Positions 1 through 64,000 of a stretch of 64,000 nucleotides of DNA are shown one piece after another. The stretch is from Brenneria rubrifaciens (GTDB taxonomy: Bacteria; Pseudomonadota; Gammaproteobacteria; Enterobacterales; Enterobacteriaceae). Position numbers and translations under genes: made by a program. A model generated the notes under the pieces. It was not told the DNA's origin, did not search any database, and saw only the letters and a list, made by a program, of their open reading frames with translations. Every line of letters starts with the position of its first letter. The stretch's first letter is position 1. The DNA is taken from contig NZ_CP034035.1 of NCBI RefSeq assembly GCF_005484945.1, positions 1,054,001 through 1,118,000 on the forward strand, in the 5' to 3' direction.

Positions 1-140
1 GTACGTTTAATGCCTTAGTTTAATTGATAACACGCGGTAGAGAACGCGTTTTTACCAGACAGTGTGTACTAAGTTGAAGGTATTAACATTGAGCTATGTC
101 TGTTAAGAAGACCGAAGGTATTTATATCCATTCGGACTAG

Positions 141-536
141 TTAGCTGTTGGTGTAATTATCGTAGCTCTCTTTTAGCGTTTCCCAGTGTGTAATTAGCGT
201 ATCCGTTGTGGCAATAAGATTGTTGTGCGGACCGTCGTGATTGGGATTCAATTTGCCTTTTTTTAACTGAGAAAGGATCGCGTCAGCGTTTTCGGTTGCA
301 TTAAGGGTTTGCTTCTTAAGTCCTGAGGCATCGGTCGCTAATTGCTGAATAATCGGGTCGGCGGATTGGGTCGCCCGTTTAGTGGACAGTAACGACATGG
401 AATACTTTAACTCGTTTAACTTATTCAGGTTTTCGTTGATTCTATCAATGGTCCCCTGCGCTTTCGGCGTGGAGCCGAAAGCGCTTTGGGAAGAACCGAA
501 GGAGAATGAGTTTACGTTAATATGAGGTATTTTCAT
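141..536 (-). CDS. Hypothetical small protein, possibly secreted
   Basis: Unrecognised 131-residue protein. The ATG is preceded by GAAGG about ten bases upstream, so translation is plausible. The first 25 or so residues are rich in Ser, Asn, Phe and Gly and do not form a Sec signal peptide. The rest reads as amphipathic helices rich in Leu, Ile, Asn, Thr and Lys, with no Cys and a single Trp near the end. The DNA is more AT-rich than the neighbouring operon, which hints at horizontal acquisition. The composition resembles small helical type III secretion substrates or chaperone clients, but I see no Hrp-box and no secretion genes in the window, so that is only a guess. It is transcribed away from the ABC operon at 910. 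Confidence 0.5.
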   Translation of the reverse strand: MKIPHINVNSFSFGSSQSAFGSTPKAQGTIDRINENLNKLNELKYSMSLLSTKRATQSADPIIQQLATDASGLKKQTLNATENADAILSQLKKGKLNPNHDGPHNNLIATTDTLITHWETLKESYDNYTNS

Positions 537-909
537 TAGTTCTAGCCTTCAACATTTGTTAGTTAATAGTTTTTTAAAAAATAATACCTAAGCGGCAATG
601 TAACGATCCATGAGTGTCACAAAGCCGTCGGCGGTTCCCTATCACAAAGACCGCGTTATCTCTTACCAGGCCAATCATGAAACCGTCACGGAACGGGTTT
701 TCAGCTCATCGTATCGATCCCTCCCGTTCAAACTCAGCCAGTGAAAAGCGGAAAAGCCGAGAAATTTTGAAAAGTTTGTTGTATTAGACAAGTTTGGAAG
801 GTTTTTGCTACGGTCAATCGACTTCATTAATCCATGGTCCCTGTATCCGGCGATGCGCCCGCGCTGAGGCAAAGGGGTATCTGGAGATGCTGTTAATCAG
901 GAGTATGCG
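537..909. other. Intergenic region upstream of the ABC/amidase operon
   Basis: AT-rich divergent region between the hypothetical gene (start 536) and the ABC operon (start 910). It must carry promoters for both. Two direct copies of AAGTTTG lie at 772-778 and 790-796, 18 bp apart, with a related inverted CAAACT near 729-734. These are candidate operator half-sites but unproven. A 65-codon reverse-strand frame at 675-872 has no recognisable features and is not called. No other element is seen. Confidence 0.4.
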
Positions 910-1746
910 ATGAGCCTTTCACCAGCCATAAAAGAAGCACTACCTAACGATCCCGCTTTGCCTCCGGTCGCTATCTCGATGAAAGGGGTGAAAAAGCAGT
1001 TTCTGGATCACGATGAAAACGTCGTGGAGGTGATTAAAGACATCTCGATTGATATTTATCATCGTGAGTTTATCAGTATCGTCGGCCCCAGCGGATGTGG
1101 AAAGACCACCATGTTTAACATGATTGCCGGGCTGCTGACGCCTACCTCCGGTGATATTCAGGTATTTGACCAATACTACGCCATTCCCAAGAAAGGGCGG
1201 GTGGGTTACATGCTGCAAAAGGATCTGCTGTTTCCCTGGCGCACCATCCTCGATAACGTCTGCCTGGGACTGGAAATCAGTGAAGTGCCGAAGAAAGAAC
1301 GTCATGAACGCGCTATGGCCTACCTGCATAAATACGGTTTGGGGGATTTCGCCCACGCTTATCCCGCCACGCTTTCCGGCGGGATGCGCCAGAGGGCGGC
1401 GCTGATCCGTACGCTGGTGATCGATCCAGACATCATTCTGCTTGATGAGCCGTTCTCCGCGCTGGATTACCAGACCCGGCTGGTGCTGGAAGAAGAGATC
1501 CTGTCGATCCTTAATGAATTCGGCAAAACGGTGGTGCTGATCACGCACGATATCGGCGAGGCCATTTCCATGTCCGATCGCATCGTGGTGATGTCGCAGC
1601 GACCCACCTGGAATAAAAAAACCTATGAAGTCGGTCTGGCCAAGCAACACGGCTCTACCATGGGGGCCCGTAAAGATGCGCGCTATCAACAATTTTTCGA
1701 TGCGATATGGGGCGATATGGACATTCAACTGGGAGGTCGGCCATGA
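910..1746 (+). CDS. ABC transporter ATPase, nitrate/sulfonate/taurine type
   Basis: Cytoplasmic ATPase of an importer (278 aa), of the SsuB/TauB/ThiZ kind. Visible motifs: Walker A GPSGCGKTT at residues 59-67, Q-loop around 103, signature LSGGMRQR at 155-162, Walker B IILLDEP at 175-181, and the switch His in ITHD at 211-214. All residues needed for ATP hydrolysis are present. The start is set by AGGAG six bases before the ATG. It is the first gene of a four-gene operon; its stop overlaps the permease start as ATGA. The family imports small organic anions or heteroaromatics, and sequence alone does not fix the substrate. The amidase downstream suggests an amide. Confidence 0.93.
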   Translation: MSLSPAIKEALPNDPALPPVAISMKGVKKQFLDHDENVVEVIKDISIDIYHREFISIVGPSGCGKTTMFNMIAGLLTPTSGDIQVFDQYYAIPKKGRVGYMLQKDLLFPWRTILDNVCLGLEISEVPKKERHERAMAYLHKYGLGDFAHAYPATLSGGMRQRAALIRTLVIDPDIILLDEPFSALDYQTRLVLEEEILSILNEFGKTVVLITHDIGEAISMSDRIVVMSQRPTWNKKTYEVGLAKQHGSTMGARKDARYQQFFDAIWGDMDIQLGGRP

Positions 1747-2588
1747 GTACGCCTGTTACCGCCGCGGATAAAAACCGTTCCCGTCTGTCGGCCCTAAGCC
1801 GTCGGCGCAAAAAGAAATTTAAGTCGCTGCTGAAAGATAATGGCTGGCGGGCGCTGATCCTCATCTTGTTGGTGGCGCTGTGGCAATACGGCGTAGACAC
1901 CGGCGTGGTTAATGCTTTTCTAATGGGCTCTCCGGCGGGGATCTGGCAGGAGTTTGTCCGGTTGCTGGCCAACGGCGAACTGCTGACCAATGCCTATGTC
2001 ACGGTCTACGCCACGGTGACGGGTTTTGTGCTGGGCAGCCTGTTGGGGTCGCTGTCCGGGCTGCTGCTGTGGTATTCACCCACGCTGGCGCGCATCCTCG
2101 ATCCGTTTTTCATCGCCCTGAACGGACTGCCGAAAATCGCGCTGGCGCCCATCATTATCATCTGGTTCGGCTCCGGGTTATTTTCCAAAATCGCGCTGGC
2201 ATTTATCGCGACTTATATCGTAGCGCTGTTGTCGGCGTGGCAGGGAACGCACCAGATTGATGATAATCAGGTGAATTTGATGCGTTCGCTGGGGGCTGAT
2301 AAGAATCAGATTTTCCGCAAAGTGGTGATCCCGTCCACACTGCCGTGGATCATCTCAGCCTTCCGCCTGAACATCGGTTTCGCGCTGATTGCCGATATCG
2401 GCGGGGAATTTATCTCCTCTGATTATGGCTTGGGCAAAATGATTTTCGTCGCCGGAAACCTGTTCAACCTCAATGTGGTGTGGGTCGGCGTTTTCACCCT
2501 GCTGTTTGTCGCTATCGTGCTCTATCTGCTGGTTATCCAACTACAGCGCTGGCTGCTGCCCTGGGAACGCCAGTCCGTTAATCGTTAG
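1743..2588 (+). CDS. ABC transporter permease, SsuC/TauC type
   Basis: Inner-membrane permease (281 aa from the chosen start) with a basic N-terminus (RSRLSALSRRRKKKF) and about six hydrophobic segments. The cytoplasmic coupling loop that contacts the ATPase is visible near the sequence SLGADKNQIFRKVVIPSTLP, typical of the taurine/sulfonate/nitrate family. An upstream in-frame ATG at 1707 is rejected because the ATG at 1743 forms the classical ATGA overlap with the ATPase stop and has GGAGG just before it. It pairs with the ATPase at 910 and the binding protein at 2625. Confidence 0.92.
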   Translation: MSTPVTAADKNRSRLSALSRRRKKKFKSLLKDNGWRALILILLVALWQYGVDTGVVNAFLMGSPAGIWQEFVRLLANGELLTNAYVTVYATVTGFVLGSLLGSLSGLLLWYSPTLARILDPFFIALNGLPKIALAPIIIIWFGSGLFSKIALAFIATYIVALLSAWQGTHQIDDNQVNLMRSLGADKNQIFRKVVIPSTLPWIISAFRLNIGFALIADIGGEFISSDYGLGKMIFVAGNLFNLNVVWVGVFTLLFVAIVLYLLVIQLQRWLLPWERQSVNR

Positions 2589-2624
2589 TTATGTCGTTAA
2601 CCCATTAATCGAAGGAATTCACAG

Positions 2625-3596
2625 ATGAAAAAAATTGTTTCATGGCTGTGTGCCGCCGTATTTACCCTGGGCTCTGCCGGCGGCCTTGCCGCGGATGGCA
2701 AGCGCGATCGCGTGTTGGTGACGGAGGCATTTCACTCTCTGCTGTATCTGCCGGTTTATGTGGCGAAACATCAGGGAATGTTTGCCCGGAATCAGATTGA
2801 TGTGACCACCATCCGTTCGGCTGGCTCCGGCCCTACCGCGCTGGCGGCGGTGCTGTCCGGCGAGGCGCAGTTCTCGGTTCACGGTCCTGAACATGTGGGG
2901 TTCGCTCAGCAGAAAGGCGGCCAAGCCAAAGCCGTCAGCGCCGTCGCCAATAGTGCGCCGGTGTGGATACTGGCCAAGCCGGGTTTTACCTTTAATTCAC
3001 CCGCCGATCTGAAAGGCAAACGTGTGGTATCGGGGTTGGCGCCCGGCACGTCCAATACGTTGCTGCTGCGTCTATTGCAACAACAGGGTCTGGACCCCAA
3101 GAAGGACGTCACCATCGATGAGGTGCAGAACGGCGCCGAACTGGGACCGTTGCTGGCAGGAAGAGCGGACGCGGCGGTGGTCTATGAGCCTCAGGCGGAT
3201 CAGGGCGTGGGGCAGGGGTTGAAAGTGATTTACGATTTTACCCGCGATTACCCTGAGTATGCGTTCTCCACCATCAATACCTCGGAGAAAATCATCACCG
3301 ACAATCCGCAGTTGGTTGCGCGCTTCGTCAAATCCATCAACGAATCTCTGGCCTTTATTCACCAGAACCCGGATGAAGCGAAAAAAGTGGCCCGTCTGGA
3401 GTTTGCCGCTCTGGATAGCAAAGTGGTGGATGCCGCAGTGCAGCGTATGATCGACAGTAATGTCTATCCCGCTAACGCGGTCATTTCGCCTTTGGCGTTC
3501 ACCACCGCGATCGATATTCAGAAATTCGTCGGCAATATCACTCAGGATATGCCTTATGAACAGATTGTTGATGGTCAGTTCGCCAGTAAGCCCTGA
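2625..3596 (+). CDS. NMT1/ThiY-like periplasmic substrate-binding protein
   Basis: 323-residue binding protein of the importer. The N-terminus is a Sec signal peptide (MKKIVSW, hydrophobic core, cleavage probably after an Ala near residue 22). The mature part follows the NMT1/SsuA-like two-lobe pattern: LLYLPVYVAKHQGMF early, then SGPTALAAVLSGEAQF, DLKGKRVV and GRADAAVVYEP. Family members bind sulfonates, nitrate, pyrimidines, riboflavin and similar small molecules, and specificity cannot be read from these motifs. It has AAGGA upstream of the ATG and lies 36 bases after the permease and 15 before the amidase, all in one apparent transcript. Confidence 0.92.
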   Translation: MKKIVSWLCAAVFTLGSAGGLAADGKRDRVLVTEAFHSLLYLPVYVAKHQGMFARNQIDVTTIRSAGSGPTALAAVLSGEAQFSVHGPEHVGFAQQKGGQAKAVSAVANSAPVWILAKPGFTFNSPADLKGKRVVSGLAPGTSNTLLLRLLQQQGLDPKKDVTIDEVQNGAELGPLLAGRADAAVVYEPQADQGVGQGLKVIYDFTRDYPEYAFSTINTSEKIITDNPQLVARFVKSINESLAFIHQNPDEAKKVARLEFAALDSKVVDAAVQRMIDSNVYPANAVISPLAFTTAIDIQKFVGNITQDMPYEQIVDGQFASKP

Positions 3597-3611
3597 TAAG
3601 GATCGGCTTTT

Positions 3612-4982
3612 ATGAAAAATGTATTGGATCAGTCACCTTTTGCCACCCTTGCCGCCACCCGGCGGCTGTTGGCGGCGCGCAAAGTTTCGCCGGGTGAGTT
3701 ACTGAGTCATTTTCTGGCGCGTATCGATGAGCGGGATACGCACATCAAGGCCTGGCGCTATCTCGACCGCGACGGCGCTAAACAGCGGGCGGCGGAACTG
3801 GACCGGCAGATGGCGGCCATTGCCTGCAAGCCGGCATTGTTTGGCATTCCCTATGGCGCCAAAGATATCTTCCATACGCGCGGATTGCCCACCGAGGGCG
3901 GTTCCAAAGTCTGTCAGGGCAGGGTTTCCACCGAGAACGCCAGCGTTATCGACCGGCTGGATGAGGCGGGGGCGCTATTGCTGGGTAAACTGACCACAAC
4001 GGAGTTCGCCAATTTAGGTACGCCGCCCGAAACCGGCAACGCCTGGAATCCGCAGCATACGCCAGGTGGTTCAAGCAGCGGTTCCGCGGCGGCGCTTGGC
4101 GCGCGCATGGCGCTGATGACGCTGGGTACGCAGACGGCCGGATCGCTGTCCCGTCCGGCGGCGTTTAACGGGGTCACGGTGCTCAAAGCCACCTATGGAC
4201 GCATCGGCAAAGCCGGGGTAATTCCCGCCAGTTGGTCGCTGGATCACGTTGGCGCCTTTACTCATACCGTTGAAGATGCTGTGCTGGTGTACAATACGCT
4301 GGCAGGCCCGGACCCGCGAGATGAAACCACCCATACGTTGCCTTATACGCCGCTGCAACTGAGGGAAAAGCATGACTATACCGTCGGTATCGTGGAGCAT
4401 CCGTGGTTTGACAATGTGGATGAGGAGATCGGCGTTGCCTGCCAGCAGGCGATGGACCAGCTGGCCGGACACGGCGTCCGGCTGAGGCGAATCAAGCTGC
4501 CGGAGAGCTTTGATGCAGCTTGTCAGGCTCATCAGATTGTGATGCAGGCCGAGTGTGCCTCCTATCACCGCGAGGCATTCCTGCAAACGCCGACGCTGTT
4601 TGGGGACTATTTACAGGAATTTCTGCCGCAGGGTCTGGCTATTTCCGCCCATGAGTATCTGCAAGCCCAGCAGATCCGTGCTCGCTACCGGGCGGAGCTG
4701 GCGGCACGGTTTGACGCAGCGGATATCCTGATGACGCCGGCCACGCCGACGCTGGCGCCTTATAGTCTGGCGCGCACCGGCTCGCCGGCGTTTAATATGC
4801 CGTTCACCAATGCCGGCGTACCGACGTTGACGATGCCGGTCGGTTTTTCCCGTTCGGGATTGCCGATGGGCATGCAGTGGGTAGCCCGGCACGGGAATGA
4901 GCAGGCGCTGGCGGATCTGGGGTTATACTATCAGCAGATGACTGACTGGCATGCCTGTTTACCGCCGGTCTGTCGGCCATGA
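3612..4982 (+). CDS. Amidase-signature family hydrolase
   Basis: 456-residue cytoplasmic amide hydrolase. The catalytic Lys-cisSer-Ser triad of the amidase-signature family is intact: Lys84 in YGAKDIF, cis-Ser154 in the glycine/serine-rich stretch GGSSSGSAAA, and nucleophile Ser178 in TAGSLSRPAA. The spacing (70 and 24 residues) matches the family. The enzyme splits a C-N amide bond; GatA has the same fold, but the gene is not beside gatB/gatC and clusters with an importer, so a catabolic role on the imported compound is inferred. A GGAT ribosome site precedes the ATG. Two terminators follow, closing the operon before the regulator gene. Substrate unknown. Confidence 0.9.
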   Translation: MKNVLDQSPFATLAATRRLLAARKVSPGELLSHFLARIDERDTHIKAWRYLDRDGAKQRAAELDRQMAAIACKPALFGIPYGAKDIFHTRGLPTEGGSKVCQGRVSTENASVIDRLDEAGALLLGKLTTTEFANLGTPPETGNAWNPQHTPGGSSSGSAAALGARMALMTLGTQTAGSLSRPAAFNGVTVLKATYGRIGKAGVIPASWSLDHVGAFTHTVEDAVLVYNTLAGPDPRDETTHTLPYTPLQLREKHDYTVGIVEHPWFDNVDEEIGVACQQAMDQLAGHGVRLRRIKLPESFDAACQAHQIVMQAECASYHREAFLQTPTLFGDYLQEFLPQGLAISAHEYLQAQQIRARYRAELAARFDAADILMTPATPTLAPYSLARTGSPAFNMPFTNAGVPTLTMPVGFSRSGLPMGMQWVARHGNEQALADLGLYYQQMTDWHACLPPVCRP

Positions 4983-5026
4983 AAACAGAGTGCGTCCGCC
5001 GGTGCAGGCCAATCCGGTGATGCGTT

Positions 5027-5061
5027 GCAGGCGGCGTTGAAAAGCGCGCCTGCGTTTTTTT
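5027..5061 (+). terminator. Terminator 1 of the ABC/amidase operon
   Basis: Stem GCAGGCG (5027-5033) pairs with CGCCTGC (5047-5053), with further GC pairing inside, followed by seven T at 5055-5061. It is a strong intrinsic terminator. It is also one end of the 72-bp intergenic repeat described at 5027-5133. Confidence 0.85.
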
Positions 5062-5097
5062 ATGACGGGCTATCCTGCCCGTCACCCTGCGGGCCGC

Positions 5098-5133
5098 CGC
5101 AGGCGGCGTTGAAAAACGCGCCTGCGTTTTTTT
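5098..5133 (+). terminator. Terminator 2 of the ABC/amidase operon
   Basis: Stem CGCAGGCG (5098-5105) pairs with CGCCTGCG (5119-5126), followed by seven T (5127-5133). Almost identical to terminator 1 and 72 bp downstream. It separates the operon from the regulator gene at 5188. Confidence 0.85.
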
Positions 5134-5187
5134 AAGTGCACGGTCGTTGCGCGCGGTTTTTTTTCCGGTTAACCAGGATGGCGAGTT

Positions 5188-5985
5188 ATGTACGATAAAT
5201 TATTGACGGTTTCCGATGCGGCGAAAATGCTGGGGATCTCCGCCAGCACCTTGAGGCGTTTGGAGGAAAATGGCGAGGTGAAAACCTATGGCCTTAAAGT
5301 GGTTTACACTCCCGGCGGTCAGCGCCGCTATCTGGCCGATGAAATTCAGCGTATTTATTCACAGACCGGGTTTGCCAGTAAAATTGGTTTTGGCTCGAAA
5401 GCGGCGGTCCTGATACGGGATGTGACCTATGCCTTTATGGATTCGGGTTCCACGCTGGCGATCAATACGTCGTTTGATAAAACCGCGCTGCGTCAGTTGC
5501 TGGAATTGGCCAGACAACATCAATCGCCGACGATATTCAGCCGCACGATTTATCAGGAAGATCACCCCTTTTCCCGCATGTGGGGGAAAAAGTTCTCCTC
5601 TATCACGGTGCTGGCGGAGGATGCCTACCTTAATCAGATCGATGCCGCGTTGGAGGGCATCGCGTTCGATCGGATGCAATCCACCTGCTATATCTCCGAT
5701 TTGCACGGTCACGAACTGGCGACGTGGCTAAAGCGGCAAGGCGTGGATACGGTTATTCTGGCGGGGGTGACCGCCAGCGGCAGCCTGCGCGCCACGGCGA
5801 TCGAGGCGTTCCAGGAGGGGTTCCACGTGGTACTGCCGCGTGAGGTGACCGGTGATAGAAGTCAGTCCGCATTGGACTTTACGCTGTTGGATCTAAACGC
5901 CCGTTATGCGGATGTGCTTGGCATTGACGAGGTATTCGGCTGGCTGGCCGAACAGCCGGTTGCGGCGGAGCTGGTGCAGGCGTAA
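5188..5985 (+). CDS. MerR-type HTH fused to an inactive isochorismatase-like domain
   Basis: 265 residues with two parts. Residues 5-58 are a MerR/excisionase-type winged helix (LTVSDAAKMLGISASTLRRLEENG, then PGGQRRYL). Residues 70-250 follow the isochorismatase/N-carbamoylsarcosine amidohydrolase fold: AAVLIRDVTYAFMDSG, then VDTVILAGVTASGSLRATAIEAF, then VVLPREVTGDRS. In active enzymes the triad is Asp, Lys and Cys. Asp78 is kept, but the Cys of the GVTTSGCVRAT motif is Ser199 here and the Lys position reads Asp161 or Arg162. Catalysis as a cysteine hydrolase is therefore unlikely, and the domain more probably binds a ligand. Inferred role: transcription regulator of the adjacent importer/amidase genes, sensing an amide or acid related to their substrate. 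It starts after two terminators, so it has its own promoter. Confidence 0.78.
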   Translation: MYDKLLTVSDAAKMLGISASTLRRLEENGEVKTYGLKVVYTPGGQRRYLADEIQRIYSQTGFASKIGFGSKAAVLIRDVTYAFMDSGSTLAINTSFDKTALRQLLELARQHQSPTIFSRTIYQEDHPFSRMWGKKFSSITVLAEDAYLNQIDAALEGIAFDRMQSTCYISDLHGHELATWLKRQGVDTVILAGVTASGSLRATAIEAFQEGFHVVLPREVTGDRSQSALDFTLLDLNARYADVLGIDEVFGWLAEQPVAAELVQA

Positions 5986-6008
5986 CCCCCTCGCGGCAAC
6001 GCGCCGCA

Positions 6009-6269
6009 TCACATATCCAGTTCAATATCGTTCACCGGCATGCAGCAGCAGGGCAGAATTTCCCCCTGCTGAATACAGGCCAGCGGTGCCTGACGGTATA
6101 CCACTTTCCCCTTGAGCAAGCGGATGCGGCATGTACCGCAATAGCCGGAACGGCACTGATATTCCACGCTCATGCGCCGGGATTCCAGCGCATCCAGCAG
6201 CGACGCATGTTGGTCGGAGCAGCTAAACTGCGCACCGGACGTGCGCAGCGTGATGATTGATGCCGTCAT
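6009..6269 (-). CDS. yfaE: Ferredoxin YfaE, radical maintenance for ribonucleotide reductase
   Basis: 86-residue [2Fe-2S] ferredoxin that in E. coli reduces NrdB during assembly and repair of the diferric-tyrosyl cofactor. The plant-type ferredoxin cysteines are visible: C-x4-C-x2-C in CRSGYCGTC, and the fourth in LPCC near the C-terminus. A longer frame begins at 6305, but the ATG at 6269 lies four bases after the nrdB stop and gives the family's usual length. Last gene of the nrdA-nrdB-yfaE unit; it converges on the MerR-like regulator with a 23-base gap. Confidence 0.93.
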   Translation of the reverse strand: MTASIITLRTSGAQFSCSDQHASLLDALESRRMSVEYQCRSGYCGTCRIRLLKGKVVYRQAPLACIQQGEILPCCCMPVNDIELDM

Positions 6270-6273
6270 GTGG

Positions 6274-7404
6274 TTAGAGTTGGAAATCGCTGAGGTCATC
6301 GGCATTCATTTCAGAATCGATCTGACCCACCAGATAAGAGCTGACCTCGACTTCCTGCGGCGCGACCTGGACGTTATCGGAAACCAGCCAGGCGTTGATC
6401 CACGGAATCGGGTTGGTGCGCGTTTCAAACGGCAGCGGCAGACCGACGGCCTGCATGCGGATATTGGTAATATATTCCACGTACTGGCACAGGATATCTT
6501 TGTTCAGGCCAATCATGGAACCCTCGCGAAACAGGTAATCCGCCCACTCTTTCTCCTGCTGTGCGGCGAGCACGAACAGGTCATAGCTCTCTTGATGGCA
6601 CTCTTCGGCAATCCGGGCCATTTCCGGGTCGTCATGACCCGCGCGCATCAGGTTCAGCATATGCTGGGTGCCGGTCAGATGCAGCGCTTCATCGCGGGCG
6701 ATCAGCTTGATGATTTTGGCATTCCCTTCCATCAGTTCGCGTTCGGCAAAGGCGAATGAACAGGCAAAGCTGACGTAGAAGCGAATTGCTTCCAGCGCGT
6801 TAACGCTCATCAGGCACAGGTACAGTTTCTTTTTCAGCTCATACAGGTTAACGGAAACGGTTTTGCCATTGACCTGATGCGTCCCTTCTCCCAGCAGGTG
6901 GTAGTAGCTGGTCATCTCGATAAGCGAGTCGTAGTAACCGGAAATGTCTTTAGCGCGCCTCAGAATCTCTTCATTGGTCACGATGTCGTCAAACACCAGT
7001 GACGGATCGTTGACGATGTTGCGGATAATGTGAGTGTAGGAACGCGAGTGAATGGTTTCTGAAAATGCCCAGGTTTCCACCCAGGTTTCCAATTCTGGAA
7101 TGGAGATCAGCGGCAGCAGCGCAACGTTCGGGCTGCGGCCCTGAATAGAGTCCAGCAGCGTCTGATACTTAAGATTGCTGATGAAAATATGCTTTTCGTG
7201 ATCGGTTAATGCCTGATAGTCGATACGATCGCGGGAGACGTCCACTTCTTCCGGGCGCCAGAAGAAGGAGAGTTGTTTCTCAATGAGTTTCTCAAAAATT
7301 TCGTATTTTTGCTGATCGAAACGGGCAACGTTAACCGACTGGCCGAAGAACATCGGCTCAAGCAATTGGTCGTTTTTATTCTGTGAAAAAGTGGTGTAGG
7401 CCAT
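6274..7404 (-). CDS. nrdB: Ribonucleoside-diphosphate reductase class Ia, beta subunit
   Basis: 376 residues, the usual length. R2 subunit carrying the diiron centre and the stable tyrosyl radical; pairs with NrdA to make dNDPs aerobically in the cytoplasm. Conserved helices with iron ligands are visible ([16 protein letters not shown] early, [15 protein letters not shown] with the radical Tyr near 123, and the [15 protein letters not shown] stretch). The C-terminal tail DDLSDFQL is the peptide that docks into NrdA. It lies 124 bases after nrdA, and the gap is filled by a palindromic repeat; yfaE follows at four bases. Confidence 0.98.
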
Positions 7405-7416
7405 TTAAGGTTCTCC

Positions 7417-7498
7417 AAAAAAATGCCTGGTGCATTTTTCAACGCCGCTTGCGGCGGCCCAATAAGAGGGCGGGCAGGGAAGCCCGCCATAAAAAATG
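7417..7498 (-). repeat. Palindromic 72-bp repeat family, copy B (nrdA-nrdB gap)
   Basis: Read on the minus strand: T-run, hairpin GGCGGGC-TTCCCT-GCCCGCC, the GGGCCGCCGCAAGCGGCG module, then AAAAATGC-ACCAG-GCATTTTTTT, a short stem followed by T. It occupies most of the 124-base gap and lies in the orientation that would terminate or attenuate transcripts running from nrdA into nrdB. Confidence 0.8.
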
Positions 7499-7528
7499 CG
7501 GCGGTTGCGTAGCTGCCTTTAAAAAGGC

Positions 7529-9814
7529 TTAAATCTTACACGCGCCGCCTTCGCAGCCGTCATCTTGCGGATCGGCGAGCAGATCGTCCTGTGCATCTTC
7601 CGCGCCGTCCCGGGTGTTCTGGTAATAGAGCGTTTTCACGCCAAACTTGTATGCGGTCAGCAAATCTTTCAGCAACTGTTTCATCGGCACTTTTCCTGAC
7701 GGGAAACGTGACGGATCGTAGTTGGTATTGGATGAGATCGCCTGATCGACAAACTTCTGCATCACGCCAACCAGTTGCAGGTAGCCGTCGTTGTTGGGCA
7801 TTTCCCACAGCAGTTCGTAAGCGTCTTTCAGCGTTTCATACTCCGGCACCACCTGACGCAGAATGCCGTCTTTGGACGCCTTCACGCTGATATGACCGCG
7901 CGGCGGCTCAATGCCGTTGGTGGCGTTGGAGATTTGTGAAGAGGTTTCGGAAGGCATCAGCGCCGACAGCGTTGAGTTGCGCAGGCCGAATTCCTGAATG
8001 TCTTTGCGCAGCGATTCCCAATCATAATGCAGCGGTTCGTGACAAATCGCATCGAGATCGCGTTTGTAAGTATCAATCGGCAGCACGCCCTGAGAATAGG
8101 TGGTTTCATTGAACCACGGGCAGGCGCCCTGTTCGCGCGCCAACAGGTTGGACGCTTTCAACAGAAAGTATTGAATGGCTTCAAAGGTTCTGTGCGTCAG
8201 GTTGTTGGCGCTGCCATCGGAATAACGCACGCCGTTTTTCGCCAGATAGTAGGCGAAGTTAATCACGCCGATACCCAGGGTACGGCGCCCCATGGCGCCA
8301 CGCTGCGCCGCCGGGATCGGGTAGTCCTGATAATCCAGCAGCGCATCCAGCGCGCGAACCGCCAATGTCGCCAGCTCTTCCAGATCGTCCAGACTGTCGA
8401 TGGCGCCGAGATTGAACGCGGACAGCGTACATAGCGCAATCTCGCCGTTTTCGTCATTCACGTCGTCCAGCGGCTTGGTCGGCAGCGCGATTTCCAGACA
8501 CAGGTTGGACTGGCGCACCGGCGCGATTTGCGCGTCAAACGGACTGTGCGTATTGCAGTGATCCACGTTCTGAATATAGATACGTCCGGTGGAGGCGCGC
8601 TCTTGCATCATCAGCGAGAACAGTTCGACCGCTTTGAAGCGTTTTTTGCGGATACCGCCATCTTGCTCGTACTGTACATACAGACGCTCAAACTCATCCT
8701 GATCGGTGAAGAAGGCGTCATACAGCCCCGGCACGTCGGATGGGCTGAACAGCGTGATGTCTTCGCCTTTGACCAGTCGTTGATACATCAACTTGTTCAA
8801 CTGTACGCCGTAGTCAAGGTGACGAACGCGGTTGCCTTCGACGCCTCGGTTGTTTTTCAGTACCAGCAGGCTTTCCACTTCCAGGTGCCACATCGGGTAG
8901 AACAGGGTGGCGGCGCCGCCGCGCACGCCGCCCTGAGAACAGGACTTCACCGCGGTCTGGAAATGTTTGTAGAACGGAATACAGCCGGTGTGGAAGGCTT
9001 CGCCGCCGCGGATTGGGCTGCCGAGCGCACGGATCCGGCCGGCGTTGATACCGATCCCCGCACGCTGGGAAACGTATTTTACGATGGCGCTTGAGGTGGC
9101 GTTGATGGAATCCAGGCTATCGCCGCATTCGATCAGTACGCAGGAGCTGAACTGACGGGTCGGGGTGCGCACGCCAGCCATAATGGGCGTTGGCAGCGAA
9201 ATCTTGAACGTCGAGATCGCATCGTAGAAGCGTTTGACGTAATCCAGACGGGTTGCTTTCGGATAGCCGGAAAACAGACACGCGGCCACCAGAATATAGA
9301 GAAACTGGGCGCTTTCGTAGATGTCGCCGGTTACGCGGTTCTGAACCAGATATTTCCCTTCCAGTTGTTTAACCGCGGCGTAAGAGAAGTTCATGTCACG
9401 CCAGTGATCGATGAACGCGTCCATTTCGGCGAACTCTTCCGCGCTGTAGTCTTCCAGCAGGTGTTTGTCGTACTTACCCATATCGACCATTCTGGCGACG
9501 TGGGCCAGCAGCGTTGGCGGCTCAAACTGGCCGTAGGCTTTTTTGCGCAGGTGGAAGATCGCCAGACGCGCGGCCAGATATTGGTAATCCGGGCTTTCCC
9601 GTGAAATCAGGTCGGCGGCCGCCTTGATGATGGTTTCGTGGATATCGGAGGTCTTGATGCCGTCATAAAATTGAATGTGCGAGCGCAGTTCCACCTGGGA
9701 AACGGAAACATTGTGCAAACCTTCTGCGGCCCAGGTAATGACGCGGTGGATTTTATCCAGATTGATTTTTTCTTTCGTTCCATCGCGTTTGGTAACGAGC
9801 AAGCTCTGGTTCAT
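7529..9814 (-). CDS. nrdA: Ribonucleoside-diphosphate reductase class Ia, alpha subunit
   Basis: 761 residues, as in E. coli. Large catalytic subunit. An N-terminal ATP-cone (about residues 5-95) senses ATP/dATP; the barrel carries the thiyl/redox cysteines (Cys in SSCVLIECGDS near 225, Cys in SNLCLEIALP near 462), and the C-terminal CEGGACKI holds the shuttle cysteine pair that thioredoxin or glutaredoxin re-reduces. First gene of nrdA-nrdB-yfaE. Upstream are two DnaA-box-like sites and two NrdR-box-like sites, matching known cell-cycle and NrdR control of this operon. The start ATG has AGG about eleven bases before it. Confidence 0.98.
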   Translation of the reverse strand: MNQSLLVTKRDGTKEKINLDKIHRVITWAAEGLHNVSVSQVELRSHIQFYDGIKTSDIHETIIKAAADLISRESPDYQYLAARLAIFHLRKKAYGQFEPPTLLAHVARMVDMGKYDKHLLEDYSAEEFAEMDAFIDHWRDMNFSYAAVKQLEGKYLVQNRVTGDIYESAQFLYILVAACLFSGYPKATRLDYVKRFYDAISTFKISLPTPIMAGVRTPTRQFSSCVLIECGDSLDSINATSSAIVKYVSQRAGIGINAGRIRALGSPIRGGEAFHTGCIPFYKHFQTAVKSCSQGGVRGGAATLFYPMWHLEVESLLVLKNNRGVEGNRVRHLDYGVQLNKLMYQRLVKGEDITLFSPSDVPGLYDAFFTDQDEFERLYVQYEQDGGIRKKRFKAVELFSLMMQERASTGRIYIQNVDHCNTHSPFDAQIAPVRQSNLCLEIALPTKPLDDVNDENGEIALCTLSAFNLGAIDSLDDLEELATLAVRALDALLDYQDYPIPAAQRGAMGRRTLGIGVINFAYYLAKNGVRYSDGSANNLTHRTFEAIQYFLLKASNLLAREQGACPWFNETTYSQGVLPIDTYKRDLDAICHEPLHYDWESLRKDIQEFGLRNSTLSALMPSETSSQISNATNGIEPPRGHISVKASKDGILRQVVPEYETLKDAYELLWEMPNNDGYLQLVGVMQKFVDQAISSNTNYDPSRFPSGKVPMKQLLKDLLTAYKFGVKTLYYQNTRDGAEDAQDDLLADPQDDGCEGGACKI

Positions 9815-9854
9815 GTTGGGATTTACCTATTGGTGGAATAAAAATATCCCCTGT

Positions 9855-9894
9855 TTATTCACAGATGTTCTGCTGTGGCTAACTCTGTGGATAA
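9855..9894. promoter_or_regulatory. DnaA-box pair upstream of nrdA
   Basis: TTATTCACA at 9855-9863 (one mismatch to TTATCCACA) and TGTGGATAA at 9886-9894 (perfect box, opposite strand). They lie 40-80 bases before the nrdA start. DnaA control of nrdAB is established in E. coli, and the paired sites here support the same arrangement. Confidence 0.8.
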
Positions 9895-9942
9895 ATACTA
9901 CATATAGGGGATTTTTGATAAAGGAGTCACTATATGCTGAGT
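9895..9942. promoter_or_regulatory. NrdR-box pair upstream of nrdA
   Basis: Two 16-bp sites resembling the NrdR consensus ACACTATATATTGTGT: ATACTACATATAGGGG (9895-9910) and TCACTATATGCTGAGT (9927-9942). Their starts are 32 bp apart, about three helical turns, the spacing usual for NrdR pairs. The first abuts the perfect DnaA box. NrdR is the nucleotide-sensing repressor of ribonucleotide reductase genes. Confidence 0.75.
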
Positions 9943-10152
9943 ATTGTAGTGAGGATTCTTTTAAGAACAAGAGTTGATTTTGGCGTTAAATTGAGGTTGT
10001 GAAACGGCCTGTTTTGCTTAAGCCTCGTTTTGTAAGGGGAAAACCGGGGTCAACAATCTAGAAAAAGAGAGAAAATCCGAATAGGTCAGCGATTTCCTCG
10101 TCAATGAAAAGAGATTGCGCAACAGGATGTTACGCAATAATTAAGATTATTC

Positions 10153-10881
10153 TTAATCCGCCAGGCCGGGCGCGTATGCATGTAACATATAATTTACATC
10201 CACATTCGGGCCGAGCTTAAAGTGATCCGTCAGCGGATTGTAGTGCAGCCCGGTGATATGTTTCTCGCGCAGCGGGGTGGCATCAATCCAGCCAATCAGT
10301 TCGGCTGGCCGGATGAACTTTTTAATATCATGCGTGCCGCGCGGCAACATTTTCAGAATATATTCCGCGCCAATTATCAACATCATCCATGCTTTGGCGT
10401 TGCGGTTAATGGTGGAGAAAAAGACGTGGCCGCCCGGTTTGACCAGTCTGGCGCAGGCCTCAACGACAGACTGCGGATCGGGAACATGCTCCAGCATTTC
10501 CATACAGGTGACGACATCGTATTCACCCGCGTGCGACTGAGCATGCGCCTCGACGGTTTCCTGAACATAATCCACCGTCACCGCGCTTTCCAGCGCGTGC
10601 AAACGAGCAACCTGCAAGGGTTCCGCCCCCATATCCAGACCGGTCACGTCTGCGCCTTCGCGCGCCATACTCTCGGCCAGAATGCCGCCGCCACAGCCGA
10701 CATCCAGCACTTTTTTACCAAAAAGCCCGTCAGCGCGCTGGGCGATGTAGTCCAGCCGCAGCGGGTTGATGCGGTGTAGCGGTTTAAATTCGCCCTCCAA
10801 ATCCCACCAGCGGGACGCGATCGCCTCGAATTTGGCGATTTCCTGATGGTCGACGTTTGGGTTTTGATTTTCAGCGTTCAT
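10153..10881 (-). CDS. ubiG: Ubiquinone biosynthesis O-methyltransferase
   Basis: 242 residues. SAM-dependent enzyme that carries out both O-methylations of the ubiquinone ring. The SAM-binding motif [16 protein letters not shown] is near residue 60, followed by the acidic VTGLDMG and the post-motif [13 protein letters not shown]. Divergent from gyrA with a 212-base gap, the same arrangement as in E. coli. The C-terminus ends close to an AT-rich palindrome that overlaps the stop codon. Confidence 0.97.
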
Positions 10882-11036
10882 TTACAATCACGACCTATTG
10901 GTTATCTGCAACTGAATGCAAGTATATCGATACCGTTGACGATGTTGTAGCAATCATCAATTTTCCGGCGTCGCGCTTAAGCGAATATTCACCCGTTGAA
11001 TAGCGGGGGAGTTTCCCCAGAAACGGCGGCTTGTGA

Positions 11037-11042
11037 TATACT
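11037..11042 (+). promoter_or_regulatory. Probable -10 element of the gyrA promoter
   Basis: TATACT about 50 bases before the gyrA start, in the position expected for the gyrA promoter. No good -35 hexamer is seen 16-18 bp upstream, as is usual for this supercoil-sensitive promoter. The assignment is by position and hexamer only. Confidence 0.45.
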
Positions 11043-11078
11043 TTTTCACCTTTTGAACTCGGGTAGATGCATAAATAG

Positions 11079-13736
<2,658 letters not shown>

Positions 13737-13754
13737 GCTTTCGGGCAAAACCTG

Positions 13755-13783
13755 AGCCAGCGCGTGATGCGCTGGCTTTTTTT
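13755..13783 (+). terminator. gyrA terminator
   Basis: Stem AGCCAGCGC (13755-13763) pairs with GCGCTGGCT (13769-13777), five-base loop, then a run of seven T. A classical intrinsic terminator 18 bases after the gyrA stop. Confidence 0.92.
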
Positions 13784-13849
13784 ATGCAGGATCGGTAGTG
13801 TATCGAAAGGCATTACAATGCTAATTAATCTCAATTCAACGGTATCCAC

Positions 13850-16702
13850 TTGAAATATCTCGCCTCGTTTCATACGACACTGAAAGTTTCCCGTTATTTG
13901 TTTCGGGTGCTGGCAATTATGCTATGGGTGCTTGGCGCGCTGATATCCGTGTTTTATATCAGTAAGGTATTGAACGAAAAAGAATCCGAACTGCGTCAGG
14001 AATATAACCTCAGTTTCGACCAGTCTCAGGGATATATTCGCCATGCCGCTGATATTGTCCGTGAGCTTAAATATCTGGCGGCCAACCGTCTGACGGGCGC
14101 GGCAGAAAAATCCGTCCCCCCGCTCGATAAAGACGCCGGTCTGTCTGTTTATCCGCTTTCGCCCGGCGCCAATTGCGCCATAAACTATGGGGATAATAGT
14201 TATGCGCTGGCCTCATTAAATGATTTTTTTAATGGCTGGCGGGAAAACTTCTCAGCCGTATACGATCTTAACCGGGTATTTTTTGTCGGTGCCGATGAGC
14301 AGTGCATGGTGGATTTCGGCATCCGCAATCAGTCACTGGATCGCGATAACCTGCTTAAAAATGTCCAAAATCGTTTTCAGGAACAGAAAAACACGATTCA
14401 GGCGTCGGTGCGAGACGAAACGATCTACTGGCTTACCCCCGCACAGGTATCCGACGTGGGATATTTGTATGCGCTGACCCCGATTTATGTAGGGAATAAG
14501 CTTGAAGTGATAATGGGGATTGAACAGACAATTCGTCTGGAGGATTTTGTGGCGTCCAGCAAATTCCCGGTCGGTGCGCAATTGATTAACCAATATAACC
14601 AGTCCGTTTTGCAATTTTCCGAAGGCAAAGGCCATTATGTCCCTTCCGCCAGCACAAACCCGGTAGACCAAAACTATTTCGGCTATGTGAACGGCTACGA
14701 TGAAATCATTCTGAAAAAGAGCCTGCCTCCGACCTCATTCAGTATTATTTATTCGCTTCCTGTGAAGGTATTGCTGTCCTCTATTAGTGCGCTGATCATT
14801 AATATGGCGCTGCTCAATACGCTGTCGGCCATATTGTTATTTGTGCTGGCATGGATCTTTGAACGGAAAATGTTGTTGCCCGCGGAAGTGAATGCCTTCC
14901 AGCTAGAGGAAAATGAACAGTTCAACCGTAAAATCGTGGCGTCCGCGCCGGTGGGTATCTGTATTCTACGCATTAACGATGGCACAAATATTCTCAGTAA
15001 CGAGCTGGCGCATAATTATTTGAATCTGCTGACCCATGAGGATCGATTGCGTATTACCCGCATTATTTGCGAACAGCAATCCAAATATGTCGATGTGATG
15101 ACCAGCAGAAATCATCATTTGCAAATCAGCTTCGTACATTCCCGCTATCGCAATGAGAATGTGGCGATCTGTGTGCTGCTTGACGTCAGCACACGGGTGA
15201 AAATGGAGGAATCGTTACAGGAAATGGCCAATGCCGCTGAGCAGGCGAGCCAGTCAAAATCCATGTTCCTGGCGACGGTGAGCCATGAATTGCGCACACC
15301 GCTTTATGGCATCATCGGTAACCTGGATTTATTACAGACAAAAGCGTTGCCTAAGGACGCGAATCGTCTGGTCGTGGCAATGAACAACTCTTCGGCGCTG
15401 TTGTTGAAAATCATCAGCGATATTCTCGACTTTTCCAAGATTGAGTCCGAGCAGTTGAAAATTGAACCCCGCGATTTTGCGCCACACGAAGTGATTAGCC
15501 ACATCACCAGTAACTATTTACCGCTGGTGGTGAAAAAGCATCTTACGTTGTACTGCTTTATCGATCCGAATGTTCCTATCAGTCTGTCTGGCGATCCGGT
15601 GCGTTTGCAGCAGGTGCTTTCCAATTTGCTGAGTAACGCCATCAAGTTCACCGATACGGGCTGTATTATTTTTCAGGTGGGCTGCCGGGACGGTTATCTG
15701 GAGTTTCTGGTTCGCGATACCGGGGTGGGGATTCAGTCGCGCGAAGCCGCGAAGCTGTTTGATCCATTCTTCCAGGCGGGCAGCGGCGTACAGCGGCATT
15801 TCCAGGGCACCGGCCTGGGGTTGGCGATCTGTGAAAAGCTGGTCAACCTGATGGACGGGGATATCTCGATCGAATCAGAGCCTGGGCTGGGTAGTCAGTT
15901 CGGCATCCGAATTCCGCTGTATAAAGCACGCTATGTTCCGGTGTCCATCAATGCCAGTCTGCAAGGGAAAATGTGCTGGCTGATGGTGCGTAATAGCCGG
16001 CTGGAGTCATATCTGCTCGCTTTTCTACAAGAGCATGGCCTGCGGGCTTCTCGTCATCAGCGACAGATCGTCGGCAGTGATGATGTGATTATCAGCGATT
16101 ACGACATCCCTGACTCGTTCGACGCTCGGGCGCGGATCGTTATCAGCGGTTCACATACGGAGTCTGCGCAGGAAATCAGCCAGGGGCATTGGTTGCTAAG
16201 TACGTCCATGCCTCAGTATTTACCTGATTTACTTGAAATAATATATCGTATGGAGACGGAAGACATCTCATCCGCCGCACTTTCAACGCCGTTAACCAAT
16301 TATAATCGCACCGAGAATGGCGATATCCTGGTTCTGGTGGTTGACGATCATCCGATAAACCGGCGGTTGCTGGCGGATCAGCTCGGTTCATTGGGTTATC
16401 GGGCTATGACGGCGAATGACGGGGTTGATGCGCTGAATGTGCTGGGTAAAAACAGTGTCGATATTGTGCTGACGGACGTCAACATGCCGAATATGGATGG
16501 CTATTGTTTGACGCAATGCATGCGGGAGCAAGGGCGGCGTTTCCCGGTCATTGGCGTGACGGCCAACGCATTGGCGGAAGAACGGCAGCGCTGTTTGCAG
16601 GCGGGAATGGATAACTGTTTATCAAAACCGGTCACGCTGGATACCCTGCAACAAACGCTGTCCCATTACAGCGGCGTGGTGCGTCAATCGAGAGTGTCCT
16701 GA
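13850..16702 (+). CDS. rcsC: Rcs phosphorelay hybrid sensor kinase
   Basis: 950 residues, starting at TTG; the first residues MKYLASF match E. coli RcsC, so the TTG is kept. Order: transmembrane segment 1 (about 15-38), periplasmic domain, transmembrane segment 2 (about 310-335), linker, histidine kinase (His in ATVSHELRTPLYGIIGN near 478, N box NLLSNAIKF, G boxes GTGLGLAI), RcsC-ABL domain, and receiver with the phospho-acceptor Asp in TDVNMPNMDGY. RcsC feeds phosphate via RcsD to RcsB to control capsule, motility and envelope stress genes. It converges on rcsB with a 130-base gap that holds a common palindromic repeat. Confidence 0.98.
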   Translation: MKYLASFHTTLKVSRYLFRVLAIMLWVLGALISVFYISKVLNEKESELRQEYNLSFDQSQGYIRHAADIVRELKYLAANRLTGAAEKSVPPLDKDAGLSVYPLSPGANCAINYGDNSYALASLNDFFNGWRENFSAVYDLNRVFFVGADEQCMVDFGIRNQSLDRDNLLKNVQNRFQEQKNTIQASVRDETIYWLTPAQVSDVGYLYALTPIYVGNKLEVIMGIEQTIRLEDFVASSKFPVGAQLINQYNQSVLQFSEGKGHYVPSASTNPVDQNYFGYVNGYDEIILKKSLPPTSFSIIYSLPVKVLLSSISALIINMALLNTLSAILLFVLAWIFERKMLLPAEVNAFQLEENEQFNRKIVASAPVGICILRINDGTNILSNELAHNYLNLLTHEDRLRITRIICEQQSKYVDVMTSRNHHLQISFVHSRYRNENVAICVLLDVSTRVKMEESLQEMANAAEQASQSKSMFLATVSHELRTPLYGIIGNLDLLQTKALPKDANRLVVAMNNSSALLLKIISDILDFSKIESEQLKIEPRDFAPHEVISHITSNYLPLVVKKHLTLYCFIDPNVPISLSGDPVRLQQVLSNLLSNAIKFTDTGCIIFQVGCRDGYLEFLVRDTGVGIQSREAAKLFDPFFQAGSGVQRHFQGTGLGLAICEKLVNLMDGDISIESEPGLGSQFGIRIPLYKARYVPVSINASLQGKMCWLMVRNSRLESYLLAFLQEHGLRASRHQRQIVGSDDVIISDYDIPDSFDARARIVISGSHTESAQEISQGHWLLSTSMPQYLPDLLEIIYRMETEDISSAALSTPLTNYNRTENGDILVLVVDDHPINRRLLADQLGSLGYRAMTANDGVDALNVLGKNSVDIVLTDVNMPNMDGYCLTQCMREQGRRFPVIGVTANALAEERQRCLQAGMDNCLSKPVTLDTLQQTLSHYSGVVRQSRVS

Positions 16703-16720
16703 AAGGAAACAAAAATCTCA

Positions 16721-16756
16721 CGCTCCCTCCCCGGTAAAGGAGAGGGCTGGGATGGG
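16721..16756. repeat. Short palindromic intergenic repeat between rcsC and rcsB
   Basis: CTCCCTCCCCGG followed by AAAGGAGAGGGCTGGG. The arms CCCTCC and GGAGAGGG can form a hairpin. Sequences of this type recur in convergent gaps of many gamma-proteobacteria and can act as a bidirectional transcript end; here the gap is convergent (rcsC and rcsB). Confidence 0.55.
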
Positions 16757-16832
16757 CTTAAATCAAAAGCGTGGTAACGAACGCCGGCAGCGTGAACTGT
16801 TGCCCGAAGCCGAATCTGCCAGGTCGCGTCAC

Positions 16833-17489
16833 TCACTCTTTTTCTGTTTGTGAGGAGCCGCCGTTCACCGAAGAAAGGTAGTTCAGCAGGGCAATATCGT
16901 TATCGACGCCCAGTTTGGTCATCGCCGATTTCTTCTGGCTGCTGATGGTTTTAATACTGCGGTTAAGTTTCTTGGCAATTTCGGTTACCAGAAAGCCTTC
17001 GGCGAAGAGACGCAACACTTCGCTTTCTTTCGGCGACAGACGTTTGTCGCCATAGCCGCTGGAACTGATTTTCTCCAATACTTTAGAGACGCTATCCGGC
17101 GTGAATTTTTTGCCTTTTTGCAGCGCGGCCAATGCTTTAGGTAAATCGGTCGGCGCGCCCTGTTTCAGGACGATCCCTTCAATATCCAGATCCAGAACCG
17201 CACTTAAAATGGCGGGGTTATTATTCATGGTGAGAACAATAATGGAGAGATGGGGGAAATGACGTTTAATGTATTTAATTAAGGTAATACCATCGCCATA
17301 TTTATCACCCGGCATGGACAAATCGGTAATTAAAACGTTGGCGTCCAGTTTGGGCAGGTTATTGATCAATGCGGTCGAATCTTCAAATTCACCCACGACG
17401 TTGACCCATTCAATTTGTTCTAGCGACTTTCTGATGCCAAAAAGGACAATAGGATGGTCGTCGGCAATAATTACGTTTAGGTTACTCAT
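16833..17489 (-). CDS. rcsB: Rcs response regulator
   Basis: 218 residues. Receiver domain with phospho-acceptor Asp near 56 in LITDLSMPG and a Lys-loop at VLKQGAP, then a LuxR/FixJ-type DNA-binding helix-turn-helix (LSPKESEVLRLFAEGFLVTEIAKKL) at about 150-205. Output regulator of the Rcs relay, acting as a homodimer or with RcsA and other partners. The start ATG lies in the second copy of a 16-bp tandem duplication and has no Shine-Dalgarno of its own; the nearest AAGG lies 28-31 bases upstream, before a 7-codon upstream ORF. Separated from rcsD by 97 bases, far more than the short gap in E. coli. Confidence 0.98.
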   Translation of the reverse strand: MSNLNVIIADDHPIVLFGIRKSLEQIEWVNVVGEFEDSTALINNLPKLDANVLITDLSMPGDKYGDGITLIKYIKRHFPHLSIIVLTMNNNPAILSAVLDLDIEGIVLKQGAPTDLPKALAALQKGKKFTPDSVSKVLEKISSSGYGDKRLSPKESEVLRLFAEGFLVTEIAKKLNRSIKTISSQKKSAMTKLGVDNDIALLNYLSSVNGGSSQTEKE

Positions 17490-17505
17490 CGGTTAGGTTA
17501 CTCAT
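17474..17505 (-). repeat. 16-bp tandem duplication over the rcsB start, with overlapping uORF
   Basis: On the minus strand, ATGAGTAACCTAACCG (17505-17490) is followed directly by ATGAGTAACCTAAACG (17489-17474); 15 of 16 bases match. The second copy is the rcsB start. The first opens a 7-codon ORF (Met-Ser-Asn-Leu-Thr-Asp-Glu, stop at 17484-17482) whose last codons overlap the rcsB start in another frame as ATGAGTAA. The only visible Shine-Dalgarno (AAGG, 17520-17517) serves the upstream ATG. Confidence 0.85.
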
Positions 17506-17514
17506 ATTGTTGGC

Positions 17515-17586
17515 TACCTTGCTGTATACCCTTTATCTTTCAAGTCACTGATCCGTTGGCTTCCCTTACTCACTCGAATCACCGAC
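17515..17586. repeat. Probable remnant of a MITE-like enterobacterial repeat
   Basis: The rcsD-rcsB gap contains a stretch with ATACCC, TTTCAAG and CTTACTCACTCGAATCACCGACTCA. This resembles half of the imperfect-palindromic repeats of about 120-130 bp that are widespread in Serratia, Yersinia and Pectobacterium relatives. The match is from memory of the repeat and is degenerate. An insertion here would explain why the gap is so long. Confidence 0.35.
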
Positions 17587-20292
17587 TCATGTGTGATCAT
17601 CGAGATATTGTCGATCACCGTTTACTTGCACCTTGAAATCAATTGGAGAGAGTAATACACAGACAAATTTTTCAATCTCATGAAGGTCATTCTCGATCTG
17701 TACGCTATCATGCGCAGTAATATGCTGCTCAAGCCGTTCACACAACTGTTTGCCAGGATGCAGGTTTAACATGGCAAACACGCCTTTCAGCCGATGTGCC
17801 GTTTGGGAAAGTGACATAAAATCGCCATTCTCCTTTTCAGTATACAGCCTCTTTAAATCATCGGGTACTGTCTCAATAAACAGAGAATAATAATCACTTG
17901 ACGCCAATTGACTGGCGTAAAACCCGTCGTCATGATTATCTTTCGCCCGCGCCGAATCGGTTGGCGCTTCGAGTTGTTGTTCAATCAACGTCAGTAATGC
18001 CTCCAGCAAAAGTTGGCTGATATTATAATTTGCCCTGAATCGGTGAGAACCCAGGGGAATTAATGTCCGGTCATCGCCGCTCAGCAATATAGAATAATCC
18101 GCAGTTCTTTCTGGATCGTCAGTGATACAAATGTCCACTTCCTGATTAATCTGCCGCTCATCACCGATCAGATAATTGGCACCCCAGCCGGTGAGAAGAT
18201 GGCTGACGATTTGCCGCACTTCGTCGGCGGTTATATCCAGTAATACCGTCATGCCATCCAGCAGCTTTTCTTCCTCGGCCGGCAGGGTTTCCGGCGTCAT
18301 TTTTACCGTTAAAATATAATGTGTCCCGAGCCCAGGCTTACTGTTAATCATTAACTTGCCGCCAAGTTTATTGCACAACTGATTACACAAAAACAGGATT
18401 AATCCCGAATTTTGTCCGAAGCGGTCAGCCGTGGTCGGATTGAGGAACGGATGATTGAGATTATCCTGTTCGGTGCCGGAGATGCCATTGCCGGTATCGC
18501 TGATTTGCACAATCAGTTTTTCCGGCGCGTTTTTGTCGCTGGTGAACGAAACGGTAATTTTTCCGTACTCGGTATTGGTGATGGAATAATTCAGCAGCAG
18601 CGATAAAGTCTTTTTCAGCAGCTCGCTATCGCCTTTATAGGTTCGATTGAGATCCAACTGGTAGTGATTGAACAGGCAAAGCCCTTTCTGATTAATTCGG
18701 GGCAGCCATTCCACCAATAAATTGTCCAGCATGGCTAGCGGAGAAAAACTTTCATTAACGAGTTTCCACTCCTGAGCGTCCAGTTTTTCCTGTAGAGCGA
18801 TATTATCCAGCAGTTCAATGGCGCAAGCGGTATCCGCGATAAGCTGCTCGGTTAATTGCTGTTGCTCGCCGCTGTCTTGGGCAGAGTGAAGGGTCTCCAG
18901 GTTTTTATGCAGCGACAGTAGCGGTTGTTTGAATTCGTTCAGCAGGTTCCTGAACAGACGCTTTCTGGCCTGCACATTTTTTTCATATTCACGCTGCACC
19001 AACTGAAGCTTTCTGCTGACCAGAATCTCTTTATCTTGTTCAAGCAGCAGAAACAGGTAGTAGTCGGTGGCATATTGGCTACGGAATTGGCGAATCTCAA
19101 ACATCTCGTTATTCACCGTTACCTGAACCACCCCCTGATGCTCGTCCGCCATGTTAGCCACTTTCTGTAGACTCAGATGCGGTAGCAAATGTTCTGCCTG
19201 CTCATTTTGAACAATCACTTTGTTACTGCCAAAATCGTAAATCAGTACCCCCATCGGAATTCTGCCGATGGTTTCACGATAAATGTTTAGCTGGTTTATC
19301 AACTGATCGGAAAGATCGTCATCCTTTGGATCAACATGTTTCTGGCGGAAAAGATAAAAACCGGAGAGGGTGACGATCAATAATGTCAGATTGAATAATA
19401 GCAGCCAGACATTATTGCTCAGGGCATCGTTAAGCAGCGCTTTCACTGGAATTTGAAAAACAATTTTCACCGGCGCGTTCACCAGCGAAGACGATATCTC
19501 AATCAGCGTTCCGTTTAATTGGACATTCGACATATCATCGCTATTGTCGTTCGTATCCAGCGTGTTGGCCGCTGGCGTATCCTGTCTCAACAGGAGATTT
19601 TCGCGTGATAGGGTGGTTGGAATCAAATCATTGATCGGTAAATCAAAAGCGATAATGGTAGCCAGATGACCGGGCTGATTGAATGTTGTGCGTAGCGTAA
19701 AATAGTAATCGTCATAAAAACGCAGCTTGCGGATCGGTGAGAAACTTTCCCGCTCATCCAGCACGTTGGCCTGTTGCAGCATTTCCGTGCGGCGGGCTTC
19801 GGCAATCGCCGTAATATAGCTGCCGCGAAACTGAGATGAGATATCCTTCAACGTCTGGGTTGAAATCATCGTCAGGCTATTATCCACCCCGTTCAGGTAA
19901 TACATGGAGTAAACGTTATTTTCCGCGCCCCACAGAATATCCAGGGAGAGTGAGATACGGCGGACGGCGTTCAACGTTGATATATCATGCTGGCCGAATA
20001 TCAGCGCATCGGTTTTCTGGCCGTTTTTTTCCACGTAAAAAATGTTGGGCATCAGATTGATGGCTTTAATGTTGTCGTCGCTGACGGGTGGAACGTTATT
20101 CAGATTGCCGTAAATCTGGTAGGTAAAAAAACGATAGGTATCAATGCGCTTTTGAATGCCCTGTGACAGGTCGGCCAGGTCGAGCTTCTTTACTGTCAGC
20201 CAGTTACTGAGGTAGTTATAGCCAAACGTACCGCTGACGAGACACAGCAGTAAGGTGAGCAGGGCAAAATAACGCATGATGATGACCGGCAT
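17587..20292 (-). CDS. rcsD: Rcs phosphotransfer protein
   Basis: 901 residues. Inner-membrane protein linking RcsC to RcsB. Two transmembrane segments (about 5-25 and 310-330) flank a periplasmic domain (with the conserved stretch LDERESFSPIRKL near 190-200), followed by a kinase-like domain without a phospho-His, the ABL domain, and a C-terminal HPt domain in which the phosphorylated His is in TAHRLKGVFAMLNL. A second ATG (20277) is an alternative start. It begins only 16 bases after the stop of the MFS gene upstream, so its promoter must lie inside that gene or the two are co-transcribed. Confidence 0.95.
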   Translation of the reverse strand: MPVIIMRYFALLTLLLCLVSGTFGYNYLSNWLTVKKLDLADLSQGIQKRIDTYRFFTYQIYGNLNNVPPVSDDNIKAINLMPNIFYVEKNGQKTDALIFGQHDISTLNAVRRISLSLDILWGAENNVYSMYYLNGVDNSLTMISTQTLKDISSQFRGSYITAIAEARRTEMLQQANVLDERESFSPIRKLRFYDDYYFTLRTTFNQPGHLATIIAFDLPINDLIPTTLSRENLLLRQDTPAANTLDTNDNSDDMSNVQLNGTLIEISSSLVNAPVKIVFQIPVKALLNDALSNNVWLLLFNLTLLIVTLSGFYLFRQKHVDPKDDDLSDQLINQLNIYRETIGRIPMGVLIYDFGSNKVIVQNEQAEHLLPHLSLQKVANMADEHQGVVQVTVNNEMFEIRQFRSQYATDYYLFLLLEQDKEILVSRKLQLVQREYEKNVQARKRLFRNLLNEFKQPLLSLHKNLETLHSAQDSGEQQQLTEQLIADTACAIELLDNIALQEKLDAQEWKLVNESFSPLAMLDNLLVEWLPRINQKGLCLFNHYQLDLNRTYKGDSELLKKTLSLLLNYSITNTEYGKITVSFTSDKNAPEKLIVQISDTGNGISGTEQDNLNHPFLNPTTADRFGQNSGLILFLCNQLCNKLGGKLMINSKPGLGTHYILTVKMTPETLPAEEEKLLDGMTVLLDITADEVRQIVSHLLTGWGANYLIGDERQINQEVDICITDDPERTADYSILLSGDDRTLIPLGSHRFRANYNISQLLLEALLTLIEQQLEAPTDSARAKDNHDDGFYASQLASSDYYSLFIETVPDDLKRLYTEKENGDFMSLSQTAHRLKGVFAMLNLHPGKQLCERLEQHITAHDSVQIENDLHEIEKFVCVLLSPIDFKVQVNGDRQYLDDHT

Positions 20293-20308
20293 TGATTAAT
20301 GATCCTGA

Positions 20309-21475
20309 TTAACGGGTAATGGTTCGCGCGCTGGCGCAAACGATCAGCAACAGCAGCGCCACACATCCGAAAGCGACGGACAGGTTGCTGAGTTGAGCGA
20401 TGAAACCCAACAGCGTCGGGCCAATCAGAATACCAGCGTAACCGACTGTTGTAATGGAGGCGATAGCCCTATTCGCCGGCATGATTTCCTGATTTCCCGC
20501 CGCACTGAACAGGATCGGCACGACGTTGGACGCGCCGATCCCCACCATGACAAAACCGAGAATCGAGGTTAGCGCACTGTCGATACTGATGGTCAACAAC
20601 AGACCGAGTGCCGCGCAAAGGCTGCCGCCGGTAAGGATAGCGTAGCGTCCGAGCGCATTGACCAGCCGATCGCCATTCAGTCTGCCGATCGTCATCGCGA
20701 CGGAAAACGCCGCGTAGCCGATGCCCGCTTGTGCGCTGCTCAGGTGGCGTTCGGCGGTTAAAAACAGTGCGCTCCAGTCCAGAATCGCGCCTTCCGCCAG
20801 AAACATGATGAAACATAGCAGACCGATAAACATCACCCAGCCGCGCGGTATCACCAAGAGCGGGCCGCCTTCGCGCTTATTGGTTGTACGCAACAGGTGT
20901 GCTTGCGCCATCGACATCAGGGCCAGCAGTAGCGCGACAATGACCAAAATGGCCATTAACGGCGATAGCCCCATCCACAGAAAAGCGCTGACGCCGCTTG
21001 CCCCGGCAATTCCGCCAGCGCTGAAAAAACCGTGGAAACCGGACATCATGGCCCGACCGCTGGCGCGTTCGACAAAGACGGCCTGAATATTGATTGAGAT
21101 GTCAATCATGCCGACCGCCGCGCCAAAAAACAGCAGGGCACCGGCCATGACGGGGATCGTATCGGCCAGTGTCAGCATCGGCAGAACCACGCACAGCACG
21201 GCGCTGGCGAGCAGAATAACGGTGCGGCAGCCAAATTTATCAGTGAGTGATCCGGTAAACGGCATCGTCAGCAGCGAGCCCATCCCCACAGAGAGCAGCA
21301 GCATGCCTAACGAGGCGTCATTAATATCCAGGCGATGTTTAACAAAAGGAACCAGCGGAGCCCAGGATGCGATAACGAAGCCTGCGACGAAAAAACTGAT
21401 GCGTGTGGCTGTCTGTGCTTTTCGACCGGGGTGCTGTTCATTACATAATGATTCGGAGTTCAGCGCTGCGCTCAT
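20309..21475 (-). CDS. MFS transporter, YbjJ-like
   Basis: 388 residues with about twelve hydrophobic segments and the MFS loop motif GSLTDKFGCRTVIL between helices 2 and 3. It resembles E. coli YbjJ, an uncharacterised inner-membrane MFS protein often linked to a HAD phosphatase, which is absent here. Substrate unknown. Its AAGGA lies unusually close to the ATG, so the start is not certain. The gene sits 16 bases before rcsD on the same strand, in the place where E. coli has ompC/micF. Confidence 0.85.
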   Translation of the reverse strand: MSAALNSESLCNEQHPGRKAQTATRISFFVAGFVIASWAPLVPFVKHRLDINDASLGMLLLSVGMGSLLTMPFTGSLTDKFGCRTVILLASAVLCVVLPMLTLADTIPVMAGALLFFGAAVGMIDISINIQAVFVERASGRAMMSGFHGFFSAGGIAGASGVSAFLWMGLSPLMAILVIVALLLALMSMAQAHLLRTTNKREGGPLLVIPRGWVMFIGLLCFIMFLAEGAILDWSALFLTAERHLSSAQAGIGYAAFSVAMTIGRLNGDRLVNALGRYAILTGGSLCAALGLLLTISIDSALTSILGFVMVGIGASNVVPILFSAAGNQEIMPANRAIASITTVGYAGILIGPTLLGFIAQLSNLSVAFGCVALLLLIVCASARTITR

Positions 21476-21751
21476 ATCCTTGGCGGTACTGTTGGGTAGA
21501 TGGAGGAAAGACTTCTTTCTACCATAATTAAGTTACTGAATCGAAGGATTCATCACCTGGCGATAGCGTAGGAGGGATTATTAGATGAGTTAACGTCAGG
21601 TTTGTGTGAAAGATGTTCAGTTGCAGCGTACCCGTTCTGTGCCGTGGGTGACGTTTACCCTTCACGAGTCTTGCGAGGCGGATAACCCGATGACCGGGAC
21701 TCTCGCTTTTTATCCTGAATAACCTCTCACCCAAAGTGGCTTTTTTTACCG

Positions 21752-21757
21752 TATAAT
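21752..21757 (+). promoter_or_regulatory. Possible -10 element of the men operon
   Basis: TATAAT 33 bases before the chosen menF start, preceded by a T-rich stretch. A clear -35 is not seen at the standard spacing. The 300-base gap upstream otherwise holds no recognisable gene. Confidence 0.5.
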
Positions 21758-21789
21758 CCCCTGATTTACATTTGGTTACCGGAGTCAGG

Positions 21790-23118
21790 GTGAAACAACT
21801 TTCCGACCTGTTGCGTGACGTGCAGCAGGATTTATGCCAACCACAGCCTGAAAATGCGGGTTTCAGACAGATAACAGGTTCACTGACCCTCGGCGAGCCG
21901 ATCGATCTGTTGTCATGGCTGGCGACGCAACCGGCGTATCCTCAGTTTTATTGGCAGCATCGTCAGGACAGTGAAGAAGCGGCGGTATGTGGTCAGGTTT
22001 GCGGTTTTCACTCTATTGAGGAGGCGGAAAGTTTTTTGTTACGGCAGGGATGCGATCGCCATACGCGAATCTGGGGCTTGAATGCTTTCGACCGGTCGGC
22101 GCGTGAGCACGGGGCCGGTATCTCCTCCAGCTCTCTGTTTCTGCCCCGCGTGGAGTTATTGCGCCAGAACCACACGCTCAGCCTGCGAATTAATCTATTC
22201 AGTGAGACATCGCTACAGCAGGATGCCGATGACGCCGCGGCATTCATCAAGTTGTTACTGCCCATGCGCCCGTTGCCACCCTTGCAGGCGGAAGTCTGCG
22301 CCGTGAGCCACCTGCCGGATCGCCGGAATTGGATCAAACTGCTGCAACAGACACTTGGCAGGATCGCGGCCGGAGAGATGGAGAAAGTGGTGTTGGCAAG
22401 AAAGACCACGCTAACCCTGAAACAGCCGTTGCAGGCGACCACCTTTATGGCCGCCAGCCGCGCGGTCAACCATCACTGTTTCCATTTTATGCTGGCGCAT
22501 GACGCTCGACAGGCGTTTCTCGGCTCCAGCCCGGAGCGGCTTTACCGCCGTCGTGAAACACGGCTTGAAACCGAAGCGCTGGCAGGCACCGTCGCCAGCG
22601 GCAAAAATGATGAAACCGCGGCGGCATTGGCGCACTGGCTAATGAAAGACACCAAGAACCAGTGTGAGAACATGCTGGTGGTGGACGATATCTGCCAGCG
22701 TCTGCGGCAGTCGGCGTTATCGCTGGATGTCAGGCCGGCTGAAGTGGTGCGGCTACGCAAAGTGCAGCATTTGCGTCGTATCATTCAGGCAACGCTGAGA
22801 AAGCAGTCGGATGCGGCGTGCCTTGAAGACTTGCAGCCAACGGCAGCCGTCGCCGGATTACCCAGACCGCCCGCCCGGCATTTTATTGCCGAAAACGAAC
22901 CTTTCGCGCGTGGCTGGTACGCGGGTTCTGCGGGTTACCTCTCCCGCTGTCAGTCAGAATTTTGCGTCGCGCTGCGTTCGGCTGAAATCAGTGACCACAT
23001 TTTGTCACTGTATGCCGGAGCGGGGATTGTAGCCGGTTCTGATCCAGAGCAGGAATGGCAGGAGTTGGAAAGCAAAGCCGCGGGCCTGAGATCGCTGTTA
23101 GACGGTGTTATGTCATAG
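21790..23118 (+). CDS. menF: Isochorismate synthase, menaquinone-specific
   Basis: 442 residues. Converts chorismate to isochorismate, the first committed step of menaquinone synthesis. The chorismate-utilising fold is clear in the C-terminal half: KVVLARKTTL, FLGSSPERLYRR, ETEALAGTVASG, and the terminal SLYAGAGIVAGSDPEQEW. The GTG at 21790 with GGAG before it is preferred over the upstream TTG frame at 21772. First gene of a six-gene men operon. Confidence 0.95.
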   Translation: MKQLSDLLRDVQQDLCQPQPENAGFRQITGSLTLGEPIDLLSWLATQPAYPQFYWQHRQDSEEAAVCGQVCGFHSIEEAESFLLRQGCDRHTRIWGLNAFDRSAREHGAGISSSSLFLPRVELLRQNHTLSLRINLFSETSLQQDADDAAAFIKLLLPMRPLPPLQAEVCAVSHLPDRRNWIKLLQQTLGRIAAGEMEKVVLARKTTLTLKQPLQATTFMAASRAVNHHCFHFMLAHDARQAFLGSSPERLYRRRETRLETEALAGTVASGKNDETAAALAHWLMKDTKNQCENMLVVDDICQRLRQSALSLDVRPAEVVRLRKVQHLRRIIQATLRKQSDAACLEDLQPTAAVAGLPRPPARHFIAENEPFARGWYAGSAGYLSRCQSEFCVALRSAEISDHILSLYAGAGIVAGSDPEQEWQELESKAAGLRSLLDGVMS

Positions 23119-23223
23119 TTTTATTTTATCTTTGTTGTGCTTGAGATGGGTCTATATCAAAGTGGGCGTTGTAAAAAAAAATATAATTTTTTGGAATCCG
23201 CAACCTGAGCTGTTGAGTAAATC

Positions 23224-24906
23224 ATGGCAACAAGTGTATTTAATCGTCGCTGGGCCGCCTTGCTGCTTGAAGCGCTGACCCGTCATGGCGTCCGCCACAT
23301 ATGCATTGGGCCCGGTTCCCGTTCTACGCCGCTGACGCTGTCAGCGGTCGATCAAGGCGCGTTGATTTGCCATACCCATTTTGACGAACGGGGATTGGGG
23401 CATTTGGCGTTGGGACTGGCGAAAGCGTCTCACGAGCCGGTGGCTATTGTGGTGACCTCGGGGACGGCTGCCGCGAACCTTTACCCGGCGATCATTGAAG
23501 CGGGGCTGACCGGGGAGCGGCTGGTGGTGTTGACCGCCGATCGTCCTTCCGAGTTGATTGATTGCGGCGCGAATCAGGCTATCCGCCAGAACGGATTATA
23601 CGCGTCCCATCCAACGGTCACGCTGGATTTGCCACGCCCCACGGCGGATATTCCCGCCAGTTGGCTGGTTTCCTCATTAGATAGCGCGATGGCGCAACTG
23701 GATCACGGCGCGTTGCATATTAATTGTCCGTTTGCCGAACCGCTTTATGGCGCGGACGATGACGCCGCTGTGCGTGACTGGCTACTGACGCTGGGTGACT
23801 GGTGGGACAGCGGCGAACCCTGGCTGCGTGAAATGCGGCAGACCACGCTGACGGTTCAGCCGGACTGGTACGAATGGCGGCAAAAACGCGGGGTGGTGAT
23901 TGCCGGACGCATCAGCCCGGCGCAGGGAGGGCTAGTGGCGCGGTGGGCGAACGAATTGGGCTGGCCGCTGATTGGCGACATACTGTCGCAAAGTGGTCAG
24001 CCATTACCCTGCGCGGATATCTGGCTGACGAACCCCGCGGCGCTGGCATGCTTGCAACAGGCTGAAATTGTCGTGCAGTTTGGCGCTAACCTGACCGGAA
24101 AACGCCTGCTGCAATGGCAGGCAAAATGTCAGCCACAGACGTATTGGCTGGTGGATAAACTGCCGGGGCGGCTTGACCCCGCCCACCATCGCGGCCGGCG
24201 TTTGATTGCCGACGTCGGTGACTGGCTGGTTGCCCACCCTGCCGTTGCGCAACCGCCCTGGGCGGATGAATTGAACGGTATCGCGCGCTATGCCCAGCGC
24301 CAGGTGAGCGGTTATTTGACCGATCGCTTCGGCGAAGCCCAGCTTGCGCAGCGAACCCCTGAATTATTGCCGCCGGACGGTCAACTGTTTATCGGCAATA
24401 GTCTGACGGTGCGTTTCATCGACGCGCTGGCGCAACTGCCGCCACAATATCCGGTATACGCTAACCGCGGAGCCAGCGGTATTGATGGATTGATCTCGAC
24501 GCTGGCCGGCGTTCAACGCGCGACGGGTAAGGCAACGCTTGGGATCGTGGGAGATCTTTCCGCGTTATACGATCTCAACGCGTTGGCTTTGCTGCGGCAG
24601 GCGCCGGCGCCGCTGGTGCTGATTGTGGTGAATAACAATGGCGGACAGATTTTCTCGCTGTTGCCGACGCCCGACGAGCAGCGTGAAACGTTTTATTGTA
24701 TGCCGCAACATGTCGAATTCGGTCATGCCGCCGCGATGTTCGGTCTCAACTATGCGCACGCAGAACGCTGGGAACAGATAGCGGACACGGTCGCCAGCGG
24801 CTGGACGCAGGGCGGCGTCACGCTGCTGGAAGTGGTGGTGCCGCCGAAAGACGGGGTGAAAACGCTGAACGCGCTGGTTTCACAGGCGTCAGCGTGGCCG
24901 CGCTGA
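23224..24906 (+). CDS. menD: SEPHCHC synthase
   Basis: 560 residues. Thiamine-diphosphate enzyme that couples 2-oxoglutarate to isochorismate, releasing CO2, giving SEPHCHC. An N-terminal pyrimidine-binding domain ([12 protein letters not shown], the catalytic Glu region [12 protein letters not shown]) and a C-terminal pyrophosphate-binding motif ([12 protein letters not shown] through [12 protein letters not shown]) are visible. The 105-base gap from menF contains an AT-rich segment with a TATAAT (23182-23187) that could be an internal promoter, with no good -35. Confidence 0.97.
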
Positions 24907-25679
24907 ACTGCCGCAGAATAATGCCGGCGGCGCTATCGCCCGCACACCCGTGGCTGGTATGTCTGCACGGACTGCTGGGCAGCGGGGAAGACTGGCGCCC
25001 GATTATCCCTTTTTGCGGCGAATGGCCGCTGTTGCTGGTGGATTTACCGGGCCACGGCGCTTCGCAGGGCGTGGCTGCCGGTGACTTTGCGCAAATCAGT
25101 CAACAACTGGCGTTGACGCTGGAACAGCAAGGTATTGAACGCTATTGGCTGCTGGGGTATTCGCTGGGGGGGCGGCTCGCCATGTATCACGCCTGTTTCG
25201 GACCGCGCGGCGGCATACAAGGTCTGTTGGTGGAGGGCGGTAATCCGGGGCTTGAAAATCGGCAACAGCGTGAGGCGCGTTTATTGCACGATGCGCGCTG
25301 GGCGCGGCGCTTTCGCCACGAGGCGTTGGAAACGGTGCTGAACGACTGGTATCGGCAGGCCGTGTTTGCCGATCTGAACACCGCACAGCGCGATGCGCTG
25401 GTTGCCCGGCGCCGCCATAATCACGGCGCGGCGGTGGCGGCGATGCTGGAAGCCACCTCGTTAGGGCGTCAGCCCTGGCTGGTGGACAGTCTTAGGCAAT
25501 TGGTCATCCCATTTGGTTATCTGTGCGGCGTCAGTGACGGTAAATTTCAGGCGCTGGCGATGCAATATGGTCTGCCGTTAATACGCGTGGCGCAAGCCGG
25601 CCATAACGCGCATCAGGCGAATCCGGCGGAGTACGCCGCGCGGATGTTTTCTTTTATTTCGCATACCGTTAAGGACTGA
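24894..25679 (+). CDS. menH: SHCHC synthase, alpha/beta hydrolase
   Basis: 261 residues from the chosen start. Eliminates pyruvate from SEPHCHC to give SHCHC. Catalytic triad regions: oxyanion motif [11 protein letters not shown], nucleophile Ser in [12 protein letters not shown], Asp in CGVSDGKF, His in AGHNAHQ. Start choice: GTG at 24894 overlaps the menD stop and has AGG seven bases before it; ATG at 24921 gives 252 residues, the E. coli length, but has no ribosome site. Five bases separate it from menB. Confidence 0.92.
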
Positions 25680-25684
25680 TATTT

Positions 25685-26542
25685 ATGCTTTATCCCAGTG
25701 AAGAACAGTTTTACGCCCCGGTGGAATGGCACGATTGCAGCGGTGATTTTACCGATATCCTGTTTCACAAATCAGCGGATGGTATTGCCAAAATCACCAT
25801 TAACCGTCCGCAGGTGCGCAACGCTTTCCGTCCGCAAACGGTAAAAGAGATGATTCACGCGCTGGAAAATGCCCGTTACGACGAGGGGATTGGCGTGATT
25901 ATTCTGACCGGGGCCGGCGACAAGGCATTCTGTTCCGGGGGCGATCAGAAAGTCCGCGGCGACTACGGCGGCTATCAGGACGACAGCGGGGTACATCATC
26001 TGAACGTGTTGGATTTCCAGCGCCAGATTCGTACCTGTCCGAAACCGGTGGTGGCGATGGTCGCGGGCTATTCCATTGGCGGCGGTCACGTGTTGCACAT
26101 GATGTGCGATCTAACGATTGCGGCGCAAAACGCCATCTTCGGTCAAACCGGGCCGCGCGTGGGGTCTTTTGACGGCGGTTGGGGCGCGTCGTATATGGCG
26201 CGTATCGTCGGCCAGAAAAAAGCCCGCGAAATCTGGTTCCTGTGCCGCCAGTATGATGCGGCGCAGGCGCTGGATATGGGATTGGTCAATACCGTGGTTC
26301 CGCTGGCCGATTTGGAAAAAGAAACCGTTCGCTGGTGCCGCGAAATGCTGCAAAACAGTCCGATGGCGCTGCGCTGCCTGAAGGCCGCGCTGAACGCCGA
26401 TTGTGACGGACAGGCGGGGTTGCAGGAGCTGGCCGGTAACGCCACCATGCTGTTCTATATGACCGACGAAGGTCAGGAAGGCCGCAATGCCTTTAACGAA
26501 AAACGCCAGCCCGATTTCAGCAAATTTAAACGGAATCCCTAA
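25685..26542 (+). CDS. menB: 1,4-dihydroxy-2-naphthoyl-CoA synthase
   Basis: 285 residues. Crotonase-fold enzyme that closes the naphthoquinol ring of o-succinylbenzoyl-CoA. Family signatures are visible: oxyanion-hole segment [35 protein letters not shown], and the [18 protein letters not shown] stretch with the catalytic Asp. AAGGA precedes the ATG. Its TAA overlaps the menC start by one base (TAATG), showing translational coupling. Confidence 0.98.
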
Positions 26543-27513
26543 TGCGTCAGGTTGAAGTTTACCGCTACTGTGTACCGATGGAGGCGGGGGTGGTGCTGCG
26601 TAATCAGCGCCTGAAAACCCGCGACGGGCTGATCGTCAGTTTGCGACAGGGCGACCGGCAAGGCTGGGGTGAGATCGCGCCGCTGCCGGCGTTCAGTGTG
26701 GAAACGTTGGCGCAAGCCGAATCCGCCGCATACGAACAGCTCACGCGCTGGCTGGCGGGGGAAACCTGGTCTGACGATGTGCCGCCGTCCGTCGCCTTTG
26801 GCCTGAGCTGTGCTCAGGCTGAGTTGGATCAGCGCCTGCCGGTGACGGCGGATTACCGCAAAGCGCCTTTGTGTAATGGCGATCCTGACGAACTGTTCGC
26901 CATGTTGCAGGCGTTGCCCGGTGAAAAAGTGGCGAAGGTCAAGGTTGGGCTGTATGAAGCGGTGCGCGACGGCATGATCGTCAATATGTTGCTGGAAGCG
27001 TTGCCTGACCTGAAGTTGCGTCTGGACGCCAACCGCAGTTGGTCGCGAGCCAAAGCGGATGGCTTTGCCCGCTATGTCGCACCCGCGTTGCGCACCCGCA
27101 TTGCGTTTCTGGAAGAACCTTGCAAAACCCGTCAGGCGTCCCGTGAATTCGCACAGGAAACCGGCATCAACATCGCCTGGGACGAAAGCGTGCGCGAAGC
27201 GGGTTTCCGGGTGGAGGCCGAGCCGGGCGTGAGCGCGATTATCATCAAGCCAACACTGGTGGGAAGTCTGGCCCGCTGCGAGCAACTGGTGCGGGACGCG
27301 CGTCAGGCGGGATTGACGGCGGTGATCAGCTCCAGCATTGAATCCAGTTTGGGGCTTACCCAACTGGCGCGGCTGGCGCACTGGCTGACGCCGGACACCA
27401 TTCCCGGTCTGGATACGCTGGAGTTGATGCAGGCGCAGATATTACGACCGTGGCCGCAAAGCACATTACCCTTGTTATTGGCCGACCAACTGGAACCGGT
27501 ATGGCATTCCTGA
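26542..27513 (+). CDS. menC: o-Succinylbenzoate synthase
   Basis: 323 residues. Enolase-superfamily dehydratase converting SHCHC to o-succinylbenzoate. The KVKVGLYE segment carries the catalytic Lys pair, LRLDANRSW the first metal Asp, FLEEPCK the Glu, and IAWDESVRE the second Asp; a second catalytic Lys lies in [10 protein letters not shown]. The start overlaps the menB stop, and the end overlaps menE by 13 bases. Confidence 0.97.
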
Positions 27514-28904
27514 CCGACTGGCCCTGGCGTTATTGGGCCGAACAGACACCGCTTTCCGTCGCGCTGATTGATGGCGAAACCCGCTGGCGCTGGCGGCGGC
27601 TTGCTCAGCGTGTGGACCGGTTGGCCGCCGGGTTTGCGCAGCAAGGCGTGAAGTCCGGCAGTGGCGTGGCGCTGCGTGGTAAAAACAGCGGGACGATGCT
27701 GTGCTGCTATCTGGCGTTATTGCAATGCGGCGCGCGTTTGCTGCCGCTCAATCCTCAATTGCCCGAATCATTGACTGAAAACCTGCTGCCCTCGCTCGAT
27801 ATGCGCTACGGGCTGTGTCTGGATGGGCGACCGCCGCCGTCTGGTTTGATACCTTTATCGTGCCTATCTGATGTGCCTGCCCCGGTAATTCCCTCCGCCA
27901 GCCGGCGCTGGCAACCGGAACAGTTGGCGACGCTGACGCTGACCTCCGGCTCCAGCGGTTTGCCCAAAGCCGCCGCGCATACTTTTTCCGCTCATCTGGC
28001 CAGCGCGGAAGGCGTGCTGGAAATGATGGCTTTCTCAGCACAGGATAGTTGGCTGCTGTCACTGCCGCTGTTTCATGTTTCAGGGCAGGGGATTGTGTGG
28101 CGCTGGCTGGCCGCCGGCGCAACGATTGTCGTACGTGATCGCCAGCCGCTGGCGTCCGCGTTACGGGATTGTACCCATGCTTCCCTGGTGCCGACGCAGC
28201 TCTGGCGTTTGCTGTCGCAAGGTGCGCTTCCCGCCTCGTTGAATTCCGTATTGCTGGGCGGGGCGATGATCCCGCTGGCGCTGGCGCAGCAGGCCGAATC
28301 TCTCGGCGTGCGCTGCTGGTGCGGCTACGGCCTGACGGAACTGGCGTCGACGGTGTGCGCCAAGCGTGCCGACGGTCGGACAGGCGTCGGATTGCCGCTA
28401 AGCGGACGAGAAATTCGTCTGGCGGGCGAGGAGGTGTTATTGCGCGGCAGTACGCTGGCGTCTGGCTATTGGCGTGACGGAAAGCTTCTCCCCCTGGTCG
28501 ATGACGACGGATGGTTCCACAGCCAGGATCGCGGCAGCTTCGAGGACGGTGAGTGGCGTATTCTGGGCCGTCTGGATAACGAGTTTTTCAGCGGCGGAGA
28601 AGGCATCCAGCCGGAAAATATCGAAACGGTGCTGCTGGCGCACCCAGATATTCAACAAGCCTGCGTGGTGCCGGTTGATGACGCCGAGTTTGGTCAGCGT
28701 CCCGTTGCCGTCGTGGAGGTAACAGGGGCGACCTCGCTGGCGGCGATCCGTGACTGGCTATCGCCGCAGTTAGCCGGATTTCAGCGCCCGGTGGCCTATT
28801 ACGCGCTGCCTGCGGCGTTAAACAATGGCGGGATCAAAATCGCCCGCCGGCAGGTGAAAGCGTGGGTGCAGGCGAAACATCAAAATAGATGCGCAGATGA
28901 ATAA
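27501..28904 (+). CDS. menE: o-Succinylbenzoate--CoA ligase
   Basis: 467 residues. Acyl-adenylate-forming enzyme that activates o-succinylbenzoate with CoA. Core motif [16 protein letters not shown] near 150, then [10 protein letters not shown] and a C-terminal [14 protein letters not shown] with the adenylation Lys. The longer frame starting at 27450 is rejected because [12 protein letters not shown] matches the E. coli MenE N-terminus (MIFSDWPWRHW). The start overlaps menC by 13 bases. Last gene of the operon. Confidence 0.97.
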
Positions 28905-29067
28905 TGCGTGGCGAGCGGCAGGCACAACGATATTTCAGTTGATTAAAAGAATAAATCGGAAGCGAGGGCGATTTCGTGCTGGAGCAGAGGGATGATTACG
29001 GTAGAATCGCCGAAGGCAACAATATGTTTTTGCTCGTGCGTTTAATAACTCTTTTAAGGAAGTCGAC

Positions 29068-29610
29068 ATGAAAAAGTTTGTCATTGCCTGTGCGGGAAGC
29101 CTGCTGCTTGCCAGCGCTTCTGTACAGGCCATTAGTTTGTCCGGGGAAGTTGGGCGCGATTATACCGGCGCCAACGCGGGTTTCGGTTTGGGGATACCTG
29201 GGCTGGCCGGCAGCGTGAGTTACGCTCACGGCGACAACAGTAATGATATCTATGGATTTGGCTTAGGGTATACCCTTCCGCTCGGCCCGCTGAAACTGAC
29301 TCTCGGCGGCAAGGCGTTGTATCTCGACCAGGATCGCGGTTCAGACGGCCATGCGCTGGCGCTGGGCGGCGGTCTGCAATGGCCGATCAACCGTTACTTC
29401 TCTGTCTACGGTGAAGGCTATTATTCACCGGACGCGTTTTCCAGCCAAGTTGATTACTATGTCGAAGGCAAGGCAGGCGTCCGCTGGCAGGTCATCGGTC
29501 CGTTGAATGTCGATGTGGGCTACCGCTATATCAACCTGGCGGGCGAAAGCGGCCGTTCAGATAACAAACTGGCCGATTCCGCCTATATCGGCGTGGGTTT
29601 CAACTTCTGA
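29068..29610 (+). CDS. yfaZ: YfaZ family outer-membrane protein
   Basis: 180 residues with a Sec signal peptide (cleavage near VQA at about 22) and alternating glycine/aromatic beta-strand pattern ending in VGFNF, the terminal Phe typical of outer-membrane barrels. A small barrel of unknown function (YfaZ family) that also lies near menE and yfaY in E. coli. AAGGA precedes the ATG. The 163-base gap upstream holds no recognisable terminator for the men operon. Confidence 0.88.
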   Translation: MKKFVIACAGSLLLASASVQAISLSGEVGRDYTGANAGFGLGIPGLAGSVSYAHGDNSNDIYGFGLGYTLPLGPLKLTLGGKALYLDQDRGSDGHALALGGGLQWPINRYFSVYGEGYYSPDAFSSQVDYYVEGKAGVRWQVIGPLNVDVGYRYINLAGESGRSDNKLADSAYIGVGFNF

Positions 29611-29637
29611 TAACGGCCATCGACAGTCATGTTGTGG

Positions 29638-29659
29638 CGGGCGCGAGCGATCGCGCCCG
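29638..29659 (+). terminator. Hairpin after yfaZ
   Basis: Perfect arms CGGGCGCGA (29638-29646) and TCGCGCCCG (29651-29659) with a four-base loop, followed by TTTGCTATT. A strong stem but a weak T-run, so it may slow or partly stop transcription between yfaZ and yfaY. Confidence 0.6.
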
Positions 29660-29682
29660 TTTGCTATTAACGGGAGTGAAAG

Positions 29683-30879
29683 ATGCTTAGGGTCGAGATG
29701 TTAAGTACCGGCGATGAAGTGCTGCATGGTCAGATTATTGATACCAATGCCGCCTGGCTGGGTGACTATCTGTTTCAGCAGGGATTGCCGATGACCAGCC
29801 GGATGACGGTGGGGGACGATCTCGATGCCTTAGTCTCGGCGCTCACCCAGCGAAGCCAAATTGCGGATGTGTTGATTGTCAATGGCGGACTGGGGCCGAC
29901 CAGTGACGATCTCAGCGCGGCGGCGGCGGCCACGGCCGCCGGGGAGGAACTGGTTGAACATGCGGGATGGCTGGCGCGGATGACGGCGTTTTTTACCGAA
30001 CGGAACCGGGTCATGGCGCCCAGTAACCGCAAGCAGGCGCAGATCCCCGCCAGTGCCGAAATGCTCGATAATCCGGTGGGGACGGCATGCGGCTTTGTGT
30101 TGCAGCTTAATCAATGTCTGATGTTTTTTACGCCCGGCGTGCCGTCGGAATTCAAGGTGATGGTGGAGCAGCAGATCATCCCGCGTCTGCGCGATCGTTT
30201 TGTCCTTTCCGAACCGCCGCTGTGTTTGCGGCTTACCACCTTTGGACGTTCTGAAAGCGATTTGGCCGGTCAACTGGATGGACAGTCTCTCCCGCCGGGC
30301 GTGGTGCTCGGCTACCGTTCTTCCATGCCGATTATCGAGTTGAAGCTGACCGGACCCGCCGCGCAACGGGCGGCAATGCAGCCGGTGTGGGAACAGGTGC
30401 GCGCCGTGGCGGGCGAAAACGCCATCTTTGAAGGGACGGAAGGGTTGCCGACCCAGTTGGCGCGCCGGTTGACGGCACGCGAGCTTCGGCTGGCGGTCAG
30501 TGAAGATTTTACTGCCGGTCTGCTGAACTGGCAGTTGCAGTCAGCCGGCGTGCCATTGGCCGGCGGTGAACTGCGGGTGAATAGCGATGTACAGGATTTG
30601 CCGTCGTTTGCCGATGACACGCGGCAACTGGCGGAACGTTACGGCGTCCCGCTGGCCCTGCGGGTAGGGGACAGACGAGACGATCGGCTGATGATTGCCC
30701 TGCATACGCCGCAAGGCACATTCGCGCAGGCGATACAGTATAATGTCGCGCGTCATAGCCTGAAAACGCATCAGGAAGTGGTGGCCCTGTTTGCCATGAA
30801 CCTGCTGCGACGCTGGCTGAATGGCTGGCCTGTTTACGGCGGCCACGGCTGGATCAATGTCCTGGAGACATTAGCCTAA
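29683..30879 (+). CDS. yfaY: CinA-like protein YfaY
   Basis: 398 residues. The N-terminal half is a MoaB/MogA-like (COG1058) domain (STGDEVLHGQIIDTNAAW, VNGGLGPTSDDLSA, FFTPGVPSEFKVM). The C-terminal half corresponds to the CinA amidase region, but the usual nicotinamide-nucleotide deamidase motif is poorly kept, as in E. coli YfaY. Possible role in pyridine-nucleotide repair; function unproven. GGGAG precedes the ATG. Confidence 0.88.
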   Translation: MLRVEMLSTGDEVLHGQIIDTNAAWLGDYLFQQGLPMTSRMTVGDDLDALVSALTQRSQIADVLIVNGGLGPTSDDLSAAAAATAAGEELVEHAGWLARMTAFFTERNRVMAPSNRKQAQIPASAEMLDNPVGTACGFVLQLNQCLMFFTPGVPSEFKVMVEQQIIPRLRDRFVLSEPPLCLRLTTFGRSESDLAGQLDGQSLPPGVVLGYRSSMPIIELKLTGPAAQRAAMQPVWEQVRAVAGENAIFEGTEGLPTQLARRLTARELRLAVSEDFTAGLLNWQLQSAGVPLAGGELRVNSDVQDLPSFADDTRQLAERYGVPLALRVGDRRDDRLMIALHTPQGTFAQAIQYNVARHSLKTHQEVVALFAMNLLRRWLNGWPVYGGHGWINVLETLA

Positions 30880-31014
30880 GGGCTGTCGACAGGGACGAAT
30901 AGCGGCGGCGCGGCGGCTTATTATTATTAACGTATAACATTTTTCTCATTTTACCCTTGTGGGCATGTCGTGGTTTTTTACTGGTTTTCCATTATTGAAA
31001 CAGGATGAATGAAT

Positions 31015-31383
31015 ATGACATTGACGCTGAAAACCTGGCTGGGCGGCGCGCTGCTGGCCGCCGCCACGATGGTGTTTTCTCCCGCGCTATGGGCGCACGC
31101 CCATTTGAAAAGTCAGACGCCGGTAGCCGACAGTACCGTTGACGCGGCGCCCGCTACGCTCACGCTGACCTTCTCGGAAAATATCGAACCCGCGTTCAGC
31201 GGCGTTGAAATCGTTGATGGTGCCAGACAATCGCAAGCCATCAGCAAGACCTCGGTTGCACGTAATCAGATGAACGTGACGTTGGCCAATCCTTTGGCAA
31301 GCGGGCGCTATCTGGTTAACTGGCGCGTTTTGTCCGTTGACGGCCACAAACTGAAAGGCAGCTACCGTTTTACGGTGAAATAG
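31015..31383 (+). CDS. copC: CopC/YobA-type periplasmic copper-binding protein
   Basis: 122 residues from the ATG at 31015, which has AGGA at a spacing of nine; the in-frame ATG at 31009 is too close to it. Signal peptide ending in ALWAHA, so the mature N-terminus begins with His-Ala-His, the Cu(II)-binding His of CopC proteins. Further copper-site residues: Asp/His in LSVDGHKLKGSYRF. Periplasmic beta-sandwich that delivers copper to CopD. Four-base gap to copD. Confidence 0.9.
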   Translation: MTLTLKTWLGGALLAAATMVFSPALWAHAHLKSQTPVADSTVDAAPATLTLTFSENIEPAFSGVEIVDGARQSQAISKTSVARNQMNVTLANPLASGRYLVNWRVLSVDGHKLKGSYRFTVK

Positions 31384-31386
31384 CCC

Positions 31387-32271
31387 GTGGCGGCGGAAAG
31401 TCTGTATGTGACGCTGCGCTGGGGATATTTTTCCGCCCTGATGCTGACCACCGGCGGCGCATTTTATGTCGTGTGGCTGGCACAGGGCGATTTCAGGCGC
31501 TGTCTGGCCGTTCGGCTGAGTCTGGTATTGCGAAGCGCCCTGTGGGTGACGTTGGGTTGCACGTGCGCCATCCTGTCGTTGCAACTGGTTATCATGAGCG
31601 GCGACTGGCGTAACCTGGCGGATGGCGATATCTGGCAGGCGGTGCTGAGCACCACGGCCGGCAGGGGATGGGCCGTGCAGACACTGCTGGCGCTATCGGC
31701 GTGTCTGGCGCTGGTCGCGCAGGATGTTTCCCGCTGCCGGTTTATCTTGCTGGTCAGCGCGATACAGTGGTGCGGTATGGCGTATATCGGACATGCGGCT
31801 GCGCTGGAAGGCGGACTGGGAATGATTCAGCGGGCTAACCACGTGCTGCACCTGATGGCGTCGGCGCTATGGGTCGGCGGCTTGCCGCCGTTGCTGTTTC
31901 TGATGGCCGCAGGGCGCAACCCGGCAACGCGCAAGGAGGCCGTTGCCACGATGATGGGGTTTTCCCGCTACGCGCATCTCTGGGTAATGCTGAATATCGT
32001 GACGGGCGTGATAAGCGGCCTGCTGCTATTGGGATGGCCTCCGCACGTTAGCCTGTATAGCGGATTACTACTGGCTAAGGTGATGTTAGTGCTGGCGATG
32101 GTGGCGCTGGCTTTATTCAACCGGTACTGGCTGGTTCCCCGGCTGGGACGGGCGGGCGGAGAACCGGTGTGGCGCAGGCTGGTGGCATACATCTGGCTGG
32201 AGATTGGGCTGGGGGCGTTGGTGCTGGCGCTGGTGAGCTATTTCGCCACGCTTTCCCCCTATCCCGTGTAA
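31387..32271 (+). CDS. copD: CopD/YebZ-type inner-membrane copper protein
   Basis: 294 residues, GTG start three bases after the copC stop. About eight hydrophobic segments, with conserved His residues inside the membrane region (GHAAALEG, RANHVLHLMASALWVGG) thought to bind copper. It works with CopC in copper uptake or resistance. The third gene of the E. coli unit, yebY, is not found downstream. It converges on cnoX with a 71-base gap without a clear terminator. Confidence 0.88.
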   Translation: MAAESLYVTLRWGYFSALMLTTGGAFYVVWLAQGDFRRCLAVRLSLVLRSALWVTLGCTCAILSLQLVIMSGDWRNLADGDIWQAVLSTTAGRGWAVQTLLALSACLALVAQDVSRCRFILLVSAIQWCGMAYIGHAAALEGGLGMIQRANHVLHLMASALWVGGLPPLLFLMAAGRNPATRKEAVATMMGFSRYAHLWVMLNIVTGVISGLLLLGWPPHVSLYSGLLLAKVMLVLAMVALALFNRYWLVPRLGRAGGEPVWRRLVAYIWLEIGLGALVLALVSYFATLSPYPV

Positions 32272-32342
32272 CGGCTGAGACGGCGCGATATCCCCCGTAA
32301 TTGCACTGTGGCGGATGTCGGGCCGGGATCAGCAAAGCCGCA

Positions 32343-33203
32343 TCAGTAAAGCAGCGAGTAGAGCTGGCGGCGGTAGCGGGCGGCCAGCGTATCGCCGGTG
32401 CCGAGCGCGGCCATAATGTCCATCAGCGTTTTGCGGGCGTTGCCGTTTGCGGCGCCCAGATCTTTTTTCAGGAAACCCATCAACAGTTCAAGCGACTCTT
32501 CATTGCGCCCGACCTGATGCAATTGCAACGCCAACTGTACCGCCAGTTCCGCGTTTTGCGGGTCAGCCTCCAGTTGCTGTTGTAGCTGTTGAATTTCCGG
32601 CGTATCCGCCGCCTGCTTGAGCAATTCAATCTGCGCCACCAGGCCATGATAACGGGTATCCTGATCCTGCAAAGGGATCGTCGCCAGCACCGCTTCGGCG
32701 TCTTCGCTACGGTGAAGCTGAATCTGGATTTCCGCCAGCATCAGACCAATGTCGCTGCGCTGTTGGCTCAACTGCCAGGCGTCTTTCAGCAGCGGCAGCG
32801 CTTGGGTCAATTGACCTTCCTGAATCAACTGCTGCGCGTCGGCGACTTTCAGTTCTTCTTCTTTCGGCAGCGCGCGCTTTAACAGGTCGCGTACCGCTTC
32901 TTCCGGCTGCGGCCCCTGAAAACCATCCAGCGGCTGGCCGTCTTTAAACAGATAGACGGTTGGGATCGCCCGCAGGCCGAATTGGGCGGCGACGCGCTGT
33001 TCCGCATCGCAATCCACTTTCGCCAGAATAAATTGTCCGGCGTACTCCAGCGCCAGCTTGTTCAGTACCGGCTCCAGTTGCAGACAGTGCTGACTGCGTT
33101 CGGACCAGAAATAAAACAGCACCGGCAATGTCGCGGATTGCTCCAGCACCTGATGCAGGTTGGATTCGTCGACATCAATAATATTGGCTTGTTGTTCTAA
33201 CAT
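32343..33203 (-). CDS. cnoX: Chaperedoxin CnoX (YbbN)
   Basis: 286 residues. N-terminal thioredoxin fold (residues about 10-110), but the active site reads SERSQHC: a single Cys replaces the CxxC pair, as in enterobacterial YbbN. The C-terminal half is TPR-like. In E. coli it is activated by chlorine, protects substrates from aggregation and hands them to GroEL or DnaK. First conserved gene of the cnoX-ybbO-tesA / ybbA-ybbP block. Confidence 0.94.
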
Positions 33204-33264
33204 GTGCGTTCTCTCTTATCCTCGTCCGTTTTGGCTATTATAGATGGGGGCGGAATGCGCCGCT

Positions 33265-34041
33265 TCAAGAACGGGTGCGTAATAGATTATCCAGATAGCG
33301 GCCGGGCAATAGACGACGTAACCATGACAGCGCGTGGGCAACCAGCGTCACCGGGTAGCGCAGTCTCGGCCGGGGGCTTTCCAGCGCGTGATGCAATTTA
33401 GGCAGCACGGCTTGCGGCGGCAGCGTAAATCGCCGGGCGATGCCGGGGTTGGCGATCGGTGTGTCCGTTTGCGTTTGATCGACATTATCGGTGAAACGCG
33501 TGTTGAGCGGGCCGGGTTCAATCAGGCTGACGTGTAAACCGCTGCCATGCAGTTCCATCCGCAGTGCGTCCGACCATGCCTCCAGCGCAAATTTACTGGC
33601 GGCGTACGCGCCGCGTCCGGGGGTGGCGACCAATCCCATCACCGAACTGGTTTGAATAATCCGTCCTTCGCCGTGCGGCAGCATGGCGGGCAGCAACAGC
33701 TGCGTTAACTGATGCGTGCCGAATAGATTGCTGGAGAACTGCCGCTCAAGCTGCTGTCGCGATATGCTGTTCAACGGCCCGTATAAACCATATCCGGCGT
33801 TATTAAACAGACCGTAAAGCCGATTATCGGTCAGTCTGATGACCTCTGCGGCGGCTTTTGCGACGCTGGCGCCGTCATCGAGATCGAGTTCCAGCGCGTC
33901 CAGACCCAGTGCGGTCAAACGCGCCAGATCCTCCGCCCGGCGGCAGGCGGCCAGCACGCGATAGCCGCGCTGTTGCAAATCCAGCGCGGCTACCAGGCCG
34001 ATACCGCTGGAACAGCCGGTGATGAAAACCGTTTTTTGCAT
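33265..34041 (-). CDS. ybbO: SDR-family NADP-dependent oxidoreductase YbbO
   Basis: 258 residues from the ATG at 34041 (AGG at spacing seven). Short-chain dehydrogenase: cofactor motif TGCSSGIG near the N-terminus, NNAGYG, catalytic Ser in TSSVMGL and YxxxK as YAASK. E. coli YbbO reduces aldehydes with NADPH. An in-frame TTG at 34074 overlapping the tesA stop would add 11 residues and matches the longer E. coli annotation, so the start is open. Confidence 0.9.
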   Translation of the reverse strand: MQKTVFITGCSSGIGLVAALDLQQRGYRVLAACRRAEDLARLTALGLDALELDLDDGASVAKAAAEVIRLTDNRLYGLFNNAGYGLYGPLNSISRQQLERQFSSNLFGTHQLTQLLLPAMLPHGEGRIIQTSSVMGLVATPGRGAYAASKFALEAWSDALRMELHGSGLHVSLIEPGPLNTRFTDNVDQTQTDTPIANPGIARRFTLPPQAVLPKLHHALESPRPRLRYPVTLVAHALSWLRRLLPGRYLDNLLRTRS

Positions 34042-34070
34042 AACTTTACCTAATTCAAAAGCCCTATTTA

Positions 34071-34754
34071 TCAAGACTCATGGTTAACTAAGGGTTCCAG
34101 TTGTTTCGCCATCCACTCAGCGATAAACGGTTGGGCATCGCGGGTGGGGTGGATGCCGTCTTCCATAATCCACTCGGGTTTTTGATAAATTTGTTCCATA
34201 AAAAAAGGCAGCAGCGGAAGATCAAATTGCTTCGCCAACCGGGGATAAACGTCGCTGAACGATACCGTATAACGGCGGCCATAGTTGGTTGGCAGACGAA
34301 TTTGCATCAGCAAGGGTTCGGCGTTGGCCTGTTTGACCAGCGTAATGATTTTGGTCAGATCCTGCTCGATATTTTGCACAGGAAAACCCCGCAGCCCGTC
34401 ATTGCCGCCAAGTTCGATCAGAACCCAGCGCGGCTGATGTTGTTCCAGCAATGCCGGAAGACGCGCCAGCCCTTGCGCGGCGGTATCGCCGCTGATGCTG
34501 GCATTAATAATATTGGCGCTTTTCCGCCGTGTCTGCCATTGCTTATTCAACAAGGCAGGCCAGGCGTTGGCCGCCGGCATCCGGTAGCCCGCGCTGAGGC
34601 TATCGCCGAGAATCAATAAAGTGTCCGCCGCAAAAGCACGTACACTGCATAAACCCAGAAGCAAAAGGACGAAAACATGTTTGCGAAGACCAGTCCAGCG
34701 AGCGCTATGCCAACCAAAACCGGGCCCGCGGAAAACATTCTTGAAGTTCATCAT
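34071..34754 (-). CDS. tesA: Acyl-CoA thioesterase I / lysophospholipase L1
   Basis: 227 residues. Periplasmic SGNH hydrolase: Ser in LILGDSLSAGYRM, Gly in NASISGDT, Asn in IELGGNDGLRG, and Asp/His in MEDGIHPTRDAQ. The start MMNFKNVFR matches E. coli TesA; an in-frame start at 34775 is rejected. The signal peptide is about 19 residues longer than in E. coli because of an insertion between residues 9 and 30. The 5' 78 bases overlap, on the opposite strand, the start of ybbA. Confidence 0.95.
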   Translation of the reverse strand: MMNFKNVFRGPGFGWHSARWTGLRKHVFVLLLLGLCSVRAFAADTLLILGDSLSAGYRMPAANAWPALLNKQWQTRRKSANIINASISGDTAAQGLARLPALLEQHQPRWVLIELGGNDGLRGFPVQNIEQDLTKIITLVKQANAEPLLMQIRLPTNYGRRYTVSFSDVYPRLAKQFDLPLLPFFMEQIYQKPEWIMEDGIHPTRDAQPFIAEWMAKQLEPLVNHES

Positions 34755-35408
34755 CTTAGTAAGCACGTTGGTCAAGGGGAGAATCGGCTATCCATCCTTA
34801 CCGGAGTTGAGCTTATTGTCAAACCCGCACAGACAATTGCGCTGATTGGCGAGTCAGGTTCGGGTAAATCAACATTGCTGGGTATCCTTGCCGGTCTGGA
34901 CGATGGCAGCGAAGGCGACGTCAGTCTGATGGGCGAACCGTTAAGCAAACTGGATGAAGAGGGGCGCGCCGCGTTGCGCGCCAGAGACGTGGGATTTGTC
35001 TTTCAGTCTTTTATGCTGGTGCCGACGCTCAATGCGCTGGAAAACGTCCAGCTCCCCGCGCTGTTGCGCGGCGAGAGCGACAGCCATAGCCGCGGGCAGG
35101 CCGGGCAACTGTTGCAGCAATTGGGGCTGGGCGAGCGCTTGCACCATCTTCCCGCCCAGCTTTCCGGCGGCGAGCAACAGCGCGTGGCGTTGGCGCGGGC
35201 GTTTAGCGGCCGTCCCAAAGTGCTGTTCGCCGATGAACCGACCGGCAATCTGGATCGTAAAACCGGCGAGCGCATTGTCGATCTGCTGTTCTCCCTGAAC
35301 CGCGATTACGCCACCACGCTGATCCTGGTCACCCATGATGAACAACTGGCCGCCCGCTGTGAGCGCCGGCTGCGTCTGGCGGACGGCAAACTGAAGGAGG
35401 ACGCATGA
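34677..35408 (+). CDS. ybbA: ABC transporter ATPase YbbA
   Basis: 243 residues, LolD/MacB-type ATPase. Walker A GESGSGKST, Q-loop VFQSFMLVP, signature LSGGEQQR, Walker B VLFADEPTG and H-loop LVTHD are all intact. The ATG at 34677 is chosen for its AAAAGGA; the family core begins at AENILEVHH, so an ATG at 34707 is possible. It partners YbbP; the pair is a type VII-like ABC complex of unclear substrate. It overlaps tesA head-to-head and ybbP by ATGA. Confidence 0.94.
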   Translation: MFAKTSPASAMPTKTGPAENILEVHHLSKHVGQGENRLSILTGVELIVKPAQTIALIGESGSGKSTLLGILAGLDDGSEGDVSLMGEPLSKLDEEGRAALRARDVGFVFQSFMLVPTLNALENVQLPALLRGESDSHSRGQAGQLLQQLGLGERLHHLPAQLSGGEQQRVALARAFSGRPKVLFADEPTGNLDRKTGERIVDLLFSLNRDYATTLILVTHDEQLAARCERRLRLADGKLKEDA

Positions 35409-37834
35409 TCTGGCGCTGGTTCTGGCGCGAATGGCGCTCTCCTTCATTATTAATTGTCTGGCTGGCGTTAACGCTGGCCGTGGCCTGTGTGCTGGCGCTG
35501 GGCAACATCAGCGATCGCATGGAAAAAGGGTTGAGCCAGCAGAGCCGTGATTTTCTGGCGGGCGATCGGGTGCTAAGAGCATCGCGCCCGGTGCCGGAAA
35601 CGTGGCTTGAGGCGGCCCAACAGCGAGGATTGACGCTCAGCCGGCAGATCTCGTTCATGACCATGACCTTCGCGGGCGATACGCCGCAACTGGCGCGGGT
35701 CAAGGCCACCGACCCGCGTTATCCGCTGTACGGTCAGCTACAGACGCGTCCGGCCGGGCTGCGCGCCGAAGCGGGAACGGTGCTGGCGGCGCCGCGGCTG
35801 CTGGCGCTGTTGGGGTTGAACGTCGGCGACATGCTGGAGGTGGGAGATGCTTCCCTGCGTATCGCCGGTGAGCTGATTCAGGAGCCGGACGCCGGGTTTA
35901 ATCCGTTCAATACCGCGCCGCGTATTTTGATGAATTTGGCCGATGTGGAAAAAACCGGGGCAATACAGCCCGGCGGCCGGATTACCTGGCGTTACATGTT
36001 CGCGGGAAATGATCGGCAAATCAGTGAGTTCAGTGAGTTTATCAAGCCACAGCTCAAGCCTGATCAGCGCTGGTACGGCATGGCGGATTCCGAAGGCGCG
36101 CTGAGCCAGTCGTTGAAGCGTTCGCAACAGTTCCTGCTGCTTTCGGCGCTGCTGACGCTGCTGCTGTCCATCGCGGCGGTGGCGGTTTCCATGGGACACT
36201 ATTGCCGCAGTCGTTATGATCTGGTGGCGGTGCTGAAAACGCTGGGCGCGGGAAGAAAGGCTTTGCGGCGGCTGATTATCGGTCAATGGCTGTCGGTGCT
36301 GGGGCTGGCGGCGCTGGGCGGCGGTCTGGTGGGGCTTGGGTTCGAAGCGTTGTTGATGAAAATGCTGGCGCCGGTGTTGCCGGCGACGCTGCCCGCATCG
36401 GGACTGTGGCCGTGGGCCTGGGCGCTGGGTTCGTTGGTGTTGATTTCACTGCTGGTGGGGCTACGGCCTTATCGTCTGCTGCTGGCGACGCAGCCGCTGC
36501 GCGTGTTGCGTCAGGATGTGGCGGCGAATGTCTGGCCGCTGCGTTATTATCTGCCGATCGTGCTGGCGATGGTGGTCGGCCTGCTTGCCATATTATCCGG
36601 CGGCGGTTCGCTGCTGTGGTCGTTGCTGGGCGGAATAGCCGTGCTATCGCTGTTATTGGGCGCGATCGGCTGGGGCGGATTGCTGTTGTTGCGTCGCCTG
36701 ACGGTTAAACGGCTGGCAATGCGGCTGGCGATCAACCGTCTGCTGCGCCAACCCTGGTCGACGCTCAGCCAACTGGCGGCGTTTTCATTGTCATTTATGT
36801 TGCTGGCTTTGCTGCTGGTGATGCGGGGAGATTTGCTGGATCGCTGGCAACAACAGCTACCGCCGGGCAGCCCGAACTATTTCTTGCTGAATATGACCGC
36901 GGAACAAGTGCCGCAGGTTAAAACCTTCTTTGAGCAGCATCAGGTCAAACCGGAACAGTTTTATCCGATCGTGCGCGCCCGCCTGACGGAGATCAACCAG
37001 CAGGTGGCGACGGAACTGATTCATGAGGACGATCCCGGCGGCAACACGGTCAATCGTGAATTGAATCTGACCTGGACAGACGCTATCCCGGAACACAACG
37101 TACTGGTGAAGGGGGAGGCGCCGAAAGCGGGCGAAGTCTCGATGGAAGTAAAAGAAGCCAAAGAGATGGGGATAAAAATCGGCGATACGCTGACCTTTAC
37201 CGGCGACACCCAGCCATTCAGCGTCAAAGTCACCAGTTTCCGGCAGGTGGACTGGGAAAGTTTGCGCCCGAACTTTTTCTTTATCTTTCCTGCCGGCGCG
37301 CTGGATGGTCAGCCACAGTCCTGGTTGACCAGTTTCCGCTACGACGGCGATGAGAAGATGATCACCCAGTTGAACCGCCAGTTTCCGACGCTGAGCGTGT
37401 TGGATATCGGTAGCATGCTGCGTCAGATCGGACAGGTATTGCAGCAAGTGAGCCGGGCGCTGGAAATTATGGTGATTCTGGTGCTGTTCTGCGGCGTGCT
37501 GCTGTTGCTGGCGCAGATTCAGGTGGGAATGCGCCAGCGGCGGCAGGAGCTGATGGTATACCGTACGCTGGGTGCAGGGCTGCGTCTTCTGCGTACCACG
37601 TTATGGTGTGAGTTTGCGGTGCTGGGGCTGGTCGCGGGTATTGCCGCCGCCATTGGCGCGGAAGCGGCGTTGTGGTTATTGCAGCGTCAGGTCTTCAATT
37701 TCCCGTGGGAGCCGAACTTAATCATGTGGTGGGCGCTGCCGCTGTCCGCCGCCTTACTGCTGTCGCTGTGCGGCGGCTGGCTGGGGATTCGTTTGTTACG
37801 CGGCAAAGCGCTGTTCCGGCGGTTCGCGGGGTAA
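35405..37834 (+). CDS. ybbP: FtsX-like ABC permease YbbP
   Basis: 809 residues. Inner-membrane protein with an N-terminal transmembrane helix, a large periplasmic MacB/PCD-like domain, a bundle of hydrophobic helices around 250-480, a second periplasmic domain, and C-terminal FtsX-type helices (about 680-800). Encoded with the ATPase YbbA by a four-base overlap. It does not transport by itself but likely couples ATP hydrolysis to a periplasmic task, perhaps involving lipids and the adjacent thioesterase TesA. Confidence 0.93.
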   Translation: MIWRWFWREWRSPSLLIVWLALTLAVACVLALGNISDRMEKGLSQQSRDFLAGDRVLRASRPVPETWLEAAQQRGLTLSRQISFMTMTFAGDTPQLARVKATDPRYPLYGQLQTRPAGLRAEAGTVLAAPRLLALLGLNVGDMLEVGDASLRIAGELIQEPDAGFNPFNTAPRILMNLADVEKTGAIQPGGRITWRYMFAGNDRQISEFSEFIKPQLKPDQRWYGMADSEGALSQSLKRSQQFLLLSALLTLLLSIAAVAVSMGHYCRSRYDLVAVLKTLGAGRKALRRLIIGQWLSVLGLAALGGGLVGLGFEALLMKMLAPVLPATLPASGLWPWAWALGSLVLISLLVGLRPYRLLLATQPLRVLRQDVAANVWPLRYYLPIVLAMVVGLLAILSGGGSLLWSLLGGIAVLSLLLGAIGWGGLLLLRRLTVKRLAMRLAINRLLRQPWSTLSQLAAFSLSFMLLALLLVMRGDLLDRWQQQLPPGSPNYFLLNMTAEQVPQVKTFFEQHQVKPEQFYPIVRARLTEINQQVATELIHEDDPGGNTVNRELNLTWTDAIPEHNVLVKGEAPKAGEVSMEVKEAKEMGIKIGDTLTFTGDTQPFSVKVTSFRQVDWESLRPNFFFIFPAGALDGQPQSWLTSFRYDGDEKMITQLNRQFPTLSVLDIGSMLRQIGQVLQQVSRALEIMVILVLFCGVLLLLAQIQVGMRQRRQELMVYRTLGAGLRLLRTTLWCEFAVLGLVAGIAAAIGAEAALWLLQRQVFNFPWEPNLIMWWALPLSAALLLSLCGGWLGIRLLRGKALFRRFAG

Positions 37835-37838
37835 GATA

Positions 37839-37865
37839 AGCGAGGCCGGTGATACCGGCCTCGCT
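37839..37865. terminator. Bidirectional hairpin between ybbP and speG
   Basis: Perfect 12-bp inverted repeat AGCGAGGCCGGT (37839-37850) and ACCGGCCTCGCT (37854-37865) with a GAT loop, in the 35-base convergent gap. There is no long T-run on either side, but the position fits a shared terminator. Confidence 0.75.
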
Positions 37866-37869
37866 ACCG

Positions 37870-38445
37870 TTATTGGTTGATGGTGTTACCCGGTGCCGCG
37901 CCGCCTGTCCCCGTCACGGTTTTGTGTTTCGCCAGATATTGCTGCTGGAAAATGCACATGCGGATCGTATTGCGGTATTCGCCGTTAATGAAGAACTCAT
38001 GGATCAGTTCGCCCTCCACTTCAAATCCCAGCTTGCTGTAGATGTGAATCGCTTTGTTGTTCTCTTTATCCACAATCAGATACAGCTTATACAGGTTCAG
38101 CACCGAGAAGCCATAATCCATTGCCAGCTTTGCCGCTGCGCTGGCGTAGCCTTGTCCTTGATAAGCGGGATCGATAATGATTTGGAATTCGGCGCGTCGA
38201 TGGATGTGGTTGATTTCCACCAGTTCGACCAGGCCGACTTTGGTTTGCTCATGCTCAATGATAAAACGCCGTTCGCTCTGGTCATGGATATGTTTGTCAT
38301 ACAGATCGCTGAGTTCGACAAAAGCCTCATAAGGCTCTTCAAACCAGTAACGCATGACGCTGGCATTGTTATCCAACTGATGGACAAAGGTGAGATCGTC
38401 CCGTTCCAGCGGTCGCAGCCGAACGGCGTTGCTCGTACCGGACAT
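37870..38445 (-). CDS. speG: Spermidine N1-acetyltransferase
   Basis: 191 residues. GNAT enzyme that acetylates spermidine and spermine to prevent polyamine toxicity. Very close to E. coli SpeG through [22 protein letters not shown], the polyamine-site stretch [12 protein letters not shown], the acetyl-CoA loop [14 protein letters not shown] and [13 protein letters not shown]. The C-terminal 15 residues (TGTGGAAPG) differ from E. coli. AAGGA precedes the ATG. Divergent from the TonB receptor. Confidence 0.96.
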
Positions 38446-38535
38446 AGTGAATCCTTGTTTATTGAATCATCAGAAAGTGATGCCGCTCATTCTAGCCTGT
38501 TTTATGGCCGTTTGTGGATGATGGATAAATTTATT

Positions 38536-38554
38536 GCGATTGATAATCATTACT
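38536..38554. promoter_or_regulatory. Fur-box-like site upstream of the TonB receptor
   Basis: GCGATTGATAATCATTACT matches 14 of 19 positions of GATAATGATAATCATTATC. It lies 15 bases before a TATAAT (38569-38574), where bound Fur would block RNA polymerase. Consistent with iron repression of the receptor gene. Confidence 0.7.
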
Positions 38555-38568
38555 ACATTCATTACCGC

Positions 38569-38574
38569 TATAAT
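38569..38574 (+). promoter_or_regulatory. -10 element of the TonB receptor promoter
   Basis: Perfect TATAAT, 76 bases before the receptor start and just downstream of the Fur-like site. The -35 region is weak at standard spacing. Confidence 0.55.
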
Positions 38575-38649
38575 GCTTTTGGATTAATGCCATTTAAAAA
38601 TAATTATTTGATTATAAATAAATTTATACATTGGGGTTCACAATCTGCC

Positions 38650-40740
38650 ATGGTGTTTCATAAAAAATTATTCGTTCTTAGTGCTGTAGTGATCAGTAGT
38701 GGAGTCTGTGCGGCGGACGACACGCTAACCGTCATCGCCAATGACAGCAATGAGAATACGGCGCGCAGTTACAACAGCGACAGCGCCACCACTGCTACCC
38801 GGATCGCCACCCCTCGTAACGATCTTCCTCAGTCTGTCAGCGTCGTGACGCCTCAGGTCATGCAGGATTATCAGGTCAGGAGCGTCAATGACGCCGTCAA
38901 GTTTGTCAGTGGCGTTACGCAGGGCAATACATTGGGGGGAATTGAAGACGGTTTTGTTAAACGAGGATTCGGCGCCAACTCCGATGGGTCCGTCTTTATC
39001 GATGGGATTCGCAGTAATCAGGGGTTGTCGATGGACGCCTCAATAGAGCGTGTAGAAGTGCTGAAAGGCTCCGCTTCGCTGATGTACGGCATATTGAATC
39101 CCGGCGGCGTTATCAATCTGATCAGCAAGAAGCCCCAATACACCTGGAATACCCGCATCAGCGGGCAAAGCAGTAGCGAGGGCGGGGGCGCCGGTGCGAT
39201 CGACGTGACCGGTCCCCTGGGGAATAACGTTGCTTTCCGCATGGTTGCCGAACGGCAACATGAGGATTATTGGCGTAATTTCGGCGTCAATGAACGTACG
39301 CTGCTCGCGCCTTCGCTCAGTTGGTATGGTGAGCGCGCTTCTTTCAATATCGGTTATGTGGAATACACATATGATGTTCCCTATGATCGCGGCACGGCCT
39401 TCATCAACGGTAAACCGGTGGATATTCCCTATAATCGGCGTCTGGACGACGCGGCAAACCGGGCCTGGGGGAAGAAAAAACGCGTTAACGTCAATTATAA
39501 CTGGGTACTGGATGATACCTGGGAAACGCACCTCAACTACGCATGGATGCAACGGCGCTATGACAGTAACGAGGTCAGGGCGACGGCCGTTAATACCGAT
39601 ACCGGCATTGTTTCGCGCCGGGCGGATGCCAATCGCGGCTTCAACCATCAGACACATTATATGTCCTGGGACATCAGCGGTAGTCCGCAACGCTGGGGAA
39701 TGCAGCATGATGTGATGCTGGGCGTGGATTATGAACAAAACGAAACCTACAAGGCGCGTTCGTGGCGCGGCGCGGTGTCGAATACCTTCAATATGTACAA
39801 CCCCGTTTACGGCGAAGCGCCGGTGCTTAGCGATCTCACCTACCGGGATTCGCTCAGTAATCTGCGCACCAATCTTTATAGCCGCTCGGTGTTTTTTAAA
39901 GACAGTATTCATCTGGACGACCAGTGGATCGCCGTGTTGGGCGGTCGTTTTCAGCGCTACACCCAGACGGCCAGCAATGGATTCATCACGCCGAAAACGA
40001 CCCTTAACGATCGGGGCGACACCTTTTTACCGCAATTGGGCCTGATCTATAAAGTGACGCCCGACGTGTCGCTGTATGGCAGTTACAGCCGTTCCTTTAC
40101 GCCGTCGACCGAAACCGATGACAACGGCGACGTTGCCGCGACGGAGAAGGGGACGACCTATGAAGTGGGCGCCAAGTGGCAGGTAAACCCTGCACTTGCC
40201 GCTACGCTGGCGCTGTATCGCATTGATGAAAAAGATATGTCCATTTTCATCAACGGCGTCACCCGCAGTATTCCCAAAGCGCGCTCTACGGGTATTGAGC
40301 TTGAACTTAACGGTGAACTGGCGCCTGACTGGAACATTGTGGCGAACTACAGCTTTGATAAGACCGAAATCGTGGAGGATAAGATTAATCCCGACAATAT
40401 CGGTAACCGGTTGGTCAATGCGCCTCGCAACATGGCAAGCCTGTACCTCAGCCATACACTGCGTTTCGACTGGTTGCCCGGCGAACTGCGTCTAGGCGGC
40501 GGGGGCAGGTATGTGGGTACTCGGGCGGGCGATCCGGAAAACAGCTTCACCATGCCGGATTACACTGTGGCCGATGCTTTTGTCGCCTGGGATAACACCC
40601 TGATTGGTAAGCACACACAGTTGAAGCTTAATATGAAAAACCTGTTTAACGAGGAATATTACGAATCAAGCGCCGGTAATCTCCGGGTCATCGTCGGCGA
40701 GCCCCGGGTAATGTATTTACAGGCATCTGTGGATTTCTAA
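38650..40740 (+). CDS. TonB-dependent siderophore receptor
   Basis: 696 residues from the ATG at 38650. A much longer open frame begins at 37849, but it runs antisense through speG and is rejected. Order: signal peptide ending near VCAA; TonB box TLTVIA at 25-30; plug domain about 55-165 (DLPQSVSVVTPQVM, VFIDGIR, ERVEVLKGSASLMYG, PGGVINLISKKP); then a 22-strand barrel ending in a terminal Phe. It resembles hydroxamate-type ferri-siderophore receptors such as FoxA/FcuA, but the ligand cannot be set from sequence. The ribosome site is weak. A binding-protein gene follows; no permease or ATPase genes are nearby. Confidence 0.93.
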   Translation: MVFHKKLFVLSAVVISSGVCAADDTLTVIANDSNENTARSYNSDSATTATRIATPRNDLPQSVSVVTPQVMQDYQVRSVNDAVKFVSGVTQGNTLGGIEDGFVKRGFGANSDGSVFIDGIRSNQGLSMDASIERVEVLKGSASLMYGILNPGGVINLISKKPQYTWNTRISGQSSSEGGGAGAIDVTGPLGNNVAFRMVAERQHEDYWRNFGVNERTLLAPSLSWYGERASFNIGYVEYTYDVPYDRGTAFINGKPVDIPYNRRLDDAANRAWGKKKRVNVNYNWVLDDTWETHLNYAWMQRRYDSNEVRATAVNTDTGIVSRRADANRGFNHQTHYMSWDISGSPQRWGMQHDVMLGVDYEQNETYKARSWRGAVSNTFNMYNPVYGEAPVLSDLTYRDSLSNLRTNLYSRSVFFKDSIHLDDQWIAVLGGRFQRYTQTASNGFITPKTTLNDRGDTFLPQLGLIYKVTPDVSLYGSYSRSFTPSTETDDNGDVAATEKGTTYEVGAKWQVNPALAATLALYRIDEKDMSIFINGVTRSIPKARSTGIELELNGELAPDWNIVANYSFDKTEIVEDKINPDNIGNRLVNAPRNMASLYLSHTLRFDWLPGELRLGGGGRYVGTRAGDPENSFTMPDYTVADAFVAWDNTLIGKHTQLKLNMKNLFNEEYYESSAGNLRVIVGEPRVMYLQASVDF

Positions 40741-40851
40741 TGTTCAAGGAAACGTCTCCCCGGTAATCTTTCGCTACCGGGAGAGGTGATCCGCCGGAGG
40801 GAGGTTTTAATCAATGCCATGCCACAAAGAACAACCTGTTCGGGGAATCTG

Positions 40852-41946
40852 ATGAGGACGTGCTGTTTTATTTTTCTGCTGCTGTTGAGTCCGCTTGGTC
40901 ATGCTAAGCAAATCGTCGACATTGTAAACCGTCAGGTTGAGGTGCCCGATAATCCCCAACGCATCATCATTGGCGAAAGCCGAATGATTTATACCCTGGC
41001 GCTGGTTGAAGAGGGGAACCCCGCCCGCCGCGTGGTCGGCTGGCCGGGCGATCTTATGCGTTTGGATAAGCAGACGTGGAAACGTTACAGTACGGCGTTC
41101 CCAGAGATGAAGACGATACCGATTATCGGTAATTCAAATTTTTCGCAAATCAGCGTAGAGAAAGTCATTTCACTCAAGCCTGATCTGGTCATTCTGCCGG
41201 TCTATGCCAAGAAACAAAACGACCATGACCAATTTGAAATGCAACTGGTGCAGGCCAATATTCCCGTGGTTTACGTGGACTTCAGGGTTAAGCAGTTAAC
41301 CAATACCCTACCCAGCATGCGTATTCTTGGCGAAGTGCTCAATCAACAGGATAAAGCGGAACGGTTCATCCGATTTTATCAGCGCCATATCGATTTCATC
41401 CGTGAGCGGCTGGCAACCGTGCAACAGCCTAAACCCACGGTGATGTTGCAACTGCATCTTGGACGCAAAGACGAATGCTGTACCACGGTTGCTCAGGGAA
41501 ATCTGGCCGATCTGATCGCGTTTGCCGGGGGAAATAATATCGCATCAGGCCGCTTTCCCGGGGTTTTCGGGCAGATCAGCGCTGAAGCCGTTATCGACGC
41601 CAATCCTGACGTTTACCTGGCGACCGGTATGGCTGGCCCGCAGGACCCGAATCTTCCCCAACTCGGTCCTGAAGTATCTGAAAAAGAGGCAAGGGAGAGT
41701 TTTGCCCGCAGTCTATCGAGTGAACCGATCATTTCCCGTCTGACGGCGATCAAGCAGGGCCGGGCCTTCGGCATCTGGCATAATTTTTATATGAGCCCGT
41801 GGCATTTACTGGATGTGGAAATCTTTGCCAAAGTGTTTTATCCCGAACTGTTTAGCGATCTGGACCCCCAGAAAACGCTTGAGGAAATGAGCCGAGAATT
41901 TTTGCCTGTGACGCTTGAGGGAACGTACTGGATACCGGTGAAATGA
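40852..41946 (+). CDS. Iron-siderophore ABC substrate-binding protein
   Basis: 364 residues from the ATG at 40852 (GGGGA upstream), giving the signal peptide MRTCCFIFLLLLSPLGHA. Periplasmic class III binding fold: VEVPDNPQRIII, QISVEKVISLKPDLVIL, VYVDF, and SAEAVIDANPDVYLATG are characteristic of FecB/BtuF-like proteins. A GTG frame from 40786 and an ATG at 40819 are alternatives. It probably receives iron chelate from the receptor upstream, but the inner-membrane FecCD-type permease and ATPase are not in the window and must be supplied elsewhere. A hairpin at about 40755-40784 precedes it. Confidence 0.88.
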   Translation: MRTCCFIFLLLLSPLGHAKQIVDIVNRQVEVPDNPQRIIIGESRMIYTLALVEEGNPARRVVGWPGDLMRLDKQTWKRYSTAFPEMKTIPIIGNSNFSQISVEKVISLKPDLVILPVYAKKQNDHDQFEMQLVQANIPVVYVDFRVKQLTNTLPSMRILGEVLNQQDKAERFIRFYQRHIDFIRERLATVQQPKPTVMLQLHLGRKDECCTTVAQGNLADLIAFAGGNNIASGRFPGVFGQISAEAVIDANPDVYLATGMAGPQDPNLPQLGPEVSEKEARESFARSLSSEPIISRLTAIKQGRAFGIWHNFYMSPWHLLDVEIFAKVFYPELFSDLDPQKTLEEMSREFLPVTLEGTYWIPVK

Positions 41947-41956
41947 CGCACGAATA

Positions 41957-41978
41957 GCGCCTCAGCGTATAGAGGCGC
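41957..41978 (+). terminator. Terminator-like hairpin after the binding-protein gene
   Basis: GCGCCTC (41957-41963) and GAGGCGC (41972-41978) with an eight-base loop, ten bases after the stop. The T-run downstream is poor. Confidence 0.55.
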
Positions 41979-42059
41979 AGCCGGTTCGTTTCTCCGCCGT
42001 CTTTTCCTGTTGGCGATCGTGAAGAGGTAACAGCCTCAGGGGTGAGGTCTGGCGGGGGG

Positions 42060-42962
42060 TTATCGCAGAGGCTTTTTCGGTTTTGCTATGGAATTACCCA
42101 GTTCATACAGCCGATTCATGGTTTTCAGCGGTATCTGCGGCATTGAAGCGGCGAGGGCTAACACCAATATTTCGAGACAAATGAGCGGCGTGCCATGAAT
42201 CGGAATTTTTCCTGCTTCCGCGCTGCGGGGAATAAAAATGACGATATCCGCCTCCTTGATGAACAAGGAATCACTCGCGCCGGTCAGCAGAATGATCGGG
42301 ATACCCAGACGGCGAGCCTCTTCTAATGTCGTCACTCCTTCCCGGTGAGCGCTGCCCTGGGCCATCATGATCAGCACATCTCCCTGAGCCATTCCGATGA
42401 GCTGCTCGGTTAATGACCCGCCGGTGCGGTTTAACACATAGGCGGGCTTGCCGTTGCGGTTAAACAGCCGGGCGGTATATTCCGCAAGAATCGAAGAGGC
42501 GCCCAGGCCAAAAATAGCCACCCGCGCCGATCCCTGAAGCAATATCGTCGCCTGCGATAGCGCCTGACGGTTTTTTTCTTCGGCAAGCATCTGGCAGGTG
42601 TAACGGTATCCTTCCAATACGAAGTCGACGCTGGCGTTGGTATCCGGCGTCAACGCGCTGACCGTTGACGCCATCCGCGCTGCAGAGGAAAGAGTTTCTC
42701 CCAGATAGCTTGCCAATACGTTTTTCAGATCGCGCAACCCGGAAAACCCCAATGCCTGGATAGCACGAACCACCGTGGCGTCAGAGGTGTTGGTTTCAGC
42801 CGCAATTTCAATGGCCGTTTTATCCAGGATCGCGCCTTTGTGTTTATGGATGTATGTGGCGACCGTGAACAGACCAGGAGAAAGTAAGTGCTTTCGGTTA
42901 CGAAACCGCTCGCCATAAAGATCCGTGGTGGCGCGTTTTCTTTTGTTATTTGATGTCTTCAT
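42060..42962 (-). CDS. MurR/RpiR-family regulator with SIS domain
   Basis: 300 residues from the ATG at 42962 (a TTG at 42977 would add five). N-terminal RpiR-type helix-turn-helix (TAIEIAAETNTSDATVVRAIQALGFSGLRDLK at about 50-80), then a SIS sugar-phosphate isomerase-like domain (VAIFGLGASSILAEYTARLF, VLIMMAQGSAHREGVTTLEEARRLG). Family members sense phospho-sugars. It is the third gene of an operon with two binding-fold proteins, downstream of a Fur-like site; a control role for the iron island is inferred. It converges on the siderophore-binding-protein gene. Confidence 0.85.
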   Translation of the reverse strand: MKTSNNKRKRATTDLYGERFRNRKHLLSPGLFTVATYIHKHKGAILDKTAIEIAAETNTSDATVVRAIQALGFSGLRDLKNVLASYLGETLSSAARMASTVSALTPDTNASVDFVLEGYRYTCQMLAEEKNRQALSQATILLQGSARVAIFGLGASSILAEYTARLFNRNGKPAYVLNRTGGSLTEQLIGMAQGDVLIMMAQGSAHREGVTTLEEARRLGIPIILLTGASDSLFIKEADIVIFIPRSAEAGKIPIHGTPLICLEILVLALAASMPQIPLKTMNRLYELGNSIAKPKKPLR

Positions 42963-42994
42963 GATATGACCGATCAATTTTCATGAAAAATAAC

Positions 42995-43918
42995 CTACAT
43001 GAGCGCAACGTGTTCACGCTGAATGTTCAGCATTGCCGGGGGCAGAGGAACATAGCCTTCCGCACTGTGCGTTTGGCCGGCAATCACCGTTTGTCCGGCT
43101 GGCGAAAGCGTCAGCAGCAACCACGCTTTAAGCAGGGCGCTGAGTTTAGCCCCTGGAGGGAGGTCGACATACAGCGAAATAAAGCTGGATAGGGGGTATT
43201 TCCCCAACTCGACGTGCGACAACTGCGGTGTATAAAAGGCGGCGTTTTCCGCATCGGACGCCAGCGGCACAATACGCACATCCTGGGAAAATTCCGCTGC
43301 ATTGCACCAGCCGAGGGAACCTAAACCAAAGGGATCTTCCGCTACCGCCTCAATCACCGCCTTGCGATCGGCAAGGGCTTCATAATGGCGAGGGTAGTGG
43401 CGCTCTGCCAGATACGCGTGGCGAAAAGCGGTTGCATATTTGCCATTATCGCGCAGGCCGTAAAGATGAATGCGTCGTGACCGCCATTTACCGCCCAGTC
43501 CGAGTTGTTGCCAGCAGGCGATGTCGCCGGTTGGCGCACCGGCGGAAAAAACGGCCGCCAGTTGGGACATCGTGAGCCCTGGCAACGGATTGGAACGGTG
43601 CGCATAAATCGCGGGCGGGGTTTTCGCGGACGGACGCGGGCCATGTCCAGTATAACCCACGTGAATCGCCGTTGGCAGGTAACCTTTCGCATTGACAAAT
43701 GCGGCCAGTTCATGCGGCCAGGGCGCGCGCGACATAGGCGCAACCCAACTGGCATCGGCCCCCAGCGCCATAATCGCCGTCGAGGAGCCTTTTAACGTGC
43801 AGTTAAACGAAATGTGAGGATACCGACGGCAAAACAGATCGCACCAGGGGATGACCAATGACGCCATTCCATCGTTGCCGATAATGGTTAATTGTTGCTC
43901 TGATCGTGTTGAATTCAT
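42995..43918 (-). CDS. PstS-like binding-fold protein without signal peptide (2)
   Basis: 307 residues. Type II periplasmic-binding fold of the PBP-like/PstS group: TIIGNDGMASLVIPWCDLFCRRYP, LKGSSTAIMALGADASWVAPMSR, IYAHRSNPLPGLTMSQLAAVFSAG, WQQLG, and a C-terminal GYVPLP. Unlike PstS it starts directly at the fold (MNSTRSEQQ), with no signal peptide or lipobox, so it should stay in the cytoplasm unless the start is misread; no upstream in-frame signal is seen. It overlaps the paralogue upstream by ATGA. Ligand unknown; the PstS fold suggests an oxyanion. Confidence 0.75.
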   Translation of the reverse strand: MNSTRSEQQLTIIGNDGMASLVIPWCDLFCRRYPHISFNCTLKGSSTAIMALGADASWVAPMSRAPWPHELAAFVNAKGYLPTAIHVGYTGHGPRPSAKTPPAIYAHRSNPLPGLTMSQLAAVFSAGAPTGDIACWQQLGLGGKWRSRRIHLYGLRDNGKYATAFRHAYLAERHYPRHYEALADRKAVIEAVAEDPFGLGSLGWCNAAEFSQDVRIVPLASDAENAAFYTPQLSHVELGKYPLSSFISLYVDLPPGAKLSALLKAWLLLTLSPAGQTVIAGQTHSAEGYVPLPPAMLNIQREHVALM

Positions 43919-44910
43919 GAGTGAACCGTCAATAATGCCAGTTGTTTGTCTGCGTCAGCCTCATCAAGCGGGGTAAAGCGTTCAGCGTGATCCGCGATGA
44001 TTTTCTGTCCCTGCCGGGAGAGAATAAACCGTGAAAATTCCAGCGCCGCGCCATCCGCCACAGGGGGATTTTTGAGCGGCAGGTACAGGTAAAGAAAACG
44101 GGCCAGCGGGTAAGCGCCGCCGACGCTGGCCGTTGGTTGTTCCGATGAGAAAGCGGGTTGGCCATCATAAGCCAGAGATAGCATACGTAAATCGGGCGTT
44201 TCCCTTCCTATTTCAGCAATGCCTATCCCATAGGGATGGTTTTCCAGTCTTGCGAGCAGCGCATCGGTATCCGGGAAGTATTCACAGTTAGCATGAAGCT
44301 CGCGCCCGGCAAAATGGTATTTTTGCATATAACCGATGAGCGCGCTGTCTTCTGCGGTAGTGAGGGGGAAAATACCCCCTGCTTGCCAATGCTGTTCCAG
44401 TCCCAACTGTCCCCAACGGGAATAATCCCCGCCTGGATTGCCGAGCGTAAAAATGCGCGTCAACTGGGCGAGAGTTAATTTTTTCAATGGATTGCTGCGA
44501 TGAACATAAACCCCCAAAGAGCTGGCCGGGCACGCGGTTGTGCCATGCGAGCCGATGGCAACGCGAAGGGCAAAAGGGGCGGTACCGACTTGTTTCTTAT
44601 AAGGTACGGCTTCCGCCAGGGTAATTTCTCTCTCCACTATTGCCATCGTCGCTCTGGCGTTGATGAGATAAGCGAAAGCCGAGGCTTCACCCCGCAAGTC
44701 GGTTTCAACCTGAATATTGGGATAGAACAGCCTGAATGCTTCAATGATCTTCTCAAGCAGGGTAGCGGCGTCAGCGGCGCCGGTGATCCGAATAACACCG
44801 GCGGGAAACGGATTATCCGGTGGGAAACGTTCATTTAGCCTGTTGGATATTTCACCGGCGCTGTCGCCGTGATCGGGCCGGGCTTTACCGGCAAAAAAGT
44901 CTGCATTCAA
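43915..44910 (-). CDS. PstS-like binding-fold protein without signal peptide (1)
   Basis: 331 residues, paralogous to the next gene: IRITGAADAATLLEKIIEAFRLFYPNI, then ATMAIVERE, VYVHRSNPLKKLTLAQLTRIFTLG, WGQLGLEQHW, PYGIGIAEIG. The first 30 residues (FAGKARPDHGDSAGEISNRL) are polar and hydrophilic, so no export signal. AGGA lies four bases before the ATG, supporting this start. First gene of a three-gene operon (two binding-fold proteins, then RpiR). A Fur-box-like site lies about 70 bases upstream, which ties it to iron rather than phosphate. Confidence 0.75.
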   Translation of the reverse strand: MNADFFAGKARPDHGDSAGEISNRLNERFPPDNPFPAGVIRITGAADAATLLEKIIEAFRLFYPNIQVETDLRGEASAFAYLINARATMAIVEREITLAEAVPYKKQVGTAPFALRVAIGSHGTTACPASSLGVYVHRSNPLKKLTLAQLTRIFTLGNPGGDYSRWGQLGLEQHWQAGGIFPLTTAEDSALIGYMQKYHFAGRELHANCEYFPDTDALLARLENHPYGIGIAEIGRETPDLRMLSLAYDGQPAFSSEQPTASVGGAYPLARFLYLYLPLKNPPVADGAALEFSRFILSRQGQKIIADHAERFTPLDEADADKQLALLTVHS

Positions 44911-44976
44911 TCCTGTTTCCTCGGTGTTCTAAACGGCGGGTAAGTGCGCACTCGTGGGCGATAATGACTCATTTTT

Positions 44977-44995
44977 TATAATGATAAGAATTATT
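44977..44995. promoter_or_regulatory. Fur-box-like site upstream of the binding-fold operon
   Basis: TATAATGATAAGAATTATT matches 15 of 19 positions of the Fur consensus and is followed by more ATTATTATC. It lies about 67-85 bases before the start at 44910, where it would overlap a promoter (TATAAA on the minus strand). Confidence 0.72.
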
Positions 44996-45224
44996 ATTAT
45001 CTTTTACGGTCATGATGAAGAATGCCGCTGTAGTAGTCAATCACTTGGGAGGTTTGTCAATCAGGTCATGAAAAGGGCTGACCTGCCGTTGAGAATGTGA
45101 CCGCGAATGTGTGAATCAAGCATCCTCAGCCATTCGCCAGATAACCAGATAAAGAGAGGAACCGCACCCGGACGCGATGATTCGCATGAAGGATAAAATA
45201 AGGTGGGGTGAAAGCCTTTGGCAA

Positions 45225-45256
45225 GATGTACATCCCTATCAGTATGGATGTACATC
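45225..45256. repeat. Paired GGATGTACATCC palindromes downstream of purN
   Basis: GATGTACATCC (45225-45235) and GGATGTACATC (45246-45256) form a perfect 11-bp inverted repeat with a ten-base spacer. Each arm is itself a palindrome, the centres being 22 bp apart. It could be an RNA hairpin ending the purN transcript or a double operator. Confidence 0.75.
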
Positions 45257-45263
45257 CAACCCA

Positions 45264-45902
45264 TTATTCCGCCGCATAACCCTGGGGCGGAATGCGAACG
45301 CCATCCAGCCACGCCTGGTTTTCGCGCATGAGCAGGCGACCATTCAGAAACCAATTCACGACCATGGGATAGATCGTGTGTTCCTGTGTTTGCACGCGTG
45401 CGTTCAACGTTTCTTCCGTGTCGTTGCTGAACACGGGGACTTTCGCCTGCAAAATCAGCGGCCCGCCATCCAGCTCATCCGTCACAAAATGCACGGACGT
45501 GCCGTGTACGGTATCGCCGTTTTCCAGCGCTTTGCGGTGCGTATGCAGTCCAGGATATTTCGGCAACAGCGAGGGGTGGATATTGAGCAATTTACCGGCA
45601 AACTGCGCGACAAAATCGGGACTCAGAATCCGCATATAGCCCGCCAGCACCACCAGCGCCGGTTGATACTGTTCGATTTCCTGCGCCAGGGCCGCATCGT
45701 AGGCCACGCGATCGGGGAAGTCTTCCGGGCTGAGGGTATGCGCCGGAATATCCGCATCCTGTGCAATCTGTAAGCCGAGGGCTTCAGGGTTGTTGCTGAA
45801 TACCGCGGCTATCTTTGCTTTAGTCCGTCCGCCCTTGCAGGCGTCAATCAACGCCTGCAAATTGCTTCCCTGACCTGATATCAAGACAACGATGTTTTTC
45901 AT
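45264..45902 (-). CDS. purN: Phosphoribosylglycinamide formyltransferase
   Basis: 212 residues. Transfers a formyl group from 10-formyl-THF to GAR, the third step of purine synthesis. Conserved SGQGSNLQALIDA near the N-terminus, folate-site LAGYMRIL and NIHPSLLPKYPGLHTH, and the catalytic Asp/His region SVHFVTDELDGGPLI. The start overlaps the purM stop by one base (TGATG). Confidence 0.97.
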   Translation of the reverse strand: MKNIVVLISGQGSNLQALIDACKGGRTKAKIAAVFSNNPEALGLQIAQDADIPAHTLSPEDFPDRVAYDAALAQEIEQYQPALVVLAGYMRILSPDFVAQFAGKLLNIHPSLLPKYPGLHTHRKALENGDTVHGTSVHFVTDELDGGPLILQAKVPVFSNDTEETLNARVQTQEHTIYPMVVNWFLNGRLLMRENQAWLDGVRIPPQGYAAE

Positions 45903-46939
45903 CAGTTAATGACCACTGCGTCTCCGGCATCGGTTTGCGTAATGACGCCGATTTTCCATGCGTTTTCGCCACTGCTGTTCAACAACGCGATGGCCTCGTC
46001 TGCCTGCTCGGTCGGCATTGCGATGATCATACCAACACCACAGTTAAAAGTGCGATACATTTCGTGACGGCTGACATTGCCAGCCTGTTGCAGCCAGTTA
46101 AACACCGCCGGCCAAGCCCAACTGGATTCGTCGATCGTCGCCTGCATGCCTTCCGGCAGTACGCGAGGAATATTTTCCCAGAAGCCGCCGCCGGTCAGGT
46201 GGGAGATCGCGTGTACGTCAACTTTTTCAATCAGGGAGAGGATGGATTTCACGTAAATTTTGGTCGGCGCCAGCAGGTGGTCGGCCAGCGGCTTACCTTC
46301 CAGTATAAACTGCTCGGGATCGGCCTGGCTGACTTCAAGGATTTTTCGTACCAGCGAGTAACCGTTCGAGTGCGGACCGCTGGACGCGAGGGCAATCAGA
46401 ACATCGCCGGATTGTACTTTGCTGCCATCAATGATTTCGGATTTCTCAACCACGCCAACGCAGAAACCCGCCACGTCGTAATCTTCGCCGTGGTACATGC
46501 CCGGCATTTCAGCGGTTTCGCCGCCGACCAGCGCACAGCCAGACTGTTTGCAGCCTTCCGCGATACCGGTGATGACGCTGGCGGCCGTATCCACATCCAG
46601 TTTGCCGGTGGCGTAATAGTCGAGGAAAAAGAGCGGTTCGGCGCCCTGTACGACCAGATCGTTAACGCACATGGCGACCAGATCGATGCCAATCGTATCG
46701 TGACGCTTAAGATCCATCGCCAGACGCAGTTTGGTGCCGACTCCGTCAGTGCCGGAAACCAGAATCGGTTCACGGTATTTTTGCGGCAAGGCGCATAAGG
46801 CGCCGAAACCACCCAGCCCGCCCATGACTTCCGGGCGGCGAGTCTGTTTCACTACACCTTTGATGCGGTCTACCAATGCGTTGCCAGCATCAATATCCAC
46901 ACCTGCGTCTTTATAGCTGAGAGAGGTTTTGTCGGTCAC
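45902..46939 (-). CDS. purM: Phosphoribosylformylglycinamidine cyclo-ligase
   Basis: 345 residues, GTG start as in E. coli ([23 protein letters not shown]). AIR synthetase, fifth step of purine synthesis, ATP-dependent. Signatures: [37 protein letters not shown] and [16 protein letters not shown]. First gene of purMN, divergent from upp, with a PurR-like operator in the shared region. Confidence 0.98.
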
Positions 46940-47025
46940 TGCGGGGTCCCCACGAAGGTTACAATTTGTGGTTTAAAAAAAACAACGGGTCGTTAAAAAA
47001 TCGAGCGCGCTAATTCTAACAGCGC

Positions 47026-47041
47026 GGGCAATCGTTTGCGA
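47026..47041. promoter_or_regulatory. PurR-box-like operator of purMN
   Basis: GGGCAATCGTTTGCGA matches 12 of 16 positions of ACGCAAACGTTTGCGT. It lies about 90 bases before the purM start. purMN is a known PurR target in E. coli. Confidence 0.7.
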
Positions 47042-47195
47042 GTGATGTGTCACCGGCTGCCGGTTTTTCCTCATTGCCTTCGCCTCTTTTTGTCCGTCTT
47101 CACGCAAATTGCAATCTATTGGGTATGCACGGTAATTTCCCTTATCGGTTGATCTGGATCAGGCTTAATCATATAGCACGAGGCAAAAAAAGCGG

Positions 47196-47215
47196 TATAA
47201 TCCGGCGATTTTTTT
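47196..47215 (+). promoter_or_regulatory. upp promoter -10 and UTP-sensing start region
   Basis: TATAAT (47196-47201), five bases, then GATTTTTTT (47207-47215). In E. coli upp the same arrangement gives UTP-sensitive start-site choice between G and A with reiterative addition of U on the T-run, so that high UTP lowers upp expression. The identical layout here suggests conserved control. Confidence 0.8.
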
Positions 47216-47220
47216 AGCGC

Positions 47221-47277
47221 CAGGCTATCCTGCCGGCCGCCGCAAACGGTGTTTAAAAACGTCTCCGGCGTTTTTTG
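47221..47277 (+). repeat. Palindromic repeat family, copy C (upp leader)
   Basis: Degenerate copy: GGCTATCCTGCCGGCCGCCGC, then AAAAACG-TCTCCGG-CGTTTTTT, a seven-base stem followed by T. It sits between the upp transcription start and the upp ribosome site, in terminator orientation. Confidence 0.65.
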
Positions 47278-47305
47278 TCCGTCCACTGTTCAGGGGGAGT
47301 AATTG

Positions 47306-47932
47306 ATGAAGATCGTCGAGGTGAAACACCCGCTCGTCAAACACAAACTGGGTCTGATGCGTGAGCACGATATCAGTACCAAGCGTTTTCGTGAGCTGGC
47401 TTCCGAAGTCGGCAGTTTATTGACCTATGAAGCAACCGCCGATTTAGCCACCGAAAAAGTGACCATTGAGGGGTGGTGCGGCCCGGTTGAAGTCGATCAA
47501 ATCAAAGGCAAAAAAATTACCGTTGTGCCTATCTTGCGCGCAGGTCTGGGGATGATGGAAGGCGTGTTGGAAAATGTTCCCAGCGCACGTATCAGCGTTG
47601 TCGGTATCTACCGTAATGAAGAGACGCTGGAACCGGTGCCCTATTTCCAAAAGCTGGTTTCTCACATCGAAGAACGGATGGCGCTGGTGGTGGACCCGAT
47701 GCTGGCGACCGGCGGTTCAATGATTGCCACGATTGACCTGCTGAAAAAAGCGGGCTGTCAATGCATCAAGGTGCTGGTATTGGTTGCGGCGCCGGAAGGG
47801 ATCGCCGCGCTGGAGAAAGCGCACCCGGACGTCGAGTTGTATACGGCGTCGATTGATAAGGGGCTTAACGAGCGTGGTTACATCATGCCGGGTCTGGGCG
47901 ATGCAGGCGATAAAATATTTGGTACTAAATAG
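47306..47932 (+). CDS. upp: Uracil phosphoribosyltransferase
   Basis: 208 residues, the E. coli length, from the ATG at 47306 with GGGGGAG upstream; a TTG one codon earlier is ignored. Salvages uracil with PRPP to UMP. The PRPP loop [15 protein letters not shown] and uracil-site [17 protein letters not shown] are intact. First gene before uraA. Control is likely by the UTP-sensing start region upstream. Confidence 0.98.
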
Positions 47933-47940
47933 CCGGAACG

Positions 47941-47964
47941 CCGACTGATTCAGTCGGTTTTTTT
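47941..47964 (+). terminator. upp terminator
   Basis: CCGACTGA (47941-47948) and TCAGTCGG (47950-47957) followed by seven T. It begins eight bases after the upp stop, so upp and uraA may be partly uncoupled. Confidence 0.82.
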
Positions 47965-48010
47965 GCGGCAGGCTATTCCGCCTGCTGACCGCACGATGCG
48001 GCGTTTTGGG
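47965..48010 (+). repeat. Palindromic repeat family, copy D (upp-uraA gap)
   Basis: Diverged copy right after the upp terminator: GCAGGC-TATTCC-GCCTGC hairpin, then CCGCACGATGCGG, in the order seen in the other copies. Confidence 0.5.
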
Positions 48011-48149
48011 CGCGAGCCGCCCCCCAGGAAACGTAATCATCAGCCTGAATAAATCGGCTCCGCTGTGGGGGAGAGTTAACTCTGGCTGCCATAACCGGTG
48101 TTGACATCAGCCGTACACAACAAATAGCAACGTTACAGAGGATATAAAG

Positions 48150-49442
48150 ATGACTCGTCGCGCCATCGGGGTAAGTGAACGTCCACCCTTGTTACAAACC
48201 ATCCCGCTGAGCTTTCAACATCTGTTCGCGATGTTCGGCGCCACCGTTCTGGTGCCTATCCTATTCAAAATCAACCCGGCGACGGTACTGCTCTTCAACG
48301 GTATTGGCACGTTGCTTTATTTGTTTATCTGCAAAGGCAAGATCCCTGCCTACCTGGGCTCCAGTTTTGCATTCATTTCACCGGTATTGCTGCTATTACC
48401 GTTGGGCTATGAGGTTGCGCTGGGCGGCTTTATCATGTGCGGCGCGCTGTTCTGTCTGGTGGCGCTGATTGTTAAAAAAGCCGGCACCGGTTGGCTGGGT
48501 GTGTTGTTCCCGCCAGCGGCGATGGGGGCGATCGTGGCGGTCATCGGCCTCGAACTGGCGGGCGTTGCCGCTGGTATGGCCGGATTATTGCCTGCCGACG
48601 GTACGGCAATGGATACCACCGCCGTCACTATTTCACTGTTCACGCTGGCGGTGACAATCCTCGGAACGGTACTATTTCGGGGCTTTCTGGCGATTATCCC
48701 GATTTTGATTGGCGTATTGGCGGGGTATGCGCTGTCGTTTCTCCTGGGCGTGGTGGATTTTACCTCCATCGGCGAGGCGCGCTGGTTTGCGCTGCCAACC
48801 TTTTATACGCCGCGTTTTGAATGGTTCGCCATTCTGACGGTTTTGCCCGCCGCCTTAGTGGTGATCGCCGAGCATGTCGGCCATCTGGTGGTGACGGCGA
48901 ACATCGTCAAGAAAGATCTTATGCGCGAGCCGGGGTTGCATCGTTCCCTGTTCGCCAACGGTATTTCTACCATTCTGTCTGGATTCTTTGGTTCAACACC
49001 CAATACCACCTACGGTGAAAACATCGGCGTACTGGCTATCACCAGGGTATACAGTACCTGGGTCATCGGCGGTGCGGCGATCATCGCCATTCTGCTCGCC
49101 TGCGTCGGTAAACTGGCCGCGGCGATACAGGCCGTACCGGTTCCGGTAATGGGCGGCGTGTCGTTACTGTTGTATGGGGTAATCGGCGCGTCGGGTATCC
49201 GCGTGCTGATTGAATCCAAAGTGGACTACAACAAAGCGCAGAACCTGATTCTGACCTCGGTGATCCTGATCATCGGCGTCAGCGGCGCCAAAGTACATCT
49301 GGGCGCGACCGAACTGAAAGGCATGGCGCTGGCTACCGTGGTGGGTATCGGTATGAGCCTGTTATTCAAGGTGATTAGCCTGTTCCGCAAAGAAGAGGCG
49401 ATTATTGATGCGCCTGACGCGGAAGAAAGGTCGCTGCGCTAA
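48150..49442 (+). CDS. uraA: Uracil:proton symporter
   Basis: 430 residues. Inner-membrane NCS2 transporter with about fourteen hydrophobic segments. Family signatures: FQHLFAMFGATVLVP near the N-terminus, and the substrate-site Glu regions IAEHVGHLVVTANIV and NTTYGENIGVLAITRVYS. It imports uracil for Upp. It lies 217 bases after upp, separated by a terminator and repeat copy D, so a separate promoter or read-through is needed. Confidence 0.97.
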   Translation: MTRRAIGVSERPPLLQTIPLSFQHLFAMFGATVLVPILFKINPATVLLFNGIGTLLYLFICKGKIPAYLGSSFAFISPVLLLLPLGYEVALGGFIMCGALFCLVALIVKKAGTGWLGVLFPPAAMGAIVAVIGLELAGVAAGMAGLLPADGTAMDTTAVTISLFTLAVTILGTVLFRGFLAIIPILIGVLAGYALSFLLGVVDFTSIGEARWFALPTFYTPRFEWFAILTVLPAALVVIAEHVGHLVVTANIVKKDLMREPGLHRSLFANGISTILSGFFGSTPNTTYGENIGVLAITRVYSTWVIGGAAIIAILLACVGKLAAAIQAVPVPVMGGVSLLLYGVIGASGIRVLIESKVDYNKAQNLILTSVILIIGVSGAKVHLGATELKGMALATVVGIGMSLLFKVISLFRKEEAIIDAPDAEERSLR

Positions 49443-49464
49443 GGCGGTTTTAGGGCTTTGCCTT

Positions 49465-49508
49465 GCTCTGTTGAGGAGAGACTCGTCCGGCGACGTCCTC
49501 AACAGAGC
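49465..49508 (+). terminator. Hairpin between uraA and hda
   Basis: Perfect 13-bp inverted repeat GCTCTGTTGAGGA (49465-49477) and TCCTCAACAGAGC (49496-49508) with an 18-base loop. It follows the uraA stop by 22 bases; the T-run is weak. Probably the uraA transcript end or a processing site before hda. Confidence 0.7.
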
Positions 49509-49562
49509 CGAGTTTCTGTGGTAAACTTGAGCGGTTTACTGCCTGTCTTGCTTGAGGTAATT

Positions 49563-50264
49563 CTGAACACGCCGGCACAGCTTTCATTGCCACTTTATTT
49601 ACCGGATGATGAAACATTCGCCAGTTTCCATCCGGGAGAGAACGCGTCCCTTCTCGCCGCCATAACCAATGCGCTGCGTCAGGAGCACGGCAGTTATATT
49701 TACTTCTGGTCGCGGGAGGGGGGAGGCCGTAGTCATCTGCTTCATGCGGCCTGTGCCGATTTATCCCGTTATGGTCGGGCGGTTGGCTATGTGCCGTTGG
49801 ATAAACGCGCCTATTTCGTGCCTGAAGTGCTGGATGGCATGGAGCAACTGGCGCTGGTGTGCATCGATAATATCGAATCCATTGCAGGTGATGAAGCCTG
49901 GGAAATGGCCGTCTTCAATCTCTATAACCGCATTCAGGAAACCGACCATGCCCGGTTGCTGATTTCCGGCGATCGTCCTCCGCGTCAACTGAATCTGCGG
50001 CTTCCCGACCTCTCTTCACGCCTGGACTGGGGGCAGATTTACAAGTTGCAACCGCTGTCCGATCAAGAGAAAGGCGAGGCGTTGCAACTGCGGGCGAAAC
50101 TCCGTGGCTTTGAACTGCCGGAAGATGTCAGCCGTTTTTTGCTTAAACGTCTGGACCGTGAAATGCGTACTCTGTTTATGACGCTGGATCAGCTCGATCA
50201 TGCCTCCATCACCGCCCAGCGCAAGCTGACCATTCCTTTTGTGAAAGAGATCCTCGGGCTGTAG
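49563..50264 (+). CDS. hda: DnaA inactivator Hda, CTG start
   Basis: 233 residues, identical in length to E. coli Hda. The start is CTG at 49563 with GAGG five bases before it, as established for E. coli. The N-terminal clamp-binding motif [11 protein letters not shown] follows directly, so longer frames from 49458 are rejected. AAA+ domain: LACIDN-type Walker B as [10 protein letters not shown], sensor ISGDRPP, and the arginine-finger region [11 protein letters not shown]. With the beta clamp it stimulates ATP hydrolysis by DnaA after initiation. Confidence 0.96.
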
Positions 50265-50270
50265 CCCAAA

Positions 50271-50352
50271 GTTTTTTATGGCGGGCTATCCCTGCCCGCC
50301 ACCCTTTGGGCCGTTGCTTCACAATATTAAAAATCGCGGGCGGTTTTTTTAT
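50271..50352 (+). repeat. Palindromic repeat family, copy E (hda-yfgD gap)
   Basis: T-run, GGCGGGC-TATCCCT-GCCCGCC (50280-50300), then CCCTTTGGGCCG, and a final GCGGGCGG with seven T (50344-50350). An outer pair CCCAAAG (50265-50271) and CTTTGGG (50304-50310) encloses the first hairpin. It fills the convergent gap and likely ends the hda transcript. Confidence 0.8.
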
Positions 50353-50705
50353 AGTATTTCCAATACTTGCTCGGGCGGACGCCCAATGCGGGCCTGTTGC
50401 CCGACCACCACCACAGGACGCTCGATTAGCCCCGGATTATCGGCCATCGCCTGAATCAGCTCCGCCTCTGTCAGTGATGGTTCAGAAAGATTCAACTGCG
50501 GGTAAAGCGCGTCTTTCTTGCGCATCAGGTCACGAGCGCTGCTCAGGCCGAGTTGCTGAATTAAACGGGTCAGCGTATCCGCATCGGGGGGCGTATCCAG
50601 ATAGTGCACCACATCGGGTTCAATGCCGTGCTGACGTAGCAGCGCCAGCGTTTCACGGCTCTTGGAACAGCGCGGGTTGTGGTAAATCGTTACGTGTTGA
50701 GCCAC
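50349..50705 (-). CDS. yfgD: ArsC-family protein YfgD
   Basis: 118 residues from GTG at 50705, which aligns exactly with the E. coli start; a TTG at 50711 is possible. Thioredoxin-fold arsenate-reductase-like protein: active-site Cys in HNPRCSKSRETL and the distal Arg region GRPPEQVLEIL. Physiological substrate unclear. 24 bases after bepA on the same strand, so probably co-transcribed. Confidence 0.93.
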   Translation of the reverse strand: MAQHVTIYHNPRCSKSRETLALLRQHGIEPDVVHYLDTPPDADTLTRLIQQLGLSSARDLMRKKDALYPQLNLSEPSLTEAELIQAMADNPGLIERPVVVVGQQARIGRPPEQVLEIL

Positions 50706-50734
50706 CGTCAATTATCCTCAGTGTTTATCGGGCG

Positions 50735-52198
50735 TCAGGATTTCTGGTACTGTTGGAAACGCTGCTGAAGCAGACGCAACTGGTCGATACGGGCATCGTA
50801 GCGGGCCTGTTCGAGACTGCCGAGTTTGACCTGTGAACTGGCATTGCTGAGCAGGCGTATGGATTGGTCGAGTTGTCCGCTGAGCGCCATGCTTTCCGCT
50901 CTGGCCGATAATTCTTCCGCGCGTAATCCCTGTGCGGCGGAAGCTTGCGCCAGCAGATCCCAGCCGTTGGGATCGTCAGGATGCGCATAAGTATAACGAT
51001 AGAGAATTCTGCTCGCGGCGGCTGGCTGTTTTCCCTCAACGTAAGCGTTCGCCAGGTTGAGTTGCAGCACAGGGTTGTTTTGTACTCCTGAGGCGTTTTG
51101 CAGCCGGTTAATGGCCTGTGCAGCGCGGTTTTGCCCCAGATCAATGTCGGTCATCAAGTCAAGAAACCACGGACTAGCAGGCGCTTTGTTCAGCAAAGGC
51201 TGCAACACATTGCGCGCCTCATCGTATTTTTTTGCCTGATAAAAGCGGATCGCCTGCCCGTATTGGGCGGCCAACTGCTCACGCGTATTGCCTTTTGCCC
51301 AGGCATCCAGCAGGTCGTCGCTAAGCGGTTTGTCGATAGAGCCATACATGCCAAAGCTACGCACTTTCGCCAACAGAAAATCCTGCGATGATTGAACCGG
51401 CGTTGAGCGCATTTGATTGGCGCGGTTACGCGCATCGGCCAGACGGCTTTCGGGCAAGGGGTGGGTAAGCAGAATCTCCGGCGGTTTCGAGGCATAACGT
51501 GACTGGTCGGCCAGCTTTTGCATGAAGTCGGGCATGGCTTGCGCATTGAAGCCGGCACGTTGCAGCACCTGAATACCGATGCGATCCGCTTCCTGTTCAT
51601 TAGCCTGAGTAAAGGTGATCATTCCCTGCTGGGTGCCCGCCATCGTCCCGCTCAACGCCGCCATCCCCAACTGAGGATTCGCCATCGCCAGGAGAATGGA
51701 GCCGAGCGCACCCACCCAGGTCAGCGGCGCGTTACGCTGCTGCGACTCCATGGTTCGGGCCAGATGACGCTGGGTAACGTGCGAAATTTCATGCGCCAGT
51801 ACCGAGGCCAGTTCGCTTTCGTTGTCCGCGTAGCGAAACAGAGCCGAGTGCAGCACCACGTTGCCGCCAAAAAAGGCGAAGGCGTTGATGTCATCATTGC
51901 GAATCAGGAAAAAGTGGAAAGGGGTGCGCACCGAATCCGCCTGTTTTACCAGCCGGTTTCCCAACTGATTGATGTAATTGGACAGCAAAGGATCGTTAAT
52001 CAGCGGCGCGCCGGCCCGTAGCTGGCGGACATAAAAATCGCCCATCGCCAGTTCCTGATTGATGCTGAGCGTGCCGCCGGCGGTGGTGCCGATATCAGGC
52101 AGCCTGTCCTGAATTTCGGCCTGAACGGGAAGCAGTGAACCGGTCAGCAATGTCCCCAGCAGGACGGCAACGACCGTTTTTCTTAACCGGCTAGTCAT
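50735..52198 (-). CDS. bepA: Periplasmic metalloprotease-chaperone BepA
   Basis: 487 residues, the E. coli length, from the ATG at 52198; a TTG at 52219 is less likely. Signal peptide ending near VQA, M48 zinc protease domain with HExxH in [13 protein letters not shown], third ligand Glu in NEQEADRIG, and C-terminal TPR repeats from about 310. It assists LptD assembly and degrades stalled outer-membrane proteins; bamC lies 2.7 kb away. Confidence 0.96.
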
Positions 52199-52389
52199 AA
52201 CGGAAAATAACCTTATCAACAGCCAACATTAAAGCGTTTCGCTAATCATCTTAGCCAGCAGCGGCAAACAAAGAAATATTCGGACGGGAAAAACATGGCG
52301 GATGCAAACAATGTGTGCAGCAAACGGCATTCTGGCAACCCGCGCTCTGACTGACACAGCGCGCGGGGGAAATTGCCGGAAAACGTCCG

Positions 52390-52857
52390 TCAGACGGTTC
52401 TCAGGTAGTCGAGAACGATGTCGTGGTGATTACTGGTTTTGAAATCGTCAAAAACCTTCTCCACTTTACCGTTTTCGTCAATCAGGAAGCTGATGCGGTG
52501 AATACCGTCATAGGTTTTCCCCATGAACGTCTTTTCACCCCACACGCCGAATCCTTCTGAAACTTCATGGTTTTCATCAGATAACAGCGTGAAATTCAAT
52601 AGCTCTTTCTCGGCGAAGAGAGACAGTTTTTCAGGCCTGTCGGTACTGATACCCACGACTTCAACGCCATATTTTTTCAGGTCGTCCATGTTGTCACGCA
52701 GTCCGCATGCCTGCACGGTACAGCCTGGCGTCATGGCTTTAGGGTAGAAATACACCAACACTTTCTGTCCCTGGAAGTCGGTTAAATTTACTTGTTCGCC
52801 GTCCTGGTCGGGCAAGCTAAATTTCGGTGCGATATCGCCGGCTTTCAGTGTATTCAT
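52390..52857 (-). CDS. bcp: Thiol peroxidase Bcp
   Basis: 155 residues, ATG at 52857 with GGAGAG at five bases; the preceding GTG is ignored. Peroxiredoxin Q reducing peroxides. Peroxidatic Cys in MTPGCTVQACGLRDN near 45, with the resolving Cys five residues on. Directly downstream of gcvR, with only two bases between the genes, so co-translation is likely. Confidence 0.97.
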   Translation of the reverse strand: MNTLKAGDIAPKFSLPDQDGEQVNLTDFQGQKVLVYFYPKAMTPGCTVQACGLRDNMDDLKKYGVEVVGISTDRPEKLSLFAEKELLNFTLLSDENHEVSEGFGVWGEKTFMGKTYDGIHRISFLIDENGKVEKVFDDFKTSNHHDIVLDYLRTV

Positions 52858-52859
52858 CA

Positions 52860-53429
52860 CTACTCTCCATCTTTCTCTTCATGCTGTGGATAGTTCACGA
52901 CGCTAATACTGCCTTGTGCGTGCAGTTCTGTACATAGCTGATAGAAGGCTGGCTCAATAATTGCCCCATCCAGCATCGCAGGACTGTGCGCGGTGATCTG
53001 AATATACAACTGCGCCGGCTTCTCGCCTTCGGCGTTTTGCGTTTTGGAAACCAATTCGGCAATGTTCATCCGGTGGGAATCAAACAGATCGGTGAAACGC
53101 TCAATAATATGGGGGGAGTCGGCCACATCCACTTTCACCCATACGGTGGAAGGCACTGGCGGCCTTGCCTGAGATTCGGTGCGTTTCATGACGATCAGTA
53201 GATCCATTTCCGCCCCTTTCAACGGCAGCGTGGACTCGATCAGCGTAATCGCGTTCCAACTCCCAGAAAGCAGCATAATAAACGTGAACTCTTTGCCCAG
53301 CATGGCAAGACGACTATCTTCTATATTACAGCCGCAACTGCTGACGTGGCGGGTAATGGCGTTAACAATTCCGGGGCGATCGACGCCCAGCGCAGTAATA
53401 ACCAGATAGTGCACTTGTGAGCTCGGCAA
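52860..53429 (-). CDS. gcvR: Glycine cleavage system repressor GcvR
   Basis: 189 residues, TTG start with AGGA nine bases before. Two ACT domains (LVITALGVDRPGIVNAITRHV at 8-28, and VDVADSPHIIERFTDLF around 100). It binds glycine and GcvA to turn off gcvTHP. Divergent from dapA. Its promoter must lie in the short stretch 53430-53482 or within the tandem repeat array beyond it. Confidence 0.95.
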   Translation of the reverse strand: MPSSQVHYLVITALGVDRPGIVNAITRHVSSCGCNIEDSRLAMLGKEFTFIMLLSGSWNAITLIESTLPLKGAEMDLLIVMKRTESQARPPVPSTVWVKVDVADSPHIIERFTDLFDSHRMNIAELVSKTQNAEGEKPAQLYIQITAHSPAMLDGAIIEPAFYQLCTELHAQGSISVVNYPQHEEKDGE

Positions 53430-53482
53430 AATGATGCTTCCTGTCTTTCTTCATTGAAATTACATGGTAAACATAAAAAATT

Positions 53483-53734
53483 GCCGGGAGCAATTTTTAA
53501 CGCCGCTTGCGGCGGCCCGAAGGGTGGCGGGCAGGGATAGCCCGCCATCAAAAAGCCGGGAGCAATTTTTAACGCCGCTTGCGGCGGCCCGAAGGGTGGC
53601 GGGCAGGGATAGCCCGCCATCAAAAAGCCGGGAGCAATTTTTAACGCCGCTTGCGGCGGCCCGAAGGGTGGCGGGCAGGGATAGCCCGCCATCAAAAAGC
53701 CGGGAGCAATTTTTAACGCCGCTTGCGGCGGCCA
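53483..53734 (-). repeat. Palindromic repeat family, tandem array F (3.5 x 72 bp)
   Basis: Units start at 53483, 53555, 53627 and 53699, exactly 72 bp apart; three are complete and appear identical, and the fourth stops after the GCCGCTTGCGGCGGCC module. Each unit reads CCGGGAGC, T-run, the CGCCGCTTGCGGCG palindrome, CCCGAAGGGTG, then the GGCGGGC/GCCCGCC hairpin. Same modules as copy A, inverted. The near-identity of units implies recent amplification. Confidence 0.92.
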
Positions 53735-53803
53735 TAAAAAATCGCTGAATGTGATCGGATCGTCGCTTCTTATCGTCCGGGGAAGGTAGGTTAAACGTCT
53801 GTC

Positions 53804-53887
53804 ATAAAAAACGCCGTCGTGTTTTTTAACGCCGCGTGCGGCGGCCTGAAAGGTGACGGGCAGAGCATGCCGTCACAAAAAAACCGT
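53804..53887 (-). repeat. Palindromic repeat family, copy G
   Basis: Diverged solo copy: T-run, GCCGCGTGCGGCGGCC, TGAAAGG, then TGACGGGC-AGAGCAT-GCCGTCA. It lies 70 bases beyond the tandem array and about 90 before dapA, in the same orientation as the array. Confidence 0.75.
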
Positions 53888-53976
53888 GTGGCGGGTGTTT
53901 ACAGCGTCCTTGTGCGCTTGCTTTTGCATAGAGGTCAAAAGTACCATGAGGCACTTGTTTGTGAAGGGGATGGCCA

Positions 53977-54855
53977 ATGTTTACGGGAAGTATTGTTGCG
54001 CTGGTTACACCGATGGACGCCAAAGGCGCCGTCGATCGTGCGAGCCTTAAAAAACTGATTGATTATCATGTCGTTAGCGGTACATCAGCGATTGTCTCCG
54101 TCGGAACGACAGGTGAGTCCGCCACGCTCAGCCATGATGAGCATGGTGATGTGGTCATGGCCACGCTGGAACTGAGCGACGGCCGTATTCCGGTTATTGC
54201 CGGCACGGGCGCCAATGCCACCGCGGAAGGAATTTCGTTGACCAAACGCTTTCACGGCACGGGCGTCGTGGGGTGTCTGACGGTAACGCCCTATTACAAC
54301 CGGCCGACTCAGGAAGGCTTGTATCAGCACTTCAAAGCGATCGCCGAGCATACCGACCTGCCGCAAATCCTGTATAACGTCCCTTCCCGTACCGGCTGCG
54401 ATATGCTGCCTGAAACCATCGCGCGGTTGTCTGAAATTAAAAATATCGTTGCTGTTAAAGAAGCGACGGGGAACTTAAGCCGGGTTAGCCAGATCCAAGA
54501 GCAGGTTAGTGAAGACTTCATTCTGTTGAGCGGCGACGACGCCAGCGGTCTGGACTTCATGCAACTTGGGGGCAAAGGCGTCATTTCCGTCACGGCCAAC
54601 ATCGCGGCCCGTGAAATGGCTGAGCTTTGCAAACTGGCGGCGCAGGGCAATTTTGTTGAAGCGCGTCGTTTGAACCAGCGCCTGATGCCATTGCATCAAA
54701 AATTATTTGTTGAACCCAATCCTATCCCGGTGAAATGGGCCTGTAAGGAATTGGGACTCATAGCGGCTGACACGCTTCGCCTGCCGATGACGCCACTGAC
54801 TGACTCCGGTCGGACGGTATTGGATCGCGCGCTGAAACAAGCGGGTTTGCTGTAA
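53977..54855 (+). CDS. dapA: 4-hydroxy-tetrahydrodipicolinate synthase
   Basis: 292 residues. Condenses pyruvate with aspartate semialdehyde at the branch to diaminopimelate and lysine. Schiff-base Lys in VAVKEATGN near 161, Tyr in [11 protein letters not shown] near 133, and the proton-relay Thr in GTTGESATL. Followed 16 bases later by bamC, the same pairing as in E. coli. Confidence 0.98.
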
Positions 54856-54871
54856 CCGTTAGGGAGAGTTG

Positions 54872-55909
54872 ATGAGTTATTCATTACAAAAGTCGATGGC
54901 GGCAAAAGCAATTGGCATATCGTTAGTAATGCTGTTGGCCGCGTGTTCCAGCGATCAGCGCTATAAGCGCCAGGTGAGTGGCGATGAGTCTTATCTGACG
55001 GCGCCGGCGCAAAAAGCGCTGAATGCGCCAGCCGGTATTATTTTACCGGTACAGAACGGCGATTATGACGTACCGCAGGCAAATCAGAATGGCGATGTAG
55101 GCAAAGCGCTGGACATTCGTCCCCCCTTGCAACCATTGGCTTTGTTAAATGGTTCCCGTTCCCAGATTTCGGGTGGCACGGCAACGCTGTTATTAGAAAA
55201 CAGTGCGCAGAACAGCCAGCTTTGGCCTCAGGTGGTGCGCGTCGTGCAGGATAAAGGCTTCACGATCGCCAGTCGTCAGGACGCCGATCAGACACTGACG
55301 ACGGACTGGATCATGTGGCAGCGCCAGGATGAGGATGAGCAGTATCAGGGGCGTTATCAGATCTCGGTTCAGCCGCAAGGCTATCAGGTCGCGGTGATGG
55401 TCAAACTACTGGCATTGCAGCAGCAAAATAATCCGGTCAATGATCCATCCCAGCGCCAGCGTTATGTTGGGCTAATGCTGAATACTATCAGTGAAGAGTT
55501 GGACAATCAGGCAACCGCCCGTGAAAACGCGCGGGCAAACCGTAACGCGGGTTCGCTGGATGTGCAGAGCGGAGCGGATGATTCGGGCCTGCCATTGCTG
55601 GTGGTGCGCGGTCCTTATTCCGCAGTGTGGGAGCGTTTACCCACCGCCCTGAGCAAAATTGGCATGGAGGTTACCGATCGCAGTCGTCCTCAGGGATCGG
55701 TGTCCGTCACTTATAAAGCGCCGGGCAGCGGTTCGTGGGATAATTTAGGCGCGAAAGATCCTGAATTACCCAACGGCGATTATAAATTGCAGGTCGGCGA
55801 TTTGGGTAACCGTAGCAGTCTACAGTTTATTGACTCCAAAGGACGTACCCTGAGTCAGTCGCAGAACGATGCGCTGGTGGCCGTGTTCCAGGCGGCATTC
55901 ACTAAGTAA
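54872..55909 (+). CDS. bamC: Outer-membrane assembly lipoprotein BamC
   Basis: 345 residues from the ATG at 54872 (GGGAGAG upstream; a TTG one codon earlier is ignored). Lipoprotein signal with lipobox LLAAC. An unstructured N-terminal segment that binds BamD ([17 protein letters not shown]) and two helix-grip domains follow. Component of the BAM complex. In the dapA-bamC-purC unit. Confidence 0.97.
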
Positions 55910-55914
55910 CTTGT

Positions 55915-55940
55915 AAGGGTCGGATTTCCGGCCCTTCTTC
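55915..55940 (+). terminator. Weak terminator after bamC
   Basis: AAGGGTCGG (55915-55923) pairs with CCGGCCCTT (55928-55936) through one G-T wobble; a CTTC tail follows. It begins six bases after the bamC stop and may attenuate read-through into purC. Confidence 0.6.
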
Positions 55941-56012
55941 ATTATCAATCAATCCGGGCGTTAAATTCTCGGGCCGTCAGTGGCTGGCCCTTACTGTGTG
56001 GAGTAATAAAAG

Positions 56013-56726
56013 ATGCAAAAGCTAGCTGAGTTGTATCGTGGGAAGGCGAAAACTGTCTACGCCACCGAAGATCCTGATCTGCTGGTGCTGGAGTTTCGCA
56101 ATGATACGTCAGCAGGGGATGGTGCTCGCATTGAGCAGTTTGATCGTAAAGGAATGGTGAATAACAAGTTCAATCATTTCATCATGAGCAAACTGGAAGA
56201 AGCCGGCATCCCGACGCAGATGGTGAGCCTGCTCTCCGATACCGAAGTGCTGGTAAAAAAACTGGACATGGTGCCGGTAGAGTGTGTGGTGCGTAACCGT
56301 GCCGCCGGGTCGCTGGTAAAACGTCTGGGTATCGAAGAAGGTATTGAACTGAGTCCGCCGCTGTTTGACCTGTTCCTGAAAAACGACGCCATGCACGATC
56401 CCATGGTGAACGAGTCTTACTGCAAGACATTCGGCTGGGTGAATGAAGAGAATCTGGCTCGCATGAAAGAATTGAGTTATAAGGCGAATGACGTGCTGAG
56501 CAAACTGTTTGGCGACGCAGGCCTGATTCTGGTCGATTTCAAACTGGAGTTCGGTTTGTTTAAGGGCGAAGTGGTGCTGGGCGATGAGTTCTCTCCCGAT
56601 GGTAGTCGCCTGTGGGATACAGCGACGCTGAATAAAATGGACAAAGATCGCTTCCGCCAGAGCCTCGGCGGGGTGATTGAGGCTTACGAAGAAGTTGCGC
56701 GCCGTATTGGTGTAAAACTGGACTAG
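56013..56726 (+). CDS. purC: SAICAR synthetase
   Basis: 237 residues. ATP-dependent ligation of aspartate to CAIR in purine synthesis. Starts [16 protein letters not shown]; conserved [21 protein letters not shown] and [24 protein letters not shown] are visible. 103 bases after bamC. An inverted repeat lies 23 bases downstream. Confidence 0.98.
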
Positions 56727-57060
56727 CAGCGCAATCGTTTTCGTTACGGTCTGTCAGATTTGCAATGTGTCTGACAGACTGACCGCTTTGACCCGCCCTG
56801 TACCGGATAAATCTGTGATGCAGAGATACTCCCTTCGATTTTATTCCCACGGGTGATTTTGCGTTACTGGAGGGGGGCAACCTTGTCACCGCACGTCTTT
56901 TTGTGTGAAATTCGCCAGTCGTTTCAAAAAGGCTTTTTCGATAGCTTTGCCGATACCGGTACATACAACACACTGTTTTTCCAGGTTTTGTATCGTGGCG
57001 CCGCGTGGTGATGGAGCAACGGCAGTCTGGCAGGCAAGGCAGATAATCTGGAGTACATGC
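56727..57060. other. Intergenic region after purC
   Basis: 334 bases. It holds the inverted repeat at 56749-56779. The in-frame open extension upstream of the next gene (from 56905) lacks a good ribosome site and family similarity. Otherwise nothing recognised. Confidence 0.6.
56749..56779 (+). terminator. Inverted repeat downstream of purC
   Basis: Perfect GTCTGTCAGA (56749-56758) and TCTGACAGAC (56770-56779) with an 11-base loop, but no T-run. Likely transcript end or stabilising hairpin of purC. Confidence 0.6.
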
Positions 57061-58263
57061 ATGTCCTATGCTGATAAAGGCATGGCCCGCGTTGGAGATA
57101 ACCTGCTGAAACAGGTTAGCCTGCCTGCGCTGGTACTGCATCAACGGGCGCTGAATCATAATCTGCGCTGGATGCAGAATTATGCTAACCAACATCGGGC
57201 GCAACTGGCGCCACACGGAAAAACCACCATGGCCCCGGCGCTTTTTCAGCGCCAGTTAGCACATGGGGCGTGGGGGATTACGCTGGCGACGGCGGTACAA
57301 AGCTCAGTAGCTTATGATCACGGCGTGCGGCGAATTTTAATGGCCAATCAGTTGGTCGGCGAACCCAATATGGCGATTATCGCCGGGCTGCTGGAGCAGG
57401 GCGGGCTGGAGTTTCATTGTCTGGTGGAAAACCCGGACAACGTGCGGGCGCTGGGGGATTATTTTGGCGCTCAGGGACAACAGTTGAACGTGATGCTGGA
57501 AATTGGCGTGCCGCATGGTCGCTGCGGTTGTCGAACCGGGCGACAGATTCAGGCGGTGCTGGACGTTATCGATGCATCACCCGCGCTGGTGTTGACGGGA
57601 ATAGAAGGCTACGAAGGGGTGATCCACGGCGAGCAACCGGAAAGCGCGATCCGGGATTTTGCCGCCTATCTGGTGGATACCGCCGTGTCGCTACAGGCGC
57701 AGGGAAAATTTGGCGTCAGCCATCCCTATGTCACCGCGTCTGGGTCAGCCTGGTACGATCTGATTGCCAGCGAGTTTGCGCGTTTGCGGGCGAATACGCA
57801 GTTCGTTCCGTTGTTGCGGCCGGGGTGTTATCTGGTTCACGATCATGGATTGTATAAAGTGGCGCAGGCCGGCGTATTGCATCGTCACCCGGAGATGGAT
57901 AGCGCATTGCAGCCAGCGATGGAAGTGTGGGCGCATGTGCAATCTCTGCCGGAAGCGGGATGCGCCATTATCGCGCTGGGTAAACGAGATATCGCCTTTG
58001 ACGCCGGGTATCCCGAACCGCTGCGTCACTATCCCATAGGCGAGGGCGATCGTGCTGCAGTGGTATTCGGGCCGGATTACCACATCACGGCAATGATGGA
58101 TCAGCACGCTTTTTTGCGAATTCCGGCGGAACATGGTCTGCGTGTTGGCGATATTATCGCGTTTGGCGCTTCTCATCCCTGCCTGACGTTTGATAAATGG
58201 CGCCAGATCGGTCTGGTGGATGATGAGTTAAACGTGATCGAGATTATGCCGACATTTTTCTGA
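57061..58263 (+). CDS. D-threonine aldolase / D-serine dehydratase-like PLP enzyme
   Basis: 400 residues from the ATG at 57061, which has GGAG at seven bases; the longer frame from 56905 is not supported. Fold-type III PLP protein (alanine racemase N-terminal barrel): the PLP Lys is Lys54 in APHGKTTMAP, and the C-terminal motif SHPCLTFDKW carries His372 and Cys374, which bind Zn in DSD1-type enzymes. It probably cleaves or deaminates a D-hydroxy amino acid. The exact substrate is unknown. It sits between purC and yeaL/tmcA, where E. coli has other genes. Confidence 0.87.
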   Translation: MSYADKGMARVGDNLLKQVSLPALVLHQRALNHNLRWMQNYANQHRAQLAPHGKTTMAPALFQRQLAHGAWGITLATAVQSSVAYDHGVRRILMANQLVGEPNMAIIAGLLEQGGLEFHCLVENPDNVRALGDYFGAQGQQLNVMLEIGVPHGRCGCRTGRQIQAVLDVIDASPALVLTGIEGYEGVIHGEQPESAIRDFAAYLVDTAVSLQAQGKFGVSHPYVTASGSAWYDLIASEFARLRANTQFVPLLRPGCYLVHDHGLYKVAQAGVLHRHPEMDSALQPAMEVWAHVQSLPEAGCAIIALGKRDIAFDAGYPEPLRHYPIGEGDRAAVVFGPDYHITAMMDQHAFLRIPAEHGLRVGDIIAFGASHPCLTFDKWRQIGLVDDELNVIEIMPTFF

Positions 58264-58466
58264 CGCCATTGTGCCCAGAGGATGGCTTTTGGTGATACCT
58301 CTTCTGTTCAACATAGGAGGGATCACGCTTTACGTTTCCATCGCAATGCGGCCCGAAAAACGCTCAGCCGGTAACTTTTGAGTCATGTTGTCTGGTGCTA
58401 ACATTCGCCGCTTGCGCGTATGCCACCGTTAATGATTTTTCCCCGATTCATGGGCAAGGACCTTTC

Positions 58467-58919
58467 ATGGCCTATTTTGATCCAACGTTGTTAATTTTAC
58501 TGGCGCTGGCCGGGCTTGGCGTCATCAGCCATAACATGACGGTTACGCTGGCCATCCTGATTTTACTGATCGTGCGGATTACGCCGCTGAATCTTTATTT
58601 CCCGTGGGTGGAGAAATACGGCCTGAGTATTGGCATCGTCATTCTTACTGTTGGCGTCATGGCCCCTATCGCCAGCGGAAAGATTACCGCCAGCGAGGTG
58701 ATGCAATCGTTTCTGCACTGGAAATCGCTGCTGGCGATTTTGATCGGCGTGGCGGTGTCGTGGCTGGGCGGGCGTGGTGTTTCCCTGATGAGCCATCAGC
58801 CCTCCGTGGTGGCGGGCCTGCTGGTCGGCACGGTGATGGGCGTCGCCCTGTTCCGTGGGATCCCCGTCGGGCCGTTGATTGCCGCCGGCCTGCTTTCCCT
58901 GCTGATTGGCAAAACCTGA
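58467..58919 (+). CDS. yeaL: DUF441 membrane protein YeaL
   Basis: 150 residues from the ATG at 58467 with AAGGA upstream; a 24-residue in-frame extension is rejected. Four or five hydrophobic segments, with [10 protein letters not shown] and [12 protein letters not shown] typical of the UPF0756/DUF441 family. Function unknown. 17 bases before tmcA, so probably co-transcribed. Confidence 0.92.
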
Positions 58920-58936
58920 TTTTCCCGGTGAACGGT

Positions 58937-61003
58937 ATGTCCTGTGATTTTATCCGCAGTCAATACCAGCAGCAATGCTATGGCGTTCGCCGTCTTCTGA
59001 CCATCAGCGGGGAAGCGGACTGGAGTGCGCGGCAGGCTTTGGCGCTCAGCGCCTTGTCGCAGGAGGAGTGGTTGTGGATCAGCGATCGTGCGCCGGATGG
59101 CGTGACCGCATTACCTGCCGGTAAAGTCAGAACACTACTCGGGCGTGAACGCGGTCATGTGGTCTTTGACGCCCGACGGGGACTGGATGTTGAGGCGCTG
59201 GCGATGCTGGCAGGGACGCTAAAGGCAGGAAGCCATCTGCTGTTGCTGGTTCCGCCGTGGCGGGAATGGCCGGATTTGCCCGATGAGGATAGCCTGCGCT
59301 GGAGTGAACAACCACAGCCGATCGCTACGCCGCACTTTGTTGTTCATTTCCAGCGGCAATTGCTTGCCGATGATGAGGTGACTATCTGGCGCCAGGGACA
59401 AGAGTTGGTCATCAGACCGCTGGCTTCACGTCCCCATTGGCGGCCCGCCAGCGGGGAACCTACCGCCCGGCAGCAACATATTCTGGCCCAGTTGTGCGCT
59501 GCCCGGCGGGGCGTCTATGTGATCACCGCGCCGCGCGGACGTGGAAAATCGTCGTTGGCGGGCATGTTGACGCAACGCTGCGCCGGGCCTTGCTGGATAA
59601 CGGCGCCATCCCGTTCCGCGACGGATGTGCTGCAACGCTACGCCCGTAGTGACGCACGGTTCTGGGCGCCGGATGCGCTGCTTGAATATTGCCGCCTTAA
59701 TCCGCTACCGCAAATTGACTGGCTGTTGATTGATGAAGCCGCCGCGATCCCGTCTTTCGTTCTGAACGCGCTGCTCAAATATTTTCCGCGCATCCTTATG
59801 ACGACCACGGTGCAAGGATATGAAGGCACCGGGCGCGGGTTTTTGCTGAAGTTTTGTGCGGCGTTGCCGCGGTGGCAGGCATTTACCCTGGATGAACCCT
59901 TGCGCTGGGCTAATCACGATCCGCTGGAGCGCGTGCTGGACCATGCGCTGCTGTTTGCCGAACCGCCATCGTTTAACATGCCTTTGGCGCTGACGGAAAA
60001 GGCGTTACCGGCGCGTGAGATCCGGGAGGAAAGGGCTGATGACTGGCTGCGTCAGCCGCAACGGATGCAACAATGTTATGCGCTGTTGTGCAGTGCGCAT
60101 TATCGTACCTCGCCGCTCGATTTACGCCGCCTGCTGGATGCGCCCGGTATGCATGTCTATAGCGCCGGCGTATCGGGTGACATAAGTGGCATTCTGTGGA
60201 TGGTGGACGAAGGGGGGGTATCCCCCGAACTGGCACATGAGATATGGGCCGGACGGCGCCGTCCGCGTGGCAATCTGGTGGCGCAATCTCTGGCGGCCCA
60301 CGGTGGGCAATGGACTGCGCCGATGCTCCGCTCGCGGCGTATCAGCCGTATTGCAATCGCCGCCGTTTACCGGCGGCAGGGTATCGGGCAGGCCCTGATC
60401 GGGCATGGGAAACTGACGGCGCAATCACAGGCGTTGGATTATCTGTCGGTGAGTTTTGGTTATCAGCCGGATCTGTGGGCGTTCTGGCAAGCCTGTGGTT
60501 TTCAACTGGTGCGCGTTGGCAGCCATCTTGAGGCCAGCAGCGGCTGTTACAGTGCGATGGCGCTACTGCCATTAAGCGCGGCGGGGCGGCAATTGACAGG
60601 ACAAGGCGTGAAGCAACTGGCGCGGGATTGGTTCTGGCTGCGTCGCCTTATTCCGCTGGATTTGCCATTGCCGCTGAATGAAGGCGCCGAGCTGGATGAA
60701 GAGGACTGGCGCACGCTGGCAGGGTTCGCTTTTGCCAGCCGGCCGATGGAATCGTGTTATGCGGCGCTGTGCCGATTGGTTTCTCATTCCCGGTTAGCGT
60801 TGCCGGCATTGCGCCTGCTGGTTGAAAAACAACTCGATAAGGAACTGTTCGTAGCAACGCTCCGAGTGCCGGGGAAAAAGGCGCTGCTGCGGCAATGGCG
60901 CGAGGAAACCGCCACCGCGTTGCGCGATAGCGATTTGCCTGCCTGCCGGCATTGGCGGAATTGGGTGCGAAATGAAAGACGCTGCGGGGATGGGGCGGAT
61001 TAG
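58937..61003 (+). CDS. tmcA: tRNA(Met) cytidine acetyltransferase
   Basis: 688 residues from the ATG at 58937; the long open frame upstream overlaps yeaL in another frame and is rejected. Makes N4-acetylcytidine at the wobble base of elongator tRNA(Met), using acetyl-CoA and ATP. DUF1726-like N-terminus, RNA-helicase-like module with Walker A APRGRGKS near 198-205 and DEAAAIP, then a GNAT domain with ISRIAIAAVYRRQGIGQALI, and a tRNA-binding C-terminus. The ribosome site is weak. Confidence 0.95.
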   Translation: MSCDFIRSQYQQQCYGVRRLLTISGEADWSARQALALSALSQEEWLWISDRAPDGVTALPAGKVRTLLGRERGHVVFDARRGLDVEALAMLAGTLKAGSHLLLLVPPWREWPDLPDEDSLRWSEQPQPIATPHFVVHFQRQLLADDEVTIWRQGQELVIRPLASRPHWRPASGEPTARQQHILAQLCAARRGVYVITAPRGRGKSSLAGMLTQRCAGPCWITAPSRSATDVLQRYARSDARFWAPDALLEYCRLNPLPQIDWLLIDEAAAIPSFVLNALLKYFPRILMTTTVQGYEGTGRGFLLKFCAALPRWQAFTLDEPLRWANHDPLERVLDHALLFAEPPSFNMPLALTEKALPAREIREERADDWLRQPQRMQQCYALLCSAHYRTSPLDLRRLLDAPGMHVYSAGVSGDISGILWMVDEGGVSPELAHEIWAGRRRPRGNLVAQSLAAHGGQWTAPMLRSRRISRIAIAAVYRRQGIGQALIGHGKLTAQSQALDYLSVSFGYQPDLWAFWQACGFQLVRVGSHLEASSGCYSAMALLPLSAAGRQLTGQGVKQLARDWFWLRRLIPLDLPLPLNEGAELDEEDWRTLAGFAFASRPMESCYAALCRLVSHSRLALPALRLLVEKQLDKELFVATLRVPGKKALLRQWREETATALRDSDLPACRHWRNWVRNERRCGDGAD

Positions 61004-61030
61004 CGGTTATTCCGCCGCCGCACTCCGATT

Positions 61031-61222
61031 TCAGGGTTTTTTCTGCGGCCCGTCATCCTCTTCGTCATCCCATTTATCGTTATTGTCACGATGAGGCGGG
61101 AGTTTCGGTTTGTTGAGCAGAAAGCCAGTGTGATCAACATTGCGCAGTTCTTTAATACCGTTGATCAACATACCTATCAGGATAATCAGGATTATCCACC
61201 AGTAATCAGCCAGCCATGCCAT
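61031..61222 (-). CDS. ypfN: UPF0370 membrane protein YpfN
   Basis: 63 residues: one N-terminal transmembrane helix ([21 protein letters not shown]), then a hydrophilic acidic tail ending [12 protein letters not shown]. Matches E. coli YpfN; function unknown. Two bases after the M15 peptidase gene on the same strand, so in the yffB-dapE unit. Confidence 0.93.
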
Positions 61223-61224
61223 GA

Positions 61225-61899
61225 TTAAGCTCCATCAACATTATGAATAAAGCGGGTAAACAGATACGGCAGGTGTTCGCATAACCAGTCGGAACCGGCG
61301 ATATCCTCACCTTGCCAGGCGGAACGAATAATGTCAGACGTAAGCTGCCCTTCCGCATACTGCGCTAATGGATAGTAGCTGATGTGCCAGAGTTCTGCCG
61401 CGACGCCGCCGAGATCGTGAGCATAGGGACGATAAAACCCGTACTCGTGCATATGCTGACTCAGCCAGGCATTGAGGGGCGCAAAGTAACCGCCGGCCTC
61501 GAATTCCCAGGGTTCCAGCCGCAATTTTTCTCCTTCGGGCAATAACGTCGGATCATAAATATCCAGATCGCTGCCCCAGTGGTGCCGGCTGGCCCCAGGC
61601 ATGGCAGACCAGCGTAAAATCGCCTGGCAGCGCTCGCCTTCGCTCAGCGTCAGGACGTTTAGTGGCTTGCCATCGTTCCCCAGCACCGGGCGTTCCCCTC
61701 TGAATTTTCCATTCCAGATCAAGCGCTGGCGCTCAAAGTCACGAAAGGTACTGGCGGGTTGCAAAGCAAACCCCTGCTGGGCTGCGGCGCGCTGCATCGC
61801 CTGAAATGCGAGGATGGTTTCAGGATGCAGACGATGATGGCCACTTAATGTGGTCAGATGCGTGTCGCTTTTACCGGTTAACATGGCATGCGTCATCAT
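61225..61899 (-). CDS. M15-family peptidase (D,D/L,D-carboxypeptidase-like)
   Basis: 224 residues from the ATG at 61899, which overlaps the dapE stop as ATGA; a longer frame from 61968 would run back into dapE. Zinc-site motifs of the VanY/LdcB group: [11 protein letters not shown] (first His and Asp) and [10 protein letters not shown] (Glu and second His). No signal peptide, so it may act in the cytoplasm, perhaps on recycled muropeptides. The coupling to dapE links it to diaminopimelate supply. Not found at this position in E. coli. Confidence 0.85.
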
Positions 61900-63023
61900 G
61901 CGATTAATTGCTCCATAACGCGCTGATACATTCGGCTTAACAACTGTAAGTCCGCCGCGCTGACGCATTCGTCCACTTTGTGGATGGTGGCGTTGACCGG
62001 GCCGAGTTCGACCACCTGCGCCCCCATGCAGGCGATGAAGCGTCCGTCGGATGTGCCGCCGTTGGTCAGCAACATGGGTGTCACTTCATTGTAATGTTCA
62101 ACGGCGTTAACCACAGCGTCAATCAGTTCGCCACAGGGCGTCAGAAAGGGCTGACCGGAAAGATACCAATCGATAGTGTAATTCAACTGGTGGCGATCAA
62201 ACAGTTCGGCAACGCGTTGTTTGATGCGTTCATCCGTCAGTTCCGTACTGAAACGGAAATTGAACTGTACCGATAATTCCCCCGGAATGACGTTATTGCT
62301 GCCGGTTCCTGCCTGAATGTTGGCGATTTGCATGCTGGTGGGCGGGAAGAATTCATTTCCCTGATCCCACTCTGTCGCGACCAGTTCATTCAGCGCGGGT
62401 ATGGCGCGGTGTACCGGATTATCCGCCAGATGCGGGTAGGCGACATGTCCCTGCACGCCCTGAACCTGCAAATTGGCGGTGATGGAACCACGACGGCCGT
62501 TTTTTACCACGTCACCCACCACCGCGGTGCTGGAAGGTTCTCCGACCAGACAATAATCCAGCCGCTCGTTACGCGCCATCAGCGCCTCCACCACTTTGAC
62601 CGTGCCATTAACGCAACTGGCTTCTTCATCCGAGGTGATCAGAAAGGCTAAACGTCCCTGGTGCTCGGGATTGGCGGCAACAAACCGTTCAGCCGCAATC
62701 ACCATTGCGGCCAGCGACCCTTTCATGTCCGCCGCGCCGCGCCCATATAACATGCCGTCGCGGATGGTGGGTTCAAAAGGAGGGAACTGCCAGCGGCTTT
62801 CGTCACCGCTGGGCACCACATCGGTATGTCCGGCAAACGCGAGGGTTTTCCCGGTTCCGCGCCATGCCCAGAAATTCTGCGTATCGCCGAAGTTCATGGG
62901 TTCGATGGTGAAACCGTTGGCGTGCAGACGTTCAATCATGAGTGCCTGACAGCCTTCATCATTTGGACTGAGGGAAGGGCGTTTAATCAACTGTTGAGCG
63001 AGTTCGATGACCGGACAAGACAC
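61896..63023 (-). CDS. dapE: Succinyl-diaminopimelate desuccinylase
   Basis: 375 residues, the E. coli length, from GTG at 63023 (VSCPVIEL), which follows the yffB stop by one base; upstream extension rejected. M20 dizinc enzyme releasing LL-diaminopimelate. Ligands: His in AFAGHTDVV, bridging Asp in GRGAADMKG, Glu pair in SDEEAS, Glu in GEPSS and His in [10 protein letters not shown]. Confidence 0.97.
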
Positions 63024-63024
63024 G

Positions 63025-63402
63025 TTATTTGTTCTCCGCAATAAATTTCTCATAGCTATCGGCACTGAAACCAAGCAGCGTTTTCTCATTTTCTGTCACT
63101 AACAAAGGGCGCTTGATCACGGCGGGATGTGCGAGCATCAGGGCTTTCGCTGCCGCGGCGCTCTGGTCGGTATGGCTATTGATGAGGTTTCGCTGCTCCT
63201 CGCTCAGTTTACGCCATGTTATTCCGCGCGTGTTGATAAGCGGCTGCCAGCCGATCAGATTAATAAAATGTTGCAGGTGTTGTGCGTCCAGTCCGTCTGC
63301 TCGATAGTCATGAAAGCGGTAATCGATGTGTTGCTCTTCCAGCCAGCGGCGGGCTTTTTTTATCGTGTCGCAGTTTTTGATGCCGTACATGGTCAGCGTC
63401 AT
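63025..63402 (-). CDS. yffB: ArsC-family protein YffB
   Basis: 125 residues. Spx/ArsC-like thioredoxin fold: [19 protein letters not shown] with the single active-site Cys, and IKRPLLV near the C-terminus with the binding Arg. Glutathione-dependent reductase suggested in other bacteria; role unknown. First gene of yffB-dapE-M15-ypfN. Confidence 0.95.
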
Positions 63403-63578
63403 ATTGGTTAAAGTCCTTTCTGTTTATTGCAATTACATGATGGTCGTTGAGCGGCGCAGCTTGGGGTGGTGAGCCTGACATCGTGATAACCCAGCATGCC
63501 GAAAAAAAACGGTGAGATCTACAATGAAGTAAATGGCAGGGATGAGCGACTGTACGCTTTTTATACTTTAAGAAGACT

Positions 63579-63607
63579 TTTACCTGCTCAAAAAGTGTGC
63601 GTATAAT
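63579..63607 (+). promoter_or_regulatory. ypfM promoter
   Basis: TTTACC (63579-63584), 17-base spacer, TATAAT (63602-63607). It lies 29 bases before the ypfM start and on the plus strand, divergent from yffB. Confidence 0.75.
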
Positions 63608-63636
63608 GCGCCGCCGTTAATTATTGAGAGGTTCAC

Positions 63637-63696
63637 ATGATAGAAGTAGAAGTGGGTCATTGGAAAGATTTTATCGAAGCGATGTTACGTAAATAA
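63637..63696 (+). CDS. ypfM: Small protein YpfM (19 aa)
   Basis: Nineteen codons starting ATG ATA GAA GTA with GAGAGG upstream, ending TAA. The product MIEVEVGHWKDFIEAMLRK closely resembles the E. coli small protein YpfM (same length, same WKDFIE and MLRK core), encoded at the same place beside yffB. A promoter lies 29 bases before it and a terminator 57 bases after it. Function unknown; possibly an amphipathic helix. Confidence 0.92.
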   Translation: MIEVEVGHWKDFIEAMLRK

Positions 63697-64000
63697 TTAT
63701 TAAATGTTATGCCCGCCATTGCAAACCAGGAACCAAGTACGCTGACGAAATAAGGCGGTATTGATTATCGATACCGCCTCATTTTTGTAGAAAATGAGGA
63801 AACTTGAGTAAATAAATAAGGCTATTTTATTTTTATATTTAAATCAGTATGTTGAGTTTTTTTCTACTTTGACTTGTGGCTTAAGTCCATTTTAGGTCGG
63901 TTTTAGTGTAGAAATGGGGAACAGCTCGCGACGTATTATTCTCCGTGTACCTTTTCCTGTGTCTGAAGATAGCCCTCTTTCAGATAACCAATGTGTGTGG
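63697..64000. other. Region after ypfM to the window end
   Basis: 304 bases. Apart from the terminator at 63754-63786 it is AT-rich sequence without a recognised ORF or RNA. It may be the upstream region of the next gene. Confidence 0.5.
63754..63786 (+). terminator. ypfM terminator
   Basis: GGCGGTAT (63754-63761) pairs with ATACCGCC (63771-63778), followed by TCATTTTT. Clear intrinsic terminator of the short ypfM transcript. Confidence 0.85.

Follow-up and report, generated by a model that had tools for sequence, protein, structure and literature searches.

Closest described systems

The nearest solved relatives of the fusion protein described here, by sequence and by structure, are the maleamate amidohydrolases NicF and Ami (PDB 3ot4, 3uao, 4l07, 4l08) and N-carbamoylsarcosine amidohydrolase (1nba, 26st). 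The fusion shares with them the fold, the active-site aspartate and, at 15 of 36 non-enteric loci, the pathway neighbourhood, but it lacks the catalytic lysine and cysteine and carries an N-terminal winged helix-turn-helix (HTH). It differs from NicF/Ami also in that the intact enzyme is a separate nearby gene at 27 of the 36 non-enteric fusion loci.

Among MerR-like regulators, BldC occupies direct repeats of 9 bp in head-to-tail fashion, a mode that its authors describe as to their knowledge unique to BldC among those that use the winged HTH alone (PMC5859096). The fusion resembles BldC in its short MerR-like winged HTH without a coiled coil and in its 9-bp direct repeats (found here statistically, with 10-bp repeats nearly as frequent), but BldC has no effector domain where the fusion has one derived from an enzyme, and the HTH of the fusion scores under the NCBIfam cut-off for BldC. 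Tetramers of CarH bind tandem 11-bp direct repeats (PMC9304148). Here, too, a MerR-type winged HTH is joined to an oligomerising sensor domain and tandem direct repeats are used, but the sensor of CarH is a B12 photoreceptor domain, its repeats are of 11 bp with another consensus, and its similarity to the HTH of the window protein is marginal (E 0.036). The best precedent in principle is NrtR/AraR (PMC4666351), in which an enzyme fold with an impaired catalytic motif serves as the ligand-binding domain of a winged-HTH regulator. The combination of a winged HTH with a catalytically broken enzyme fold is the same, and the fusion here is pathway-linked; NrtR/AraR differs in being a homodimer with an N-terminal Nudix fold and a C-terminal winged HTH. 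No isochorismatase-type transcription regulator was recognized by title and start of abstract among the literature matches listed, which is weak evidence, subscription papers being mostly outside that set. The principle is known from NrtR; the isochorismatase fold in a regulatory role did not appear among those matches, and the putative direct-repeat operator is of an unusual type.

Domains and active site of the fusion protein

The window, a stretch of 64,000 nucleotides of the Brenneria rubrifaciens genome, encodes on its forward strand (5188..5985) a protein of 265 amino acids, P0001, in which a BldC/MerR-like winged HTH precedes a maleamate-amidase-type isochorismatase fold. The preliminary description had proposed a MerR-like winged helix at residues 5-58, and Pfam MerR does match the N-terminus above its cut-off (30.7 bits, cut-off 28.2), the DNA-binding part being placed at residues 5-56 (5200..5355, forward strand). 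The NCBIfam model HTH_BldC gives 23.8 bits, far under its cut-off of 77. The wing motif TPGGQRRY is invariant in 30 aligned fusions (alignment A2).

The remainder of the protein (about residues 58-255) was assigned by sequence and structure comparison to the branch of NicF/Ami and N-carbamoylsarcosine amidase, in agreement with the fold originally suggested. The best matches of the predicted structure (pLDDT 90) are the maleamate amidases Ami (including Ami C149A with maleate) and NicF, and CSHase; the VIA-align match list consists of the amidase domain throughout and is uninformative about the HTH. The model lacks a long coiled-coil dimerisation helix: a helix at residues 50-59 is followed by the core strand at 72-77, with a pLDDT of 64 at the joint. 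Judging by this model and by the direct repeats described below, the DNA-binding part looks more like that of BldC or CarH than like that of a classical MerR dimer.

Compared with the Asp-Lys-Cys triad of maleamate amidohydrolase, the active site of P0001 is incomplete, as had been noticed from the sequence: the acidic residue Asp78 (codon 5419..5421) is kept, Thr166 (5683..5685) sits where the catalytic lysine would be, and Ser199 (5782..5784) sits where the nucleophilic cysteine would be, all on the forward strand. Laboratory Cys-to-Ser mutants of sister enzymes hold uncut substrate according to their PDB titles (BiuH C169S with biuret, 6xjm; TrtA C162S with triuret, 6xje), and since P0001 has the same Cys-to-Ser exchange, it is plausible that it holds a ligand without cleaving it. 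The B. rubrifaciens genome contains three more isochorismatase-like matches, none with an HTH (G000:C1:377783-378328, 1685749-1686291 and 1976814-1977068).

Loss of catalytic residues across the family

A first round of protein search found 83 homologues and a profile search gave 248 matches, 120 of which were examined. A contig scan found 74 loci, and a whole or partial fusion is encoded at 45 of these (L001-L045), which come mostly from Bacillota and Enterobacterales and in a few cases from Salinicola or Burkholderiales; L046-L074 matched mainly the HTH alone and were excluded from every count. The residue survey comprised 200 rows (proteins and locus open reading frames of at least 170 amino acids, copies included). 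Alignment flagged an HTH in 154 of these rows, and the wing motif is present in 152 of them (all but P0021 and P0128), representing 146 distinct sequences, of which 145 keep the aspartate. The lysine position is occupied by threonine in 103 and serine in 35, and the cysteine position by serine in 124 and alanine in 13. Whether both residues are lost in all HTH-fused members had been posed as a check: this holds for lysine (kept in 0 of 146) and fails for cysteine (kept in 7 of 146), in searches that were seeded with fusions and that active HTH fusions of other origin could escape.

Several apparent exceptions were discarded. P0128, a candidate HTH fusion with intact lysine and cysteine, has an N-terminus without the HTH motif. 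As to candidate unfused rows without lysine, P0119, P0121 and L040_7 possess the wing motif and resemble cut fusions; P0065, P0127 and L039_11 are short and resemble fusion fragments; and L025_18 is a distant isochorismatase that aligns poorly.

When 106 fused rows were compared with 24 active NicF-type rows (thinned at 85% identity), identity with the active rows was 0.00 at Lys166 and 0.07 at Cys199 versus 0.99-1.00 at Asp78, Lys135, Asp187, Thr188, Gly193, Asp223 and Arg224. Some other positions are also poorly kept in fused rows, including 169 and 173-175 behind the catalytic lysine. A loss that falls most heavily on catalysis is the expected appearance of a pocket that binds without cutting, though such a pattern is not proof of binding. 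By sequence, Lys135 is not a catalytic lysine that has moved, because the 24 active rows carry both it and the catalytic lysine; an active hydrolase with a relocated lysine was rejected on this ground.

Gene neighbourhoods

In the window, the fusion gene follows genes for an ABC transporter ATPase (910..1746, the first gene of the cluster, with all of its nearest NCBIfam models below cut-off), a permease (1707..2588, BPD_transp_1, TauC/SsuC-like below cut-off), a substrate-binding protein (2625..3596, NMT1/THI5-like, with weak nearest PDB relatives) and an amidase-signature hydrolase (3612..4982, PF01425, nearest PDB relatives GatA and malonamidase E2), all on the forward strand. The same four genes lie upstream of the fusion gene at all ten enteric loci (the window and L001-L009), and the Salinicola locus L042 has the identical ABC-amidase set downstream of the fusion. 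Between the amidase and fusion genes of the window stand two 36-bp copies of a terminator-like hairpin with a T tail, recognized by eye (5027-5062 and 5099-5134, 97% identical, 72 bp apart); the regulator gene may need its own promoter. No Rfam match was found in window positions 1-6400. In two Symbiopectobacterium symbionts (L006:5600-10828 and L007:6300-10831) the ABC-amidase cluster seems to be decaying: several of its genes, and at L006 the fusion gene as well, are split or shortened.

Outside the enteric bacteria the linked genes differ. NicX- and NicD-like genes were found within the fetched flanks at 15 of 36 non-enteric loci, 13 of which also have a maleate-isomerase-like gene, and an unfused isochorismatase with intact Asp-Lys-Cys is encoded in the flanks of 27 of the 36, including 14 of the 15 NicX/NicD loci (a tally that includes distant isochorismatases, as at L040). 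Identities were checked against PDB entries at one representative locus, L023, with matches of the NicX-like protein to 2,5-dihydroxypyridine dioxygenase (7cn3, E 6e-96), of the maleate isomerase to 4fq7 (E 5e-86) and of the unfused isochorismatase to 26st (E 1.4e-55); NicD was named there from its position and from a match to alpha/beta hydrolases, and at other loci the NicX, NicD and isomerase names derive from BLAST clustering with L023. At 6 of 36 loci, three of them with an ABC permease, a polysaccharide-deacetylase-like gene is a neighbour, and the fusions there belong to another clade; 11 loci have no tabulated neighbour type. These neighbours were called as simple longest open reading frames, a procedure that missed or cut some fusion genes (e.g. 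at L033 and L034). Maleate isomerase had no match in the B. rubrifaciens genome in a search run without a positive control, and because of this the ligand of the window protein may not be maleate-like.

Direct repeats near the fusion genes

Tandem direct repeats with a period of 9-10 bp, resembling GACAAGTTT or GGTAAGTTT, lie near fusion genes in both phyla. The 9-bp repeat block became visible when the DNA upstream of the enteric clusters was aligned. In the window, the putative operator (759..804, forward strand) lies about 105 bp upstream of the ABC start codon and comprises GAGAAATTT (759-767, then one extra base), GAAAAGTTT (769-777), a spacer unit GTTGTATTA (778-786), GACAAGTTT (787-795) and GGAAGGTTT (796-804). 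With positions 787-804 as query and at most 3 mismatches allowed, a single place was found in the 4.03-Mb genome; a backwards control pattern found 3 chance places. The sequence GACAAGTTTG occurs upstream of the cluster at all ten enteric loci, twice at four of them (L001, L004, L005 and L008).

A matrix built from the enteric units, typed by eye, was run on the 36 other loci, with scoring limited to intergenic sequence no more than 350 bp from the fusion gene (the targets at L010-L045 assume a 750-bp gene). The mean best score was 11.7 at period 9, 9.8 at 10, 10.0 at 19, 9.4 at 20 and about 6-8 elsewhere, and none of 150 column-permuted matrices reached 11.7 (maximum 9.3). The top pair of the whole locus lay beside the fusion gene at 14 of 36 loci, with a control mean of 2.4 and one of the 150 permuted matrices also reaching 14. 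Independently of any motif, near-identical 7-mers were in excess at lag 9 (120 versus 32.4±7.9 in shuffled DNA), lag 10 (100 versus 30.8±6.3), lag 19 (71 versus 35.4±7.3) and, less so, lag 20 (53 versus 35.2±8.2), with the remaining lags close to or under the shuffled level; the density at lag 9 was 8.2 per kb of target versus 2.6 per kb of other intergenic DNA at the same loci. Both the matrix and the motif-free tests were designed after repeats had been noticed at some of these loci, and because of their common descent the 36 loci do not count as independent events.

A lag-9 or lag-10 pair is present in the target at 29 of 36 non-enteric loci and was not found there at seven (L020, L021, L022, L025, L028, L029 and L030); L025 has a pair that is masked by a called open reading frame, and the arrays of L021 and L028 lie elsewhere. 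At the NicX/NicD loci, units flank the fusion gene on both sides in 8 of 15 and follow it in 12 of 15, mostly ahead of the following operon. Units face a diverging neighbour gene at L034, L037, L038 and L041 and also, within the start of the called open reading frame, at L030; L027 has one each way. Such placement would suit a local regulator that in part controls its own gene. A search for sigma-70 promoters around the arrays gave no consistent candidate. Additional arrays within nic-type clusters (L017:15639; L021:16289 and 19418) stand ahead of a second c8-cluster gene (HpaB-like by eye), a gene resembling FAD monooxygenases and one for a DctP-like binding protein, and a local regulon of several promoters is possible.

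Proposed function and its alternatives

We estimate at roughly 70% the probability that P0001 is a one-component regulator, in which a dead amidase senses an amide or acid of the linked pathway and BldC-like heads bind direct repeats. Most probably the protein acts as a sensor and turns a small operon for uptake and breakdown on or off, a reading that follows from the frequent proximity of its relatives to an intact enzyme and to matching repeated DNA sites. A paralogue of NicF/Ami-type maleamate amidohydrolase would have been joined behind a short BldC-like winged helix, with loss of the catalytic lysine and, in most members, of the cysteine, and with retention of the fold and the aspartate, as sequence and model indicate. 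The amidase-like core, probably oligomeric like its enzyme relatives, would present several DNA-binding heads, which may bind the statistically enriched tandem repeats that lie close to the linked genes with a period of 9-10 bp. The dead pocket would take up a pathway amide or the acid derived from it, without hydrolysis, and DNA binding would change, adjusting expression of uptake and breakdown. For clusters of the nicotinate/hydroxypyridine type, maleamate and maleate are candidate ligands; for the window, the candidate is an analogous amide that the ABC transporter would import and the amidase would cut.

The amidase-like part might serve oligomerisation alone and bind no ligand, which would make the fusion a constitutive architectural protein or repressor in the manner of BldC, but this appears unlikely. 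BldC functions through its winged HTH alone, and the poor conservation of positions 169 and 173-175 would suit a scaffold, but the nearly perfect conservation of Asp78, Lys135, Asp223 and Arg224 alongside the loss of two catalytic residues argues for a pocket, as does a chemistry of the linked pathways that would suit it. A bifunctional or slow enzyme, hydrolysing an amide through Ser199 as nucleophile or with a substitute lysine while also regulating, is quite improbable: conservation extends to Asp78 and much of the core, and cysteine persists in 7 of the 146 distinct wing-bearing rows, but lysine is absent from all 146, alanine has replaced cysteine in 13, Lys135 offers no replacement given its presence beside the catalytic lysine in the 24 active rows, and intact enzymes are encoded nearby at 27 of the 36 non-enteric loci.

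The above-threshold Pfam MerR match would also accord with a classical MerR-type protein that binds as a symmetric dimer to a palindrome lying between -35 and -10 and has the isochorismatase domain respond to the effector. This arrangement is very improbable, and was rejected as first choice, because the enriched sites are direct repeats of 9-10 bp and because in the model no long dimerisation helix separates helix 50-59 from the core, although confidence at this joint is low. The binding of repeats by BldC and CarH and the lack of a coiled coil in the model instead favour an oligomeric dead amidase with its heads on direct repeats.

Origin and significance of the fusion

In a tree of 146 rows, made by a short search with the three catalytic columns removed (and differing from the 146 wing-bearing sequences in that near-copies above 85% identity, short rows and the duplicate of the window protein were dropped), the fused rows constitute one group of 109 (106 flagged as fused and 3 apparent cut fusions; SH-aLRT 90), which is suggestive of one fusion event, without being decisive. 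The tree requires two state changes of lysine and five of cysteine, and clades that lack lysine but keep cysteine (L029, L045, P0073-P0076 and relatives) agree with loss of lysine first and of cysteine later. Enteric and Salinicola members nest within a mainly Bacillota group (supports 90-91), and this nesting suggests lateral transfer. When 295 genomes of the order were searched (E 1e-40, first-look candidates scored in part), nine matched, and only the B. rubrifaciens protein itself matched at full length; a TPGGQRRY-like wing is encoded at its own locus, and in no frame at any of the nine loci from the eight other genomes.

On balance we lean toward a single origin of the family from a copy of a maleamate amidase and a BldC-like head, with lysine lost at or near the fusion and cysteine later and repeatedly, with an oligomer that sets the heads head to tail on 9-10-bp repeats, and with a similar operator from Bacillota to Gammaproteobacteria while the pathway changed. 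If the proposed function is correct, isochorismatase joins the enzyme folds recruited as bacterial sensors, and the fusion is a sensor-bearing user of 9-bp direct repeats. The order of steps would then be open to examination, with the parent-type enzyme often still in the same cluster and with lineages that keep cysteine without lysine, and candidate regulators and operator sites would be suggested for maleamate-pathway operons of Bacillota.

The fusions at L029:9986-10762 and L045:1648-2424, which lack lysine and keep cysteine, lie near IclR-like and dehydrogenase-like genes (by eye) and not in nic-type clusters; they are possible intermediates between enzyme and sensor. Several HTH fusions without lysine and cysteine (P0016, P0025, P0031 and others) are named maleamate amidohydrolase in their source and are likely misannotated, a caution that applies to several catalytically broken fusions to which a source gives either that name or nicotinamidase-related amidase.
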